This document shows positions 1 through 64,000 of a stretch of DNA of 64,000 nt, one piece after another. The notes under the pieces are model-generated. The model made no database searches. It saw only the letters and a list, made by a program, of their open reading frames with translations, and was not told the origin of the DNA. Source of the DNA: Cyanobacteria bacterium FACHB-471 (GTDB lineage: Bacteria > Cyanobacteriota > Cyanobacteriia > Elainellales > Elainellaceae); contig JACJOC010000017.1 in assembly GCA_014695345.1 (NCBI GenBank), positions 62,001 through 126,000 of the forward strand, read 5' to 3'. Both the position numbers and the translations under genes were made by a program. Numbering within the stretch: the stretch's first letter is position 1; each line of letters starts with the position of its first letter.

Positions 1-2
1 GC

Positions 3-107
3 TTTAGCAGTTTGCACAACTTGATTTACAACCACCGTCTAGAGCCAAAAATGGCTTTGTTGGCGCTCAAGCGTAAATTATTGGACTACCCTTGTAACCC
101 GGACTGA
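3..107 (+). CDS. 3' end of an unidentified gene (partial)
   Basis: A reading frame is open from the left edge to a TGA at 105-107 and gives about 34 codons ending in ...LLDYPCNPD. The stretch has coding-like composition (NHRLEPK, ALLALKRKL) and is followed 150 bp later by a strong stem-loop, as the end of a gene would be. I do not recognise the family. Its place ahead of a sugar-nucleotide operon makes a glycosyltransferase or polysaccharide gene possible, but that is a guess. A chance open frame of this length cannot be excluded. Confidence 0.3.
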   Translation, partial: FSSLHNLIYNHRLEPKMALLALKRKLLDYPCNPD

Positions 108-262
108 TTGAGATGCTTAAGTCCAATGCCTTTTAACAAAGCAATCTCAGGGTTCGTACAGGCAAAACAAATCACGGCTCAAATTCTTTTCACTCAGCCA
201 AATGCCAAAAAATTTAGGGGTTGGAGAGGCTGATAAGTAGAGTCTCTTAATTGAACCAAATA

Positions 263-308
263 TAGAAAAACTGGGGAGTGATCCGGGGGTTACTCCCCAG
301 TTTTTCTA
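263..308. terminator. bidirectional stem-loop terminator
   Basis: A perfect 17-bp inverted repeat (TAGAAAAACTGGGGAGT and its complement) closes a 12-nt loop. It has an A-run on the left and a T-run on the right, so it can act on either strand. It would end the gene running in from the left edge. Confidence 0.75.
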
Positions 309-962
309 TCTAGTTTCTAATTATGTCCATCTGCTTACGTATCGGCTAACGAAGACAGCAGAGTATACAAGAGCTAGAAGTGTGCATGAATGCACTTAAT
401 CCTCATGTTCTATCTGTCACACCCTAGCTAATTCTGCAACGTGGCGCTATGGGTAAAGCATGACTTTACTTAGTCTTTAAGTAGATTTTGGGTTAAGCCT
501 CAAAGTTATGAAACTTCAGTGAAGCAGTAGAATTGCTGATTTTACTTGATTAGAGTGAAATCAACGCAAAAAGCTTGAGAGTTTCCATTCATCCACCCAA
601 ATTTGCTACGGTTTCTACTAACAACTCCCCCCATGCAAATCCGAAAAGTACGTATACCTTTCATGTAGTTTTCACACAAGAAATTGGTTTGTTCACCACG
701 ACTTTACAGCTTGGACCTAAACTTCCTGCTAACCTCACTTTAGATTCTTGTTGCATCAGTCATCGCCATAGCAAATGCTTTAGATAGTTCAACTGCTTAG
801 CGATCGCACCATGTTTAGTGTTTCCCCTGTCTCTGCTGTTCACTGTCCGCTTCTGATTTTCTGGGTTTTCCCGATTCAAGTTTTGCTGTTTCAAAATTTC
901 CCTGACTCGGCTGAGTTTATTCATCTAAGAAATTGACCCCTATCAAGCTGCGAGGTAATCGT
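309..962. other. intergenic region upstream of the sugar operon
   Basis: About 650 bp without a convincing gene. A 70-codon frame at 575-787 lacks a Shine-Dalgarno sequence and recognisable content. The region is AT-rich in its middle part and presumably carries the promoter of the rfbF operon. I could not pick out reliable -35/-10 boxes. Confidence 0.5.
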
Positions 963-1736
963 ATGAAAGCAGTGATATTGGCCGGAGGACTTGGCACTCG
1001 TTTGAGCGAAGAAACCTCAATTAAACCGAAGCCGATGGTTGAAATTGGTGGTCAGCCAGTTCTTTGGCACATCATGAAAAGCTATTCTGCTTATGGCATT
1101 AACGATTTTATTATTTGCTGTGGCTACAAAGGTTATGTAATTAAGGAGTATTTTGCTAATTACTTCTTACGTATGTCAGATGTAACGTTTGATATGCGGT
1201 TTAACCAGATGAACGTTCACAACGGCAACGCTGAACCTTGGCGAGTCACGCTTGTAGATACGGGCGAATCCACCATGACGGGTGGACGGTTGAGGCGCGT
1301 TCGTGAACACATCGGGAATGAGGCATTTTGCTTTACCTATGGCGACGGTGTCAGCAATATCAACATTGGAGAACTGATTGAGTTCCACAAATCTGAAAAG
1401 ACCCTGGCAACGTTGACCGCAACTCAGCCACCTGGACGATTTGGAGCAATTTCTCTAGGACAAGAGCAAACCAAAATCACTAGTTTTCATGAAAAGCCCG
1501 GTGGTGATGGAGCCTGGATTAACGGAGGCTACTTCGTTTTAGAACCCGACGTAATTGACTACATTGCCGATGATTCAACCGTCTGGGAACAAGAACCGCT
1601 GCAAAAACTAGCTCATGATGAGCAGCTATCTGCCTTCAAACACAGTGGTTTTTGGCAACCGATGGACACGCTCAAAGACAAAAATTACCTGGAAGGGCTG
1701 TGGAAGAGCGGCAGTGCGCCCTGGAAAGTTTGGTAA
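963..1736 (+). CDS. rfbF: glucose-1-phosphate cytidylyltransferase
   Basis: Forms CDP-glucose from CTP and glucose-1-phosphate, the entry step to CDP-linked deoxy or branched sugars of surface polysaccharides; cytosolic. The N-terminus carries the nucleotidyltransferase signature [12 protein letters not shown] followed by [10 protein letters not shown], and the 257-residue length fits RfbF. The start is placed at ATG 963 because a GAGG lies 8 nt upstream and MKAVILAGG is the usual N-terminus. A TTG 30 nt earlier would add ten residues without support. It is the first gene of a five-gene operon whose other members are sugar or keto-acid oxidoreductases and an epimerase. The CDP-glucose 4,6-dehydratase (RfbG) that usually follows is absent here. 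Family call is sure; the end product is unknown. Confidence 0.93.
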
Positions 1737-1768
1737 TGCAATCAATAAGGTGATAGGGGCACATACCC

Positions 1769-2983
1769 ATGTATGATTTTGCGATTGTCGGTGGTGGAAT
1801 TGTTGGACTCTCTACAGGAATGGAACTGGGTCAGCGTTATCCTGATGCCCGCATTCTTGTTTTGGAGAAGGAAAACCGTTGGGCGTTTCACCAAACGGGC
1901 AACAATAGCGGTGTGATTCACTCTGGCATTTATTACAAACCGGGAAGCTTTAAGGCGAAGTTTTGCCGGGATGGTTGCCAGTCAATGGTGGCATTCTGTC
2001 AGGAACACGGCATCGATTACGAAGTTTGCGGCAAGGTAATCGTGGCAACGGAAGAGCGAGAGCTACCGATGCTGGAAACTCTCTATAACCGGGGTTTGGA
2101 GAACGGCATTCAGGTCGCCAAAATCACCGCTGAAGAGGTGAAAGAAATTGAACCTCATGTGAGTTGTCTGGCTGGAGTTCGAGTGTTTTCCACTGGGATC
2201 GCCAACTACAAACAGGTGTGCCAAAAGTATGCTGATTTAATTCAGCAACAAGGTGGCGATCTGCGTCTCAACACAAAAGTGTTGAAGATTGTAGATACAC
2301 CAAAAGGTCAGGTAATTGAGACAAATCAAGGCTCTTTTGAGGCACGGTTTGTGATTAACTGTGCGGGATTGCATAGCGATCGCATTGCCAGACTCAACCA
2401 GGTCGATCCGCAAGCCAAAATCGTTCCCTTTCGAGGCGAATACTACGAACTCACTCCTGAGAAGCGGTATCTCGTCAAAACACTGATTTACCCTGTTCCG
2501 AATCCTGCATTTCCCTTCCTAGGCGTTCATTTCACCAAGATGATTGACGGTAGTGTCCATGCTGGACCTAACGCCGTGCTGAGCCTCAAACGTGAAGGCT
2601 ACAAAAAGACTGATTTTGACCTGCGTGACTTTACCGAAGTCATGACTTATCCTGGCTTCTGGAAGCTAGCTGCAAAGCACGCTGATGAAGGCATTCAGGA
2701 AATCATTCGTTCCTTTAGCAAAGCTGCTTTCGTTCGCAGCTTACAACGACTAATTCCAGAGGTGCAATCTGAAGACTTGGTTCCCACCCATGCCGGAGTT
2801 CGGGCCCAAGCGTTGATGAATGATGGCAAGCTGGTTGATGACTTTCTCATTGTCAAAGGCGAGCATTCCATTCATGTTTGCAATGCCCCGTCTCCTGCTG
2901 CAACATCCTCCCTTGAGATTGGCAAAGCAGTTGCCGCACAAATCCCCACTCCCCAACATTTACAACCTACCCTGAGTGTCTAG
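1769..2983 (+). CDS. lhgO: L-2-hydroxyglutarate oxidase family FAD protein
   Basis: FAD-dependent oxidoreductase of the DAO superfamily. LhgO (YgaF) oxidises L-2-hydroxyglutarate to 2-oxoglutarate and passes electrons to quinone. The N-terminal Rossmann motif IVGGGIVGLSTG, the HQTGNNSGVIHSGIYY segment and the late HAGVRAQ element match that family, and 404 aa is the normal length. It lies 32 bp after rfbF and 8 bp before the SDR gene, so it is in the operon. That context is odd for a pure metabolite-repair enzyme. Either it is a passenger, or the FAD protein oxidises a hydroxyl of a sugar-derived acid in this pathway. The second idea is inference. Confidence 0.88.
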   Translation: MYDFAIVGGGIVGLSTGMELGQRYPDARILVLEKENRWAFHQTGNNSGVIHSGIYYKPGSFKAKFCRDGCQSMVAFCQEHGIDYEVCGKVIVATEERELPMLETLYNRGLENGIQVAKITAEEVKEIEPHVSCLAGVRVFSTGIANYKQVCQKYADLIQQQGGDLRLNTKVLKIVDTPKGQVIETNQGSFEARFVINCAGLHSDRIARLNQVDPQAKIVPFRGEYYELTPEKRYLVKTLIYPVPNPAFPFLGVHFTKMIDGSVHAGPNAVLSLKREGYKKTDFDLRDFTEVMTYPGFWKLAAKHADEGIQEIIRSFSKAAFVRSLQRLIPEVQSEDLVPTHAGVRAQALMNDGKLVDDFLIVKGEHSIHVCNAPSPAATSSLEIGKAVAAQIPTPQHLQPTLSV

Positions 2984-2991
2984 GAAAAATT

Positions 2992-4017
2992 ATGCAAGTA
3001 CTGGTTACTGGAACAGAAGGCTATCTCGGTTCACTCCTTGCTCCCTTGTTAATGGAGCGAGGACATGATGTGACGGGGGTAGATACTGGCTATTACAAAG
3101 TTGGCTGGCTCTACAACGGCACTGATTTAACTGCCAAAACTCTCAACAAGGACATCCGTCATATTGAGCTAGAAGACTTAGCAGAAATTGATGCGATCGT
3201 TCACATGGCAGAACTGTCGAACGACCCCACCGGGCAGCTTTCCCCCACCATCACCTACGACATCAACCATAAAGGCTCAGTTCGTCTCGCAGAACTGGCA
3301 AAGCAAGCGGGAGTGCGGCGATTTGTCTATATGTCCTCATGCAGCGTTTATGGCGTTGCGACTGAGGGCGATGTGACGGAAGAAACTCCAGTTAATCCCC
3401 AAACTGCTTACGCTGAGTGCAAAACCTTTGTTGAGCGCGATGTTACCAAGATGGCGGATGACAACTTCTCCCCTACCTTCATGCGAAATGCGACCGCCTT
3501 TGGTGCGTCGCCTCGGATGCGGTTTGACATTGTGTTGAACAACCTGGCAGGGTTGGCGTGGACGACCAAAGAGATCAGAATGATCAGTGATGGAACGCCC
3601 TGGCGTCCTCTGGTTCATGCTTTGGATATTGCAAAGTCAATTATTTGCGCCCTAGAAGCACCCCGCGATATTGTCCACAATCAAATCTTTAACGTGGGCG
3701 ATACCGCAAATAACTATCAGGTGAAAGAGATTGCGGAAATTATTGCTGATATTTTCACGGGTTGTCAACTCAGCTTTGGCGACAATGGAGCAGATAACCG
3801 CAGCTACCGGGTTTCCTTTGAGAAGATCAACACTCAACTACCTGGCTTTAAGTGTGAATGGGATGCTCGACGCGGTGCCCAGCAGCTGTTTGACCTGTTT
3901 AGTCAGATTGACATGGACAAAGACGTGTTTCAATCGAGAGGGTTTACTCGTCTGAAGCAACTGGAATACCTAATTCGCACTCAGCAAATTGACAAAGATT
4001 TCTTCTGGAGCAAGTAA
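2992..4017 (+). CDS. NAD-dependent epimerase/dehydratase (extended SDR)
   Basis: Extended short-chain dehydrogenase acting on a nucleotide sugar. The N-terminal NAD motif is VTGTEGYLGSLL, a variant of GxxGxxG with Glu where Ala is common. The active-site pair is in YAECK near residue 138, preceded by YMSSCSVYG. Length 341 aa is normal. The gene ends in TAATG, sharing one base with the next start, so translation is probably coupled. The likely substrate is the CDP- or dTDP-sugar handled by its neighbours; whether it works as dehydratase, epimerase or reductase cannot be told from sequence alone. It may replace the missing RfbG step, which is inference. Confidence 0.88.
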   Translation: MQVLVTGTEGYLGSLLAPLLMERGHDVTGVDTGYYKVGWLYNGTDLTAKTLNKDIRHIELEDLAEIDAIVHMAELSNDPTGQLSPTITYDINHKGSVRLAELAKQAGVRRFVYMSSCSVYGVATEGDVTEETPVNPQTAYAECKTFVERDVTKMADDNFSPTFMRNATAFGASPRMRFDIVLNNLAGLAWTTKEIRMISDGTPWRPLVHALDIAKSIICALEAPRDIVHNQIFNVGDTANNYQVKEIAEIIADIFTGCQLSFGDNGADNRSYRVSFEKINTQLPGFKCEWDARRGAQQLFDLFSQIDMDKDVFQSRGFTRLKQLEYLIRTQQIDKDFFWSK

Positions 4018-4565
4018 TGTTATTTACCGAAACGAAGCTCAAAGGCGCTTTTATTCTAGATTTGGAGCTGCGCGAAGACCCTCGCGGTTTCTTTGCTCGG
4101 ACCTTCTGCATGAAAGAGTTTGAAGCGCATGGCTTAAAGCCGACAGTGGCGCAGTGCAATCTGTCTTACAACCATAAGGCAGGCACGTTGCGAGGAATGC
4201 ACTATCAAGTTGCTCCTGCGACTGAAACCAAGCTGATCCGCTGTACTCGTGGCGCAATTTACGATGTGATCATTGATATGCGTCCTGAGTCACCCACATA
4301 CAAACAGCATATTGGTGTGGAGCTAAGTGAAGATAACCGACGGGCGCTCTATGTCCCCGATATGTTCGCTCACGGCTATCAAGCACTCACGGATAGTGCA
4401 GAAGTCGTATATCAAGTTGGTGAGTTTTACACGCCAGGCTATGAGCGTGGTTTGCGCTACAATGACCCTGCTTTTGGGATTGAGTGGCCGATGCCCGTGA
4501 GCGTTATTTCAGACAAAGATGCTGCTTGGGCACTATTTGATGAAGCTGTTTCCGTAGGAGTTTAG
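4017..4565 (+). CDS. rfbC: dTDP-4-dehydrorhamnose 3,5-epimerase family protein
   Basis: RmlC/RfbC-type cupin epimerase acting on 4-keto nucleotide sugars. The DPRGFFAR motif near residue 21, LRGMHYQ with the catalytic His62, and the FAHGYQAL segment are all present, and 182 aa is the typical length. The start ATG overlaps the stop of the SDR gene by one base. In a cluster headed by a cytidylyltransferase the natural substrate is more likely a CDP-4-keto sugar than dTDP-4-keto-6-deoxyglucose, since no RmlA, RmlB or RmlD is nearby. The fold assignment is firm; the substrate is inferred. Confidence 0.9.
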   Translation: MLFTETKLKGAFILDLELREDPRGFFARTFCMKEFEAHGLKPTVAQCNLSYNHKAGTLRGMHYQVAPATETKLIRCTRGAIYDVIIDMRPESPTYKQHIGVELSEDNRRALYVPDMFAHGYQALTDSAEVVYQVGEFYTPGYERGLRYNDPAFGIEWPMPVSVISDKDAAWALFDEAVSVGV

Positions 4566-4567
4566 CC

Positions 4568-5881
4568 ATGATTATTGTTGATAATGCTCTGAAAGCTCGT
4601 GCAGAAGCAGGGAATCCAATCAGAGTCGGGATGATCGGGGCAGGCTTTATGGGTCGCGGTATCGCTAACCAGATTGCTAACTCGGTCCCCGGAATGGAAC
4701 TGGTTGCCATCTTTAACCGCAGTATTGATGGCGCAAAGCGGGCTTACACCGAGGCAGGTATTGAGGATGTTCGAGTCATCAAAACGGTCGCCGAGCTAGA
4801 GGAAGCGATCGCCCAAAACAAGTACTCCATTACCGACGATGCCAAACTGCTCTGTCAGGCTGAGGGCATTGACGCGATCGTTGAAGTAACTGGCACGATT
4901 GAGTTTGGCGCGGAAGTGGTACTGGAGGCGATCGCCCACCACAAGCACGTCATCCTGATGAACGCCGAACTCGACGGCACCATTGGCGCTATTCTCAAAG
5001 TCTACGCCGATCGCGCTGGTGTAATTCTGTCTGCCTGTGATGGTGATCAGCCCGGTGTGCAGATGAACCTGTACCGCTTTGTTAAGAGCATTGGCGTAAC
5101 CCCGCTGCTCTGCGGCAACATCAAAGGCTTGCAAGATCCTTACCGTAACCCTACTACTCAAGAGGGGTTCGCTAAGAAGTGGGGACAGAAAGCGCACATG
5201 GTGACTAGCTTTGCCGATGGCTCCAAGATCTCCTTTGAGCAGGCGATCGTTGCTAACGCCACGGGCATGAAGGTTGCCAAGCGCGGCATGTTGGGCTACG
5301 ACTTCACAGGTCATGTGGATGAAATGACCGGAATGTATGACGTAGACCAGCTTAAAGAGCTTGGTGGTATTGTGGATTACGTGGTGGGTGCCAAGCCTGG
5401 ACCGGGTGTCTTCGTCTTCGGCACTCACGATGACCCCAAACAACAGCACTACCTCAACCTCTACAAACTCGGCGAAGGTCCGCTCTACAGCTTCTATACC
5501 CCCTATCACCTCTGTCACTTTGAGGTACCCCTGTCGGTCGCTCGTGTGGTTCTCTTTGGGGATGCAGTGATGGCTCCGTTGGGTGCGCCCCAAGTTGAAG
5601 TAGTCACCACTGCCAAGATTGACTTAAAAGCAGGAGAAACCCTAGACGGCATTGGTTTTTACATGACTTACGGACAGTGTGAAAATGCTGATGTGACTCA
5701 GGCACAAAACCTGTTGCCGATGGGCTTAGCTGAGGGCTGCCGCCTCAAGCGAGATGTGCCTAAAGACCGGGTACTCACTTACGATGATGTGGAGTTACCG
5801 GAAGGTCGGCTCTGTGACAAACTGCGGGCTGAGCAAAACGCCTACTTTGGCGTAGCAAAACCAATGGCAGCAGTCGGTTAA
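4568..5881 (+). CDS. NAD(P)-binding oxidoreductase with C-terminal SAF domain
   Basis: A 437-residue protein with an N-terminal homoserine-dehydrogenase-like Rossmann domain (RVGMIGAGFMGRGIANQI near residue 19; VEVTGTIEFGAEV near 105) and a C-terminal SAF-like domain (TTAKIDLKAGETLDGIGFY, residues about 345-365, to LTYDDVELPEG). It resembles the StrU-like group found in sugar and aminoglycoside clusters, which lacks the homoserine dehydrogenase catalytic domain. It starts 2 bp after rfbC, has a nearby AGGAG, and is the last gene before a terminator. Probably it reduces or oxidises a branched or acidic sugar intermediate. The domain call is good; the reaction is unknown. Confidence 0.85.
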   Translation: MIIVDNALKARAEAGNPIRVGMIGAGFMGRGIANQIANSVPGMELVAIFNRSIDGAKRAYTEAGIEDVRVIKTVAELEEAIAQNKYSITDDAKLLCQAEGIDAIVEVTGTIEFGAEVVLEAIAHHKHVILMNAELDGTIGAILKVYADRAGVILSACDGDQPGVQMNLYRFVKSIGVTPLLCGNIKGLQDPYRNPTTQEGFAKKWGQKAHMVTSFADGSKISFEQAIVANATGMKVAKRGMLGYDFTGHVDEMTGMYDVDQLKELGGIVDYVVGAKPGPGVFVFGTHDDPKQQHYLNLYKLGEGPLYSFYTPYHLCHFEVPLSVARVVLFGDAVMAPLGAPQVEVVTTAKIDLKAGETLDGIGFYMTYGQCENADVTQAQNLLPMGLAEGCRLKRDVPKDRVLTYDDVELPEGRLCDKLRAEQNAYFGVAKPMAAVG

Positions 5882-5916
5882 GGGCGATCGCCCATTCTTC
5901 CAACCTGATTCGACTC

Positions 5917-5948
5917 AGAGGGTGCAGTTTCCTGCACCCTCTATCTTT
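5917..5948. terminator. terminator of the sugar operon
   Basis: An 11-bp perfect stem (AGAGGGTGCAG / CTGCACCCTCT) with a 4-nt loop, followed by ATCTTT, 35 bp after the last gene of the rfbF operon. Confidence 0.75.
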
Positions 5949-5954
5949 GTTGAC

Positions 5955-6070
5955 TAGATGAATCGCTCATTTTTGCGGCGGTTTTTAGTTTTTTAAAGTG
6001 GTGCAATAAAGTGACCTTTACAGAAGTGATTGCTCCCTACCGCTGCTGTAACCGCTGCAACCCGAAAATC
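5955..6070 (-). pseudogene. decayed copy of the 3' end of the 6840-7255 gene
   Basis: The + strand sequence aligns by eye with 6842-6965: shared blocks include AATCGCT, TAAAGTGG, AATAAAG and AACCGCTGCAA, at roughly 70 percent identity. Read on the minus strand it would encode a degraded form of the same C-terminus (LHHFKKLKTAAKMSDSS against PTTLEKLKTATKISDLPN), broken by a stop. Only the last 40 codons are duplicated; upstream similarity is lost. It is best read as a remnant of an old tandem duplication or rearrangement. Confidence 0.45.
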
Positions 6071-6839
6071 TCTGACGGATACTTTTTTACTCTCCAAAAT
6101 CCTCTCCGTGGGGGTTTCCCTGCCTAGACTGCTGTTCCTGATAAAAACGAGCATAATCTTTAGGTCTTGATTTTTGCTTGCGTAATCCAACCGGGCTGAA
6201 TAGTCTAAGTAAACATTTGATGAAGGTTTGCATGTGCTTTTGAACCTCAATTGAAGATGTAGCAAATGTAAAGACATGTAACAAAGTAAACCTGCTTGTT
6301 GCCTCAGTGGTTGAGTTTAGTATCTTTTAATACAATTTCCTCGGAAGCACTCTTACTCTATTCAACAGACTTACGGAGATGCCCTTAACCCTCAAAATGA
6401 CGGCGACCCTAGACTAGCGGATAATTTCAACGGTCAAATCAAGCCGCACCCAGTTTTCTATTTGGCTTGCTCCTGCGTTAGTCCTGAGAAACCTGCCAAT
6501 TGTTCAAGATCTCAATTGAACTGATATGTTGGGAACAAATTAAGCTGTCGAGCTATCTATCAGTAATTATGGTAGTTCGTATCGTTTTTATCTGGGTCGC
6601 TTACGTATATTGTCGTAAGCTTTAAAGAAGACGCATCTTTGTATACTGAGGATAAAGCCAGTAGACTTCTCGGGAAACGGCGAAACGAAATAGGGTTAAA
6701 TTCACACTGACAGAAGATTTCAGTTCTTGAAGTTAGAGCAATATCTTAAGCTTGCCGCGTTACTACTACAAAGAGCCTTTAGCTCACTAGCGTGAGGAGC
6801 GAGTTCAGAGCCTGAATTAGACTGAACTACTAAACAGAA
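6071..6839. other. intergenic region between two gene remnants
   Basis: About 770 bp without a credible gene. Minus-strand frames at 6087-6284 and 5993-6277 overlap each other, have no Shine-Dalgarno sequence and no recognisable content. A short hairpin (GCTTACG / CGTAAGC) lies at 6599-6620. The region looks like decayed sequence. Confidence 0.45.
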
Positions 6840-7255
6840 CTAATTAGGCAAATCGCTGATTTTTGTTGCAGTTTTCAGTTTCTCTAAAGTGGTTGGAATA
6901 AAGCTAATTCTGTGGCGGAGATCGCTCACCACCGCCCTATTCAACCGCTGCAAAGCCAAAATTTTAGTTGGTAATATTGCCTCTGAGATTTCTCATTCAG
7001 CGCTTCATCGGGAAACAATTCACAGCGATAGACTTTACAAATGTTTTGGACACGGGCATAGTAATTCACAGCGTAGGCTTCATTTCCAAAGACTTTGGTT
7101 TGATAAAACGCTAACCGCTCCGGTGCCCAGTGTTGCTTCAAAAACTTCTCGACGCTCTCGACAGGAATGCGATACCAGTGCTGTTCACAGGCGCTCTTCA
7201 TATCCTGCAGGTTATTGAGGATTGCAACCAGTACCTCACCCCGTCGTGTTGTCAT
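6840..7255 (-). pseudogene. cyanobacterial conserved hypothetical protein, frameshifted
   Basis: Starting at ATG 7255 (MTTRRGEVLVAILNN) the protein matches a small cyanobacterial family I remember by its NNLQD, EQHWYRIPV, FYQTKVFG and YYARV segments. After QYYQLK the frame runs into FWLCSG and a stop near 6941. One base more near 6958-6965 (CCAAAATTTTAG on the + strand) would continue into ILALQRLNRAV...FIPTTLEKLKTATKISDLPN, the expected C-terminus, ending at 6840-6842. So this is either a one-base deletion in a gene of about 138 codons, a sequencing slip in an A/T run, or recoding. The function of the family is unknown. An ATG at 7285 is an alternative start. It is divergent from ureD with almost no space between. 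Confidence 0.65.
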
Positions 7256-7263
7256 GTTTTGCT

Positions 7264-8139
7264 GTGAATCAAATTCTTGAATCAACGTCTGACTTATGGG
7301 CAGGTTGGCAGGGCAACCTACAGCTAGAGTTTGCCCAGCGTGAGGGTACTACTCAACTCAGTCGTGCCTTTGCTCAAGCCCCGCTCAAAGTGCAGCGACC
7401 GTTCTACCCAGAAGGTTCTGAGGTTTGCCATAGCGTGATTTTGCATACGGCTGGCGGCATTGTGGGGAGCGATCGCCTCTCTCTCAATGTTTCCCTGCAT
7501 CCCCAAGCCCATGCGCTGATCACAACTGCATCCGCTGCCAAGGTGTATCGGAGTAAAGGTGTGGAAGCAAAACAATCGACTCACCTTAAAGTTGCTGCTG
7601 GAGCCTGCCTGGAATGGCTGCCCCAGGAAACAATTGTGTTTGATGGCGCAAACTATGGTCAGAATTTGCGAGTTGACTTAGCCGAAGATTCGCTATGGCT
7701 GGGTTGGGAAATTACTCGACTGGGACGCAGTGCCAGAGGTGAAAAGTTTGCTAGTGGCGAATGGCGATCGCACACCGAAGTTTGGCAAAATGACCAACTC
7801 CTGTGGGTAGACCCTCAATGGCTACAGGGAGGCTCCGAAATGCTGACTAGCCTGCACGGGTTAAACAATTATCCGGTGGTTGCTAGCTTTGCTTTGGTAG
7901 GGCGATCGCTCCCCAATGAAGTGATAGAAAAAGCTCGACAGCTTTGGGCGGAACGGAAAGTAGGGAAGGGCGATCGCCCAGGTGAGGCTGGCGTGACTCG
8001 TTTGATGTCAGGGATGCTCTGCCGTTATCGCGGTTGCTCAAGCCTGGAAGCTCGACGCTGGTTTACCGAAGTGTGGCATCTGATGCGGCTCGCTTGCTTG
8101 AATCGCCCCAGTTGCAACTCAAGGGTTTGGCCATCATGA
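7264..8139 (+). CDS. ureD: urease accessory protein UreD
   Basis: UreD (UreH) forms the UreDFG complex that loads nickel and CO2 into apo-urease. Recognisable blocks are the GTTQL region, PLKVQRPFYPEG, HTAGGIVGSDRL, WLPQETIVFDGA and the C-terminal RWFTEVWHLMRLACLNRP. The start is uncertain: GTG 7264 leaves a normal N-terminus, while TTG 7222 would overlap the divergent gene. The family usually sits next to ureABC, but here the next gene is on the opposite strand and overlaps ureD by 6 bp at the 3' end, so ureD is separated from the rest of the urease genes. Confidence 0.92.
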   Translation: MNQILESTSDLWAGWQGNLQLEFAQREGTTQLSRAFAQAPLKVQRPFYPEGSEVCHSVILHTAGGIVGSDRLSLNVSLHPQAHALITTASAAKVYRSKGVEAKQSTHLKVAAGACLEWLPQETIVFDGANYGQNLRVDLAEDSLWLGWEITRLGRSARGEKFASGEWRSHTEVWQNDQLLWVDPQWLQGGSEMLTSLHGLNNYPVVASFALVGRSLPNEVIEKARQLWAERKVGKGDRPGEAGVTRLMSGMLCRYRGCSSLEARRWFTEVWHLMRLACLNRPSCNSRVWPS

Positions 8140-9060
8140 ACTTGGGTCATTGAGGAAACCCTCTTGAACTAAAAACTCTTGGGCAACCTCAGCAGGTTCA
8201 CGCCCATTTCCATCTACCTCATTGTTTAACCGACGCATGGTTTCATCCGTAAGTTTGGGAGCCAGAGCATTGAGGGCATCCTGAATTTCTGGATTTGCGT
8301 CTAGCGCTGCCTGCCGCACCACAGGAGCAACCTGATAGGGCGGGAATAAGCCTTTGTCATCTTCTAACACAACCAGATTGTAAGCGCTGATTTGTCCATC
8401 GGTTCCAAATGCCTCGACTACATCTGCCTCGCCTCTGACCAGTGCTTCATATCTCAGCCCTGCGTCCACTGGAATCAATTGCTTAAAGTCAAATTCTCCA
8501 TACACCCGTTTCAGCCCAGGTAGACCGTCTTCCCGCTCTTGAAACTCAGGCGTTGTCACAATCGTAAGCTGCTCAGCTTGACCCACTAGATCAGAAATCG
8601 TGCGAATGCCATACTGCTCGGCTTTCTCCTGAGTCATGGCAAGAGCTTGGGTGTTGTTCATGGGAGCTGGGTCTAGCCAGACTAAATCAAACTGTTCCTT
8701 GTATTCCGATGAAACGGTGTCAAAGACCTGCTGGCGATCGCTATTCACTGGCAATTTCAAAACGGTCAGCAGCGCGGTACCCGTATATTCAGGGTAAAGG
8801 TCAATCTCGTCGTTGATGATCGCGGACTGGGCTACGGGCGTACCACCCAAATTGAATTTTCGTTCTACTTGAAGACCGCTGTTTTCTAGCACCAACGCAT
8901 ACATTTCACCCAGAATGAATTCCTCTGTAAAATCTTTAGACCCCACTCGCACAGGAGTAGCGCCATTGTCCCCAGCTCCACCAGAATTACAAGCTACTGC
9001 GATCGCCGTCGTCAGGACAACGATGAGGAGAAATGTCAACAAACGACGGACTATTTTCAT
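8134..9060 (-). CDS. osmoprotectant (glycine betaine/choline) ABC transporter substrate-binding lipoprotein
   Basis: Periplasmic binding protein of the OpuAC/OsmF type, which captures quaternary ammonium compounds. Residues 1-24 form a lipoprotein signal ending in the lipobox AVAC (Cys24). The mature part opens with VRVGSKDFTEEFILGEMY and contains DLYPEYTGTALL, both diagnostic of this family. ATG 9060 is preferred over the TTG at 9081 because a GAGGG lies 8 nt upstream. 308 aa is normal. No permease or ATPase gene is adjacent on either side, so it must work with a transporter encoded elsewhere. Its 3' end overlaps ureD by 6 bp. Confidence 0.9.
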   Translation of the reverse strand: MKIVRRLLTFLLIVVLTTAIAVACNSGGAGDNGATPVRVGSKDFTEEFILGEMYALVLENSGLQVERKFNLGGTPVAQSAIINDEIDLYPEYTGTALLTVLKLPVNSDRQQVFDTVSSEYKEQFDLVWLDPAPMNNTQALAMTQEKAEQYGIRTISDLVGQAEQLTIVTTPEFQEREDGLPGLKRVYGEFDFKQLIPVDAGLRYEALVRGEADVVEAFGTDGQISAYNLVVLEDDKGLFPPYQVAPVVRQAALDANPEIQDALNALAPKLTDETMRRLNNEVDGNGREPAEVAQEFLVQEGFLNDPSS

Positions 9061-9228
9061 AGAATGGCCCTCATGCACCAATTACTCATAAATTACTACA
9101 AGACTAAAGCATGTTTTAGAGCAGGTTGAAAGGGTTGGGCTGTTACATATACTTCGCGAACTGAAAATCAACTTCTAAAATAGACCGTAGAGCAATCTCA
9201 GGAATGGGTGATCAATTAGGAACGAGTC

Positions 9229-9744
9229 ATGATAAAAGTAATAGGTTCTCAGATTTATCAATATGTCAAGTTGGTTGTAGTGTGTTGGATGGCGATCGCT
9301 ACCGTCATTGTGCTAACAACTGCAAGTGCAGAGGCCGCTTCAACGCCTGAAGTGATGTCTGAAGCTATGCCCGAAATTGTGGTCTATCGCGATCCATCCT
9401 GTAGCTGCTGTGGAGGATGGATGGAACATTTGGAGGCTCAAGGTTTTCAGGCTACCAATATGCCTACGCCCGAAGTTGATGCTCTCAAACAGCAATACGG
9501 AATTCCAGATGACTTAACCTCTTGCCATACTGCAATCATTGGTGGATATGTGGTCGAAGGACACGTCCCGGCTGAAGACATTAAACGACTGCTAGCGGAA
9601 CGTCCTAATGTTGTAGGGATTGCTGTTCCAGGAATGCCAGTCGGAACACCAGGTATGGAATCTGGAGATGAGCGAGAATCTTTCAGCGTGTTTTCGTTTG
9701 ACGAGCAAGGAAACACAGAAGTTTTTAATCATTACTCATTTTAA
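9229..9744 (+). CDS. DUF411 metal-binding protein, exported
   Basis: DUF411 proteins are small periplasmic proteins often linked to copper or other metal handling. A signal or anchor helix spans residues about 12-36 (ending ASAEAA). The metal-type motif DPSCSCCGGW gives Cys58, Cys60 and Cys61, and a second pair, Cys99-His100 (LTSCHTAI), follows. The family core VEGHVPAEDIKRLL and GIAVPGMPVGTPGM is intact. AGGAAC lies 7 nt before the ATG. It is a single gene closed by a strong terminator; no copper ATPase or oxidase is adjacent, so the metal is not shown. Confidence 0.88.
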   Translation: MIKVIGSQIYQYVKLVVVCWMAIATVIVLTTASAEAASTPEVMSEAMPEIVVYRDPSCSCCGGWMEHLEAQGFQATNMPTPEVDALKQQYGIPDDLTSCHTAIIGGYVVEGHVPAEDIKRLLAERPNVVGIAVPGMPVGTPGMESGDERESFSVFSFDEQGNTEVFNHYSF

Positions 9745-9758
9745 GCATCGGACTTTTT

Positions 9759-9797
9759 GACAAAAAAGGTGAGGGTAAAACCCTCACCTTTTTTGTC
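9759..9797. terminator. bidirectional terminator
   Basis: An 18-bp perfect stem (GACAAAAAAGGTGAGGGT and complement) with a 3-nt loop and A/T runs on both sides. It lies between the convergent DUF411 and beta-helix genes and can serve both. Confidence 0.85.
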
Positions 9798-9839
9798 TCA
9801 ATTTAAATCGCTGACTTCATACGTTGCTTAGAAACTGTC

Positions 9840-12479
9840 TTACACAGCACTCTGCACGTTTACCTTAAAGGCAAAGTCATTGAAGTCCTGATCGCCTCCG
9901 CCCAACTTATCCTCAAAGACAAGGGTATTGTCGTTGAGCAGTTTGACGTGATCCTTCTTGTCAGGGTTAGCTACTCCAAAGGCAAAGAAAGCATTGAGCG
10001 GTCCACTGTTTTCTAAGTTGCTGGGGTTCTGGCTGAGGAACTCATCTGCCGTGCCGTTGGAGATGATGTATGGTGCCAAGAGCGCACCTGTCTCCAAGGA
10101 AGTTGCAAGTTCTCCTGTAGCTCGGTCGAGTTCTACATCCGTTAACCGTTGTTTGAGTGCTGCCTCTGCGTAACCTGATTCTCCTGGGCGGATCAACTGG
10201 TCAGTGTCTGAATCAAGCACTGCCCCTGATTCATCTGTCACAACGTATAGCCCAACTGAGTTGCTGTAGGCTGCGTTGCTAGTAACCTCATCAAATGTTG
10301 CTGCAACTTCAGAGTTCAATTCACCGTCGCCATTGAAATCAATGTTACGCAAATCAATTAGTTTGGTTTGCGTAAATAGACTGGGCTCAGGCTCAACAGG
10401 GGATGGAGTTTCAGGCGATGGGGTTTCAGGCAATGGCTGGCTGGGCGACGGAGTCGTCGGCGGAGTCGTCGGCGACGGAGTCGTCGGCAGCGGAGTTTCT
10501 GGCAATGGGTCTTCGGTGACTGTAATTTTGACCGTTCCAGAAACACTTTCGCCATTCCGACTTAACCGATAGGTAAAACTATCTTCGCCTATGGCATCGG
10601 CTTCAGGGGTGTACCGGATGAAGTCATCTGTTAGGTTGTTGAGCGTACCGTTGTTGTCAAGTGTGACATTCCCCTTAGTGGGGCGATCGCCAATGGAAAG
10701 GGTAAAGTCACCTGCTACCTGGTCGTTGGCAAGCACATCAATTTTGACTTCGGTGTTCGCCTTCGTTGTAATGGTATCTGCTTCAGCAACAAGAGGGTCA
10801 GGCGTGCTCGTATCGGGAGGGGTAGGAGAACCACTGTCCGGTGGTGTAGTGTCTGGTGGTGTAGGAGAACCACTGTCTGGTGGTGTAGGAGTTTCACCGC
10901 CATTATTAGGAGGCGTAGGAGTGCCACTGTCTGGTGGTGTGGGAGGCTCACTAGGAAGGGAAGGCTCCTCTCTGGGCGGAATTGTCGTTTGAGTTTTTAC
11001 CTCATAGGCTCCAACGTCTGGTCTGCTGTCCCGTGTAACTCCTCTCTGATCAGTTGTAGTTGCACCGTTGGTCGTGCCTGAATTGATAGCTGGGCTATCC
11101 TGCAAAAGCTGACGCACATAGTCATTGCCGACCTTTAACAAGTCACCCAGATTCACATCATCTACATAACGACTGTTTTGCGTGACTTTGGGTCCTCTGC
11201 CATCCACAATGGTTTCAACAATGTTGCCACCGCCATCGCGCAGGGTGAAATTGGAGTGCCCTTGTTTAGTCGATTGTGCAACGTTCCCTGCCAAGAGGGT
11301 GTTAGTCAAGGTGACATCATCACTGTTGCTACCGCCCGTCCAGATTGCGCCTGCATCCCTTCCAGCAAAGTTGTCAGCAATCGTAGAGTTAACGATTTTG
11401 ATAGGTTTACCGTCCCTGGTATTCAGGAACATGGCACCGCCCGCATCTTCCAGGGCTTTGTTACCAGAAATGGTGGAGTTGGTAATGGTGACACCAGAGG
11501 TATTGTTGTTCACCCACAATCCACCACCTTGGACTGGAGAGGTGTTATTTGCGATAGTCGTGTCGACGATCGTGAGTTTACTGCCAGCGAACTCAATGCC
11601 ACCGCCGCGTCCGAGGTTATTTGAACCACCTCTAGTGACGGAGTTGCCCAAAATGCTGCTGTCTTTGACAATTACTTCGTCTCCGGTGTAAGTCCACAGG
11701 TACAGCGCTCCTCCCCCTGCTGTGGCTTTGTTGCCCTCAAATTGGCTGGACTCAATCAGGATCTTGCCACCCACAGTATCTCGTTCGTCGCCATTGGCAC
11801 CATCGGTGAAGAGGGCTCCTCCTTCGCGAGTACTGGTGTTGTTCTTGAAAACTGAGTTCTTGATGGTAACAGGTCCGAGCAGATTGTAAACAGCTCCACC
11901 GTTCACCCCTCTGTTGTTGGTGAAGGTGCTGTTTTCAATCACGAGTTTGCCTGTGCCTGCCGCTCCGCCTGCACCGTAGGTGGCGATCGCCCCAGCACTA
12001 AAGCCATCGTTTGAGAGGGTGCCGTCGTTACTATCAAAAGTGCTGCCTCGCACTGTCAATCCGCCGCCGTAACCGACGCGAATTGCACCACCACGACTCG
12101 CCTTGTTGTTGGTAAATTTACTGTTTTCTACAGTCAATGTGCTGTAGTCACGCACCTGAATTGCGCCACCTTCACCCGCACTTCCTACACCTATGGTTTT
12201 TCCACTGGTGAAATTCAAATTCTTGATATTGACATTTAGAAATTTCTCGACAACGAGGATACGGGTGGAGTTATTACCACTAACGGTTAAGTTAGGCGCT
12301 TCTGAACCATCAATGGAGATTCCCTTGTTAACTGTAAGCTGTCCGCCGGTTAGCGTAATTTTTTGGTTAGCAAGGTTGGATGAAAACTTGACAGTGTCTC
12401 CCGACTGGGCATTGGCAATTGCTTCTCTCAGTGAACCAGTTCCGCTGTCTGCGGTGGTTGTAACCGTGATAATAGCCAT
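9840..12479 (-). CDS. large beta-helix protein with cadherin-like and DUF4114 domains
   Basis: An 879-residue modular protein. Residues about 1-480 form a right-handed parallel beta-helix with repeated NSxFxNN and GGAIxx turns, closing with the choice-of-anchor type ending SPAINSG...DQRGV...DVGAYE. A Pro/Thr/Ser linker (PTPPDSG repeats, about 490-555) follows, then a tandem-95/cadherin-like Ig domain (KIDVLANDQ ... SFTYRLS, about 560-655), a second Pro-rich linker and a C-terminal DUF4114 domain (GGGDQDFNDFAF). There is no classical signal peptide, which fits type I secretion of many cyanobacterial repeat proteins. AAGGA precedes the ATG. Likely an extracellular or surface protein, possibly polysaccharide-binding. 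It stands alone between terminator and repeat. Confidence 0.82.
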   Translation of the reverse strand: MAIITVTTTADSGTGSLREAIANAQSGDTVKFSSNLANQKITLTGGQLTVNKGISIDGSEAPNLTVSGNNSTRILVVEKFLNVNIKNLNFTSGKTIGVGSAGEGGAIQVRDYSTLTVENSKFTNNKASRGGAIRVGYGGGLTVRGSTFDSNDGTLSNDGFSAGAIATYGAGGAAGTGKLVIENSTFTNNRGVNGGAVYNLLGPVTIKNSVFKNNTSTREGGALFTDGANGDERDTVGGKILIESSQFEGNKATAGGGALYLWTYTGDEVIVKDSSILGNSVTRGGSNNLGRGGGIEFAGSKLTIVDTTIANNTSPVQGGGLWVNNNTSGVTITNSTISGNKALEDAGGAMFLNTRDGKPIKIVNSTIADNFAGRDAGAIWTGGSNSDDVTLTNTLLAGNVAQSTKQGHSNFTLRDGGGNIVETIVDGRGPKVTQNSRYVDDVNLGDLLKVGNDYVRQLLQDSPAINSGTTNGATTTDQRGVTRDSRPDVGAYEVKTQTTIPPREEPSLPSEPPTPPDSGTPTPPNNGGETPTPPDSGSPTPPDTTPPDSGSPTPPDTSTPDPLVAEADTITTKANTEVKIDVLANDQVAGDFTLSIGDRPTKGNVTLDNNGTLNNLTDDFIRYTPEADAIGEDSFTYRLSRNGESVSGTVKITVTEDPLPETPLPTTPSPTTPPTTPSPSQPLPETPSPETPSPVEPEPSLFTQTKLIDLRNIDFNGDGELNSEVAATFDEVTSNAAYSNSVGLYVVTDESGAVLDSDTDQLIRPGESGYAEAALKQRLTDVELDRATGELATSLETGALLAPYIISNGTADEFLSQNPSNLENSGPLNAFFAFGVANPDKKDHVKLLNDNTLVFEDKLGGGDQDFNDFAFKVNVQSAV

Positions 12480-13021
12480 GAATTATCCTTTGAGTGAACG
12501 TCAGTCGGCAGAGCACCCAAGCTATCTTCTTAGACATTTCGCACAACAATAAAGTTCCCTTAAAGGCAGCAATTCTCACACTTCAGGTAGAAGAAAATTA
12601 GATAAAGGCGAACTAGAAGCCTTTCCGTTGTTCAAGCCTCGGATTCATTGATCTCCGGATTTCACTAATTTGAGCGATGCGAGCTACTTTACAATCATCA
12701 CCTACAAAAACACGATTTCCTGCATCTTCACCAGAAATTCTAATCAGTCACTAAAGAAAAACCGTTGTCCTTTGAGTGGCTTTTGAAAAGTACAGAACTT
12801 ATGCAGACATAATGCAAAACTGATATCGATTTAAACAGGTTTCGCGACACATCAACTTCTGTAAGGGCTCATTGCGAGGCGCCCTTACCCACATTTGCAA
12901 CCTCTAAAAATCAAGTTGATGTGATACAAACTCCACGTTATCTCGGGCATAAGCCGTGGATCACGTGAACGAATGCGTAAGTCCTTCAAGGGTGAATATT
13001 TATCGTTTTGCAATCGTTTCT
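12480..13021. other. intergenic region containing a dispersed repeat
   Basis: About 540 bp between two minus-strand genes. Apart from the repeat at 12819-12926 I see no gene. The segment next to 12479 should hold the beta-helix gene promoter. Confidence 0.5.
12819..12926. repeat. dispersed palindromic repeat, copy 1 (MITE-like)
   Basis: Shares CGCGACACATCAA-TTCTGTAAGGGC and GCGCCCTTAC-CACAT-TGCAAC with 22922-23020. The centre is a hairpin (GTAAGGGC ... GCCCTTAC). The outer ends, CTGATATCGATTT on the left and a CAAGTTGATGTGAT type end on the right, are roughly inverted to each other. It carries no gene. Confidence 0.7.
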
Positions 13022-14812
13022 TTAGGCTGAGCGGGCTACTTCCGCTGCGTCATCAGCGTCGGTTTTTGTGAAGTTCACTACGAATGACTTATCAACCTGC
13101 GTCCCTTTAGCGTCGGTGCGGCGCAAGGTAATTGCATGATCAACATCGGATTCAATTTGAACTAAGGCAGAGTCGTAAATTCTCAACTCGTTTCCTTTCA
13201 ATAGAAAATATCCTTCAGCGTTATCAAGCAGCGCGTAAGTGTAGGAATTGTTAGTTTCAGGGTCTTCATCAGGCAAAGTGGCAATTAGAGTGCTGGGGGC
13301 TTCAGCTTGATTTGAACTTTGCTCTTGGGATTGAATAAACCCGGGCGGTGGGGGAGGGGGGGCGATCGCCTTATTTCGTCTACGCTCTGACGAATGACCG
13401 CCTAGTGGATGCGGCAAGTCACTAAATAGCCCTCTAACTGGCTCAACGACCCCTCCATCTGCCCAAACAGGGGTTAGTTCCTGGTTGGATAGCCTGGGAC
13501 TCTCATAAGCCAGCTTCTCCAACAAGGAAAAAATGGGAGGGTTGCTCATCCTACTGGGAGGGTTTGAGTCTGTTTGAAGGTTTTCAGTCTCTTGTGAAGG
13601 GCTGTCTCCCTCCCTTGAAAAGTAAAGAGGGGAGTCATGCTGGCTCACCAAATTCTGCTTTTCTTGCTTAGAAGAATTAGAAATCGCGGCACCAAATCCA
13701 TCGGAATCATCTGAACTCTGCCCATAGTCTAAAGCAGAGGCAAACTCACCCATTGTGGTTTGTGGTCCAAACGTGGGAAGCTGAATGTCTTGCGGTTCAG
13801 TATCGTCAGTGCCCCATGTAAGACCCAATTTACTGATGATGTTGTCTTTGAAGATAAATAGCATTCCTCCAATGTAAAAAATTGCCCAAGCACCTATCCA
13901 GAAGTAGAAGGGGATACCGCTGGGTGAGGTATCAAAGACAAATTCGGGAGATTGTTGGGATTCGCGATCGGCAGATGACTGCTCTAAGTCAGCGTCTTCT
14001 ACTTGATCCGTATCTTCTGTGGGTGGAATCTGACCTTCTTCGGAAGTGGAGGCATTGGCTGCCGTTTCTCCTGCTGTGCTTGCAGTCTCCATACGCTCTG
14101 ATTCTGCCGTTTGAGCTGCTCGATCGGGGGATGGAGATTCTGTTATCGTTGCAGGGGCTGAGCCTGATGCGTCGCCTGAACCCAGTCTCGCCGTTAGTCG
14201 GTTAGGCTGGGTTGAAGGAGTGGTAGAGGCTGCTGAAACCTGTAACCTACCCCAAGTGACCGGGCCGGCTATGCCATCGACCGTTAACCCTTCTGCTTGT
14301 TGAAATTCGGTGACAGCAGCCAAGGTTAGTTGACCATAGATGCCATCTATGGCACCCGTGTAGTGTCCAAGCTGCTGCAATCTTTCCTGGAGCCGACTTA
14401 CGGCTTCACCTCGACTACTCAACCTCAATGAACCAGGCAACTCAACGGAAGTCGAGTTAGCTGAAGAGGACTGGTTAGACTGAGGAGAATTCGTTGCGGT
14501 CGATAGTTTTGTAAAGGTCTCAGGCAGGATGAAGGGTTCAGGAGGCGCGATCGCTCCCTCAGTCAGAACAGTTTGAGCGGTAGTTTGAACTGCGGCTACA
14601 GGCTGAGAAGCAGTAGTTATAAAAGCCGGAATCACCTCTGGGGCACTAACAGAATGAGTGCAATCGATCGCACTCTCTAACCGCCCGGATCGCTGCGGCT
14701 GGACAGAAGCCTCGACCGTAGAGCAGTCCAACATAGCCGGATGGGCAAAACTGTCAGGGCTGTCAGCGCAAGTAACACAAGTCAGCAGCAGCAAAATTGA
14801 TGGGTCAGACAT
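13022..14812 (-). CDS. peptidoglycan-binding domain protein with a single central membrane segment
   Basis: Numbered from ATG 14812 (596 aa). A PG_binding_1 domain occupies residues about 127-190 (SSRGEAVSRLQERLQQLGHYTG..., with IDGIYG and FQQAEGLTVDGIAG). A long acidic Ser/Glu linker follows, then one hydrophobic helix at about 300-321 (FYFWIGAWAIFYIGGMLFIF), then about 270 residues of low-complexity and unassigned sequence. The basic KDN after the helix suggests the N-terminal half is periplasmic, where it can touch the wall. A TTG at 14866 is an alternative start; neither has a good Shine-Dalgarno sequence. The C-terminal part (about 490-590, ending VNFTKTDADDAAEVARSA) looks folded but I do not recognise it. 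Monocistronic. Confidence 0.75.
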   Translation of the reverse strand: MSDPSILLLLTCVTCADSPDSFAHPAMLDCSTVEASVQPQRSGRLESAIDCTHSVSAPEVIPAFITTASQPVAAVQTTAQTVLTEGAIAPPEPFILPETFTKLSTATNSPQSNQSSSANSTSVELPGSLRLSSRGEAVSRLQERLQQLGHYTGAIDGIYGQLTLAAVTEFQQAEGLTVDGIAGPVTWGRLQVSAASTTPSTQPNRLTARLGSGDASGSAPATITESPSPDRAAQTAESERMETASTAGETAANASTSEEGQIPPTEDTDQVEDADLEQSSADRESQQSPEFVFDTSPSGIPFYFWIGAWAIFYIGGMLFIFKDNIISKLGLTWGTDDTEPQDIQLPTFGPQTTMGEFASALDYGQSSDDSDGFGAAISNSSKQEKQNLVSQHDSPLYFSREGDSPSQETENLQTDSNPPSRMSNPPIFSLLEKLAYESPRLSNQELTPVWADGGVVEPVRGLFSDLPHPLGGHSSERRRNKAIAPPPPPPGFIQSQEQSSNQAEAPSTLIATLPDEDPETNNSYTYALLDNAEGYFLLKGNELRIYDSALVQIESDVDHAITLRRTDAKGTQVDKSFVVNFTKTDADDAAEVARSA

Positions 14813-15030
14813 AGGAGGGGGTGCCGTTCGGCTATTGCACGGTTGGCTGAAACGATGTGGCTTCAACAGCGTTAAGTGAACGGTAGTCCCCTGAAGCGAG
14901 TTAGCAGTTTGCTAGCTCTGTCCTGTCAACTATAGCAAGTTAGTGGCGATCGCATTTCTTTTTAGGATGCCTTGCCCAACAGCAGTCAGTATAGCCCAAC
15001 ACATCCCTTTTGTCGTATAACAGAATTTCC

Positions 15031-15387
15031 TTACTCCTCATCCCTCGTCTCCCAAATCGGCAATTTTGGTCGCCAACGGTACTCGTTCAGGTTAACTTTA
15101 CCTTCAGAGCTAAACAGGATACCTTCTTGCTCCAAGAGCGATCGCTGCAAATAGTCTGTTCCGTAGCGTAGAGGTGACTCTGACACCTCACCTTTTGCAT
15201 TAATCACTCGATGCCAGGGAACATCTGATAGCTGCATATCTACTCGATAGAGTGCATAGCCAACTAACCGTGCCTGTCCAGGTAGATCTGCCAAATCTGC
15301 TATTTGCCCATACGTAGCTACCCGCCCTTTGGGAATGAGACGGACTACTTGATAAATCACGTCATAGCTCGTTTTTGTCTTAGCCAT
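15031..15387 (-). CDS. alkyltransferase-like protein (MGMT family without the active Cys)
   Basis: A DNA-repair protein of the O6-alkylguanine-DNA alkyltransferase fold. The active-site motif, PCHRV in true MGMT, is PWHRV here (residues 57-61), so the acceptor Cys is replaced by Trp as in ATL proteins, which bind alkylated guanine and pass it to nucleotide excision repair. GRVATYGQIA and the RLVGYAL region fit the winged-helix DNA-binding part. 118 aa is the usual ATL length and the ATG start is clear. No operon partner. Confidence 0.9.
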   Translation of the reverse strand: MAKTKTSYDVIYQVVRLIPKGRVATYGQIADLADLPGQARLVGYALYRVDMQLSDVPWHRVINAKGEVSESPLRYGTDYLQRSLLEQEGILFSSEGKVNLNEYRWRPKLPIWETRDEE

Positions 15388-15957
15388 TCAAACACTGGTT
15401 CCCAAACAAGGGTAGAAATGCTCTGAATTCAAGAATATGTCTGAAAAGGAGCAAATGCCTCTATCAGGGTATAACGTCCAGCAAATATCCCCTGGAACCC
15501 AATCAGAATTATTGCTCAAATGCCTCCCCTCAGACCCTTCTAGACTACAGATTGGGCTCTTCAAAGCTCCTCCAAATCTATGCAGATATTAACCAATATC
15601 AAACGACCAGTAGCCCAAATATATTGAGCTCGACTTTAACGGCTAGCTATAAGATTAACAACCGCTGCATTTAGCAGCATTACAAGCTTTCAGAATGTTT
15701 GGAGTGATCTCGTTTGGGGTGAGATTTAGTGCTGCTTTTGACGAAAAGTGTATGTTCTTGGGAAAAAACTCAAAAATATCGATATAAAAGACTAAAAAGC
15801 GATCGCTTTAAGAGTACTTGTGCCATACAATTGCAAATAAGAGGATTTCAACCTTCACACATGCGCTTCTGTAGAAAACAGGTGTCGAATGGGTTGAGAC
15901 CATCCATTCTTTACCTAGCGTTGATGTTCAACATTTGAATAAAAGGAATTCCCTACT
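15388..15957. other. intergenic region
   Basis: 570 bp between divergent genes. A 69-codon frame at 15729-15938 has no Shine-Dalgarno sequence and codes for a Lys/Arg-rich, unrecognisable peptide; I do not call it. The region should hold both promoters. Confidence 0.45.
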
Positions 15958-16683
15958 GTGCAAGACTCTCAACCTTCCAGCAAAGCATCTGATCCGATTC
16001 TTTCCAAATTGATTGAGGCCGATTCTGAACTCACGCAGCAAGAAGCTGAACTACTCGCTCGGCTAGAAACAATTCAGGAAAAAAGGAAGGGACTGAAAAC
16101 AGTCATCGGCATGTTTTCGCTGGGGGGGGCATCGACTTCTGATTTGTTGCAACAGCTAGGTGAGACTCTGCCTAACAGCAAAATTAACGGTACTGCTTCC
16201 AAAATCTCAAGTGAAGCGCCAACCAATGGGACAGCGGCGATCGCAGAAAGCAAAACAGAGATTCCACCTGCTGAAAACACCTCTCAAACACCTAAAAAAT
16301 TTAGGGGTAAAACACCTCGAAAAACTACCTCTGCTGCCAAAGAGTCTGCTCCCAAAAGAAAGGGTGAAAGAGCTAGCAAGGTGACGAAACCAGCCCGTAG
16401 GTCATTAGGCTGGCAGCAGTATATTCGAGATGAGTTTGGGAAGAGTTCCCTCGCCGAAGCAATTCCTCAAGTGCTAGGACGTAAGCCGGGCGGGGTACTT
16501 GAAACTGGTGAAATCATTGATGCTATCTTTGTCGTTGATATTCCTAAGGAAGCCCGGAGTACAGTTCGTGAGCGGGTTTCAAACATCCTTTCTGCTGGCT
16601 TAAAGGTCAACAAATGGTATCGCGGCAAGACAGGTTGCTATAGCCTCTCAAAATCAGCCGCCGAAGCTAGTCTTACCTCATAG
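15958..16683 (+). CDS. cyanobacterial hypothetical protein: coiled coil, basic linker, C-terminal winged-helix-like domain
   Basis: A 241-residue protein starting at GTG with AAAGGA 10-12 nt upstream. Residues about 15-50 form a coiled coil (LTQQEAELLARLETIQEKRK). A Lys/Thr/Pro-rich basic segment spans about 105-145 (KKFRGKTPRKTTSAAK), resembling a nucleic-acid-binding tail. The last 90 residues (GWQQYIRDEFG ... SLAEAIPQVL ... VRERVSNILSAGLKVNKWYRG) look like a small winged-helix domain. A DNA- or RNA-associated role is inferred from this architecture only. The gene stands alone and is followed by two very strong stem-loops. Confidence 0.72.
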   Translation: MQDSQPSSKASDPILSKLIEADSELTQQEAELLARLETIQEKRKGLKTVIGMFSLGGASTSDLLQQLGETLPNSKINGTASKISSEAPTNGTAAIAESKTEIPPAENTSQTPKKFRGKTPRKTTSAAKESAPKRKGERASKVTKPARRSLGWQQYIRDEFGKSSLAEAIPQVLGRKPGGVLETGEIIDAIFVVDIPKEARSTVRERVSNILSAGLKVNKWYRGKTGCYSLSKSAAEASLTS

Positions 16684-16696
16684 TTGAGAGTATTCA

Positions 16697-16743
16697 GATT
16701 TTTGTGTAAGTGCGGGCATTCTGCCCGCACTTACACAAAAATC
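16697..16743. terminator. bidirectional terminator, 22-bp perfect stem
   Basis: A 22-bp perfect inverted repeat (GATTTTTGTGTAAGTGCGGGCA and complement) with a TTC loop, 14 bp after the 15958-16683 gene. Confidence 0.85.
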
Positions 16744-16781
16744 AAATCAGTCCCCATAGTTCAGCTAAGCGGATGGACAAA

Positions 16782-16827
16782 ATAAAAATTGGGGTAGCGC
16801 TCTGAAGGGCGCTACCCCAATTTTTAT
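16782..16827. terminator. second tandem terminator
   Basis: A 19-bp perfect stem (ATAAAAATTGGGGTAGCGC and complement) with an 8-nt loop, 38 bp after the first terminator. Its sequence is unrelated to the first. Confidence 0.8.
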
Positions 16828-17075
16828 CAGAGATATTCAATGAATGTTGAATACCCAACCTGCTAGGCTGTCTAGTGACAACTTAAACTTGCAAGGGGTT
16901 TGGTGATGTTAGTCGCACAAGAAATTTGCTGGATCTAGAACTCAAGCCACTTCCAAAGCATCCATTTCTGGAGTTTGAGGTGAAGCAGTAGTATTACCGA
17001 TGACAAACAACGGCTCTAACTGAGAAACGCTATAGTTAAGTAAGGTAAAAAGATACTTCAGTTGAGCCTAAACAA

Positions 17076-17735
17076 ATGGTGTTATTTGGATTTGGTAAAA
17101 AGCTAACTTTGCCAACGCCCGATGAGGCGTTGCCCGGAAGAGCAGAAGCTATTTCCGTGCCCTCACAGCACTATGTTAACGGCAATCCTTTAAAGCCTCC
17201 CTTTCCACCCGGAATGGAAATGGCGATATTTGGTATGGGATGTTTTTGGGGAGCAGAGCGCAAGTTTTGGCAGCAAAAAGGGGTGTTTACCACTGCCGTG
17301 GGTTACGCCGCTGGCATTACACGCAACCCCACTTATCACGAAGTTTGCACCGGCAAAACAGGGCATAACGAGGTCGTATTTGTCGTGTTTGACCCCAATG
17401 TAGTCAGCTTTGAAACCCTGTTAAAGATCTTTTGGGAGAGCCACAACCCCACCCAGGGAATGCGTCAGGGCAACGACACTGGAACTCAATATCGCTCTGG
17501 CATCTATGTCTATTCAGAGGCGCAAAAGCAGCTCGCGGAAGTCTCTCGTGATACCTACCAGCAAGCATTGAACGCAGCAAATTATGGCGAGATTACGACT
17601 GAGATTCTGGATGCGCCTGAGTTTTATTATGCAGAGGACTACCATCAGCAGTATCTTGCTAAGAATCCTAATGGGTATTGTGGGTTAGGTGGAACTTCGG
17701 TTGCCTGCCCGATTGGGGTAGTCAGTGCCAGCTAA
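17076..17735 (+). CDS. msrA: peptide-methionine (S)-S-oxide reductase
   Basis: Reduces the S-epimer of methionine sulfoxide in oxidised proteins with thioredoxin as donor. The catalytic motif GCFWGAE has the nucleophile at Cys56. [25 protein letters not shown] and [13 protein letters not shown] are complete, and the C-terminus carries [13 protein letters not shown] with possible resolving cysteines. An N-terminal extension of about 45 residues precedes the core; it is not an obvious signal peptide. Monocistronic. The partner MsrB is encoded 34 kb away at 51259-51657. Confidence 0.95.
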
Positions 17736-17760
17736 GCTTTAAACTCTAGTATTTCAGAAG

Positions 17761-17810
17761 AGTCATAAAAAAATCTGGAGCATCAAACTGCTCCAGATTT
17801 TTTTATGACT
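17761..17810. terminator. bidirectional terminator of msrA
   Basis: A 20-bp perfect stem (AGTCATAAAAAAATCTGGAG and complement) with a 10-nt loop and internal A7/T7 runs, 25 bp after msrA. Confidence 0.85.
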
Positions 17811-17844
17811 TTGTGGAAGAAACCTGCCACACGATAGGGAATTG

Positions 17845-18006
17845 ATGCGCTATCAGCAGTGGTGGAAGGCGATCGCAGCAACCGTTCAATCCGATAGTGG
17901 CGTTCAGATCATTTGCCGATTGTCGCCAGATTCCAGTTGCGTTAAATCAATTTGTACTGACTTAGGAATTGAAGATCTGCGACTTCTGAAGAAGCGGCAG
18001 ATCTAA
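17845..18006 (+). CDS. possible small protein of 53 residues
   Basis: An open frame from ATG 17845 to TAA 18004-18006 encodes a 53-residue peptide with plausible composition (MRYQQWWKAIAATVQ, then two Cys, ending GIEDLRLLKKRQI). No clear Shine-Dalgarno sequence is seen, and the frame stays open upstream into the terminator region, so it may instead be the end of a lost larger gene. It lies 110 bp upstream of the molybdopterin oxidoreductase on the same strand. I do not recognise it. Confidence 0.35.
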   Translation: MRYQQWWKAIAATVQSDSGVQIICRLSPDSSCVKSICTDLGIEDLRLLKKRQI

Positions 18007-18116
18007 ACGCTCATCTCGTTAAGTCTCCCCACTGATCCCTGTCGCAAACCTCAAATTTACGCTAGCTTCGGTTACAGGGATGTCATTGTATCGAAGTCAC
18101 CTGAGAGGTAAGCCGC

Positions 18117-20414
18117 ATGGACACCAACCCACAGCAAACGGTTCAACCCATTCCCCCAGATCACGAGACGAACAGTGAAACACCAGAAATTGGGGGCGGC
18201 TTATCGGTAATTCAATATTGGGCGGAACATACGCTTTCACCAGAAGGGGCAAAACTATGGCAAACCCTGTTGCACAAAAGCGCCTGTCTGTCGTGTTCTT
18301 GGGGCACGGGCGGGCAGAAAGGGGGTTTCACCAATGAGACGGGCGAAAAGCTCCAGCGCTGCATGAAAAGTGTGGAAGCCATTTCGGCTGAAATCCAGCC
18401 TGGAATTTCCAGTCACTTTTTTGAGCAGTACTCAATTGAGCAGCTTCAGCAGTTGACTTCTCTGGAAGCAGATCGATTGGGGCGGCTCAGCTTTCCGGTG
18501 ATTTTGCGGGCAGGCAGATCGCATTATAAGCGAATCACCTGGGGGGAGGTTTATCAGATTGCAGAGGCAGGGTTTCGCCAACCGCCAGAACGAGTCGCTT
18601 CCTATAGTTCTGGGCGGTCGTCTAATGAGGCGGCTTATTTGCTGCAATTGTTGATGCGATCGCTCGGTTCCAACAACTTGGCGGACTGTTCTGACCTGTG
18701 CCATGCGCCTTCCACCTTTGGGTTAAAGCAGATGTTTGGCACCAGCACTTCAATGGTCAGCCTGGAGAATTTGAAGCAGGCAGACTGTGTGGTGCTAGTG
18801 GGTTCTAACTGCTCGTATAATCACCCCCGGTTGATGAACGAGTTGATTAAACTGCGCGATCGCGGTGGCAAAATAATCGTGATCAATCCCGTCATGGAGA
18901 TTGGTTTAGTTAAGTTTGGCTCTCCCGCTTTTCCGCTGTCGCTGATTACAGGTTCCGAGATCTCTTCTCTGTATCTGCAACCGATTCCCGGTAGTGATGT
19001 AGCGCTATTTGTCGGCATTCAGAAAGCGTTGATTGAAAAAGGGTTGATTCATCAGGACTTCCTTCAAGCACACACCGAAGGCTGGGAAGCCGTTGTTGAA
19101 CAGGCACAAACTACATCCTGGGAAGCTATCACTCAAACCTGTGGAGTATCTCAAGCTGAAATTGAAGCCACTGCTACCCTGATTGGTACCTCCAAGCAAG
19201 TCGTGTTTGCCTGGGCAATGGGTATCACTCAACACCAAAATGGCGTAGACAACGTTTATAGCGTTTCTAATACTGCTTTGCTGACGGGCAATGTGGGCAA
19301 AGTTGGAGCAGGTTTAATGCCTGTTAGAGGGCACTCCAACGTTCAAGGCTTTGGCTCAATGGGAGTGACGATAAGGCTCAAGAAGGAAATTCAGCAGGCG
19401 TTAGAGAAGTTGTTGGGGCGATCGCTCAGTCGAGTTCAAGGATATGACACTCGCGCCCTGATCGAGGCAGCAGACGTAGGCAATGTAGATACACTGATTT
19501 GTCTGGGCGGCAACCTCTACGCTGCAAACCCTGATTTGACCCAAGCAAAACGGGCGCTGAGTCAGGTTGACACGATCATTTATCTTGCCACAAAACCAAA
19601 CCTAGGACATTTTCACGGATTGGCAAAGCAAAACACAATCATTCTGCCGGTGCTGAACCGCTTTGAGAATCCTCACAAAACAACAGTTGAGTCAGGCAAC
19701 AACTTTGTACGGCTCAACGATGAAGGTAAAACTCACCTCAAAGATGCCGACCTGATTGCCGAAGTAGAATTTTTGACGGAACTGGCACATCGACTTCAGG
19801 GTGACTTTCCGGTAGATTGGCGCAAACTCCAGGACACAAAATATGTGCGGCAACTGATTGCCCAAACCATTCCAGGGTTTGAAAAGATGGCAACTATTGA
19901 TGAGACACAGGAGGAATTTACCATTAGCGGACGGATTTTCACAGAACCGAAGTTCTCCACGCCATCTGGAAAAGCTTCGATGTTTGTGACTCCTTTGCCT
20001 GAGTTGGCTCTGCCAAAGTCTACAGATTTTGGAGTGTCAGAGTCTACTCCTGCGATCGTTGTGGCGTTGATGACAGGACGCAGCTACTCTCAACACAACA
20101 CAGTGGTTTACAAGATTGCCGACAAATATCGAGGAATGCCTCACCGTAACTGCATTCTAATGAATCGGCATGATGCAGAAAGTATCGGTTTAGAGGAACA
20201 TCAGCATGTCACCGTGCAAGCAGATGCCGGAAAACTAACCGATGTGGAAGTAATCTACGGCGCAGTGCGACAGGGTGCAGCGCTGATGTTTTACCCAGAA
20301 GTGAACGTGATTTTCAAGGCACAAATTGAAGAGCGATCGGGCACTCCAGCCTTTAAGCGAGTGCCCGCTGTCGTCTATGCACAGGCTACTACGGGCGACT
20401 CTCAACCAGCATGA
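18117..20414 (+). CDS. molybdopterin-dependent oxidoreductase, FdhF/YdeP family
   Basis: A 765-residue bis-MGD oxidoreductase of the YdeP group (formate dehydrogenase-like alpha subunit). The N-terminus has CLSCSWGTGGQKGGF (Cys pair near residue 57) in place of the four-cysteine Fe-S motif of classic FdhF. The molybdopterin-domain segments SSGRSSNEAAYL, LCHAPSTFGL, GITQHQNGVDNV, GLMPVRGHSNVQG and LMTGRSYSQHNT are present. The substrate of YdeP proteins is not established; E. coli YdeP affects acid resistance. GAGAGG upstream of the ATG supports the start. The 3' end overlaps the convergent antiporter gene by 26 bp. Confidence 0.9.
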   Translation: MDTNPQQTVQPIPPDHETNSETPEIGGGLSVIQYWAEHTLSPEGAKLWQTLLHKSACLSCSWGTGGQKGGFTNETGEKLQRCMKSVEAISAEIQPGISSHFFEQYSIEQLQQLTSLEADRLGRLSFPVILRAGRSHYKRITWGEVYQIAEAGFRQPPERVASYSSGRSSNEAAYLLQLLMRSLGSNNLADCSDLCHAPSTFGLKQMFGTSTSMVSLENLKQADCVVLVGSNCSYNHPRLMNELIKLRDRGGKIIVINPVMEIGLVKFGSPAFPLSLITGSEISSLYLQPIPGSDVALFVGIQKALIEKGLIHQDFLQAHTEGWEAVVEQAQTTSWEAITQTCGVSQAEIEATATLIGTSKQVVFAWAMGITQHQNGVDNVYSVSNTALLTGNVGKVGAGLMPVRGHSNVQGFGSMGVTIRLKKEIQQALEKLLGRSLSRVQGYDTRALIEAADVGNVDTLICLGGNLYAANPDLTQAKRALSQVDTIIYLATKPNLGHFHGLAKQNTIILPVLNRFENPHKTTVESGNNFVRLNDEGKTHLKDADLIAEVEFLTELAHRLQGDFPVDWRKLQDTKYVRQLIAQTIPGFEKMATIDETQEEFTISGRIFTEPKFSTPSGKASMFVTPLPELALPKSTDFGVSESTPAIVVALMTGRSYSQHNTVVYKIADKYRGMPHRNCILMNRHDAESIGLEEHQHVTVQADAGKLTDVEVIYGAVRQGAALMFYPEVNVIFKAQIEERSGTPAFKRVPAVVYAQATTGDSQPA

Positions 20415-22011
20415 CGGGAATTGAACTGGTTTCTACAACAGCTTGGGAAACGGAGCCTACGAGGACTTTTTCCCAGGGTTGATGTCCTCGTTTGCCCATG
20501 ATGATTTCTGTCGCCTTGTAGTCCTGAGCAACTTGAATGATCTGCTCTGGAACAGAACCCGTTGTCGTCACAAACCGATAGCGAATATCTGCAAGCAACT
20601 GCTGGGTTTGTGCCTGCAATTGCTTTACATTTTGCGGTTGTGAAACGTTAATGACGTGCAAAACAAGCACCTCTGCATCACTGTGCCGAGCCAATTCTGC
20701 GGCTTTGGATAGAACTTTGCTTGTCAGGGAAGAGGTATCGATCGCCACTAACAATCGAGGGCGCTGAACAAGGCTCACCTTAGCCGGATCAACTTCTCCC
20801 CGCTCCAACAGCTTTGGCGCAAAGGTAGGAATTGCCCAGGCTCCGAGTGGGGCGGTTATCAGGATGGAGAGAGCGGCGATCGCCAAAATTACCTCTCCTC
20901 CTTCAATTCCCTGTGCCAGCGGAATTGCACCAATTGCTGCTTGCACAGTTGCCTTAGCGGAGTTTCCAGGAAGTAGAAACAGACGTTCCTGCCAGTTCCA
21001 GTTGCTTCCGAGCGTTGAAAGATACCAGCCAATGCTACGCCCAACAAGAGTACCGATCGCCAAAATCAACAAACCGGGCAGCAAAACATTTCCTAAAACC
21101 TGTAGCTGAATGCTGGCTCCCATGAGGACGAATAAGAAGATTTCGGCGATCGCCCACAATCCATCAAATCCACCTCGGAGCCGTCTAGCTAATGGGGCAT
21201 CCAGTTCAATCAAAAAGAACCCCAGTGACATCGTCGCGAGATAGCCCGAAAAATAAGGAAATGCCGTAGCTATGATCACTAAGAATAGGGCAAGCCCAGC
21301 CGCAAGCAAAACGTCTTGAACTGCCGTCTGAGTCCAGTTTTGCTGAGTTAGCAGGGAAACTAACAGTCGTGCCGCAAGGGATCCCGCCAGGACTCCTAAA
21401 GCGATTTGCAGAATGACTTGAAAGGGTAACAGTTGCAGTGCAGTCAGGGTAAATCCGCCTGGTAGCGTGATGGTTTCAGTTGCTCCCTGTCCCAAAAAAT
21501 TGAGCAGCAGGCTAAAAATCAACAGCAGCAGCACATCAGATAGAGCGCTTCCGGTCAAAATTGCATCAGGAATGCCTTTAGTGACACCCCAGCCTGCGCT
21601 CTTGAGTCGCAACATTCCTGGCACAATTACAGCGGGAGATTCTGCTCCAATTACGCAGCCCAACAGTAAACCGATAGGAAAGTCAAAGTTAAATAAGAAG
21701 ATAGCCGTGAAGGCGATCGCCACTGCCTCAAACGTTGCAGGTAGAAAACCCAACCGCAGGGCAACTGTGCTTTGTTGCGCCAGTTTTTCTCGATCTAAGC
21801 CCAATCCAGCCTTCATTAGAATCACCATAACGGCGATCGTTCTCAGGCTGTCCGCTGATGCCAAAACATCTAGGCTGAGCACATCGCCAACTTGAGGTCC
21901 TAGCACAACACCCACCAAAATCATGCCAACCAGGGGCGGGCCGCCTAACCGTCGGACGATTTGGCCCACAAAAAACCCCATCAACAAAATCCAAAGAATG
22001 CTGCTTAACAT
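20389..22011 (-). CDS. cation:proton antiporter fused to a universal stress protein domain
   Basis: A 540-residue inner-membrane protein. Residues about 1-390 form a CPA-type Na+(K+)/H+ antiporter with about 12 hydrophobic helices (ILVGVVLGPQVGDVL; the GAESPAVIVPGML ion-site region). Residues about 405-540 are a UspA domain (RPRLLVAIDTSS ... EVLVLHVINVS ... GKRGHQPWEKVLVGSVSQAVV) containing the ATP-binding G-2x-G-9x-G-type loop. The fusion suggests nucleotide or stress control of ion exchange, which is inference. The start ATG is the first codon of the hydrophobic region. No partner genes on this strand. Confidence 0.88.
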   Translation of the reverse strand: MLSSILWILLMGFFVGQIVRRLGGPPLVGMILVGVVLGPQVGDVLSLDVLASADSLRTIAVMVILMKAGLGLDREKLAQQSTVALRLGFLPATFEAVAIAFTAIFLFNFDFPIGLLLGCVIGAESPAVIVPGMLRLKSAGWGVTKGIPDAILTGSALSDVLLLLIFSLLLNFLGQGATETITLPGGFTLTALQLLPFQVILQIALGVLAGSLAARLLVSLLTQQNWTQTAVQDVLLAAGLALFLVIIATAFPYFSGYLATMSLGFFLIELDAPLARRLRGGFDGLWAIAEIFLFVLMGASIQLQVLGNVLLPGLLILAIGTLVGRSIGWYLSTLGSNWNWQERLFLLPGNSAKATVQAAIGAIPLAQGIEGGEVILAIAALSILITAPLGAWAIPTFAPKLLERGEVDPAKVSLVQRPRLLVAIDTSSLTSKVLSKAAELARHSDAEVLVLHVINVSQPQNVKQLQAQTQQLLADIRYRFVTTTGSVPEQIIQVAQDYKATEIIMGKRGHQPWEKVLVGSVSQAVVETSSIPVMLVESRP

Positions 22012-22445
22012 CTCGCTCCTTTCAGCTGCTGGGTGAAGAGTAAGCCGCTAACGGAGGAGAAATTTCGAGTCAAGCTTTTTGACACTTCCTACCCTTCCGT
22101 CGCAACCCGGAAAAGTAGGAGTCATCAGCCCCCTGTGAAAGAGGCGGTTAAGGCGAACTCCATCGCCTAAGGTTAAAAACCTGGCTATAACAATACCATC
22201 ATGAGGCAATTCTTGCTTCGTTTCCAAGTTCTACTTAAGGATGCTTGTAGTGAGGCTCGGACTTGGAGTTGCAGGAGGCAGATCTCTGGATTAGCACAAC
22301 CAGGTAGAGCCTAGTAATGAGAAGATTAGTAACCCCGTGGAATTTGTTATGGACTCAGGACTTTCTGTAGCAAAAGCTACAGAAAAGATTTAAAGTTATA
22401 GGAGTGGAGGTTGCGTTTATTTATTCAGACACGCATTGAACGGAA
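22012..22445. other. intergenic region with a hairpin before the next gene
   Basis: 434 bp between divergent genes. A perfect hairpin TTTCTGTAGC-AAAA-GCTACAGAAA lies at 22362-22385, 60 bp before the next start. It has no U-run, so it is a leader structure or weak terminator. Nothing else is recognised. Confidence 0.5.
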
Positions 22446-22829
22446 ATGGCTAATGTATTTCGGGTTGAGGATTCGGAGATATTAGCTAGGCATCGAGCAA
22501 ACATTAATGCTTCCCTAGCTCACCGTTTGGCAGTAGCCAGAGCTACTCAAAATCAGCAATTAGTGGCTTCGCTGGAGCGAGAGCAGCGACAGTTTGGAAT
22601 GGAGCGAGGTCGTGTAAACGGAGCTCTGTCTCTAATTCAGTGGTTGAGCCAGAAGTGGAATGAGTTAATGGAGGCGATCGCCAAAAGCTCCCAGCTTTCA
22701 GTCGAGCGGATTAGTGCAGACGGAGCCATCTTTTGGTATGCCTACGATCCAGAGACGGGCAAAGCGCTCTATGCCGAGTCGGAGTCAGAAGTGCTGGACT
22801 GGATTGAGCAGAACAATTTGGGACGCTAA
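22446..22829 (+). CDS. conserved cyanobacterial hypothetical protein (127 aa)
   Basis: A small soluble protein without signal or membrane segment. The first half (SLAHRLAVARATQNQQLVASLEREQRQFGMERG) is helical and charged, probably a coiled coil. The second half (ISADGAIFWYAYDPETGKALYAESESEVLDWIEQ) looks like a short alpha/beta unit. Function unknown. The ATG is the first in frame; the upstream hairpin at 22362-22385 may lie in its leader. Confidence 0.75.
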   Translation: MANVFRVEDSEILARHRANINASLAHRLAVARATQNQQLVASLEREQRQFGMERGRVNGALSLIQWLSQKWNELMEAIAKSSQLSVERISADGAIFWYAYDPETGKALYAESESEVLDWIEQNNLGR

Positions 22830-22871
22830 AGAATAACGCTCTCAACAAAGCATGTAGCGCCACAAGGGAAT

Positions 22872-22898
22872 GGGCGATCGCGTCTCAGATCGCCCATC
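22872..22898. terminator. weak stem-loop after the 127-aa gene
   Basis: TGGGCGATC and GATCGCCCA form a 9-bp stem around an 8-nt loop containing a HIP1 site. It is followed by TCTTACA, without a good U-run. Confidence 0.35.
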
Positions 22899-22921
22899 TT
22901 ACACTCCTAGTCTGGAATCAT

Positions 22922-23020
22922 ACTGATTCAAACAAACTCCGCGACACATCAATTTCTGTAAGGGCGCACTGCGGTGCGCCCTTACTCACATCTGCAACGT
23001 CTTTAAACCAAATTGGTATC
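22922..23020. repeat. dispersed palindromic repeat, copy 2 (MITE-like)
   Basis: Second copy of the element at 12819-12926. The central hairpin is perfect here: GTAAGGGCGCAC-TGCG-GTGCGCCCTTAC, a 12-bp stem. The right end, CCAAATTGGTATCAG, is the inverse complement of CTGATACCAATTTGG, close to the left end of copy 1 (CTGATATCGATTT). So the element has imperfect terminal inverted repeats and no coding capacity. Confidence 0.7.
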
Positions 23021-23094
23021 AGATCATGCCAGCAGTTCCGACAAGCTGATACTTGCTCAACCACTTGCTGCTAGGGCGATCGCAAAGTCCTATC

Positions 23095-23484
23095 TTAAAC
23101 TTCTTCGGTCATCCACTGAACTAGCTGAAGTACAACTCCGTTTGGATCTGTAACCTGAAAGAACCGTTCGCTCCAAGGTTCAGTTTCGATTGGCGTTGTA
23201 ATCGTTACACCTTCAGCTTTTAGCCGAGCATATTCACGATCAATATCGTTCACTACAAAAGCAATGAGCAACCCATCTGCATGATGTCCACGCATGTGAG
23301 TTGGCTTAAAACTCTCTAATCCAGTTCGGAGGAAGATCAGGTTAAACCCAACGTCTGGACGGGAAAGCGACACGAACCCGTCAGCAGACATATCTTCGTT
23401 AAAACCGAAGTGCTGTTTAACAAAGGTAGCAGACGCTTTAACATCATCAACATTGAGTGAAATCGCTGAAGCCGTAATCTGCAT
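23095..23484 (-). CDS. VOC family (glyoxalase/bleomycin-resistance-like) protein
   Basis: A 129-residue vicinal-oxygen-chelate fold protein. The N-terminal strand ITASAISLNVDDVKASATFVKQHFGF and the C-terminal FFQVTDPNGVVLQLVQW, with Glu replaced by Gln at the usual last metal ligand, fit the antibiotic-resistance-like branch more than true glyoxalase I. It is the last gene of a minus-strand run whose first two genes are AraC regulators, and 85 bp separate it from the nearer one, so it is a probable target or partner. The substrate is unknown. Confidence 0.87.
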   Translation of the reverse strand: MQITASAISLNVDDVKASATFVKQHFGFNEDMSADGFVSLSRPDVGFNLIFLRTGLESFKPTHMRGHHADGLLIAFVVNDIDREYARLKAEGVTITTPIETEPWSERFFQVTDPNGVVLQLVQWMTEEV

Positions 23485-23569
23485 ACATTCTCCTCAAAGC
23501 GCTAGTCTGATGAATCAGGACTATCATTGTGGCGCATCAGCGATGGAAAAGGATTGTAAAAAACTGACC

Positions 23570-24412
23570 TCAAGTCGGCAACAGGATGTGGCAAGGATGA
23601 AAGCTTCGCTGCGTTAAATACTCAGTGGGTGTGCAATGAGCAAATGCCCGAAAATCGTGAATAAAATGTGCCTGATCAAAGTAACCGCAGGTAAATGCAA
23701 TCTCCATCCAATCAACTTGCTTTTTACCTTTTAGCAGGTGGAGAACTTGCTGCAAGCGCTGCACCCGACAATACCGTTTAGGAGTTAATCCGACCTGATC
23801 GCGAAAGAGTTGGTTGAAGTGGCGATCGCTAAACCCGATTTGCTCCGTTACAGTTCTAACGGTGGGAATGGGCGATCGCTTGAACTCCCGTAAAGCAAAA
23901 TCCACAGCAGGGCACCGTTCAGGTGACTGCACCATTGTTAGGAGAAACTGTTCCAGAACCAGGAAACGAGTTGATAACGTAGGTGTCTCCAATAGTTTTT
24001 CTCGCAATTCTGTGGCACGCCCCTGCCACAGTTCCTCTAGCGAGATAATTTGATTGTGCAACTCCCCAGCCGGAAGCTTAAAGAATGCAGCATTGCCACC
24101 GGGCTTAAAGTGTACTCCCATCGCCGCAACTCGCCGGTCGTTGTTGATAATGAAGCCTTTAGAGTGAGCACCACAAATCCGTGTACCGCTTGTGCTGCCA
24201 TATCTCGCTCGACTGTGGGAATCAAAAAGCGGAATCTTGTCTTCATGCAGATTGATCACCAGTTCCATTGAGCCAATCGGCAGGAGGCGTGATTGTGTTT
24301 CTGATGGGCTTTCTCCTGCCCGAAACCACAGAAACTCGACAAACTGTGAGAGAGGAGGTTCCTTTAAAGTTGCACCACAAGCCAATCTGGGCTGATAGGT
24401 CTGGTAAATCAT
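23570..24412 (-). CDS. AraC-family transcriptional regulator (first of two)
   Basis: The N-terminal sensor half (PPLSQFVEFLWF, LLPIGSMELVINL) is of the DUF6597-like type common in AraC proteins next to VOC and dehalogenase genes. The C-terminal double HTH (TVRTVTEQIGFSDRHFNQLFRDQVGLTPKRYCRVQRLQQV ... MEIAFTCGYFDQAHFIHDFRAF, quoted in parts) is complete. ATG 24412 is chosen over TTG 24424. Its start lies about 22 bp after the stop of the other AraC gene on the same strand, so the two are likely cotranscribed. Confidence 0.88.
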   Translation of the reverse strand: MIYQTYQPRLACGATLKEPPLSQFVEFLWFRAGESPSETQSRLLPIGSMELVINLHEDKIPLFDSHSRARYGSTSGTRICGAHSKGFIINNDRRVAAMGVHFKPGGNAAFFKLPAGELHNQIISLEELWQGRATELREKLLETPTLSTRFLVLEQFLLTMVQSPERCPAVDFALREFKRSPIPTVRTVTEQIGFSDRHFNQLFRDQVGLTPKRYCRVQRLQQVLHLLKGKKQVDWMEIAFTCGYFDQAHFIHDFRAFAHCTPTEYLTQRSFHPCHILLPT

Positions 24413-24434
24413 ACCTGCACTCAATTTACACCTT

Positions 24435-25328
24435 CTAAAGGTTTCTAAATACCCTTGGGGTTACCCCTGTATATTTGCGAAAAAGAGTGGTGAGATGGCT
24501 TTGGTTCTTGAAACCACACAAAAGAGCAACGTCGGCGATCGCCAGTTCTTTCTGCTGAAGCAACTGTTTTGCTCGTTCAATTCGCTGCTGCAACACAAAC
24601 TGGTAGGGTGAGACACCCATTGATTGCTTAAACAATCGACAAAAATAATACTGGCTCATTCCAGTCAATTCAGCCAAATCTACCAGCTTAATGTCCTGAT
24701 CGAGGTAAGTTTGAACATACTCCAAAACCTGACTCAATTTGCGTTGTGGCAATCCATCTTCATAGGCAGTGAGAGTTGATCGCACCGTTGAATACCGTTT
24801 GAGCAAGTGGACAGCAAGAGCTGTCCCCATCGCTTCACCATATAACCGCCCTGATGGGCAACCTGTTTCAAGCTCTGTTTTTAGAGCAAAGAGAATTTCT
24901 CGAATTAAAGGATCTTTTTGCCCTCGATACATCATTAGTTCTGCGCGATCGGCATTCACTGGCTCCTGAACAGCCTGAGCAACAAATTCTGGCTCTAGAG
25001 TCAGCGAGAGCACTTCCATTTCATCTTTCCAACGGATAGCGTGAAGATGCTGAAAGGGCGTGATACAAACATTTCCCGGCAACAACTGTTGGCTGTTAAA
25101 TTTGCCGTTGACTTTTAATTCAACCTTTCTAGGCGTTTTCAGTTGCAGAGTGAGATGATGCCTGACTGCACAAACATCTGAAATATCCAGGGGCGGGAAC
25201 TTAAGGTGCTCCAGCAAAATTCCATCCCACGCAGCCGTTCCACTCGACAGCAGGACAAATTCAGCAGGATGCTCAGCATGAGGTTTAACTTTAGCTTGAC
25301 CACCAATTTCTCTCTGATGCAGAGACAT
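24435..25328 (-). CDS. AraC-family transcriptional regulator (second of two)
   Basis: A 297-residue AraC protein. The N-terminal cupin-like half is about residues 20-170, and the C-terminal HTH pair is about 200-297 (LVDLAELTGMSQYYFCRLFKQ; IADVALLCGFKNQSHLTTLFRK). It is not close in sequence to the neighbouring regulator, so the pair did not come from a recent duplication. It is the promoter-proximal gene of its operon and is divergent from the EthD gene across about 257 bp, a usual layout for a regulator controlling both directions. Confidence 0.88.
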   Translation of the reverse strand: MSLHQREIGGQAKVKPHAEHPAEFVLLSSGTAAWDGILLEHLKFPPLDISDVCAVRHHLTLQLKTPRKVELKVNGKFNSQQLLPGNVCITPFQHLHAIRWKDEMEVLSLTLEPEFVAQAVQEPVNADRAELMMYRGQKDPLIREILFALKTELETGCPSGRLYGEAMGTALAVHLLKRYSTVRSTLTAYEDGLPQRKLSQVLEYVQTYLDQDIKLVDLAELTGMSQYYFCRLFKQSMGVSPYQFVLQQRIERAKQLLQQKELAIADVALLCGFKNQSHLTTLFRKYTGVTPRVFRNL

Positions 25329-25585
25329 AGTACTTTTTCTCCAAGCTAGAACAAGCAGATTGTTATGGAGCAGATTAGACCAGCGATTATGGCAGCTAAA
25401 GGATTTTGAGAGAATTCAGCAAGAATTTGAAAAGAACGCAAAATTCTGGAAGAAGTGTACCGCCAAATCCATCACGATGGAAGCGACCCAAAACGGAATA
25501 CAGCCGTCATGCCAAAAATTGTTCGATTGTTTGCCGTATTGCAGAAAGGGTTCCCCTCCTTTAACCCATTAACCTGGAGAATTCT

Positions 25586-25975
25586 ATGATCAAGTTTGTA
25601 TACTGCATTCGTAAACGGGCTGGCTTGAGTGATGAAGAATTTCATACCTTCTGGCGAGATGTCCACGGTCCGTTTATTCGCAGTCTCGCTCAAACCTTGC
25701 AAGCAAAGAAGTACATTCAAAGCCACACGCTCAATACTCCCGTCAATGCAGAGATTGCTAAGTCTCGCGGTCTAAATACGCTAACCTATGACGGCGTTAC
25801 TGAGATTTGGTGGGAAAGTATGGACGATTTTTTAGCAGCAGTAAGTACTCCTGAGGGTCAAGCAGCAGCACAACAGTACATCACAGATCCGACCGTGGGT
25901 GAGGTGAATTTCATTGACTTCTCCCAATCTTGCGCGTTTCTCACCGAAGAACATACTGTCTTTGACTTCTCCTAA
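25586..25975 (+). CDS. EthD-domain protein
   Basis: A small ferredoxin-like dimeric alpha/beta-barrel protein. KFVYCIRKRAGLSDEEFHTFWRDVHGP and the late TEIWWESMDDFLAAVSTPEG are typical of EthD, named after a protein needed for ethyl tert-butyl ether degradation. Related proteins act as small monooxygenases, cyclases or dehydratases. GGAGA precedes the ATG. It is divergent from the AraC gene at 24435-25328 and probably regulated by it. The substrate is not known. Confidence 0.86.
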   Translation: MIKFVYCIRKRAGLSDEEFHTFWRDVHGPFIRSLAQTLQAKKYIQSHTLNTPVNAEIAKSRGLNTLTYDGVTEIWWESMDDFLAAVSTPEGQAAAQQYITDPTVGEVNFIDFSQSCAFLTEEHTVFDFS

Positions 25976-26090
25976 AAATGTAGTTCTGTGTGAAGCTCTA
26001 GACTTAGAGGCGATGCAGGCGATCGCCGCTCCGTTCCCAACGGCAAGCAGGTGTTTTAACGTTTGAGATCCTGCCATTGAAACCACACCC

Positions 26091-26118
26091 CGGTTTAGCA
26101 GCGCTGTTTGCTAAACCG
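26091..26118. repeat. hairpin between the EthD and VOC genes
   Basis: CGGTTTAGCA and TGCTAAACCG form a perfect 10-bp stem with an 8-nt loop. Part of the arm, TTGCTAAACC, recurs at about 26201-26210. It lies in the leader of the VOC gene. No U-run, so a regulatory or processing structure is as likely as a terminator. Confidence 0.4.
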
Positions 26119-26267
26119 TAATTCCATCATTTGGAAACTCCACAGCGAACTTCTGATTGCACCAGACGATGCAATTGTTGGATACGATCAATCAGGGCCG
26201 CTTGCTAAACCAAACCAGCCTTCACCGATTGTTCGTCGTCTGTAGCAGTCCCTGTTCAGGAAGACCC

Positions 26268-26633
26268 ATGCAAATTACCCACTATCTTCACGCAGCTATT
26301 CTAGTTTCTGACTTGGAGAAAGCCGAACACTTCTATGGCAACGTGTTGGGACTACCCAAGGTCGATCGCCAGCTTAAATATCCTGGAGCCTGGTATCAGG
26401 TAAGTAATACGCAAATTCACCTGATCGTCGATTCAACCTTTTCTAACGGTCTCCACAATGCCGAGAAATGGGGGCGCAACCACCACGTTGCCCTTGCAGT
26501 CGATGACCTACAGGCTGCTAAGGAGCATCTCAAAGCTTGTGGACTGGATGTACAAACGAGCGCATCGGGTCGGGCTGCATTATTTACTCACGATCCAGAT
26601 GGCAATGTGATTGAGCTTACTGAGGCGAAATAG
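26268..26633 (+). CDS. VOC family protein
   Basis: A 121-residue glyoxalase/bleomycin-resistance/dioxygenase fold protein. HYLHAAILVSDLEKAEHFYGNVLGL opens the first module, NHHVALAVDDLQAAKEHL the second, and it ends DPDGNVIELTE with the usual metal-binding Glu. ATG 26268 has AGGAAG 7 nt upstream and gives the standard N-terminus; a frame open back to 26157 would add 37 unlikely residues. It is the second VOC gene in this regulatory island and is unlike the first. Confidence 0.88.
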   Translation: MQITHYLHAAILVSDLEKAEHFYGNVLGLPKVDRQLKYPGAWYQVSNTQIHLIVDSTFSNGLHNAEKWGRNHHVALAVDDLQAAKEHLKACGLDVQTSASGRAALFTHDPDGNVIELTEAK

Positions 26634-26713
26634 GTGTGGGCTTTTAAGGGCGATCGAAGGCACTGAGGGTAAACCCGGAACTACTAGCTCAGTGATTTCT
26701 TTCTATACATCAA

Positions 26714-26757
26714 GAAATCGGGGGATATCCTGCTTTGTAAGATACCCCCCGATTTTT
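26714..26757. terminator. stem-loop terminator
   Basis: AAATCGGGGG-ATATC pairs with GATA-CCCCCCGATTT (one bulge) and is followed by a T-run. It lies 80 bp after the VOC gene and faces the small minus-strand frame at 26808-26888. Confidence 0.65.
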
Positions 26758-26807
26758 AACTATTGAATTGGTTGAAGATCTAAAAGCAGAATTTTAAGAG
26801 CGAGATA

Positions 26808-26888
26808 TTACTCCACCAAGGCGCGGGTGTTAAACAGAGCGTAAGTTGTCCCAACCATCATTACTGTCAGCACTGCAATTGAAATCAT
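26808..26888 (-). CDS. possible 26-residue single-helix membrane protein
   Basis: On the minus strand, ATG 26886-26888 opens a 26-codon frame (MISIAVLTVMMVGTTYALF then NTRALVE) ending in TAA. One hydrophobic helix with a short polar tail is the shape of small photosynthetic or cytochrome subunits (Pet, Psb, Psa, Ndh classes). It matches none that I can recall by sequence. No good Shine-Dalgarno sequence is seen. It ends opposite a terminator-like hairpin, as expected for a gene of its own. Confidence 0.45.
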   Translation of the reverse strand: MISIAVLTVMMVGTTYALFNTRALVE

Positions 26889-27103
26889 GAGAGGCACCCG
26901 AAGTTATCTAAGCTCATAGTTCACACGATTAGCTCTCAGGCTCTCAGATTCCTTGCTTAATTCCCTACGCTATATTGCTGAACCAGAGTAATTCTGAGGG
27001 TTCTATCTGTCTAACTTTCCATCCTAAGACGTGGAGAGTCCTGCAATTATTTCGTTACAATTATTCATAAGTAAACAATTGTTTTTTAATTTAGCGGTAT
27101 CCC

Positions 27104-28177
27104 ATGGCTGCACCTTTAGCTGCCCCTTTCACGAAACTGGCCTATCAGACGTTTCAGCAAGGCAAAAGTTACTTTGGGCTGGCTCACAAGACTCTTAGTA
27201 GTCAGCTGTTGAGCTTAATCGCTCCACCTCGCGATCGCCAACCTAGCCCGCTTTCGGCTGACCTGCTGCTCAAAATCCAACGGCGACTCAACCAGTTACT
27301 CGAAACAGACTGGCAAGATGCGGAGCAAGGCATCTATCCTGAAAGTTTGCTGTTTGACAACCCCTGGGAAGATTTCTTCCGTTACTATCCTGCCCTCTGC
27401 CTGGATATGCCTCAGATTTGGGAGCGGGCCAACCAAAAACGTCATCAAGACTTTTCGACTCAAGTTAAAACCGAGGGTTATCCCAGCTATTACCTGCAAA
27501 ACTTCCATCACCAGACAGATGGTTACTTGAGCGACATGTCTGCAAATTTGTATGACTTGCAGGTTGAGATCTTGTTCAACGGCTCTGCCGATGCAATGCG
27601 ACGGCGGATTTTGGCTCCGCTCAAGCGGGGATTGGAGCAGTTTACCCAAACTCCTCCTCATCAAATTCGAGTGTTAGACGTAGCTTGCGGGACTGGGCGT
27701 ACACTGCGGCTAATTCGTGGCATGTTGCCCGATGCGTCTCTGTTTGGCACAGATCTGTCACCTGCCTATTTGCGTAAAGCCAATCAGCTTTTGTCTCAGA
27801 ATCCTGGAGAGCTACCTCAATTGCTTCAGGCAAACGCTGAAGAGCTGCCTTACCTGGACAATTATTTCCACGCAGTAACCTCTGTTTTCCTGTTCCATGA
27901 GTTGCCGCCTGCAGTTCGTCAACGGGTAATTGAGCAGGCTTTTCGGGTCGTGCAACCTGGTGGTGTGTTTGTCATTTGTGACTCGATTCAGGTCAGTGAT
28001 TCACCTGACTTAATGTCACTCATGGAAGGATTTCCAGATATGTTCCATGAGCCCTACTATCGTCATTACACCACTGATAACATGGTTGGGCGGTTGGAGC
28101 AGGTAGGATTTGTAGGTATTACCACTGAAGTTCACTTTATGAGTAAGTACTGGATTGCTCGTAAGCCAGCTTCCTAA
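27104..28177 (+). CDS. class I SAM-dependent methyltransferase
   Basis: A 357-residue methyltransferase. Residues about 1-180 are an extra N-terminal domain of cyanobacterial type (DNPWEDFFRYYPALCLDMPQ, SYYLQNFHHQTDGYLS). The methyltransferase core follows: motif I VLDVACGTGRTLRLI near residue 197, FGTDLSP, ANAEELPY and VVQPGGVFVICDS. The ATG lies within a CCATGG. The substrate is unknown; the fused N-terminal domain is seen in cyanobacterial proteins sometimes annotated as quinone-type or tocopherol-like methyltransferases, which I would not assert. Monocistronic. Confidence 0.85.
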   Translation: MAAPLAAPFTKLAYQTFQQGKSYFGLAHKTLSSQLLSLIAPPRDRQPSPLSADLLLKIQRRLNQLLETDWQDAEQGIYPESLLFDNPWEDFFRYYPALCLDMPQIWERANQKRHQDFSTQVKTEGYPSYYLQNFHHQTDGYLSDMSANLYDLQVEILFNGSADAMRRRILAPLKRGLEQFTQTPPHQIRVLDVACGTGRTLRLIRGMLPDASLFGTDLSPAYLRKANQLLSQNPGELPQLLQANAEELPYLDNYFHAVTSVFLFHELPPAVRQRVIEQAFRVVQPGGVFVICDSIQVSDSPDLMSLMEGFPDMFHEPYYRHYTTDNMVGRLEQVGFVGITTEVHFMSKYWIARKPAS

Positions 28178-28484
28178 GGGCTGTGTCTCTCCCTAAGTTG
28201 TCCCTATGCAACTTCGACGAAGATAAGTCCACATGAGGAGCGTGAGCCGAGTTCATGCTTCTCATGTAGACCATTGGAAAAAACGTCCCAAGCGTTTTTC
28301 ACCTTAGTTAGAGCAGGAATGAGGCATTCTTCCTAAGGGAAAACGTAAAAAAATTCGCAGAGCTAAGGTTGATAGAGCTGACAAAGGCTAGAGTTGGGAT
28401 GGGTGCAGTTGATGCAAGTTTGTATTAACCTGAGCCTTTTTTAGTTTTTCAGCTTAGCTATTTGGTACAAGGGAAACGCTGATT
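28178..28484. other. intergenic region with two hairpins
   Basis: An imperfect stem (ACATGAGGAG ... CTTCTCATGT, about 28232-28266) and a short A/T-ended stem (AAAAACG-TCCCAAG-CGTTTTT, about 28279-28299) that could end the methyltransferase transcript. No gene seen. Confidence 0.5.
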
Positions 28485-28955
28485 ATGACAACTTACAGAC
28501 CTCCCGAATCTGACACTGACCAGAGTCTTGTTAGCGAAGATCTGGTGACAGCTAACCATCTAGAGGTAATTGAGACCGTTATCTCTAGCTTGCAAGAAGA
28601 CCAGAGTGCAATGGTGAGTCAGAGTGAGCAGGGTCATCTGTGGAAGTTTCAGTATGGAACCGTTGAAGTATTTGTGCAGTTGACTGGGTTAACGGACGAA
28701 GATACTTTTACGGTTTGGGCGACGGTGTTAAAACTGCCCGCAAAAAACGAAGCGCAGTTGATGCAAAAGCTATTAAAGATGAATTGGTCGGATACCTTTG
28801 AGGCTCGTTTTAGCATTTTTGGTGACCAGGTGGTGGTGAATTCTACCCGGACGGTGGCTGAATTGTCGCCTGGTGAGGTGTCTCGGAATATTACGGTGGT
28901 AGCGACTGTTGCTAACGATAATGATGAGGCGCTTGTAGCTGAGTTTGGCGGTTAA
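28485..28955 (+). CDS. YbjN-domain protein
   Basis: A 156-residue protein of the YbjN/type III secretion chaperone-like fold. Characteristic parts are HLEVIETVISSLQEDQ, WKFQYGTVEVFVQL and LMQKLLKMNWSDTFEARF. Such proteins are thought to act as chaperone-like or stress-response factors; the client here is unknown. The next gene begins inside its last codons, so they form a two-gene operon. Confidence 0.85.
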   Translation: MTTYRPPESDTDQSLVSEDLVTANHLEVIETVISSLQEDQSAMVSQSEQGHLWKFQYGTVEVFVQLTGLTDEDTFTVWATVLKLPAKNEAQLMQKLLKMNWSDTFEARFSIFGDQVVVNSTRTVAELSPGEVSRNITVVATVANDNDEALVAEFGG

Positions 28956-29670
28956 TGCCGGTCGCCCCCATTGGCGATTGATCCCGCTACTTGAGGCACC
29001 CGGAAAAATTCAGATGGCGCTAGATCGATGGTTGCTGAGACAGCATCAGCTAGGGCTGCATCCACCCACGCTGAGGTTTTATACCTGGCTACCTGCGGCA
29101 ATTTCGCTGGGCTATCATCAGCAGCGCTATCCTGATCACTGGGAACAGTTGCATTGGCGAGACAGACCAATCGACCTGGTGCGTCGTCCTACAGGTGGAC
29201 GGGCGGTTTTGCACCAGGGCGATTTGACCTATGCAGTGATTGTTTCGGGCATTGCGGGTAGCCGAATTCAGGTTTACCAGGAAATTTGCCAATTTTTAAT
29301 TCAGGGCTGGCGATCGCTTGGTGTAGAACTTCATTTTGGCAAAGCTGGACGTGGCTACATTCACAACCCCAACTGCTTTGGCACCGCTACCGGAGCCGAC
29401 TTGGTTCTACCCGATGGGAAAAAGCTAATTGGTAGCGCTCAGCTTCACCGCAACGGAGCTACCCTTCAGCATGGCTCGATTCGCCTAAACCCTGATCCAG
29501 ATTTGTTTAAGCAAGTTTTTGAAGTTGAGGAGGCGATCGCTTCTCTCCCTTACTCAAAAGAAGCCATTATCGAAGCATTGACGGATTCAGCTCAGCAGTG
29601 CTTCAACATTCACCTCACTCCACAGCCCCTCTCACAGAAGGAATGGCAGGAGATCTCAGCTGAACTGTAA
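28945..29670 (+). CDS. lipoate/biotin protein ligase family (LplA-like)
   Basis: A BPL/LplA-fold protein of 241 residues. The conserved RRPTGGRAVLHQGDLTYAV lines the adenylate site and GKKLIGSAQLHRNG supplies the catalytic Lys; HGSIRL follows. Members attach lipoate or octanoate to E2 and GcvH proteins. The TTG start overlaps the YbjN stop by 11 bp and no ATG is available in frame nearby, so the true start could also be a few codons later. Substrate specificity is not visible in the sequence. Confidence 0.87.
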   Translation: MAVNAGRPHWRLIPLLEAPGKIQMALDRWLLRQHQLGLHPPTLRFYTWLPAAISLGYHQQRYPDHWEQLHWRDRPIDLVRRPTGGRAVLHQGDLTYAVIVSGIAGSRIQVYQEICQFLIQGWRSLGVELHFGKAGRGYIHNPNCFGTATGADLVLPDGKKLIGSAQLHRNGATLQHGSIRLNPDPDLFKQVFEVEEAIASLPYSKEAIIEALTDSAQQCFNIHLTPQPLSQKEWQEISAEL

Positions 29671-29731
29671 GCTTGCTTATTTCCCCAAGCTTGGCAACCA
29701 GCAAGCAACTAGCCCCTAACTCTTAACCCCT

Positions 29732-30931
29732 TCACTCAACTGCAGCCTTGGCGATCGCCTGAAGCTGCAACCCTGGTGGGTAAGCTCCTTCTTCCTTGAT
29801 CCGGCGAATGATTGCCTCAGAAATTGGCACGTTGAGTCTGTCAGCAACCGCTCGAACGACATCTCCCCGGTCAATCACGCCAGCAACGGAGTCTGCGGGA
29901 GAAAGCACCGTAATTTGACGAAGAGATTGAGTTTCTAAGGTATCAATGACTTGCGTCAAAGGAGTTGTCTCCTGCACCGTTGGAATTGCAGTTAAGGGAT
30001 GCACGACGCTGTATAAGAGTTGAGTTTCCCATTGGCTACGCTCAATCAAACGCAAATCCTCAAGGGAAACCATGCCCCGATAGCGACCATCTGAGGCGGC
30101 GTAGTAGACGATTAGGTCTGATTCTTCGTGCAAATATTTGTCTGCAAACTGGCGAATTGTCATGTCTGCGTCCGCTACGCGAAACTCACGGGTCATAGCA
30201 GTTACTGCGGTGAGGCTAACCAACGCTTCCTGCAAATCAACCACGCGACCGTAAGCACGAGCATTGCGAACTCCAAACCAACCCAACAGCGCTAGCCACA
30301 GCAAATCAAGTCGTCTGTAGCTCAGGTAAGCTGTAATGCCGAAAATGACCGCTGCCCAACCCAACGCTTGCCCGGTTCTGGCAGACCAGCGAACGCCTTT
30401 GTGGCGGCTTCCGGTCAGCTTCCAAACGGCTGCTTTGAGAACTTGCCCTCCATCTAGAGGCAAGCCTGGAATCATGTTAAACAGCGCCAGAACCAGGTTA
30501 ATGCCTGCTAGATCCGACAAAACGGCGGCAAACGGCTCACTCAGTGGAGCAAACTGACTGATCAGTGTCAACAGTAAGAAGATTGCAAAACTCACAGATG
30601 GTCCAGCGATCGCCACCTGAAAAGCCTGCCCCGGTGTCTTTGACTCCTGATCGATAGAGGCAATTCCACCAAACAAAAACAGAGTAATGGAGTTGACGAT
30701 AATGCCTTGCGATCGCGCTACCAAACTATGTCCCAATTCATGCAGCAGCACCGACCCAAACAGCAATAATGCCATGATTAATCCGACAATCCAGGTTGCT
30801 GTTGGGCTAAGTTCGCCTCCTTGCAGCGACGAACCGTAAAAGAACGTCACCAGCGCCAGGATGAAGAACCATGACGAGTCAATTAGCAGCGGGATGCCAA
30901 ATACAGAGCCAATTTGCCAACCTGTTCTCAT
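29732..30931 (-). CDS. site-2 protease family (M50) metalloprotease with CBS domains
   Basis: An intramembrane zinc protease. From ATG 30931 the protein has 399 residues. The zinc site HELGH is at residues 64-68, the third ligand motif NMIPGLPLDGGQVL lies further on, and six or so hydrophobic helices cover residues 1-230. The C-terminal part holds a pair of CBS domains (TAMTREFRVADADMTI; RQITVLSPADSVAGVIDRGD), probably sensing adenine nucleotides. ATG 30931 is selected by AGGAAGG 6 nt upstream; a longer frame to 30973 would add an Arg-rich stretch. It probably releases a membrane-bound regulator. The leader upstream is highly structured. Confidence 0.93.
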   Translation of the reverse strand: MRTGWQIGSVFGIPLLIDSSWFFILALVTFFYGSSLQGGELSPTATWIVGLIMALLLFGSVLLHELGHSLVARSQGIIVNSITLFLFGGIASIDQESKTPGQAFQVAIAGPSVSFAIFLLLTLISQFAPLSEPFAAVLSDLAGINLVLALFNMIPGLPLDGGQVLKAAVWKLTGSRHKGVRWSARTGQALGWAAVIFGITAYLSYRRLDLLWLALLGWFGVRNARAYGRVVDLQEALVSLTAVTAMTREFRVADADMTIRQFADKYLHEESDLIVYYAASDGRYRGMVSLEDLRLIERSQWETQLLYSVVHPLTAIPTVQETTPLTQVIDTLETQSLRQITVLSPADSVAGVIDRGDVVRAVADRLNVPISEAIIRRIKEEGAYPPGLQLQAIAKAAVE

Positions 30932-30954
30932 GCCACCTTCCTGACTCTGCCTAC

Positions 30955-31035
30955 GGTGCCCATAGCGACGCACAATTTAAGGCACCAGGTTCAGGTAGAC
31001 AGTACTAAGCCTTCGCCTGGGTCGCACCTTTCCTC
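30955..31035 (-). ncRNA. structured leader or small RNA upstream of the M50 protease
   Basis: Read on the minus strand this segment folds by eye into a long hairpin. GCGAC pairs with GTCGC at the base, then CCAGG with CCTGG, AGG with CCT and TAG with CTA around a small apical loop. A second stem (GGTGCC / GGCACC) overlaps its 3' part and could be an alternative fold. It is GC-rich compared with the flanks. I could not match it to SRP RNA, 6S RNA or a named riboswitch. Identity is open. Confidence 0.35.
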
Positions 31036-31100
31036 AATCTTACTGAAAACAGGTCTGACGCAGCCGAGAGCAAAAATTGGCGATCGCTCCAAATAAACAA

Positions 31101-31128
31101 GTAGGGGCAGTTCGCGAACTGCCCCTAC
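31101..31128. repeat. 28-bp perfect palindrome
   Basis: GTAGGGGCAGTTCG is followed directly by its complement CGAACTGCCCCTAC. It lies 47 bp downstream of psaK (minus strand). It may be a terminator or a REP-type palindrome; GTAGGGGC...GCCCCTAC arms are common in intergenic repeats of cyanobacteria. Confidence 0.6.
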
Positions 31129-31175
31129 AGGGATTTGTGGTTTATCCAAGTGGAAATTGCTGTAAGTCGCAAACG

Positions 31176-31442
31176 CTAGAGCAAACCTGCGTTGCTTAAT
31201 CCTAAAATGGCTCCAGCTCCCAAAATATGACCAAAGCTGGCAGTTGCTAACAGTTCAGGAATGCCAAAGCCAGTAAACATAGCAGGCACTTCAACTGGAA
31301 GTGAAGGTCCAACGCCACGCTTTTGAATCGCGTAGTAGCCAATGGCGATCGCCAGCAGATTGCAAACAATCATGACAACAGCCGTGCTAGTCGACCAGGG
31401 CGAGGTAGAAGCAACAGTCGTGAGTAAAGTAGAGTAAATCAA
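31176..31442 (-). CDS. psaK: photosystem I reaction centre subunit PsaK
   Basis: A small thylakoid protein with two membrane helices at the edge of the PSI core, involved in trimer-edge and antenna contacts. Two hydrophobic helices are visible (about residues 20-40, AVVMIVCNLLAIAIGYYAIQ, and about 60-82, LLATASFGHILGAGAILGL), joined by the loop KRGVGPSLPVEVP. The 88-residue length is typical. The start is a TTG with a strong AGGAG 8 nt upstream; no ATG fits. It is monocistronic and divergent from trpF. Confidence 0.95.
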   Translation of the reverse strand: MIYSTLLTTVASTSPWSTSTAVVMIVCNLLAIAIGYYAIQKRGVGPSLPVEVPAMFTGFGIPELLATASFGHILGAGAILGLSNAGLL

Positions 31443-31606
31443 AACAAATCTCCTGTATTGCGTGTGTCGAACAAATTTTTAGAAGCAAAAGCTTTCGTCA
31501 GAAAAGCAATAGGATTATAAAAATCTGCTGGACTACAATTTACGCTTTGTTTTAAGAGTTAACAGTCGGCGCTTAATTTGACACAAAAGTACGTAATTTT
31601 AAGAAT

Positions 31607-32290
31607 ATGAGGATCAAAATCTGCGGCATCACCAAGCCAGACCAGGGAAAAGCGATCGCCCAAATGGGGGCAACCGCACTTGGCTTTATGTGTGTGCCCC
31701 AATCTCCCCGCTACATTTCGCCTGAGCAAATTCGGCTGATAGTCGATCATCTGCCCGTCCACCCCCTGACTGGAGCATTAATTGATCGGGTTGGAGTGTT
31801 TGCGAATGCGACGTTGGTAGAAATTTGTCAGGTGGTGGCGATCGCCAATCTCAATGCGGTTCAGCTTCACGGCAGCGAGTCACCTGAGTTTTGCCAGCAG
31901 CTTCGAGCCGCCTTACCAGAAATTGAAATTCTTAAAGCTCTCCGAGTTCGCAGTTCAGAGACTCTGGCTGAAGCAAACGCTTACACGGACAGTATTGATG
32001 CGCTATTGCTCGACGCATACCACCCCAAACTGCTCGGTGGTACCGGAAAAACCTTAGATTGGTCGAGCTTGCAAAACTTCCGCCCAAATTGCTCTTGGCT
32101 TTTGGCAGGCGGACTTACCCCCAGCAATGTGCGAGAGGCTCTCAACCAGGTTTTTCCTGACGGTATTGACCTTTCTAGCGGGGTGGAGCATCTGCCGGGT
32201 GACAAAGACTTAGCCAAAGTTGCCCAATTGTTCGAGCAACTCAAACTGCACCATGTTGCTAAACTCCAATCCCTAGCCTCCAGCCCCTAG
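31607..32290 (+). CDS. trpF: phosphoribosylanthranilate isomerase
   Basis: Third step of tryptophan synthesis: Amadori rearrangement of PRA to CdRP. A (beta/alpha)8 barrel of 227 residues opening with the signature [13 protein letters not shown] (catalytic Cys6), then [38 protein letters not shown] (catalytic Asp) and [10 protein letters not shown]. No other trp gene is adjacent, as usual in cyanobacteria. Its 3' end overlaps the convergent obg gene by 18 bp. Confidence 0.96.
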
Positions 32291-33337
32291 TTTCTCAGGC
32301 TCCAACACCATCTCATCTACCTCCGATTCCTCCAGCTCCTTCGCCTCCTCCAAGCGCTGCCAAACCGTTTGAAGCAGAGAATCTAGTCCAATCCGGGCGA
32401 CGGCTGAAATTTTGAATACAGTTGTTTGGCTCAGTTCTTCGAGTTCAGTGGCGATCGCTTCCAAATCCTGCATTCCTGGCGTAACCGCGTCAATTTTGTT
32501 GAGTGCCAAAATTTGTGGGCGATCGGCTAAGCCCCGTCCGTATGCTTGAAGCTCTGCCTGGATTGTTTGATAAGCGCCGATCGGATCTTCGGACGTTGCA
32601 TCAATCAGGTGCAGCAAAACACGAGTTCGCTCAATGTGCCGGAGGAAATCGTGCCCCAAACCAGTACCCAGATGTGCGCCCTCAATCAACCCTGGAATAT
32701 CTGCAAAGACAGTACCATCTCCGGTCGGCTTGCGGACAACACCCAAATTTGGCACTAGCGTTGTGAAAGGATAGTCGGCAATTTTAGGACGGGCTGCTGA
32801 CAAGGCAGAAATCAGCGTCGATTTTCCGGCATTGGGCAGTCCAATGATCCCGACTTCTGCCAGCAATTTTAGCTCTAGGCGAATCAACCGAGTTTCTCCT
32901 GGCAATCCTGGCAGCGCATGTTCTGGCGCTCGGTTACGATTGCTAAGAAAGTGCTTATTCCCCAGTCCACCTTTACCGCCTTTAGCAACATAAAGCGTTT
33001 GCCCAGGAGTAGTCAGATCCCCCAAAATTTCGTCTGTTTCTACGTCATACACAACCGTGCCGCAAGGCACTTCAATCAGGCGATCGCTCCCTGCCCCGCC
33101 TGTCATATTCTTAGGTCCGCCCCGTTCTCCATCCTCTGCCTTAAACCGATGGGCGTATCTGAAGTCCAACAGCGTTTGCAAATGCTCAACCGCCTGGAGA
33201 ATCACTGAACCGCCATTGCCGCCATTCCCACCAGCAGGGCCACCAGCAGGCACATACTTCTCTCGACGGAAAGCGACTATTCCATCGCCGCCATCGCCCG
33301 CCTGAACCTCAATCTCCGCCTGATCAATAAATTGCAT
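32273..33337 (-). CDS. obg: GTPase ObgE/CgtA
   Basis: Essential ribosome-associated GTPase acting in 50S assembly and stress signalling. The glycine-rich Obg fold comprises residues 1-158 ([21 protein letters not shown]). The G domain follows: G1 GLPNAGKS at 166-173, [14 protein letters not shown] (G3) and LNKID (G4). The C-terminal OCT domain of some homologues is missing; a short Glu-rich tail ends the 354-residue protein, which is common in cyanobacteria. Start ATG clear. Confidence 0.96.
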
Positions 33338-33575
33338 AACAATAACGTCTAACCAAAATGTCTAGCCAATCGCCCTTTCCTCAATCATAGGCAATCCCAA
33401 CCACTCCCCAACCCCAATCCGTAACCTCTCAGTCCCAACTCCTCATTCCTCCAACCCCTACTTTGCAATTTCTGCTTCTTCCCAGGGAAAACTATTCACG
33501 GTTGGAGAAACCTGATGAATCGTCTGGGCGATCGCTCTCCAAAAGGGGCGGTCGCCTACGCCCTACAATAAGCTC

Positions 33576-34832
33576 ATGCGTCGAAAACTGCCTCGCTGGT
33601 TAACTTACCTCCTGAGTGCCGGATTGGCGCTCCTGGTCGTCACCCGTCCTGCAATTCCTCAAGCCATCTCCGCACCTTCCAGTGAAATTCGGGGCGTGTG
33701 GCTAACCAACGTTGCCAGCGGCGTGCTGTTTTTACCCCAAGGCGTGAGTCGAGCCGTCAATCAGCTTGCCCAGCTTAACTTCAACACGCTCTACCCAGTC
33801 GTCTGGAATCGCGGCTACACCACCTATCCCAGTTCCGTCACTCAGGCTGCCACTGGTGAAACTCAGCTTCCCCTGCTGCGCTCAACGCGAATTGGACGCA
33901 GTTTACTGGCAACGTTTATCCAGCAGGGGCACCAGCGAAACCTGCGCGTTATTCCCTGGTTTGAATATGGGTTCATGGCTCCCAGGCGCTCATCCCTGGT
34001 AAAACGTCATCCTGAGTGGCTGACCCAATATAGGGATGGGAGCCAGGTCTTGAAAGCAGGCACCGCAGAATTGGGTTTACCCGACACCCCTGAGACGCTC
34101 TGGCAGTCTCGTCGTTCTAGACTACGCCAACTGGTGCGGCAACAGTCCAGCCATCAGCTAGTTTGGCTTAACCCACTCCACCCCCAGGTTCAGGAATTTT
34201 TGCTGGATCTGATTTTGGAAGTGGTAACCCGCTATGACGTAGACGGAATTCAGCTAGACGACCACTTTAGCTTGCCGGTTGAGCTAGGGTACGACCCCTT
34301 CACAGCCCAGCTTTACCGTCAGGAACACCAGGGCAACTCTCCTCCTGACGATCCTTTAGACGAAGAGTGGATGCGCTGGCGAGCTAACAAGCTAGGTGAC
34401 TTTATGCGACGAATCTTTTTGGCAGTCAAAATTGCTAAGCCAAACTGCTTGATTTCACTCTCACCTAACTCACCCGGATTTGCCTATCGACACTATCTAC
34501 AGGATTGGCAAACCTGGGTCAGACAGGGCTGGCTGGGAGAAGTGATCGTACAAACCTACCGAAATGACCTTGATCGCTTCGTTGCAGAACTAGAGCAGCC
34601 TGCAATGCGAGAAATGCATCAACTTGTGCCAATGGGAATTGGCATCTTAACAGGCACCTGGAATAATCCGATCGCGATCGCCCAAATTCAGCAGCAGGTT
34701 GAGGCGGTACGCGATCTGGGATTTGACGGCATTTCTTTCTTCTACTGGGAAAGCCTCTGGGGTTACATCACACCAGAACCACCTAGAGAGCGGCGAAAGG
34801 GATTCCAGTCTCTCTTTCTGCCAACCGCTTAG
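33576..34832 (+). CDS. exported glycosidase-like protein, GHL10/DUF187 family
   Basis: A 418-residue protein with an N-terminal signal peptide (LPRWLTYLLSAGLALLVV, cleaved after about residue 30). The TIM-barrel family core is complete: IRGVWLTNVASGVLF, LNFNTLYPVVWNRGYT, RNLRVIPWFEYGFM, and VDGIQLDDHFSLP with the putative catalytic Asp pair, then GFDGISFFYWESLWG. E. coli YngK is a relative. Likely hydrolyses cell-wall or exopolysaccharide in the periplasm; the substrate is unproven. Monocistronic. Confidence 0.87.
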   Translation: MRRKLPRWLTYLLSAGLALLVVTRPAIPQAISAPSSEIRGVWLTNVASGVLFLPQGVSRAVNQLAQLNFNTLYPVVWNRGYTTYPSSVTQAATGETQLPLLRSTRIGRSLLATFIQQGHQRNLRVIPWFEYGFMAPRRSSLVKRHPEWLTQYRDGSQVLKAGTAELGLPDTPETLWQSRRSRLRQLVRQQSSHQLVWLNPLHPQVQEFLLDLILEVVTRYDVDGIQLDDHFSLPVELGYDPFTAQLYRQEHQGNSPPDDPLDEEWMRWRANKLGDFMRRIFLAVKIAKPNCLISLSPNSPGFAYRHYLQDWQTWVRQGWLGEVIVQTYRNDLDRFVAELEQPAMREMHQLVPMGIGILTGTWNNPIAIAQIQQQVEAVRDLGFDGISFFYWESLWGYITPEPPRERRKGFQSLFLPTA

Positions 34833-35346
34833 GTTGAGAGCTACAAATCTTAAACTTCGCCTCTGAGCCAGCTTTTGTCAGTCATCGCACCTTTAAGGTT
34901 TTGCAAAACATCGAAAAACCATCCCATCAACCTATTGGCAGAAGAAACAATTAGCGCTAAGAATAGCATTCATGTAGCAATTTCCGGCGGGCTGTGGCTC
35001 ACACTCACAATTCACCTATCAGAAGTTGCTTCGTTCTCTTCTGACTTAAAACTGCTGATTGAACTGACAATATCTACCAAATTTTTTCAGGCGATCGCTT
35101 TTAGGGTGTGGTTACCCCTACATCGAAGGAATTCACGTAGACAAGAAGTGGGTGGAAACTGGTACAAGTAATGCTGCGATCGCCGCAGCATTCGCTAAAA
35201 TCTATATCCAAACATTCGACCCACTTTTAACAAGCGTAGAACTGTAAGTAGTGAGCGCTTATTTGCAAAGAATCCTGAATCTCTGTCCTCTATTCTTGTT
35301 TTATCGCAGACTATACTCTTCACCACCTGATTGAAATATTTCTCTA
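34833..35346. other. intergenic region
   Basis: 514 bp with no supported gene; a 98-codon frame at 34875-35171 is compositionally poor and lacks a Shine-Dalgarno sequence. A 9-bp stem (AATGCTGCG / CGCAGCATT) around a HIP1 core lies at 35170-35192. Confidence 0.45.
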
Positions 35347-36786
35347 ATGACTGCTGCTCCAATTCCACGACAGCCATCTCAACCTTCTGAACGCTCTGGC
35401 GGCACTGCTTCGCCAGACATTACGCCTGTTTTTGCGTTGAAAGAACTGGTGGCTCGCTTGCATCGGGAGCAAAACAAGATTCAGGATTTGCTCAGTTCTT
35501 TAGGATTTGCGCTACGTAGCTTCAACAATCTCAATCAGTTTTTAGAACTCACACCCCTGATTGCTAGCCGTGTCACCGATGCTGATGGGGGCGCTCTGGT
35601 GCTGTTCAAGCCCAATGGTCAAATGCGCTTGGAGCGGTTGCACTGTCAAGATACAAACCAGTGCCAGGATATTCGTAAGGCGTTAGAGGCAGCTACTCGT
35701 CAAATGACCGCTTCTGCACCTACGTCTGGAAAAACAGTTGCTCCGGCTCAAAGTCTAACGACTGCTTTAGATCATCAAGTCAGTCAATCTCTTGGCGCAA
35801 ACGTGCAGCTTTTTGGTACGGCAATTCTAGTCAAGAACGCCGAACGAGGCAGGCTGTATGTATTCAGTCGAGATTCAGAATATAGCTGGACGGAGACGCG
35901 CCAGAAGCTAGTCCGGCTGGTGGCTGACCAGACTGCCGTGGCGATCGAGAACGATGAACTGACTGTAGAACTACGGAAGAAAGAACGCCTGGATCGCGAG
36001 TTAGAAATTGGCGCAGAGATTCAGCTTCAGCTTCTGCCTCGGAGTTGTCCTAACATTGAGGGAATCGAGCTAGCAGCACGATGCCAAACGGCCAGTCGGG
36101 TCGGTGGTGACTACTACGACTTCATCCCAACGAACTACGACCAGATCCGTCCTCGCAAGACCGGGCGCAACGAAGCAGGACGATGGAGCCTGACAATTGG
36201 CGATGTCATGGGTAAGGGAGTTCCCGCAGGGTTGATCATGACTATGCTGCGGGGAATGTTGCGGGCTGAAGTGCTAAATGGTCACTCTCCTGCCCAGATT
36301 CTTCAGCACTTAAACCACGTGATGTATAGCGATTTAGAAAATTCAAATCGCTTCGTCACTCTGTTTTACTCGGAATATGATGTCACGACCCGAACTCTGT
36401 TTTACAGCAACGCGGCCCACAATCCGCCTTTGCTCTGGCAAGCAGCAACAGGCTCTATTAAGCAGTTAGACACGTTGGGAATGCTGATTGGGCTGGATAT
36501 GGATACGCAATATCACGATGCTCAGGTGCAGCTTCATCCAGGGGACACCATTATTTACTACACGGATGGATTTACGGATGCAGCCAATCAGGGCGGCGAT
36601 CGCTTTGATGAGGAGAATCTAACCCGTGTGTTTGACTGGGCTTGCCAAAATCACTACACGCCTCAGCAAATTCAAGATCATTTATTTGAGCAAGTGCAGC
36701 AGTTCGTGGGGGCAGACCACCGCACTGATGATGATATGACGCTGATCGTGATGCAGATTAAGCCCGATGGGGCGATCGCCAACTAG
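35347..36786 (+). CDS. GAF-domain SpoIIE-type PP2C phosphatase
   Basis: A 479-residue cytosolic serine phosphatase of the RsbU/SpoIIE group. A GAF-like sensor spans residues about 45-205 (FLELTPLIASRVTDADGGAL ... VADQTAVAIENDELT). A short coiled linker (LRKKERLDRELEIGAEIQLQLLP) follows, then the phosphatase domain at about 225-475. Metal-site motifs SRVGGDYYDF, GDVMGKGVPAGL, AHNPPLL, YYTDGFTDA and HRTDDDMTLIV are all present, so it should be active. It probably dephosphorylates an anti-sigma-factor antagonist encoded elsewhere. Confidence 0.92.
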   Translation: MTAAPIPRQPSQPSERSGGTASPDITPVFALKELVARLHREQNKIQDLLSSLGFALRSFNNLNQFLELTPLIASRVTDADGGALVLFKPNGQMRLERLHCQDTNQCQDIRKALEAATRQMTASAPTSGKTVAPAQSLTTALDHQVSQSLGANVQLFGTAILVKNAERGRLYVFSRDSEYSWTETRQKLVRLVADQTAVAIENDELTVELRKKERLDRELEIGAEIQLQLLPRSCPNIEGIELAARCQTASRVGGDYYDFIPTNYDQIRPRKTGRNEAGRWSLTIGDVMGKGVPAGLIMTMLRGMLRAEVLNGHSPAQILQHLNHVMYSDLENSNRFVTLFYSEYDVTTRTLFYSNAAHNPPLLWQAATGSIKQLDTLGMLIGLDMDTQYHDAQVQLHPGDTIIYYTDGFTDAANQGGDRFDEENLTRVFDWACQNHYTPQQIQDHLFEQVQQFVGADHRTDDDMTLIVMQIKPDGAIAN

Positions 36787-36932
36787 CCAAAGCAGTATCT
36801 TGAAGCTATATTTCTCCAGATTAAGCAGATTTAATTGAACTTGAGGCTTTACAACGGCTAAAAATCTGCGACGCTTATTGATGAGCAACTTTTGCTGCAT
36901 CAATACAAGTTCTGTGTGAGGTTACAGGGAGA

Positions 36933-37181
36933 ATGTTACTAGTTCATTTAGCGCAGGATGCAACGACCTGGTTGGCTAGCGTGAGCGATTGGAGTGAGGT
37001 CTGGCAAGGCTACTGGCAGTCCCCAATTGACTGGAGCTTACTGGCTCAGCAGTTTGAAACCGACGTGTTTGCTGATTTTCGCAGTGCTTTCAACAACTTT
37101 ATTGAATCTGGACAGGCTTGGGCGCTGGTCATTGGGCTAGTTCTGGGCTATCTTATCCGCAGTCTTACCTCTTACGGCTAA
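36933..37181 (+). CDS. small membrane protein upstream of argH
   Basis: 82 residues: a Trp-rich amphipathic N-terminal half (WSEVWQGYWQSPIDW) and one C-terminal hydrophobic helix at about residues 60-80 (GQAWALVIGLVLGYLIRSL). AGGGAGA precedes the ATG. I recall similar small proteins in cyanobacteria beside argH. Function unknown. The gap to argH is about 100 bp, so cotranscription is possible. Confidence 0.72.
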   Translation: MLLVHLAQDATTWLASVSDWSEVWQGYWQSPIDWSLLAQQFETDVFADFRSAFNNFIESGQAWALVIGLVLGYLIRSLTSYG

Positions 37182-37282
37182 ACAAAGCCTAAATGCCTAG
37201 ATTTAGAGCTAAATTCGGGAATAGGGTTTGATTGCTCACTGTCATCAAAAGTAGGACAGCTATTAACGGTAGGACAGCTAAC

Positions 37283-38680
37283 TTGAGTAACGAATCTCAG
37301 CCACAGACCTGGAGTCAACGGTTTGAATCGGTGCTGCATCCGGCGATCGCCCGGTTTAATGCCAGCATCGAGTTTGATATTGCGCTGATCGAGTACGACA
37401 TCACAGGCTCACAGGCTCATGCCACGATGCTGGCCCAGACTGGAATCATTTCCTCAGAGGAGGGAAGCCAGTTGGTTGCGGGTCTGGAGCAAATTCGGCA
37501 GGAATATCGCCAGGGGTTCTTTCACCCAGGTATTGACGCAGAAGATATTCACTTTGCCGTGGAGCGCAGGCTAACCGACATCCTGGGCGAGGTTGGCAAA
37601 AAGCTGCATACGGGGCGATCGCGCAACGACCAAGTTGGCACCGACACGCGACTTTATCTGCGCGACCAGATTCACCTCATTTGTCAACGGTTGCGTCAGT
37701 TTCAGGGTGTGTTGCTAAACCTGGCAGAGCAACACGTTGAAACCCTGATTCCTGGCTATACTCATCTCCAACGAGCCCAGCCTCTAAGTTTGGCGCATCA
37801 CTTGCTTGCCTATGTAGAGATGGCCCAGCGAGATTGTGAACGCTTGGGCGACGTATATAAGCGTACCAACATCTCGCCTCTGGGTAGCGGAGCGCTGGCA
37901 GGCACAACCTTTCCCATCGACCGCCACTACACTGCCGAACTGTTGGGCTTCGAGCGCGTTTATGCCAATAGTTTAGATGGGGTGAGCGATCGCGATTTTG
38001 CCGTCGAATTTCTCTGTGCCACTAGCCTGATCATGGTTCACCTCTCGCGCCTGTCAGAAGAGGTAATCTTATGGGCATCAGAAGAGTTTGGCTTTGTCAC
38101 CCTCAAAGATAGCTGCTCTACTGGCTCTAGCATCATGCCCCAAAAGAAAAACCCTGACGTGCCAGAGTTGGTGCGAGGAAAGACGGGGCGAGTATTTGGG
38201 CACCTCCAGGCAATGCTGGTGTTGATGAAAGGCTTGCCGCTAGCTTACAACAAAGACTTGCAAGAAGACAAAGAAGCCTTGTTTGACAGCGTTAAGACCG
38301 TACAAGCCTGTCTAGAAGCCATGACAATTTTGTTTCAGGAAGGGCTGGAGTTTCGGGTGGCTCGCCTGACTGCAGCAGTTGCGGAAGACTTTTCTAATGC
38401 AACAGATGTGGCAGACTATCTAGCAACCAAAGGTGTACCCTTCCGAGAGGCCTACAACCTAGTTGGCAAAGTGGTCAAAACTAGTCTTGCTGCTGGAAAG
38501 CTGCTCAAAGACCTGACGATCGAGGAATGGCAGACGCTTCATCCGGCATTTGAGTCTGATATTTATGAAGCGATCGCCCCTCGTCAAGTTGTCGCTGCCC
38601 GCAACAGTTACGGCGGCACCGGCTTTGATCAGGTAAGGCAGGCAATTGCAGCAGCGCGATCGCGCTTAAGTGTCGAGTAA
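37283..38680 (+). CDS. argH: argininosuccinate lyase
   Basis: Last step of arginine synthesis: cleaves argininosuccinate to arginine and fumarate. The superfamily signature [16 protein letters not shown] is intact, with [14 protein letters not shown] and [12 protein letters not shown]-type segments near the active site. TTG 37283 gives the usual N-terminus a few residues before TWSQRFE and has AGGAC about 10 nt upstream; the frame extends to a TTG at 37232. A small direct repeat (TAGGACAGCTA) sits at the start region, once before and once at the Shine-Dalgarno position. Confidence 0.95.
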
Positions 38681-38703
38681 CTAGATGCTCAACCTATCTA
38701 CAA

Positions 38704-38739
38704 GTCAACGCTGTTGGTTCACCGACCAACAGCGCTGAC
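38704..38739. terminator. argH terminator
   Basis: GTCAACGCTGTTGGT pairs with ACCAACAGCGCTGAC (one mismatch), loop 6 nt, followed by TCTTATT, 24 bp after argH. Confidence 0.7.
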
Positions 38740-39161
38740 TCTTATTGCTATCTCCAACTCTGGTTCTACCTAATTCCACGTAGAACGAAAGTTGGTGGCA
38801 GAGAAAATTTAAGCGATCGCCTCTATTTGCTTTTTCTTGATCTAAATTAAATTGAATTTACAACTTAGCTAAAGGGAGTTGCTTACAGTTCCCAGAGATT
38901 AACCCACCGCTCAACGTGTTCCTCGATACCAAAATTCTCTCAGTAAGTATCTTGCTTACGAAAGATTGTTTAAGTAGTCATTAGGGTTAAAATCTGGTTA
39001 AGATTGGGTTAATAAAATACCCTCCCTTTAGTTGTGCATGAAGTTACATCCTTCAAGGTATGTCTCAGGCATTCTATAAATGCGGTTTCAAGGCATACCC
39101 CTATAATGAAAAACCAATCGAAAAGCCTAAAAACTTCAATTTATGGGAGCAAATTGCAGCA
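38740..39161. other. intergenic region
   Basis: About 420 bp, AT-rich, with direct GGTTAA repeats (AGGGTTAAAATCTGGTTAAGATTGGGTTAATAAAAT, quoted in parts, near 38984-39018) that could be a regulator-binding site or promoter region of the next gene. No gene seen. Confidence 0.4.
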
Positions 39162-39407
39162 ATGGACGAACTTTCCAACTTTCTCTACCCCCACAGTCGC
39201 TACCACGGTGAAGTCAAGCCAGAAAACCTGGTCTTCAATGCCAACCTACAGGAATTTGCTCAGCGTGTAAGCCTCATTTCTAACCTTGAAACTGGCGGAA
39301 AACTCACCCCTATCGAGTCTTTTCAACAAATCGAGTTGCTCTGGAAAAAGCTTAAAGACTCCAAGAAACAGCTTGGTATCGGCAGGCAGAGAGAAGAGCA
39401 CGGCTAG
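39162..39407 (+). CDS. conserved cyanobacterial small protein (DUF7219-like)
   Basis: A short soluble protein of 81 residues from ATG 39162 (MDELSNFLYPHSRYHG). The conserved block KPENLVFNANLQEFAQRVS, then SNLETGGKL and WKKLKDSKKQLG, match a small cyanobacterial family. A longer version from ATG 39060 adds 34 residues of less conserved sequence and cannot be excluded. Function unknown. Confidence 0.75.
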   Translation: MDELSNFLYPHSRYHGEVKPENLVFNANLQEFAQRVSLISNLETGGKLTPIESFQQIELLWKKLKDSKKQLGIGRQREEHG

Positions 39408-39476
39408 AATGCTGAGAATGTCTTTACGCCGCAGGAGACATCCTCTTACAACCTTGTGATTTGTAATCCAATAAAT

Positions 39477-39523
39477 AAAAATTTGAGCGTGAGAATTATG
39501 GTTCTCACGCTCAAATTTTTATG
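39477..39523. terminator. bidirectional terminator
   Basis: AAAAATTTGAGCGTGAGAA and its complement form a 19-bp perfect stem with a 6-nt loop. It sits between the convergent 39162-39407 and 39553-40821 genes. Confidence 0.85.
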
Positions 39524-39552
39524 GTTTTTATCGCAATGCCTGTGAGCCGCTA

Positions 39553-40821
39553 TCAGCCGGGATTAGACTGAGAGCTATTGTCTCGGCGCTTAATTGGCTT
39601 GGCGAGCGGTTCCCGACGCTGAGGGGGTGCTCCGACTGGCTTGTCTCCGCGTGAGGGACGCTGCCCTTCACGGCTACCTTCCCACCGCTTTTTGCCGTAA
39701 CCACCGGCCGTCGGTCGTCCACCTTTGCGCCCCCCGCCGCCTTTACTGTCCTGACGTTTTTTGGGCGGGACTAAACCGATCATAGTGCCGTCTTGCACAA
39801 CCAACAGGTTCTCTTGCCGCTGTACCTGTAAATCCCAGAAATAGCCTACTGCTTTACCGGTTAGAGCGCCCTCCAAGTTTAGCTTAAAGGCTCTGCCCTG
39901 ACTGTCTCCACGGCGGGGAGACTGCTGAATTTTGACGATTAGTCGCTGATCTTCCTGAGACTGAAACAGCACCTCACCGCGAATGGAGAAGTAGCCATCT
40001 TCATGCCCCGGAGAATCGATCGCTGATGCATCCGCTTCAACTTGAGCGCTACCTGACAGAGCAGCTTCCTCAGTATTCGCAGGTTGCTCAGAACCTTCAA
40101 CTTCAGAGCCTTCCACTTTATTCAATTTTTCAGGTTCCCAAACGCCCACAATCTGCACGTGTAGATTGGTATTTTTTTCTCGCGTCCGAGGATACACTAC
40201 CCACAGATGAGGCTGCTCTAGGTCAACATGTTTTTTGACCAGGCTCATCACACGCCCTAACAGAACGGCATCAATTGCAGTCCCGTCCTCTGTATGCAAG
40301 AAGCCTCGGGTAAACTGCTCGTCCGAAGGTTCGTATCTTCCCCGCACCAGTCCGATCGCCCGATATTGCATCGGTTCGCTAGCAGGCGGAATCGGCTGCT
40401 GTCGCATGGATGCAATTTGGCTATCAACGTCTTCCGCATCATCGCCCTCAGAACTGATCTCAGATGCCTCGATCGGCAAGGGGTCTGGGGTTGGTGCTGA
40501 CGCTGACTTGGACACGGTTGAATCAGCCGCCGCAACTGAAGGTGCTGGCGCTGGCGCTGGCTTTGGAGGCATTAGCGGGGGAATTGCCTTGGGTTTTTCC
40601 TCTGATTCCAGATTTTCCTCTGACATTGCTTCTGAAGCATCTAAAACAGTAGGGGGAGCGCTTTCAAGGGTTGCGTTGGGCTGCTGATCCATATTATTCG
40701 TACTGGTTTCTGCTGAATTTGCAGGTTCAGGTGAAGGACTAGAAGAAGCCTGATTTTCAGGCTGCTCAGGGGAGGAAGCCGATTGAGATGAATTAGGGAA
40801 CTGGTTCTGAGAAGGACTCAC
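39553..40821 (-). CDS. cyanobacterial hypothetical protein with acidic linker and Arg/Gly-rich basic tail
   Basis: A 422-residue protein. The start is fixed at GTG 40821 by an ideal AAGGAGGT 5 nt upstream; the longer frame to 40911 has none. Residues 1-150 are low-complexity Ser/Pro/Glu. The middle, about 150-370, looks folded (RAIGLVRGRYEPSDEQFTRG, LWVVYPRTREKNTNLHVQIV, GYFSIRGEVLFQSQ, GKAVGYFWDLQVQR) with a further acidic insert. The last 60 residues are basic and Gly/Arg-rich (GGGGRKGGRP, RWEGSREGQRPSRGD), resembling RGG-type RNA-binding tails. An RNA-linked function is inference. Monocistronic. Confidence 0.8.
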   Translation of the reverse strand: MSPSQNQFPNSSQSASSPEQPENQASSSPSPEPANSAETSTNNMDQQPNATLESAPPTVLDASEAMSEENLESEEKPKAIPPLMPPKPAPAPAPSVAAADSTVSKSASAPTPDPLPIEASEISSEGDDAEDVDSQIASMRQQPIPPASEPMQYRAIGLVRGRYEPSDEQFTRGFLHTEDGTAIDAVLLGRVMSLVKKHVDLEQPHLWVVYPRTREKNTNLHVQIVGVWEPEKLNKVEGSEVEGSEQPANTEEAALSGSAQVEADASAIDSPGHEDGYFSIRGEVLFQSQEDQRLIVKIQQSPRRGDSQGRAFKLNLEGALTGKAVGYFWDLQVQRQENLLVVQDGTMIGLVPPKKRQDSKGGGGRKGGRPTAGGYGKKRWEGSREGQRPSRGDKPVGAPPQRREPLAKPIKRRDNSSQSNPG

Positions 40822-41061
40822 TAAAACCTCCTTGCGGTGGAAACCTGCCCGTCCACCATTAACCACTAAAGCAAGATACCAGTGCAGATTAAACACTAGG
40901 TTAGCATCCACACTAAACCTACCTTGCTAAAGAAATGAGGCTAGTGTTCGGTGACACCCAATTTGTTTATACGGGCGCGATCGCCATCGTCAGGGATTTT
41001 TATCGAGCAAGGCAGATGTAGTTAATCATGGCAGAATGACAGTAGAGTTTGGGAAAGTTGT

Positions 41062-41949
41062 GTGTTTGATAAACGCAATCGCTGGATCATCAATCTAATC
41101 ATGGGTTTTGCAGTACTCTGCTTTGTCGGGCTAGCGATTTTGCCGCTCGTTGGGCTACTGCGAACCACCCCCACCACAGCTAATGCCCCAGCTAATGCCC
41201 CAACATCAGACTTGGAGGCGCAGGCACGGGGTTATGAACTGGTATTAGAGGATGAACCCGATAACCAAACCGCACTTCGCAATCTATTGAGGGTTCGGCG
41301 GGAGTTAGGTGATGTTGAGGGAACGATCGCCCCGCTGGAGAAACTTGCAGAACTCAACCCAACTCAACCCGAATATACGATTTTGCTGGCACAGGCAAAG
41401 CAGCAGGTTGGCGATCGCGAAGGAGCTGCCCAAGCCTATCGCAGCATTTTGACAACCCAACCCGGAAATATCTATGCCCTCCAGGGGCTTGCCGCTCTAC
41501 TGATTGAACAAGAGCGCCCGGAGGCAGCAATTGGTTTGTTGCAGGACACCCTGCGGAATGCAAATCAGGCGAATCAAATTCAAGCCGGTAGCGTTGACTT
41601 GACCTCAGTGCGGCTATTGTTGGGGCAGGTCTATGCAGAGAGCGATCGCTACAATGAAGCGATCGCGGTCTACGAACAGGCAATTCAAAGCGATCGCCAG
41701 GACTTTCGCCCAGTATTAGCAAAAGCATTGGTGCTGCAAGCTCAAGGCAAAGATACCGAAGCCCAACCCCTGTTTACCACCGCTGCCTCTCTAGCTCCCG
41801 CCCAATACAAAGACCAGATTAACCAACTTGCGACTGGAGGAGTAGAAGAGCTTCCTCCACCCCTTACTGAAGATTCTCCGAGTCAGTCCTCACCCGCTCC
41901 CGCTCCCGCTCCCTCGCCCGAACAGACTCCAGCCTCCACACCTGAGTAA
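41062..41949 (+). CDS. membrane-anchored TPR protein
   Basis: A 295-residue protein with GTG start. One N-terminal hydrophobic helix (residues about 10-33, IINLIMGFAVLCFVGLAILPLVG) is followed by four to five tetratricopeptide repeats (about 50-255, for example AEAAIGLLQ-type and RYNEAIAVYEQAIQ) and a Pro/Ala tail. It is likely a scaffold facing the periplasm or lumen; cyanobacterial homologues of this layout exist, but no partner is shown by the context. Confidence 0.83.
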   Translation: MFDKRNRWIINLIMGFAVLCFVGLAILPLVGLLRTTPTTANAPANAPTSDLEAQARGYELVLEDEPDNQTALRNLLRVRRELGDVEGTIAPLEKLAELNPTQPEYTILLAQAKQQVGDREGAAQAYRSILTTQPGNIYALQGLAALLIEQERPEAAIGLLQDTLRNANQANQIQAGSVDLTSVRLLLGQVYAESDRYNEAIAVYEQAIQSDRQDFRPVLAKALVLQAQGKDTEAQPLFTTAASLAPAQYKDQINQLATGGVEELPPPLTEDSPSQSSPAPAPAPSPEQTPASTPE

Positions 41950-42493
41950 TCTGCAATGGCTGTCTAGACTTAGGTTACAGCCAGATCTCTTCACTCATGC
42001 TTCATACGTAAGAGAGCTAAAACGGGTGAGACGTAAAGAGTAAGTAAATATACATTTTTGTCCCTAGCAATAGTGCGTATGCATTGGCTACCTTAAAACT
42101 CGACATCCGTGTGGAGTTACGTAATGCCAAGCTAAATTTTCTTTTTTTATACGAAACCCACAGTGATTTCACTGGTAACTCAGTGATTTTGAAAAGGGCA
42201 GAAAATTCTTCACTTTACGTCATACTCTCCTCAACAAAATTCGCTGTAAGTTCGGTGTAGGTCTTCTATTAACGGTTTCAGGGGCATCGTCTCCCGTGTC
42301 ACTTTTGCTGACTTAAAAGTTGGCATTTCAGCATTTTTCCACCTGAGTTAAGCAAGTTATCTCGTCTTCTCCTACAGTGCTTCAGTTGTAAAAGCACTAA
42401 CCAGGAGCTAGGCGGAATATTGCTATGCAAAAGCTTACAGGTGAATTTAGTCTCCAAGAACTTGTATAACTTGCAAAGGTAGGTTCCCAGTAC
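41950..42493. other. intergenic region
   Basis: 544 bp of AT-rich sequence without a supported gene. It probably holds the promoter and a long leader for the repeat protein at 42494. A CAGTGATTT direct repeat occurs near 42161 and 42181. Confidence 0.45.
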
Positions 42494-44086
42494 ATGGCAT
42501 CCGATATTCGATCTTCCATTGAAAAAGCAACTGCAAGCAGCTACAGCAATACAGAGCGCGCTAGCAGCCTCAGTTCCTCAACCACGACCAATCTGCATCG
42601 CTCCAGTGCTGCCAGAGCTAACACAGGTCCTCTAGCACGTGTTTCGGTGACTAATATTGAGAGAGCAACTGGCGCAACCAAAACGTTTTCTGTAACCTAC
42701 GCTGACAGTAGCGGTATTAACCTTAGAAGTATTGGATCTAGGAACATTCTCGTTACTGCTGGAAATAAGTTTAGACAATTTGCTCGACTGGTGAGTCCAG
42801 CAAAATTTGTTGCAGGAAGCAAGAATACACGGGCGATCGCAACCTACAGCATTACTGCGCGGGACAGAGCTTGGAGTGCAAATGAGAATGGTCGATACTC
42901 AATTTCTCTACAGGGACGACAGGTCAAAGATACACTTGGAGCTTTTGCCGCCCCACGCAAGCTAAAGGACTTCCTGGTTGATGTTCCAACTGTATCTTTT
43001 GTTAGTGGAGCCATCACTGGCCCTGGAGAGTACACCCTACGCGTCAACTATAGAGATAGAAACAATATCAGCTTGCCTAGAATCGATTCAGCTGATCTTG
43101 CTGTCTCTGGCGGTCCAACTCCACTCAACGTGCAGTTTGTCAGCGCTGAACAGGGGCGCACTGGCACCCTGGCGACCTACCGCATTAGCGCTCCAGACAG
43201 TCGCTTTGATCCAGATGACTATGGCACCTACAGCATCAGCCTACGCGCCAACCAGGTCAGCGACATCGCCCGTAATTTTGTCCAACCAGGATTAATACGC
43301 TCATTTACAGTGAATGAAGCGGCGCTACCGCCGATTGGACTTTTAGGTAGTGAGAGAACAATCGAAAGCGGCGCACAAAATCACTTGTTCACCGTAACGT
43401 ATCAGGACAATGGTTCTGTTGATGCCACAACCCTTGGAACGGACGATGTCCGGGTAACTGGACCCAACGGCTACAACCAACTTGCAGAATACGTTGGATC
43501 TCAAACTGGTGCTAATGGACTCACAGCCACCTACCGCATTTCTGCTCCAGGTGGAAGCAGTTGGGGAGCAGATGAGACGGGCGCTTACCAAGTGTCACTG
43601 GTCGCAAATCAGATCGCGGATAATAATGGAAACACCAATGTGGCGGCTACCTTGGGGAGTATTCAGGTTAACCCTCAAAGCTTGAGGTTTGAAGCAGAAA
43701 CCTTCACTTCAGACGGGTCCTACTTTGTTGAAAGAAGTGTTACCACTGCCTCGGGTGGAAGAGTGCTTCGAGTGAGACAGCAAAGCACTCCAGGTCAAGC
43801 TTCTCGACTATTCACAGGTCCATCTGGTACATACAACATTGTGGTTGGCTACTTTGATGAGAATGATGGAGTAGCTAAGCTTTCAGTCAAGATTAACAAT
43901 ACCTTGATCGACAGCTGGAATTTTGACCAGAACTTGGGTAGCACTACTGCGACTTCTCAGACGTTTGTAGAACGACAAATCGCCAACGGTATTAGTGTTT
44001 CCCGCAACTCGACAATTAACCTTGAAGGAATTTTTGCGGGCGGAGAGGCCGCGCGGGTCGATTACATTGAATTTATTCGGGTTTAA
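42494..44086 (+). CDS. Ig-like repeat protein with C-terminal carbohydrate-binding-like domain
   Basis: A 530-residue protein. After a Ser-rich N-terminus (1-45) come three beta-rich repeats of about 110 residues (about 46-160, 165-272, 278-395). Each carries a YxDxxxI/V...L...D core and a closing ATYxISA...D/G-YSISLxxxQVxD motif (YSITARDRAW/YSISLQGRQVKD; YRISAPDSRF/YSISLRANQVSD; YRISAPGGSSW/YQVSLVANQIAD). Residues about 398-530 (LRFEAETFTSDGSYFVE ... RVDYIEFIRV) look like a CBM6/35-type sugar-binding beta-sandwich. No signal peptide is visible; secretion by a type I route is inferred. AAAGGTAGG precedes the ATG. Confidence 0.75.
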   Translation: MASDIRSSIEKATASSYSNTERASSLSSSTTTNLHRSSAARANTGPLARVSVTNIERATGATKTFSVTYADSSGINLRSIGSRNILVTAGNKFRQFARLVSPAKFVAGSKNTRAIATYSITARDRAWSANENGRYSISLQGRQVKDTLGAFAAPRKLKDFLVDVPTVSFVSGAITGPGEYTLRVNYRDRNNISLPRIDSADLAVSGGPTPLNVQFVSAEQGRTGTLATYRISAPDSRFDPDDYGTYSISLRANQVSDIARNFVQPGLIRSFTVNEAALPPIGLLGSERTIESGAQNHLFTVTYQDNGSVDATTLGTDDVRVTGPNGYNQLAEYVGSQTGANGLTATYRISAPGGSSWGADETGAYQVSLVANQIADNNGNTNVAATLGSIQVNPQSLRFEAETFTSDGSYFVERSVTTASGGRVLRVRQQSTPGQASRLFTGPSGTYNIVVGYFDENDGVAKLSVKINNTLIDSWNFDQNLGSTTATSQTFVERQIANGISVSRNSTINLEGIFAGGEAARVDYIEFIRV

Positions 44087-44224
44087 TTGGTCCAGGTAGT
44101 ATGGTGCTGGTTGCTTGAGTCAGGCATAATACCGTTTCTCTGAGAAGTGGTAACAGATGGGAAAGGTCTCCTCACACTGGAAGTGCCCTTCCGTCTGTTG
44201 CTCTGTCTCGAAGTTGGTTTAAGC

Positions 44225-44273
44225 CAGAACGTAAAGGAGGATAGAGCTAAGCTCTATCCTCCTTTACGTTCTG
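44225..44273. terminator. 23-bp perfect stem-loop between convergent genes
   Basis: CAGAACGTAAAGGAGGATAGAGC and its complement enclose a 3-nt loop. No U-run follows, so it may act as a barrier or processing site rather than a classic terminator. Confidence 0.65.
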
Positions 44274-44351
44274 TTTAGATGTAAAACTGGTGGGTCAATC
44301 ATGGGTACGAAAATTGCTTCTATACCTATGATTTAGCCTTAACTCGCAAAG

Positions 44352-45647
44352 CTAAATATTTAACCGCTGGTAAATGGTGTCTAGATGTTTTAGATGCTGT
44401 TGAGGGTCGAAGCAAGCTTCGATTTCTTCAGCTGATAGGTGGGCGGTGACGGTCGGGTTTTGTGTAATCAACTCATGAAAATCGCCGCTTGGGGTGTTCC
44501 AAGCAGTATGGGCACAAGATTGAACGACCGCATAAGCTTCTTCTCGGCTCAGTCCTTTATCGACCAGAGCAAGCAAAACCTTTTGACTGAAAACTACACC
44601 GCCGTACCGGTTCATGTTGCGCTGCATATTTTCCGGGTAGACCAGCAGATTTTTCACCAGATCGGTGATTTCTACCAACATGTAGTGGGTCAAAATGCAG
44701 GCATCTGGCAAGATGACTCGCTCAACAGAGCTATGGGAAATGTCTCGCTCGTGCCACAGGGCTACATTCTCGATTGCAGCAACCGCGTGTCCTCGAACAA
44801 TTCTCGCCATTCCAGTTAAGCGCTCAGAGCGAATGGGGTTACGCTTGTGAGGCATGGCTGAGGAGCCTTTTTGCCCTTTGGCAAAAAATTCTTCCACCTC
44901 CAGGACATCGGTACGCTGCAGGTTGCGGATTTCGACAGAAAATCGCTCAATTGAGGCAGTTACTAATGCCAGCGTTTGCACAAAGTCGGCATGGCGATCG
45001 CGCGAAACGACCTGGGTTGAAGCGGTGTCAGGTTCTAGCCCTAAATTTTGACAGGCGATCGCTTCCACCTGCGGGTCAATATTGGCATAGGTACCCACCG
45101 CTCCCGAAATTTTGCCCACTGCAATTTGACCGTGCAGACGACAGAGGCGGTCGCGATGTCGCAGCACCTCTGCCAGCCAACCAGCCAGCTTAAACCCAAA
45201 GGTAATTGGCTCAGCGTGAATGCCGTGCGATCGCCCAATCATCACCGTATCCCGATGCTGCTGCGCCTGATAGCGAATCGCCTGAATCAATGCCTCCAGT
45301 TGACCCAGCAACACATCCAGGCTGGCGACCAATTGCAGCGCCAACGCGGTGTCTAGCACATCAGAACTGGTCAGCCCCAGGTGAATGTAGCGCCCAACGT
45401 CTCCGACATACTCATTCACGTTGGTCAGAAACGCGATCATGTCATGGCGAACTTCGGCTTCAATTTCTAACACCCGTTGGGGGTCAAAATCCGCCTTCGC
45501 CTTGATCGTTTCTACTGCCTCAGCCGGAATGTAGCCCAATTCTGCTTGGGCCTCACAGACCGCAATCTCGACCTGTAGCCAGGTTTTCAATTTATACGTT
45601 TCAGTCCACAAGTTGCCCATCTCAGGCAGGGTATAACGCTCAATCAA
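44352..45647 (-). CDS. purB: adenylosuccinate lyase
   Basis: Acts twice in purine synthesis (SAICAR to AICAR, and adenylosuccinate to AMP). The family signature GSSAMPHKRNPIRSERL is intact, with LTSSDVLDTALAL and GRSHGIHAEPITFG around the active site. 431 aa is the expected length. TTG 45647 gives the standard N-terminus MIERYTLPEMG; another TTG at 45668 has an AGGA just upstream, so the start is not certain. Monocistronic, facing the repeat protein across the 23-bp stem. Confidence 0.95.
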   Translation of the reverse strand: MIERYTLPEMGNLWTETYKLKTWLQVEIAVCEAQAELGYIPAEAVETIKAKADFDPQRVLEIEAEVRHDMIAFLTNVNEYVGDVGRYIHLGLTSSDVLDTALALQLVASLDVLLGQLEALIQAIRYQAQQHRDTVMIGRSHGIHAEPITFGFKLAGWLAEVLRHRDRLCRLHGQIAVGKISGAVGTYANIDPQVEAIACQNLGLEPDTASTQVVSRDRHADFVQTLALVTASIERFSVEIRNLQRTDVLEVEEFFAKGQKGSSAMPHKRNPIRSERLTGMARIVRGHAVAAIENVALWHERDISHSSVERVILPDACILTHYMLVEITDLVKNLLVYPENMQRNMNRYGGVVFSQKVLLALVDKGLSREEAYAVVQSCAHTAWNTPSGDFHELITQNPTVTAHLSAEEIEACFDPQQHLKHLDTIYQRLNI

Positions 45648-45668
45648 GGCTCGTGTCGCAGAATACAA

Positions 45669-46041
45669 CCGTCCTATTGTACAACTCTAAGGATTGAATA
45701 GAAGTTTGCGGGCACCCGCAAGTTTTTGTCCAGTCTGGCGAAGCTGAAAAGTTGTTTGAGCCTTAATCTGTATCCAAAGACGTAAAAAAATAGGAACCAA
45801 ATTTTGGTTTTCCTTCGTCACCAACAAAAAATAGACAGTTTGCTCCTTAAAAGACTAGTAAACGAGTTGAGTTAAGTTGAGGCATTCAGAAGCTAAAAGC
45901 GTGATTTGTTGACCGCCATCAGATACAAAATTGTGATAGGTGTGAGTGGAGTGTGAGTATTTTTAGAATGGCTTAAAGCCTGTCCTGCTAGGCATTTCAG
46001 GACACTGCTTTGGTTGTTTGATGTAGGTCTCACCCAAATTA
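45669..46041. other. intergenic region
   Basis: About 370 bp between divergent genes. An imperfect inverted repeat AGGAACCAAA / TTGGTTTTCCT lies at about 45792-45814. No gene. Confidence 0.4.
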
Positions 46042-46689
46042 GTGAGTCCAATCGTTAAACTGCCACAGCTAAAGAAATTTGGTGCGGAAACCTCTCAAAG
46101 CTCTCTGTATAGCCTCGATAGGAAGCTCAATTTGGACGTTGAGAGTTTGATTATGCCGCCCTCACACACCCCCCAGTCCAACTTAATCAGTCGGTTGCAT
46201 TGCCCTACGGTTTCGATTGGTTTAATCCAGCCTGAACCCGCTCAACCCCTGCAACTTGGCCGTGTTGAACTCGACTTTGAAGATTTATCAGCCTTTGAGC
46301 AAGTCCGAGACCAGTATTCAGGATTAGGGATCAAGTTTGCTGGAGCGATCGCCCTTCAGCCTTCTAACCCCGCCTTTCTGCCTCGTTCTGGCTCAGTCGT
46401 ACTCATGCCTATGACCAACGGGCTGAGTTTTGATATTTATCTCTATCGCGCAACCCAAACCGTTGGCGCTTTTGTTACAGGTACCAAACAAGTTAGGCTC
46501 ACTGCATTTGACGCTGATGGTAAAGTGATTGCCCAAAGCGATACCGGCGTACGTCAATATGTACAGGAACAGCGACAAACCGTTGATCCCCTGCCTCAGC
46601 ACAAGTTGGAATTAACGGCTGTAGGAATTGCCAGGGTTAAATTTGCCTCGGATACCCCTTTTACACTAGATGATTTCTTTTGCGGTTAG
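46042..46689 (+). CDS. hypothetical beta-sandwich protein
   Basis: 215 residues from GTG 46042, or 178 from ATG 46153 (MPPSHTPQSN). The folded part begins at VELDFEDLSAFEQVRDQYSG, typical of PEP-CTERM-like beta-sandwich proteins that start with a DFE strand, and continues with IYLYRATQTVGAFVTG, VRLTAFDADGKVIAQ, GIARVKFASDTPFTLDDFFCG. It has no C-terminal sorting signal and no signal peptide. Function unknown. It may be cotranscribed with the zinc-ribbon gene 71 bp downstream. Confidence 0.7.
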   Translation: MSPIVKLPQLKKFGAETSQSSLYSLDRKLNLDVESLIMPPSHTPQSNLISRLHCPTVSIGLIQPEPAQPLQLGRVELDFEDLSAFEQVRDQYSGLGIKFAGAIALQPSNPAFLPRSGSVVLMPMTNGLSFDIYLYRATQTVGAFVTGTKQVRLTAFDADGKVIAQSDTGVRQYVQEQRQTVDPLPQHKLELTAVGIARVKFASDTPFTLDDFFCG

Positions 46690-46760
46690 CGATCGCCACC
46701 CTCAAATCAGGTTCTAATAAATCTGCTCTAATGAATCTATAGCCCTTTGCCAAAATATCC

Positions 46761-47348
46761 ATGATCTACTCCTGTGAATTAGCTGCGGGTCAGAGCCTTT
46801 ACCTGGATGACCAGGGAATGCAAGTTGTCCTGACGCTAACTAGCAGCAGTCCGGGGCAGCAGCAACAATCTAGCAGCAGCTCTCAGGGCAGCTTGACGGC
46901 TCCGCCTCAAGTGTTTCGGACAGCTCAAGGCATTGTGGTCAAGTTGGTTATGAGCGATGGCGATCGCCTGATTCACCTCCAAGGGAGTCACGTTAGCCCG
47001 CTCAGCCATAGCCCTGATCTGAGTAACGCCGAACAAATCCAGGTACAGCAAACTGCTAGTCAGCCATCCGCACCAGCAATGAAGCCGATGCCGCCAATGG
47101 AATCCATGCAACCAATGCAACCCATGAACTTGAATATGGGTGATATGCAGATGAGCATGAATCCAATGCAAATGCGGATGGGAGACATGGAGCTGAAAAT
47201 GGGTTCAGCTGCTGCATCCGCGTCTGCTCCAGAAGCCGCTTCTCAGACTGCTCAAACTCAGCGCTTTTGCAGCCAATGCGGAGCCACAGTTGATGGAGGC
47301 GATCGCTTTTGTTCTAGCTGTGGACATCAACTTTCCGTCAAGGTTTGA
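46761..47348 (+). CDS. zinc-ribbon protein with Met-rich linker
   Basis: 195 residues. Residues 1-80 are a beta-rich N-terminal domain (SCELAAGQSLYLDDQGMQVVL, VFRTAQGIVVKLVM). A Met/Pro/Gln-rich stretch spans about 105-150 (MKPMPPMESMQPMQPMN, then MGDMQMSMNPMQMRMGDM). The C-terminus is a double-Cys zinc ribbon with Cys170, Cys173, Cys184 and Cys187. I do not know the function. The Met repeats resemble copper-binding Met motifs but could equally be low-complexity linker. Confidence 0.75.
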   Translation: MIYSCELAAGQSLYLDDQGMQVVLTLTSSSPGQQQQSSSSSQGSLTAPPQVFRTAQGIVVKLVMSDGDRLIHLQGSHVSPLSHSPDLSNAEQIQVQQTASQPSAPAMKPMPPMESMQPMQPMNLNMGDMQMSMNPMQMRMGDMELKMGSAAASASAPEAASQTAQTQRFCSQCGATVDGGDRFCSSCGHQLSVKV

Positions 47349-47462
47349 TGCTAAAAAATTAAATTTTAGATTTCTCCCCTATTTCCCCCTAAAAGTACGG
47401 GTCACAGTATCAGATATCAGTGTCACAATGGATCAAAAGTAAACCTGACATTTACGGTCTCC

Positions 47463-47840
47463 ATGGTTTTTAACCCTGACAACGCCAATTTTTTCAGTGG
47501 CAGTGCCGAAGAGAGCCAAGCGAATCAACTTCTGAAGTATCTCCAGCATCAGTCGCCTGAAGTTTTGGCAAGAGTTGCAAAGTCCGTCAGCCCTGAGATT
47601 AAGCAGATTATTTCTCAGAACGTCCAGGGACTAGTAGGAGTTTTGCCATCAGAAACATTCAACGTCCAGATTACTACCGACCGCGAAAACTTAGCCGGAC
47701 TGCTAGCATCTGCAATGATGACAGGCTATTTCCTGCGCCGCATGGAGCAGCGTATGGAGCTAGAAGACAGCATCAGCAGTTCTCTCTCGCTACATCGTGA
47801 ATCTGGCAATGGGGAATCTTCCTCTGATTCTCTGTTCTAA
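47463..47840 (+). CDS. DUF760 family protein
   Basis: A 125-residue cyanobacterial/plastid family protein. The core LLKYLQHQSPEVLARVAKSVSPEIKQIISQNVQGLVG, then TDRENLAGLLASAMMTGYFLRRMEQRMELE, is complete. Plant members are plastid proteins, one reported as a chlorophyll-synthesis regulator; the bacterial role is not known. Start ATG is clear and the gene is alone. Confidence 0.88.
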   Translation: MVFNPDNANFFSGSAEESQANQLLKYLQHQSPEVLARVAKSVSPEIKQIISQNVQGLVGVLPSETFNVQITTDRENLAGLLASAMMTGYFLRRMEQRMELEDSISSSLSLHRESGNGESSSDSLF

Positions 47841-47970
47841 GCGAAGTTAGCGAGATTGAAGGATATCTGAGATTTTGTTCTGAGATCCTATCGGAGTCAC
47901 GCGCGGCTCTACGATAGCTTTTGTTTGCTTATGCGATGTGCAGTCTCAGTTGAAGATTCAACAACAAGGA

Positions 47971-48005
47971 AAGCGGGGAAATTTACTCTTCTCCCCGCTT
48001 TTTTG
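47971..48005. terminator. terminator between convergent genes
   Basis: AAGCGGGGAA pairs with TTCTCCCCGCTT (9-10 bp), followed by TTTTG. It sits between DUF760 and the htrA-type gene, which are convergent. Confidence 0.75.
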
Positions 48006-48056
48006 TTCTAGCCTGCACAGCTACAGCGGTCCGTGAATCTCAGCGTTCTACCCGTC

Positions 48057-49265
48057 CTAGCCAAGCTGGTCAGCCGGAAACGCACTTGGACGCACTTGAA
48101 TGGTTTGAACTTGACCACTACGATTGATTTCTAGCTCCAGAACTTCTCCAACGCTGCTAGTCTCAACCTGGTCTTGAACATCTACAGCCGTTTCTACAGA
48201 CGTATCGTTCACCTTCAAAATCACGTCTCCTTGCTGTAAACCTGCCTGGGCGGCTGGAGTGTCTTGCATCACCTCAATGATGAGTACCCCCTTTTCAAGA
48301 TTGGCATCTAAAGCAAGCCCTTCTTCCTGGCTGATCCGTTCTTTCAGCTCTGGGGTCAAGTCCACCATTTGAATGCCCAGGTAGGGATGCTGAACTTCAC
48401 CATTGGCGAAGAGCTGATCTGCAATTCGTTGGGCTGTCTCGATCGGGATGGCGAACCCTAACCCTTGAGCATTGGCGCGAATGGCAGTGTTAACCCCAAT
48501 TACTTCACCCTGGTCATTGAGCAAGGGACCACCAGAGTTGCCAGGATTAATTGCTGCATCGGTCTGGATAAACCTAACTCGCTTGTCAACGCCAACCTGA
48601 GAACTAGACCGCTCTGTAGCGCTGATGATGCCAGCAGTGACGGTATTGTCTAAGCCGAGAGGGTTGCCGATGGCGATCGCCCACTGCCCCGGCACCAGGT
48701 TCTGAGAACTGCCAATCCTCACTGTCGGCAGCTCGGTTGCTTCAATTTTAATCACTGCTACATCGGTCACCGGGTCAACCCCAACGACTTCCCCGTCAAA
48801 AGTGCGTCCATCCTTCAGCGTGACTGTAACGGTGTCTGCCCCCTCTACAACGTGAGCGTTGGTCATCAACCGTCCGTCTGGGGTCAAAATGAAGCCTGAT
48901 CCAGTGCCTTGCTCAGTCCGTTCTTGCGGCATGGATGGGGCTTCGTCTCCAAAAAAGCGGCGCAGGAGAGGATTTTGGAACGCATCGGGAACGCGGCTAG
49001 CGATCGTGCGAGAAGAATCGATTCGTACGACAGCAGGTCCAACTTGCTCAACCGCATCAGCAATAAAGTTAGGGTTATTCCGCTCAACAATGCGAACAGT
49101 CGGTTGGAGGCTTTCTTGAGGCGGAGATTCTAGCGCTGCCGGAACTGCTTCTGGGCGATCGGAGCGATTTTCTGAATTGAGATAGTAGCCGCCCGCCCAG
49201 CCTGCACTTCCTCCGATAATCAGAAAAGCTGCGTAAATGCCCAATTGCTTTAGTGAGAAGCCCAT
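48057..49265 (-). CDS. HtrA/Deg-family serine protease with PDZ domain
   Basis: Periplasmic or membrane-anchored quality-control protease of 402 residues. An N-terminal hydrophobic segment (about 7-28) is followed by the trypsin-like domain with His138 (TNAHVV), Asp168 (TDVAVIKIE) and Ser244 (GNSGGPL), and one C-terminal PDZ domain (GVLIIEVMQDTPAAQAGLQQGDVILKVND). It is one of the three cyanobacterial types HhoA, HhoB and HtrA; I cannot decide which from sequence alone. Start ATG clear; no operon partner. Confidence 0.94.
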   Translation of the reverse strand: MGFSLKQLGIYAAFLIIGGSAGWAGGYYLNSENRSDRPEAVPAALESPPQESLQPTVRIVERNNPNFIADAVEQVGPAVVRIDSSRTIASRVPDAFQNPLLRRFFGDEAPSMPQERTEQGTGSGFILTPDGRLMTNAHVVEGADTVTVTLKDGRTFDGEVVGVDPVTDVAVIKIEATELPTVRIGSSQNLVPGQWAIAIGNPLGLDNTVTAGIISATERSSSQVGVDKRVRFIQTDAAINPGNSGGPLLNDQGEVIGVNTAIRANAQGLGFAIPIETAQRIADQLFANGEVQHPYLGIQMVDLTPELKERISQEEGLALDANLEKGVLIIEVMQDTPAAQAGLQQGDVILKVNDTSVETAVDVQDQVETSSVGEVLELEINRSGQVQTIQVRPSAFPADQLG

Positions 49266-49503
49266 ACTCTTAGTTCCCGCTGTTGATTCCCGCGATGGCA
49301 GTATTTTGCTGACTCCAATCTAACCAAATTGAAACTCGCAATTCACACCACATAACCCCATAAACAAAAAGTTTTGTCAAAATTTTATGAGGAACTTCTG
49401 TCTGCTAAATGCAGTGAAGTGATTTAGACCTCTCAACCCGCACTCGTAAGAGATGCATTTTGAGCGAGGCAAATGCTTTGTCGTTTTCATTTGGGTTTCG
49501 AGT

Positions 49504-50619
49504 ATGAATTTGTCGCGCTGCCTCACTTTTCCCGCACTGCTCTGGATTTTGACTCTGGTCGGGGCAGGACAGGCTACCTCATCTCTCGCCGCATCAAACC
49601 CTTATCAGCTCGAAGTAGGCGAACCCGCCGCCTCGTTCAGGCAATCTTTTGCCGTGGGCAAGCTTGATCGCTCAACGCTTGGCATTCCTTATCCTACCTC
49701 TGCCATTCAGAATTCTCTAGAACTTGAAGAGATTTATCAGACCCATCAGAATGCTGCTCGGTTAACTCACTTGTCAAGCAAACAAGCTGAGCCGCAAACT
49801 GCTTCTCCAACTAGCTCTGAGGCTGAAGGCGATACACTCTGTCCTGAACCAGCTTTGTCTCGTGTGACCCGCCATCGCATCGCTGCGGGCGAAACTTTGA
49901 CCAGCTTGTCGCAGCGCTATAACTTGATTCCAGCAACGCTAATGGGAATGAATCCTGTGCTGCGGGATGGGAATGCTCCTGTGGGGTCTGAGATTTTGGT
50001 TCCACCGTATAACGGTATCCGAGTGGAAGTGCCCGCAGGAAGCACCTGGCAGGCTTTGGCAGAACTGTACGGTACGCGAGCCGATGTTTTGTTTGAGGTG
50101 AATGGCTGTCAGGCGGCTCCCCGCGTTGTCTTTGTACCCGGTGTCAACTGGTCGCCCAACCAAACCGCAGCGGGTACGCCCGCGCGAGTGGATGGCGTGT
50201 TAAGGGAATATCCTTTGCCTGCAACCGCCTTTATTTCAACAGGTTATGGCTGGCAGCTCAACTCTGATAACGGCAATGTTGCCTTTCATGGTGGAGTAGA
50301 CTTGACTGCTGACCGAGGAACACCTGTGCTAGCAGCAGGTGAAGGCACCGTTGCTTTTGCGTCAAACCAAGGTAATTACGGCAATCTAGTTGTGATTAAC
50401 CATAGTCAGGGTTTACAAACTCGCTACGCCCAACTCGACAGTATCGACGTGGAAGTGGGTCGAACCGTTAGAGCAGGCGATCGCATTGGCACGGTTGGCA
50501 ACACAGGAGTCGCGACCAACCCCCACCTGCATTTTGAAATTCGCTCCAACTCCGACTTGGGCTGGGTTGCTCAAGATCCCGGAGCTTATTTTCAAGATAT
50601 GAGACTCGCAGAGCAATAA
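49504..50619 (+). CDS. LysM and M23 peptidase domain protein
   Basis: Exported cell-wall hydrolase or its activator, 371 residues from ATG 49504. A signal peptide ends near ATSSLAA. LysM modules follow (HRIAAGETLTSLSQRYNLIPATLMGMNP; then EVPAGSTWQALAELYG), then the zinc metallopeptidase domain with HGGVDLTADRGTPVLAAGEG and HLHFEIR, which provide the His/Asp and HxH ligands. All catalytic residues seem present, so it should cleave peptidoglycan cross-links. The frame extends to 49453, but the ATG just before the signal peptide is favoured. It ends 7 bp from the convergent CblD-like gene. Confidence 0.93.
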   Translation: MNLSRCLTFPALLWILTLVGAGQATSSLAASNPYQLEVGEPAASFRQSFAVGKLDRSTLGIPYPTSAIQNSLELEEIYQTHQNAARLTHLSSKQAEPQTASPTSSEAEGDTLCPEPALSRVTRHRIAAGETLTSLSQRYNLIPATLMGMNPVLRDGNAPVGSEILVPPYNGIRVEVPAGSTWQALAELYGTRADVLFEVNGCQAAPRVVFVPGVNWSPNQTAAGTPARVDGVLREYPLPATAFISTGYGWQLNSDNGNVAFHGGVDLTADRGTPVLAAGEGTVAFASNQGNYGNLVVINHSQGLQTRYAQLDSIDVEVGRTVRAGDRIGTVGNTGVATNPHLHFEIRSNSDLGWVAQDPGAYFQDMRLAEQ

Positions 50620-50626
50620 GATTACC

Positions 50627-51130
50627 TTACGCACATTCGAGCTTGTCTAAATGCAGTTTCACAACCCGTTCGAGGATTGTTGAGCAAGCAGACGTAACCA
50701 GAATGGAAGGATAAACCGCACTGCCCCAAATTGGATGCTCAATCGTTCGGCAACCCCCTCGATTTAGCACGGAGTAGCCCAACGTTGAGCGAATCACTGC
50801 CACATCATCCAACCGGAGCTGCCCTGAAACTGAAAACATGGGCAGCCCTGTTCGCGGATCAAACAAATCTGCAAAATACCCATCCTGCTGAAGCTGAGTG
50901 ACGATTTTGTCGCCGAGTTCAGTAACTTTTTGCCGCAGTTGAAATTTATGAATTTCGGTTTCAACCGTTCGATCTACCAATGCCAGCTCACAAGGTTGAA
51001 TAACAATTAATACCGACGAAACTGGGGCAGACCAACTTGGTAAAAGCTCGTCTAAATGAGTTTTAATAAATTTGCTGGGTGGATGAATTGAATACTGCAA
51101 TGAGTGACGGGTTAAGTTGGAATTTCTCAT
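50627..51130 (-). CDS. CblD (MMADHC)-like protein
   Basis: A 167-residue protein resembling the C-terminal domain of human MMADHC (cobalamin trafficking) as found in some cyanobacteria. Conserved pieces are SIHPPSKFI, WSAPVSSVLIVIQ, DLFDPRTGLPMFS, LDDVAVIRSTLGY and GGCRTIEHPIWGSAVYPS. The presence of cobalamin-related neighbours would strengthen this, but none is seen. The role in bacteria is unproven. The start could also be the TTG about 10 codons later (LQYSIHPP). Confidence 0.75.
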   Translation of the reverse strand: MRNSNLTRHSLQYSIHPPSKFIKTHLDELLPSWSAPVSSVLIVIQPCELALVDRTVETEIHKFQLRQKVTELGDKIVTQLQQDGYFADLFDPRTGLPMFSVSGQLRLDDVAVIRSTLGYSVLNRGGCRTIEHPIWGSAVYPSILVTSACSTILERVVKLHLDKLECA

Positions 51131-51196
51131 TCTATAGCGATTCTGAATCTCAGTGAATTCGAGGTTTATTTCCAGGTCAATCCTTAATCAGTCACA

Positions 51197-51225
51197 AAAA
51201 GCGCACCCTGGAAGAGTGCGCTTTT
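51197..51225. terminator. terminator for msrB
   Basis: AAAAGCGCAC and GTGCGCTTTT form a 10-bp stem with a 9-nt loop. Read on the minus strand it is followed by TTTG, which fits termination of msrB. Confidence 0.65.
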
Positions 51226-51258
51226 CATTAAGTTGCTTTTCTGAATCCTAAGTTAGGG

Positions 51259-51657
51259 TCAGCTTTTTGGCTCGAACTTTAAAGCCGCTGAGTTCATACA
51301 GTAACGCTGTCCTGTAGGTTGAGGTCCATCATCAAAGACGTGACCCAGGTGGGCATCACACTGAGCACAAAGAACTTCAGTTCGACGCATGAACAAAGCG
51401 CGATCGTCTTCGTAGCCGATGTTGTCTTCCTTTGAAGGTGCCCAAAAACTTGGCCAACCCGTGCCAGAGTCATATTTTGTGTCTGAACTAAACAATTCAG
51501 CGTTACAGCAAACACAGCGATATATTCCTGGCTTTTTGTTGTCGTGATATTCCCCTGTAAAGGCTCTTTCCGTCCCTTTTTTGCGGGTTACTTTAAACTG
51601 CTCAGGGGTTAACTGCTGCTGCCATTCCTGGTCAGTTTTTTGCACCTTATTCACCAT
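51259..51657 (-). CDS. msrB: peptide-methionine (R)-S-oxide reductase
   Basis: Reduces the R-epimer of methionine sulfoxide. Zinc is held by Cys48/Cys51 (CVCC) and Cys97/Cys100 (CAQC). The catalytic Cys120 is in [17 protein letters not shown] and [10 protein letters not shown] are intact, and 132 aa is normal. It complements msrA at 17076-17735; the two are not linked. Monocistronic. Confidence 0.95.
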
Positions 51658-51866
51658 GAATTATGCTCCTATATCGCTTAAAAATTGCTATGCAGTTCAC
51701 TAGTAGGAAAGTCTTCAATACATTCCTCACTACCTGAAATGCATTTGCCTGAGCGAAGTCGTTGATCTGATTCTAAATCAACACTCTGGACTACAGCAGG
51801 TGAGGATTTCTCGCTGAAATTGGTGTAGTGCTAATAATATTCCTCCAAAGAGGGGCTATAGATGGC

Positions 51867-51932
51867 AGGGCGAAGCAGCGGTCAGGCAGACTCTAAAGTG
51901 AGTCGGAAATTGCTGCCCAAATGCTTCGCCCT
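51867..51932. terminator. nested stem-loop downstream of the fasciclin gene
   Basis: AGGGCGAAGCA pairs with TGCTTCGCCCT across 44 nt; the interior holds further pairing (GACTC / GAGTC). It lies 29 bp past the fas1 stop on the minus strand. No U-run, so it may be a 3' protecting structure. The 200 bp beyond, up to msrB, hold nothing recognisable. Confidence 0.45.
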
Positions 51933-51961
51933 TAAGGAAACTCTAGTTCTTCTGGTTTCTA

Positions 51962-52720
51962 TTACTGCGCGTTCAGTGCAGTTGTTAGCTGCTGACGGAT
52001 TTGAGGGGGCAGCAACACTCGGTTAACGGCATGAACCACGCCATTACTAGCCTGAATATCTGCCCGAATCACACTACCGTCATTCACTACGATGCGTTCA
52101 GGAGTAACGCGGACAGCAATGCCGCCGTTGAGGGTGGAGATTGCTCCCGTCTGAAGCTGGCTGGAAGTGAATTCGCCAGGAACGACGTGATAAGCCAAAA
52201 CTTGTCTCAGCAGGTTGCGGTTTTCGGGACGCAGCAGGAACTCAAGAGCACCATCGGGCAATGCTGCAAAGGCAGTGTCAGTGGGCGCAAAGATAGTAAC
52301 GGGGCCACCAGCATTTTGCAGTAGAGGCGCTACATCTGCTGCTGCTACAGCTTGTGCCAGGGTGTTAAAGGAGTTACCGCTAGGAGCTTGTTGGGTAGAA
52401 ACCTGTTGCAGCAACTCAGTAAGGCTAGCGTTGCTAGAAGTTGGAGGCGTAGCAGCATCGCGGGCAGGGGCAGGCTGGGCAGCAGGGGGTTCTGTTGCAG
52501 GTGTAGTTGCGTCGGGGCCGGGGGTTGTGGTTGGTGGTGTTGTACTCGGTTCCGTTGTGCCAGGGGTGCCCGCTCCAGGAGTGGTCGGACCCGGTGCAGT
52601 AGGAGCAGGTGCGGATTGGGTTTGGGCGAGCAGAGGAGCGCTGGCTGCGGCTGCGACTCCGGCAGCACCTAGCAGAATGGCGATCGCCCTCACGCTTCGG
52701 GAATAAAAAGTAACTTGCAT
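51962..52720 (-). CDS. exported fasciclin (FAS1) domain protein
   Basis: 252 residues. The signal peptide (VRAIAILLGAAGVAAAASAP, cut near residue 32) is followed by a Pro/Thr/Ala-rich spacer (about 33-92) and one FAS1 domain (about 95-250: FNTLAQAVAAADV, VTIFAPTDTAFAALP, LAYHVVPGE, SNGVVHAVNRVLLPP). FAS1 domains mediate adhesion at cell surfaces. It follows bcsA on the same strand after 237 bp that contain a stem-loop, so it is probably a separate unit, though a role in the same extracellular matrix is plausible. Confidence 0.9.
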   Translation of the reverse strand: MQVTFYSRSVRAIAILLGAAGVAAAASAPLLAQTQSAPAPTAPGPTTPGAGTPGTTEPSTTPPTTTPGPDATTPATEPPAAQPAPARDAATPPTSSNASLTELLQQVSTQQAPSGNSFNTLAQAVAAADVAPLLQNAGGPVTIFAPTDTAFAALPDGALEFLLRPENRNLLRQVLAYHVVPGEFTSSQLQTGAISTLNGGIAVRVTPERIVVNDGSVIRADIQASNGVVHAVNRVLLPPQIRQQLTTALNAQ

Positions 52721-52896
52721 CAGCTTAAAACTTTGTTACAACAACGCCTTTAGGCTAAAACAAACTGCCTTTTATGCGATCGCACAAAAGGCGTAGCCGG
52801 AAAAAATAACTACAGACAGGTGACAAACCTGACTATCGGTCAAGTTTGGTAGTCCCTCATCAAGAGCCAGAATTTATAACGCTTCTCCAAACAGAT

Positions 52897-52929
52897 AGAA
52901 GAACATCCCACGGCGCGGGGTGTCCTTCT
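52897..52929 (-). terminator. imperfect stem-loop after bcsA
   Basis: Minus-strand AGAAGGACACCCC pairs with GGGATGTTCTTCT (one G-U, one mismatch), loop 7 nt, followed by ATCTGTTT. It lies about 30 bp past the bcsA stop. The adjoining AAATTGGTATTAC resembles the end of the dispersed repeats at 12819 and 22922. Confidence 0.5.
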
Positions 52930-52957
52930 GTAGCCCTAATTTTTGAAATTGGTATTA

Positions 52958-55609
52958 CTACTCTAGCGATCGCAGCAAATCTCGAATTTTAGTGCGCTGC
53001 TGTTGATTGAGGGATTCTGGAAAAGATAGTTCTATTGCAATTCGTAAAGGCGGGGTGTCATAGTCTGAGCTAATTTCTGAGTCAGCACCAGGAGGTTGAA
53101 ATGCGACAACGGGTACCAAATTCAGAATTTCAACAGATTGCACTTGGGCTAACAGACTTTGGGGTGCAAAATCGTTAGTGTCGCTGCTGATCAGCAATCC
53201 AATCATCGGTTTGGTTTGCTCCATCGTTTCCAGATGTAGCAGGTCTCCTTCTAGCTCCAGCCGAATGTCTCGCGTACCCATTTCGGTGACTTTGGCAGTG
53301 TAGGATGTGCCTTCCCAGTCCTCCCAGAAAAGCTGAGCGTCAGCCCGGACTTGCTTGCGTACCTTCATCCCAACTTCGGGGCGAAACTCACGGTATACCC
53401 GCTGTATGCTGGTGGCAATGAATTTGAGCGACTGAATTGGGTTGTCTGCCTCATTTCGCTTCTGGGAATACCATTCTTTTACGTCTGAGTAGATGACGAC
53501 TGAGAGGTCATCCAGTTGAGTTTGGCTGACGTTGACAAAGTCGAGGGCGAGTAGAGTTTGCAGTTTGTCAGTGGCGATCGCTCGAATAATATGGGCATCT
53601 AGCAGCACCCGCGCCCCATAATCCCCAATCAGCTCGATCCGAATTTCATCAGGGACGTTGGGCCAAACATCTAACAGCACTTGCGCTCCAGTTTCACTTA
53701 CGTTTACCGTTTCGCCGACCCAACTTTGGTTATCGCCGTGAATCACGACGGCTAATCGGCGGGGTAGACGGTGAGCGCGGCGCAGTTGGGGTTGCTCAAA
53801 GGCAACCAGGCAGGCTGCCATCACCAGCAGCAGGTTAAATACACACCAGAGCGTGTTGATCAGCACAGCTTGCGTATCTTGCGGACTCAGCACCAGCCAA
53901 AACGGAACGGCGACCAGCGACGCAGCGGTAATTGCGCCTAGAATCACCAGGTAACGCACAGAATCCAGGTCAAAGCTGCGCTCCTCAACAGTTAGCCCTT
54001 TGTCGGTCACGTTGAATTTGCCCAGCTTGGGGTTGATTAGCGCCAGCAGGGTAACGATGCCTGCCTGAAAAGACATGGCAAACTCGTAAATCTCGTTCCA
54101 GAAGGAAAAGCGAACGTGTTTGTAGGGAATGTGGTTTGCCTGCATCGACAAAACGATGTGGGGCAGGGCATAGAACAGGGTTTCCAATCCCAAACCTTTA
54201 ACAGAGTTGATGCCGAAGAGGAGGAACAGGTTGGGGGCGATCGCATACATCAAACGCGGAAAGCCAAAAAAGAAGTGTGATGTCGCGCTGAAATAGCACA
54301 CCCGCTGCGCCAACCGCAGATTTAACTTGCGGTTGACCATTGGATTCTCGATTCGCAAAATTTGCGCCATTCCTCGTGCCCAGCGCACCTGCTGACCGAC
54401 GTAGGAGGAGAATTTTTCAGGTGCCAGTCCTGCCACCATGATTTTGTCGTAATAGACGGTTTCATAGCCCTGGGAGTGTAGCCGCAGGGAGGTGTGGCAG
54501 TCTTCAGTCACTGTTTCGGTAGCGATACCGCCAATGCCGAGCACGTATTCCCGCCGAATCACGGCTGCTGAACCGCAAAAGAAAGCCGCATTCCAAAAAT
54601 CGTTACCTTTTTGCAGCACTTTATAGAACAGTTCGTTGCCGACGGGTACTCGTCCCTCGGTCATCAGGTTGCGCTCAAACGGGTCAGGATTGTAGAACCA
54701 GTGTGGTGTCTGCACCATCGCCACTTTGGGGTCAACGATGAAGAAGCCGACGGTTTCTTGCAAAAAGCTGCGAACCGGAATGTGGTCACAGTCCAAAATC
54801 AGTACCAGATCCCCATCGGTTCTCGGCAAGGCGGTGTTGATGTTTCCGGCTTTGGCGTGGTCGTTGTTATCGCGTGTGAGCAGGGTGCAGCCCAGTTCAT
54901 CGCACATTTGACGAAGCTGTTCGCGGCGATCGCGATACTTTTCTGCCCGACCGTCATCCAGAATGTAAACGTGCTTTTTGTCGTAAGGATAATCAGTTGC
55001 CAGTGCGCCTAAAGCCGTTTTGCGGACAATCTCGACTTCTTCGTTGTAAGTAGGAATGTAGATATCAACCTTGAGCCAATCATCGTGGGGTAAGGTCGAT
55101 AGATCGATGGGTTGGCGCTCACGAATCTTCAAAGTCTGAAAATAGGCCAGCATGAGGGTGGCGATCGCATACATCTCTGCCGCATACAGCAACAGACAAA
55201 ATATGCCATTCACTACACCATCAAAGTTGAGCGTATAGCTGGTGCGGTAATAGAAATACCGCATCGTCGTCACCACGCTCAGCACAATTAGAAATAGGTG
55301 CAGATACTCGCTGCTGTGAGTGTCACTGCGCTGGTCTTCCATTCGCAGTACCGATCGCCCCACAAAAATTAGCAGCACTGCAATTAAGCCCTGCTGCCAA
55401 ATGCTGGGGCGCACCGTTATCAGCGGCAGACACATCATCAACAGTGACCCTAGCAGGATCACCAACTGCCGTCGGTTTAGCCACTTCAGCACGTGGTCAA
55501 ACGTGTGCGGCAGGCGATCGACCAGCAGCGTTGCCAGCCATTCTGAGTTAGAAGGCACTCCTTCGCGAATCCACCGTCGCTGCGTTCGAGTCTTAGAAGG
55601 ACTAACCAT
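52958..55609 (-). CDS. bcsA: cellulose synthase catalytic subunit
   Basis: Processive family-2 glycosyltransferase that polymerises UDP-glucose and moves the glucan through the inner membrane. Of 883 residues, 1-160 include about four hydrophobic helices. The GT domain has DDG (218-220), DCD (273-275), TED (368-370) and QQVRW (406-410), all the catalytic elements. More helices span about 435-605. A PilZ domain follows with RRAHR (610-614) and NVSETG (636-641), the c-di-GMP site. A further PilZ-like stretch without the full motif covers about 740-830. The start directly abuts the bcsB stop. The UDP-forming cellulose assignment rests on linkage to BcsB and GH8 as well as on the motifs. Confidence 0.95.
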   Translation of the reverse strand: MVSPSKTRTQRRWIREGVPSNSEWLATLLVDRLPHTFDHVLKWLNRRQLVILLGSLLMMCLPLITVRPSIWQQGLIAVLLIFVGRSVLRMEDQRSDTHSSEYLHLFLIVLSVVTTMRYFYYRTSYTLNFDGVVNGIFCLLLYAAEMYAIATLMLAYFQTLKIRERQPIDLSTLPHDDWLKVDIYIPTYNEEVEIVRKTALGALATDYPYDKKHVYILDDGRAEKYRDRREQLRQMCDELGCTLLTRDNNDHAKAGNINTALPRTDGDLVLILDCDHIPVRSFLQETVGFFIVDPKVAMVQTPHWFYNPDPFERNLMTEGRVPVGNELFYKVLQKGNDFWNAAFFCGSAAVIRREYVLGIGGIATETVTEDCHTSLRLHSQGYETVYYDKIMVAGLAPEKFSSYVGQQVRWARGMAQILRIENPMVNRKLNLRLAQRVCYFSATSHFFFGFPRLMYAIAPNLFLLFGINSVKGLGLETLFYALPHIVLSMQANHIPYKHVRFSFWNEIYEFAMSFQAGIVTLLALINPKLGKFNVTDKGLTVEERSFDLDSVRYLVILGAITAASLVAVPFWLVLSPQDTQAVLINTLWCVFNLLLVMAACLVAFEQPQLRRAHRLPRRLAVVIHGDNQSWVGETVNVSETGAQVLLDVWPNVPDEIRIELIGDYGARVLLDAHIIRAIATDKLQTLLALDFVNVSQTQLDDLSVVIYSDVKEWYSQKRNEADNPIQSLKFIATSIQRVYREFRPEVGMKVRKQVRADAQLFWEDWEGTSYTAKVTEMGTRDIRLELEGDLLHLETMEQTKPMIGLLISSDTNDFAPQSLLAQVQSVEILNLVPVVAFQPPGADSEISSDYDTPPLRIAIELSFPESLNQQQRTKIRDLLRSLE

Positions 55610-58006
55610 TTATTCCTGCCCCGTGAGCCGCTTTAAGTAGAGTTGAATCACCCCATACAGCACCAGTGACGCTGCCACGATGCCGGGAGCCAATACAAAC
55701 CAGTTGCCGCGCAGCACCGCCGCAATTCGGCTAGAAAGGTTAGCCGATGCAAGCTGCCGTTGAGAAGACTGCTGCAAAAATTCCAACGAGTAAGCGTTGG
55801 GGTCGTAGGGTGAAGGGTCAGGTTCGTTTGCCGCAATCAGCACTGTGTCACCCTCTAGCTGAAAGAACAGATTGTCCTGGCTGATCAGGTCGCGCACCTG
55901 CTGCAAGCCTTCATCAGTTTGGGCACTCAGCGCCAGCATGACCCGCTCTTGATTCCAGGGTGAAATGATTTGCTTGACCAATCCTTCCTGGTCGGGCAGG
56001 GTTTGAATCTGCTTTTGCCCCCAGTGACGGGAAAATAGATCTCGCAGGGCAAAGCCATCTCCTTGCTCAAACGCTTCGGGCAATGGAAACTGTGCTTCGG
56101 TGCCGATCGCAATAATGTGGCGGCTGTCTCGCTGCTCAACTGGCAACTTGCTAGCGCGGTAGACATCCAACTTCACCGATTCAGCACGGCTGAGTCTGCC
56201 TAGACGCTCACTCACCTCTAGCAGCAGCAGCAGGTCAGACTGAGCTGGGTTTTCGGGCATGGCGATCGCCGTACTCGACAAATCCTGCGGCGCTGCAAAC
56301 GGGTAACCTGCCCGCAACAGTTCCAGGTCAGGCAGCCGCACCACCTGTTCGCGATTCAGCTTAAATTCGGTGTCGGAGTGAATCGTACTCCAAAGCTGCT
56401 GGTCAGTCACACGGCTACAGGAACGGCGTTCTCGCGGATCGAGCCGAAAATTCACTTGGATTCGCGAATTTGGCTTAATTCGGTCTTCGGGTAGCGTTAC
56501 TTTCAGCGTTTCGCGATCGCCACCACTCACTGAAGTGAGGCGTTTTCCAGTGATCACAACGTTGTCAAGTTCCACTTCCACCAGGGAGGTCAGCGGATTG
56601 ATCTGCGGCCCGTAGCTATAGCGCAGCGTCATCGTGTTGCCCGGCGAAAACTGGTCATCGGGCAGTGCCCGAAAGTCCAATTCCAGGCTGGGGGAATGGG
56701 AACCCCGCACCGTTACATCACCATACGCTTGCTCGTCAAAGGTACGCAGGTCGCTCAGCTTAAAGGAATTTTCTAGTGGCAAATAGCCTTGCCATGCACG
56801 CGGATCAGGCGTTTCGACCTGATCGATTTGATCAACGATCACAAGATTACCCGTGCCGATCTGCCGATCTCCTGGCTGCACCAGGAATTGAACTGCCTTG
56901 GCGACTCCTTCAGCCCCGTTGCCCGTCGCAACCAGCACGGGAGCTGCCCCATCAGGAGTCGTGGTCAGCATCAGTAAACCAACATCGCCCGGAAAAGGCT
57001 GCTGTTCTGCATCTAAAAATCGACCACTGCCCAAAGACAGCGGCAAATCCAGAGATGACAGATCAGGCTGAATGGCAGGAGTTCCAATCACGATTAGCCG
57101 TTCACGTCCTGCCACTTGATCGATCGCTTCAACAATCCGCGTGTCTAGCGGACGAAATTCTGCTAGCCGCCCCAGAGAGGTGTGCAGGCGACTGGTGGCG
57201 GTCAACCAGGTTTCATCAATCTCGTTGGGCTGAAGGTAGGTGACCTGATTGGGTTCCAGGCTGAGGTCGTCAAATACCGGATAGGGATAGCGGTGAAAGT
57301 CGAGGGCGATCGCCTTCGGCTGGAAGTTAAACACCAGCTTGGAATCGGGCAGAATCTCCGTCCACAGCGACGGGTCAAATGGGTCTTGGGTACAAGTTGG
57401 TGAATTGTTTTGCAGCGCTGCCAGCACCACCTCGTTGTAATCCTTAATGGCTCCTGGCGGCACATCAAACACGACATTGCCAATCTCGCCCTGAGGTTTG
57501 TTCAGCGGCACGCTGCCAATGCTCGTACCGTTGACCAACACCGTCAGATTTGAGCGAGTGGCATAGAGCGCTGCCGAGTGCCGAAACCGCAGCGAAATCT
57601 GCACGGATTTGGGTTCCCAGTTACGCGGACGGGTAAACCGCAGCCGCCGCTCATCGTAAATGCCCTCCATCCGTAACCGATTTCCCACAATGGGGCTGCG
57701 GTTAAACTCCAGTACATATTGTCCAGCCGCTTCAGGGGCAACGGTAGGCGGAGCAGCGGGAGGATCAGGCAGGGCAAATTCAGAGCGGGACAGATCCGGC
57801 TGGGGCGCTCCTGACTCCTCTGTAGGAATTGGAGCCTCAGTCTGAGCGGGTGCCGGGAGAATAGCCCACCCCAAAAGCAAGCCGCAACTGAGCAGCAGCA
57901 TTCCAGCAAAAGCCCAGAGGGGGCGATCGCGTCGATGGGAAGAGGAGCGCGATCGGCGTCGAGAAGATTGACGGTTAGGGGTTGGTGAATGTAGGTCGTG
58001 TTTCAT
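55610..58006 (-). CDS. bcsB: cellulose synthase periplasmic subunit
   Basis: BcsB partners BcsA, guides the glucan through the periplasm and anchors the complex with a C-terminal helix. Of 798 residues, an N-terminal membrane segment (about 30-55) and Pro-rich spacer lead to the carbohydrate-binding/flavodoxin-like modules (LEFNRSPIVGNRLRMEGI, VLVNGTSIGSVPL, NSPTCTQDPFDPSLWTEI, NSRIQVNFRL). A C-terminal hydrophobic helix (WFVLAPGIVAASLVLYGVIQLYLK) ends it. Its ATG overlaps the GH8 stop by four bases (ATGA), so translation is coupled. Confidence 0.93.
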   Translation of the reverse strand: MKHDLHSPTPNRQSSRRRSRSSSHRRDRPLWAFAGMLLLSCGLLLGWAILPAPAQTEAPIPTEESGAPQPDLSRSEFALPDPPAAPPTVAPEAAGQYVLEFNRSPIVGNRLRMEGIYDERRLRFTRPRNWEPKSVQISLRFRHSAALYATRSNLTVLVNGTSIGSVPLNKPQGEIGNVVFDVPPGAIKDYNEVVLAALQNNSPTCTQDPFDPSLWTEILPDSKLVFNFQPKAIALDFHRYPYPVFDDLSLEPNQVTYLQPNEIDETWLTATSRLHTSLGRLAEFRPLDTRIVEAIDQVAGRERLIVIGTPAIQPDLSSLDLPLSLGSGRFLDAEQQPFPGDVGLLMLTTTPDGAAPVLVATGNGAEGVAKAVQFLVQPGDRQIGTGNLVIVDQIDQVETPDPRAWQGYLPLENSFKLSDLRTFDEQAYGDVTVRGSHSPSLELDFRALPDDQFSPGNTMTLRYSYGPQINPLTSLVEVELDNVVITGKRLTSVSGGDRETLKVTLPEDRIKPNSRIQVNFRLDPRERRSCSRVTDQQLWSTIHSDTEFKLNREQVVRLPDLELLRAGYPFAAPQDLSSTAIAMPENPAQSDLLLLLEVSERLGRLSRAESVKLDVYRASKLPVEQRDSRHIIAIGTEAQFPLPEAFEQGDGFALRDLFSRHWGQKQIQTLPDQEGLVKQIISPWNQERVMLALSAQTDEGLQQVRDLISQDNLFFQLEGDTVLIAANEPDPSPYDPNAYSLEFLQQSSQRQLASANLSSRIAAVLRGNWFVLAPGIVAASLVLYGVIQLYLKRLTGQE

Positions 58007-59364
58007 GAACTAGATGCTTGCATCAACTGTGCAGAAGGAGAGACAGGAGGTAGTAACCCAAACCAGGCAAGATTTTGCGTGTAATAGGCGGAACTGTTGT
58101 CCCAAAAGCCTTGCCGATATTGCGGCACTAACTTTTGCTGGTAGATTTGCTCAGCGATTTGCGGTTCCGTTAAAGCAAACGCTGGGTAAAGCGTGGCGTA
58201 CTGGGCTGTCGCTTCGTAGTCGGCAATCGCCCTTCCCTGCATGTCAAATCGGGCAGGAATCTGCTGTCCGTCCTGCCAAAACCGTTCTAAGTACGCCAAA
58301 TGTTGGCGCAGAAATTGCTCTGCCTGCGGTTCTTGAAACCAGGCTGCATCTAGCGCCACTCGCCACCACACCCGATAAGCATCAAAGCCGTACTGACTTT
58401 GCAGGTTAGAATCGCTGACTGGGGAGAGTTCTGCCGTTTGCGGATTGAGCGAAATCCAGTCACTCGGCAACCCAACCGCCGAAACATCAGACGACGCTTC
58501 TAAAAGCTGGTAGCTGCTGTCTACCAGGCTCATCCAGTCGTGTTCTGGGTCAACCTGAGCGAACAGGCGAAAGGCATAAGGCGCAAAGTAAGAGGGGTTG
58601 AGAATCAGCGTATCTGGCTGGCTCCAAAATGCTTCAGCGGGTCCGGGCAGCAACACCCGACCGTTAGCTAACTCGGCAGTTGAATAGTTCCAAATGTCGG
58701 TTAGTTTAACTTTTGCTAACTCCAAATATTCTGGGCAACTCCAGCGACGAGCCGCAAAAATCAGGGCGGTAGCGGCATCAATATCGGCATCGCTGGCAAA
58801 GTTGGCATCGATCGTCGTCCATTGCCCAGTGGAATTGCGACCCCATTTCCAGGCCCAAAGCTGATCGAGGCGATCGCTCTCCCCCTTGCGAATCAAATTT
58901 TGCTCTGCCCAGTTCAGCGTTTTCACAAAGGTGCCAGGGTCGTTGATCAGCACCGCTCGCAGCATCGCGTAGGCTTGTCCCTCAGAGGTGGAGCGATCGC
59001 CATCTTCTCGGTCAATCACTCGCCCATCTTCCTGAATAAATCGCTGGCGGTAAGCAATCCAGCTTTCCTGCAGCAGCGGCAAATTTTCAGCCCGAAACGG
59101 TAACGATAGTGTATTTGGCGTACTTGCCTGAATGTCAGAAGGCTGTTGCCCTACTACATCCTGCAAACACACGGGTACTTCTGCCTGAGACGGCTTCCAG
59201 CAGCCTGCTGTCAGACTCAAGAGCAGCGCCATTAGACCGAGGAGCGATCGCCGCGCAGCTTTAGTGCGCCACCGTCCTGTTAGCCCCAACAACACTTGAG
59301 AGACAGTTGACAAAATTCGCAGCGCAGCTAGAAATGGGGGTTGGAAGGAAAAATACAGCAACAT
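58003..59364 (-). CDS. bcsZ: glycoside hydrolase family 8 lipoprotein (BcsZ-like endoglucanase)
   Basis: Endo-beta-1,4-glucanase of the cellulose operon. STSEGQAYAMLRAVL contains the catalytic acid Glu128, followed by LWAWKWG and DIDAATALIFAA, all standard in GH8/BcsZ. The signal ends in SLTAGC (Cys55), a lipobox, so the enzyme is probably membrane-tethered, unlike the soluble periplasmic BcsZ of E. coli. About 38 residues precede the lipoprotein signal, so the true start may be later than 59364 (a TTG near residue 27 is possible). BcsZ trims glucan and is needed for normal polymer output. Confidence 0.9.
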   Translation of the reverse strand: MLLYFSFQPPFLAALRILSTVSQVLLGLTGRWRTKAARRSLLGLMALLLSLTAGCWKPSQAEVPVCLQDVVGQQPSDIQASTPNTLSLPFRAENLPLLQESWIAYRQRFIQEDGRVIDREDGDRSTSEGQAYAMLRAVLINDPGTFVKTLNWAEQNLIRKGESDRLDQLWAWKWGRNSTGQWTTIDANFASDADIDAATALIFAARRWSCPEYLELAKVKLTDIWNYSTAELANGRVLLPGPAEAFWSQPDTLILNPSYFAPYAFRLFAQVDPEHDWMSLVDSSYQLLEASSDVSAVGLPSDWISLNPQTAELSPVSDSNLQSQYGFDAYRVWWRVALDAAWFQEPQAEQFLRQHLAYLERFWQDGQQIPARFDMQGRAIADYEATAQYATLYPAFALTEPQIAEQIYQQKLVPQYRQGFWDNSSAYYTQNLAWFGLLPPVSPSAQLMQASSS

Positions 59365-59454
59365 TCTGCAAAACCTGTCAAGTTTAAGAAGGGCTGGAGG
59401 CTAAGGGCTGGGGGCTAGGGGTTAAGAATTTTCATCCTTTATCCCTCGTCCTTC

Positions 59455-61782
59455 CTAATACCGCTCCCACGCAGGCTGAAATCCTCGTCGTCGCATCAGA
59501 TCTAACTGAATCTGCTCAATTCGGTCGTCCAGGTCAGCGTCGGGATTGCCTGCTACCAGACGCTCTTGCTGCAAGCGTCGGAGCTGTTGAAGTGCTGCCA
59601 TTGGACGATCTTGGGCAACGCTGAGTTCCGCCAAGATGCGGCGCGTTTCCCAATCATTTGGCTTAAGAGTCAGCACTCTTGCATAAAGCATGGTTGCCTC
59701 CGTGTAACGCTGCTGTTGAAACCGAATTCCACCTAAAGCAGCTAGAGCATCGGTGTTTTCGGGTTGGCGATTTAGCACTTCACGGTAAGCCTGACTAGCC
59801 ACATCTAAATTGCCTAAAACCTGAGCCAGTTCGCCCTGGAGGAAATAGCCGTTGATGTCATTGGGATTGCGCGACAGAACCCGATCAACTTGTGCTTGAG
59901 CCCGTTCGGGATCGCGCAGTGCCAAGACCTGCACCAGCCGACGGTTTACGCCAATGTCATCGGGGTTAACGGTTAGCAGCGCCTCATAAAGCCGTTCTCG
60001 CTGTGGACTTGGCGGCAAAGCTCCTACCAGGCTAAACAGCTCTGGTGGCGCATCGGTAGCGGGACGGGCCGCCAGCCAGCGCTCCAGTACGGCTTCGGCT
60101 TCCGATTGGGAAATTTGCTCAATCTGGTAAGCCAGACTGGCTCGACCAAGTTGAGTTTGCAGGTCATTGGGATTTCTGGCTAGAAGCTGGTCGTAGAATG
60201 CTAGGGCTTCCTCTGGACGATTTTGCACCAACCGAATGCCCGCCAAACCGCGCAGGGAAGCAGTGAGAATTTGGTCTTCAGGATTGCGGGCAATCAGTGC
60301 CTCATAGCGGCTGGCACTGGCTTCCAGGTTTCCTTCGCGCCGCTCGATGTCTGCTAACAGCAATTCTGCTGCCAGATCTTGAGAACCAACGGAAGTCGCA
60401 CCATAAGCAGTTAGGGCTTCCCTTGCCGCTGCATAGTTGCCTTGCTGAATCAAAATTTGGGCAACTCGGAAGTTTAAGAAGGGAACGTCCACATTGGACT
60501 GAAGCAAGTTCTGGTAAATCGGCAAGAGTTCTAGGTCGGGCGGGTCGAGGCGAATTAGAGACTGGGCGATCGCCCGTCTCTCAATCTCCCCATCACTCGC
60601 CTGTAAAACAGACTGAAGCTCTTGCTGAAGCTGAGCGCTAGAAATTTCTCCAAGCTGCCGCTCCAACACCGATCGCTTCACCCGCAGGCTCAGGTTATTG
60701 GGCTGTTGAGTGGCAAGCTGTTGATAGAGCCGCAGTGCCTCTGCCTGAGAGGTGGGTGACTCGCTCAAGACATCTGCCACCTCAGTTACCAGCCCCGGAG
60801 ATGGATTGCTCGTTTGCTGAAGCACTCGACGGTAAAGGGCGATCGCCTCTTCATAAAGCTGAGCATTGCCCGACTCTCTACCAATCGTGCTGAGTGCCCG
60901 TGCTAGCGGCAAGGTTGCGCCTTCGGCGTCGCGTAACGGTTCCAGGGTTGCCAGAGCCGCTTCTGGGTTTTGGTTGGCTTGATGGGCGATCGCCAGTGCT
61001 GCCCGAATCTGAATTGCCGTTGCGTCCAGGCGATCAAACTGTCGTAGCCGGGATTCTAATACCCGTACTGCCTCAGCCGGATTTCCCGTTTCCTGAAGCG
61101 TCGACGCATAGGCTGTAATAGCCGTATTCGGAATCGTTTCCCCGGTTGCCTGATAGCGTTGAAATAGCGCCAACCCCTGGCTGTAGTTGCCGCTGTAGGT
61201 GTAGATTTGAGCCGCGCCCAAAATCGTCTCGGCTGAGGGATTGTTTGCTAGCGCAATTTGGTAGTCTGCTAGCGATTCGCTGTAACGTCCCTGGTAGCCC
61301 AACAGCAGCGCCCGCTGCGCTCTGGCGTTTTGGTTATTCGGGTCAAGGTTGAGTAGGGTGGTCAGCGCTTCGATGCCGCCTGTCTGCCACTCTGAACGAT
61401 AGCCGCCCAGCAGTCCCACAGCTTCTAGGGCGCGGCGGTTTGTTGGGTCTTGAGTTAAAACCTGACGGTAGGTATTCCAAGCATTTTCATCCTGTCCGGC
61501 TCGCTGATAAGCGATCGCCAATCCCAGTCTTGCGTCCAGTGAATCAGGATAGCGCTGCAAAGCTTGTCGAAAGGCGGCGATCGCATCATCGACCCAGCCT
61601 TGCTCTAGCAGCGTATAGCCCCGACTCACTGCCGCAGGCACCGTCTGCGCCTGCACTGCCAAAATTCCTAAACCAATCGGAGACAACAACATTCCCGCCG
61701 ATGTCCCCAGTAGCATCAACCCTAGTAGCGTGTGTTGCAGCACCTGACTACCCCGTATGAGAAATTCCATGCGTCGCCTCAT
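59455..61782 (-). CDS. bcsC: BcsC-like TPR protein without barrel domain
   Basis: 775 residues: a signal or anchor segment (about 14-45), then tetratricopeptide repeats over almost the whole length (for example GYTLLEQGWVDDAIAAFRQAL, DENAWNTYRQVLTQDP, RYSESLADYQIAL). This is the layout of the periplasmic half of BcsC, which binds peptidoglycan and links BcsAB to the outer membrane. The C-terminal beta-barrel of BcsC is missing; the protein stops at FQPAWERY. The barrel function is probably taken over by the preceding gene, whose stop overlaps this start (TAATG). GGAGG 8 nt upstream supports the ATG. Confidence 0.85.
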   Translation of the reverse strand: MRRRMEFLIRGSQVLQHTLLGLMLLGTSAGMLLSPIGLGILAVQAQTVPAAVSRGYTLLEQGWVDDAIAAFRQALQRYPDSLDARLGLAIAYQRAGQDENAWNTYRQVLTQDPTNRRALEAVGLLGGYRSEWQTGGIEALTTLLNLDPNNQNARAQRALLLGYQGRYSESLADYQIALANNPSAETILGAAQIYTYSGNYSQGLALFQRYQATGETIPNTAITAYASTLQETGNPAEAVRVLESRLRQFDRLDATAIQIRAALAIAHQANQNPEAALATLEPLRDAEGATLPLARALSTIGRESGNAQLYEEAIALYRRVLQQTSNPSPGLVTEVADVLSESPTSQAEALRLYQQLATQQPNNLSLRVKRSVLERQLGEISSAQLQQELQSVLQASDGEIERRAIAQSLIRLDPPDLELLPIYQNLLQSNVDVPFLNFRVAQILIQQGNYAAAREALTAYGATSVGSQDLAAELLLADIERREGNLEASASRYEALIARNPEDQILTASLRGLAGIRLVQNRPEEALAFYDQLLARNPNDLQTQLGRASLAYQIEQISQSEAEAVLERWLAARPATDAPPELFSLVGALPPSPQRERLYEALLTVNPDDIGVNRRLVQVLALRDPERAQAQVDRVLSRNPNDINGYFLQGELAQVLGNLDVASQAYREVLNRQPENTDALAALGGIRFQQQRYTEATMLYARVLTLKPNDWETRRILAELSVAQDRPMAALQQLRRLQQERLVAGNPDADLDDRIEQIQLDLMRRRGFQPAWERY

Positions 61783-64000
61783 TAAAACTGCCTCCCTAGT
61801 CCTGTTACATCCAGGTCAGCTCGAACCCGGAATCCGAACACAGTCTCTGAGAATTCATTTCGCTGTTGAATCGTTGCCCCCGCTCGCAGGTTGGGCGAAA
61901 GTCGGAAGTCGTAAAATAATTCCAGGACATCAGGCGACTCGTCGTCGCGATCGCGACGCAGTTCATCGTTTGACAAACCCCGACCGTAGGCTAGTCCGAG
62001 CCGATCGTCTGGCATGAACAAGTCCAGCAGATTTATCCCAAAGCTGTAAGTGTTGGCGCTTTCGTCTACATCCTGGTTGGTGTAGTGTCCATAGCGGGCA
62101 AACAGCCCCAGGTTGATACCGGGAATGAAATATTCGGCGTTGAGTCCAAAGGCTTCTTCGCGATCGCCCTCCTGCACGCCAAATGCGTCACCGCGATCGA
62201 TGCCAAAAATCTCTTCAAAGCCGTCGCCGCTGCCCGGATCTTCTGCCGAAATGTAGGTGCCGCGCAAAATCAGATTGCCAGCCCGAAAACCCACTTCTCC
62301 AGCAAACGCATCCAGGGCAAATTCGCTCAGGTCACGATTGGAGGAAAAAACAGTAGCTCTCACGTCCACGTTATCGGTTGGGTTCCAGGTTGCCATTGCT
62401 CCAATCCGCGAAGACAACCCTGCCGCACTCAATGCCGGATTCGTTTGAAAGACTGGATTGAAGAAGTGAGTCACCACATCTTTGGCAAAACTGTTGCGGT
62501 CAAAGTAGGAGGTTAAATCCATTAACCCTGCTGTAAACCGCAGCCCCGACGTTCCAGGTGGCAAAAACGTAGCGTATAGCTCGTTCAGTTCCAGCCCAAA
62601 TCCGTCTGCGTTGCCAAATGCTTCACCGCCCGCCAGGTCTACCGTTGCGCCAAACAGCAAATTAGGACTGGAGGGATATAGCACCGTCGCTCGCGCCCGC
62701 GCCGAAGACTCATCGCCTTGCAGCACATATGCCCCCTGAAGCTGAATGTAGGGCGCACCCAGGACTAGCGCACTTCCAGACGTAGCGGCTTCATCCTCCG
62801 ACTCAGCCTGTCCAATAAGAATCGGATCAGGGGTTGATTCCTCAGCCACTTCAGATGAGGTTTGAACCAACTGCAACTCTGGTAGCGAAGCCAAATCAAC
62901 CTCGCTCAACTCATAGCAGTCCGCAGTGTCGCAATCCCACATCAGCGGTTGCCAGCCTGGTTCAGCTTCTGCCCCCGTCCAGGCGATCGTTTCCACTCCT
63001 GAATTCAGCGCAATCACAATCGGATCACGCACAGTTACACCAGGGGCGATCGCCTCAGATCCTAATAATTCCTCAGGTGTAAACTGATACTCTTCAACTT
63101 GAGCCAGCTCCGGCTCATCCAGAGCTATATTCGTATTCGGCTCACTCTCAGAGTTAAAAAATTCTGCCTCTAGCGAAGCCAAAATTCTCGTCAGCTCACC
63201 CGTTTCATTAGAAGATGAAGAAACTGAAACTGTTTCACTATCTGATGTAAAGAATTCCGTCTGTAACGCGGTCAAAACTTGTGACCAATCATTCGCCGTG
63301 CTATCTATTACGGAGGGGATACGCAAAGAAGTTGCTGCCGTCTCAGATATCTCCTCGGCACTGGCTTCTCCAAACTCTATAGCTTCAGCAGGGTCTGGTT
63401 CCGTGTGTTCTGGTTCAGAATAATCTGATTCAGTTTCAGTTCTTTCAACGTTGCTCGTCTTCGCACCCGTCTCCGCATCATCCGTCTCCGCATCAATGAA
63501 CTCAATGCTGAAGTGACGAATAGTTTCAGTGTGCAGCCTGCTCAGTTCAAGGGAAGTCGGGGATGCATCTACCGCTCCTGACTCCGCTTCTAACTGTGAC
63601 TGAGCCAACGAAAGGCTTTGAGAACTTTCCCCCGCTTCATCTTCTGCCCCGATGATTTGCTGCCCTTCGTCCAAAGGATCTACCAGGGGTGTCGATGATA
63701 CTGACTCAGCATGTAATGCTTCAGCCGACAGTACTTCAGCAGAGGATGCTTCAACCGATTCCGTTACGGCTTCGATTACCTGCAAGCTGCTTTGGGGCTC
63801 TTCGGACGGTTGGGTAGACGTAGCAGCAGTCACGCGAATAGAGGCTTCCTGCCAAGCGATCGCCTCTGAGTCGATTTCGGCAACAGGTTCCAGTTCACGA
63901 GAAGGAACTGCGGAGCGATCGCCAACCGATATATCAGCTTGCGCTGCGGCAGCCAGACTCGATTCCAGCAGCAACACGAAACTGCTGGCTAGAACAGCAC
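61782..64000 (-). CDS. outer-membrane beta-barrel (OprB-like) protein with long acidic N-terminal region, 5' end outside window
   Basis: First visible gene of the cellulose operon. The frame stays open to the right edge: codons ahead of 63977 read AVLASSF and join VLLLESSLAAAAQADIS, a signal peptide, so the start lies beyond the window. About 400 residues of Glu/Ser/Ala-rich low complexity (TETESDYSEPEHTEPDP) follow. Then comes a beta-barrel of about 330 residues (ALVLGAPYIQLQGAYVLQGD, GFGLELNELYATFLPP, SRIGAMATWNP, ELFYDFRLSPNLRAGATIQQ) ending in aromatic ...GLGRQF, as outer-membrane barrels do. It resembles carbohydrate porins of the OprB type, not the BcsC barrel. Inferred role: glucan exit pore. 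Confidence 0.8.
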   Translation of the reverse strand, partial: AVLASSFVLLLESSLAAAAQADISVGDRSAVPSRELEPVAEIDSEAIAWQEASIRVTAATSTQPSEEPQSSLQVIEAVTESVEASSAEVLSAEALHAESVSSTPLVDPLDEGQQIIGAEDEAGESSQSLSLAQSQLEAESGAVDASPTSLELSRLHTETIRHFSIEFIDAETDDAETGAKTSNVERTETESDYSEPEHTEPDPAEAIEFGEASAEEISETAATSLRIPSVIDSTANDWSQVLTALQTEFFTSDSETVSVSSSSNETGELTRILASLEAEFFNSESEPNTNIALDEPELAQVEEYQFTPEELLGSEAIAPGVTVRDPIVIALNSGVETIAWTGAEAEPGWQPLMWDCDTADCYELSEVDLASLPELQLVQTSSEVAEESTPDPILIGQAESEDEAATSGSALVLGAPYIQLQGAYVLQGDESSARARATVLYPSSPNLLFGATVDLAGGEAFGNADGFGLELNELYATFLPPGTSGLRFTAGLMDLTSYFDRNSFAKDVVTHFFNPVFQTNPALSAAGLSSRIGAMATWNPTDNVDVRATVFSSNRDLSEFALDAFAGEVGFRAGNLILRGTYISAEDPGSGDGFEEIFGIDRGDAFGVQEGDREEAFGLNAEYFIPGINLGLFARYGHYTNQDVDESANTYSFGINLLDLFMPDDRLGLAYGRGLSNDELRRDRDDESPDVLELFYDFRLSPNLRAGATIQQRNEFSETVFGFRVRADLDVTGLGRQF

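Follow-up and report, generated by a model that had tools for sequence, protein, structure and literature searches.

How cellulose passes through the outer membrane of cyanobacteria is an open question. In a study of the whole phylum, every strain lacked the BCSC_C domain and very few had BcsB (PMC4594306); another survey, with a different clustering, credited five strains with barrels of the BcsC type (PMC4365693); and a 2025 review states that cyanobacterial operons lack bcsB and that the TolC model for export awaits experimental confirmation (PMC12430437). The window analysed here, a stretch of 64,000 nucleotides from Cyanobacteria bacterium FACHB-471, carries a cluster that was recovered in about a quarter of the sampled cyanobacteria and that offers a testable answer. 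Since its parts match the functions of BcsC, its pore is of another family and the genome has no BcsC homologue to fill the slot, we put at roughly three in four the probability that it encodes a two-piece equivalent of BcsC, in which a porin of the OprB lineage would serve as the glucan exit. The barrel-TPR cluster is unmentioned in the openly available literature that we found, and priority is not certain.

All five components named in a first-pass annotation of the window (BcsA, BcsB, a GH8 enzyme, a 775-residue TPR-only protein and a separate outer-membrane barrel) were found on the minus strand, in a single run ordered barrel, TPR, GH8, bcsB and bcsA-PilZ. BcsA (52958..55609, 883 aa) scored 712.8 bits against the CelA equivalog TIGR03030, above its cut-off of 699.1, carried a PilZ c-di-GMP domain (Pfam, 4.9e-10) and showed legible catalytic and c-di-GMP motifs in its translation (DDG, DCD, TED, QQVRW, RRAHR and NVSETG). 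BcsB (55610..58006, minus strand) matched PF03170 at 1.1e-97 as well as solved BcsB chains and appeared by eye to have a C-terminal transmembrane-like helix, so that the locus contains both a BcsA with PilZ and a BcsB, as in a bcsAB operon. The GH8 endoglucanase (58003..59364, minus strand) matched PF01270 at 2.3e-43 and was BcsZ-like, with a match to NF008305 (3.5e-54) that lies under that model's cut-off. No HlyD family was matched by any of the five operon proteins, and BcsB was present, indicating that the operon is not of the XcsAB-TolC type: the XcsA/XcsB/TolC model of Thermosynechococcus vulcanus likewise describes cyanobacterial cellulose export without BcsC, but it invokes an HlyD-like adaptor and TolC and has no BcsB (PMC12430437), whereas BcsB, a TPR protein and an OprB-type porin are encoded here. 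A second copy of the cluster, with barrel, TPR, bcsB and bcsA and without GH8, was observed in the same genome (locus L032, G000:C73:154700-173900).

In E. coli and in the Komagataeibacter bcs operons, BcsC, whose gene accompanies those for BcsA, BcsB and BcsZ, joins a periplasmic TPR solenoid to an outer-membrane barrel of 16 strands. Here the two halves are two proteins from two genes, separate in 112 loci. The TPR protein (59455..61782, minus strand) matched Pfam TPR families, has no barrel of its own and, as judged by eye, starts with a Sec-type signal peptide; its profile aligned at 93% with the TPR region of BcsC from E. coli, although TPRs align easily. The barrel gene overlaps it by one base at 61782, stop on start, as had been annotated. 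One point is corrected, in that the window edge truncates the barrel gene: in the genome (locus L001) it runs on the minus strand from an ATG at window-equivalent 64124 to 61782, encodes 780 aa, and forms a barrel only in its last ~330 residues. By itself, such a split is no novelty, because the TPR protein and the barrel of alginate secretion, AlgK and AlgE, are already separate (PMC4594306). That system shares with the present one a scaffold and an outer-membrane barrel as separate proteins, but serves another synthase and polymer, and the barrel here belongs to OprB and not to Alginate_exp. AlgK is also a lipoprotein, unlike the TPR protein here with its Sec-type signal.

The family of the barrel was assessed by several comparisons. 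The barrel domain (61785..62774, minus strand; the last 330 aa, with 16 predicted strands) gave the protein a Pfam match to OprB (PF04966) of 36.9 bits, over a cut-off of 22.9 (1e-9 for the domain alone), and 22 of 32 barrel homologues matched the same family at E up to 1. Its AlphaFold2 model was a 16-strand barrel (pLDDT 90.6, pTM 0.86) with the porin fold expected of OprB, for which Foldseek returned OmpF-type porins, with P. putida OprB second (TM 0.65). By hhalign, the barrel aligned with an SLH-OprB porin of the same genome at 98.3% (E 1.2e-14), including the motif pair YFDRNSFAK/YIDRNSYAN, and with the E. coli BcsC barrel at only 0.5%. These results bear out the proposed resemblance to a carbohydrate porin. 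Searching PDB sequences with the barrel profile returned zero matches, and NCBIfam offered no informative name for it. The operon barrel is homologous to the cyanobacterial SLH-OprB porins and has a loop motif in common with them, but its family pairs with a TPR partner and lacks the SLH domain, which was found in the OprB porins at L072, L075 and L077 and was missing from both the operon barrel and that of L032. The part preceding the barrel (62775..64000 in the window, minus strand, continuing to a signal peptide and the ATG at 64124) is acidic and of low complexity; conservation is confined to the last ~330 residues, and the low-complexity region varies from ~100 to 600 residues among homologues.

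No match to BCSC_C (PF05420) was obtained in the barrel protein or elsewhere in the genome, and a genome search found no full-length BcsC. Matches to BCSC_C in seven of the 390 genomes sampled were dismissed as BcsC candidates, as they covered only ~65-100 of 336 positions at 19-26 bits. A BCSC_C barrel, a complete BcsC elsewhere and a lack of linkage between the barrel and TPR genes had been set in advance as the findings on which a split BcsC with a pore from another family could fail; all three were looked for and none appeared, and the split architecture is therefore well supported.

Porins of the OprB family have narrow pores and a known role in uptake, which counts against a glucan exit. 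The barrel might instead import the cello-oligosaccharides that GH8 sets free, or be a general porin for solutes whose gene accompanies the operon, with the glucan leaving elsewhere, for example through a TolC-type channel. OprB porins have indeed been described as carbohydrate uptake porins (PMC6528568), and a TolC-based model has been proposed for Thermosynechococcus (PMC12430437); the operon barrel, however, lacks the SLH domain of the other porins checked in its genome, and no alternative exit component was seen linked to the cluster. Together with the distribution data below, this makes such a role unlikely in our judgement.

Co-occurrence was surveyed in 390 cyanobacterial genomes of one class. 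BcsB was detected in 126 of them, in 107 at strong E-values, and the barrel family was strong in 111; both were present in 105 genomes, BcsB only in two, the barrel only in six and neither in 277. The eight discordant genomes were fragmented or incomplete assemblies. The association (p-value = 6e-85, computed with shared ancestry ignored) involved positive genomes from 12 families, and a barrel that almost never occurs without BcsB is not what a general porin would be expected to show. In contrast to the published picture, BcsB is strong in 107 of 390 genomes and nearly always accompanied by this pore. Barrel matches were bimodal (E < 1e-60 or > ~1e-11), and the weak ones, in other genomes, were taken to be general OprB porins and disregarded. 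Nineteen genomes without the barrel gave weak BcsB matches (E 1e-4 to 1e-18) and were likewise left out of the system count. A sample of the phylum yielded no barrel beyond the class, and in a search of 84,980 species cyanobacteria supplied all of the 80 best barrel relatives, the closest named ones among these 80 being Leptolyngbyaceae MAGs (95-96% identical).

The linkage was consistent in the fetched loci, which come from two sets with partial overlap. The gene following the barrel was a same-strand TPR gene in 112 of the 113 loci having a downstream gene, with a 4-base overlap in 54 loci and touching or overlapping ends in 72. The gene order recurred in more than 100 fetched loci, so that the five-gene arrangement is far more than chance. 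From the BcsB side, 110 of the 144 listed places had a same-strand barrel no more than 8 kb upstream, and many of the remainder lay on short contigs or were second copies; in L033, L038 and L043, BcsB and TPR had no adjoining barrel and the barrel was located elsewhere in those genomes. The barrel-TPR pair was intact in three Moorena loci (L104, L105 and L108) with no bcsBA in the stretch. Many loci contain GH8, as uptake of its products would suggest, but the gene was absent from 18 of 68 (about a quarter) and the pair was retained there, which ties the barrel to the TPR gene and not to GH8. The GH8-less loci did not form one clade in any of four trees. Barrel distances correlated best with TPR distances (r = 0.90), a value that includes the shared species tree and has no unrelated-gene control. 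The conserved pairing favours the barrel as the outer-membrane half of a split BcsC.

What the barrel would conduct is suggested by its most conserved segment, which lies between strands 5 and 6 at the position of the porin constriction loop L3 (62412..62516, minus strand; LTSYFDRNSFAKDVVTHFFNPVFQTNPALSAAGLS). Mean pairwise identity among 32 homologues was 0.77 in this loop vs 0.58 in the strands, and six aromatic residues were near-invariant. Since the topology places it between strands 5 and 6, the loop is predicted to fold into the pore. A loop at the constriction position, together with the long, variable, low-complexity N-terminal region (~100 to 600 residues), could also suit a structural outer-membrane anchor, with the N-terminus as a tether for the TPR protein and the barrel not a conduit. 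We regard this as very improbable, given that the segment most conserved is an aromatic-rich one at the constriction, which fits sugar passage better than anchoring.

The identity of the polymer was also considered. BcsA relatives can make other glucans, and one genome has both locus types, with and without GH8, so that another beta-glucan or a modified cellulose might leave through the same split exit. This seems quite improbable for a synthase that clears the equivalog threshold for cellulose synthases and has BcsB and a BcsZ-like GH8 encoded alongside it; in addition, cellulose has been reported in Scytonema sheaths (PMC12430437), and the cluster was complete in Scytonema loci L142, L151 and L153, though not from the same strain. 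We therefore take cellulose to be the probable product.

A candidate contact between the two halves was recognized at the C-terminus of the TPR protein, where a tail of 13 residues (MRRRGFQPAWERY; 59458..59496, minus strand) is its most conserved stretch (mean pairwise identity 0.84 vs 0.51 for residues 45-750). In E. coli BcsC the TPR C-terminus continues into the barrel (PMC11379886), and on this analogy it is a reasonable guess that the tail docks the TPR protein on its separate barrel.

Upstream of the barrel gene, 1066 bases separate it from its divergent neighbour gene. A lipoprotein gene of an undescribed family lies on the plus strand outside the window (L001:15191-15988, window-equivalent 65191-65988). 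Members have ~265 residues with an invariant cysteine, and the gene was divergent from and adjoining the barrel gene in 78 of the 101 loci with enough flank. It was present in 84 of 291 genomes, namely 84 of the 88 positive for barrel or BcsB and none of the 203 negatives, even when unlinked; in GH8-less loci it was often elsewhere in the genome. No Pfam family matched it, and Foldseek with its model (pLDDT 84.7) returned no significant relative. This distribution indicates that the family belongs to the same system, where it may act in pore assembly or anchoring. PelC of the PelBC exporter provides a parallel for a lipoprotein partner (PMC12141448), as a likeness only, with no homology claimed. 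In L064 (G351:C11:2848800-2867900), bcsB-bcsA was observed beside the lipoprotein gene, with TPR and barrel missing from the stretch, and in the same-genus genomes G162, G169 and G357 the barrel was ~28-29 kb away.

Taken together, c-di-GMP-responsive BcsA would polymerise UDP-glucose, and BcsB, judging from its family, would take over the chain. The soluble TPR solenoid may then guide the glucan through the periplasm, with the GH8 enzyme trimming it when needed, and the conserved tail would dock the solenoid on a 16-strand porin that is kin to cyanobacterial SLH-OprB but shows no detectable relation to the BcsC barrel. The glucan would leave through this porin, where the aromatic-rich loop could act as a sugar slide, and the mostly divergent lipoprotein would work in the same system, perhaps assembling or anchoring the pore. 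On balance, we lean towards the view that cyanobacteria evolved their own outer-membrane exit for cellulose independently of BcsC. One of their general SLH-OprB porins would have been recruited and have shed the SLH domain, and a free TPR solenoid and a new lipoprotein family would have become its partners, giving a distinct class of synthase-dependent secretion in about a quarter of the sampled species. If so, the missing exit pore is named along with an extra lipoprotein, a sugar porin can become a polymer exporter, and gene targets are available in cultured strains.

Some minor features were observed at the bcsA end of the operon. About 180 residues of BcsA past PilZ (window 52961-53503, minus strand) form a C-terminal extension with no Pfam match. 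A terminator-like stem-loop after bcsA (52767..52792, minus strand), with an 11-pair stem and a T-rich tail, may mark the operon end as a consensus match only, such matches being no more frequent than in shuffles. Just downstream of this site, a gene that by eye encodes a small secreted, fasciclin-like protein was located at window 51962-52720 on the minus strand.
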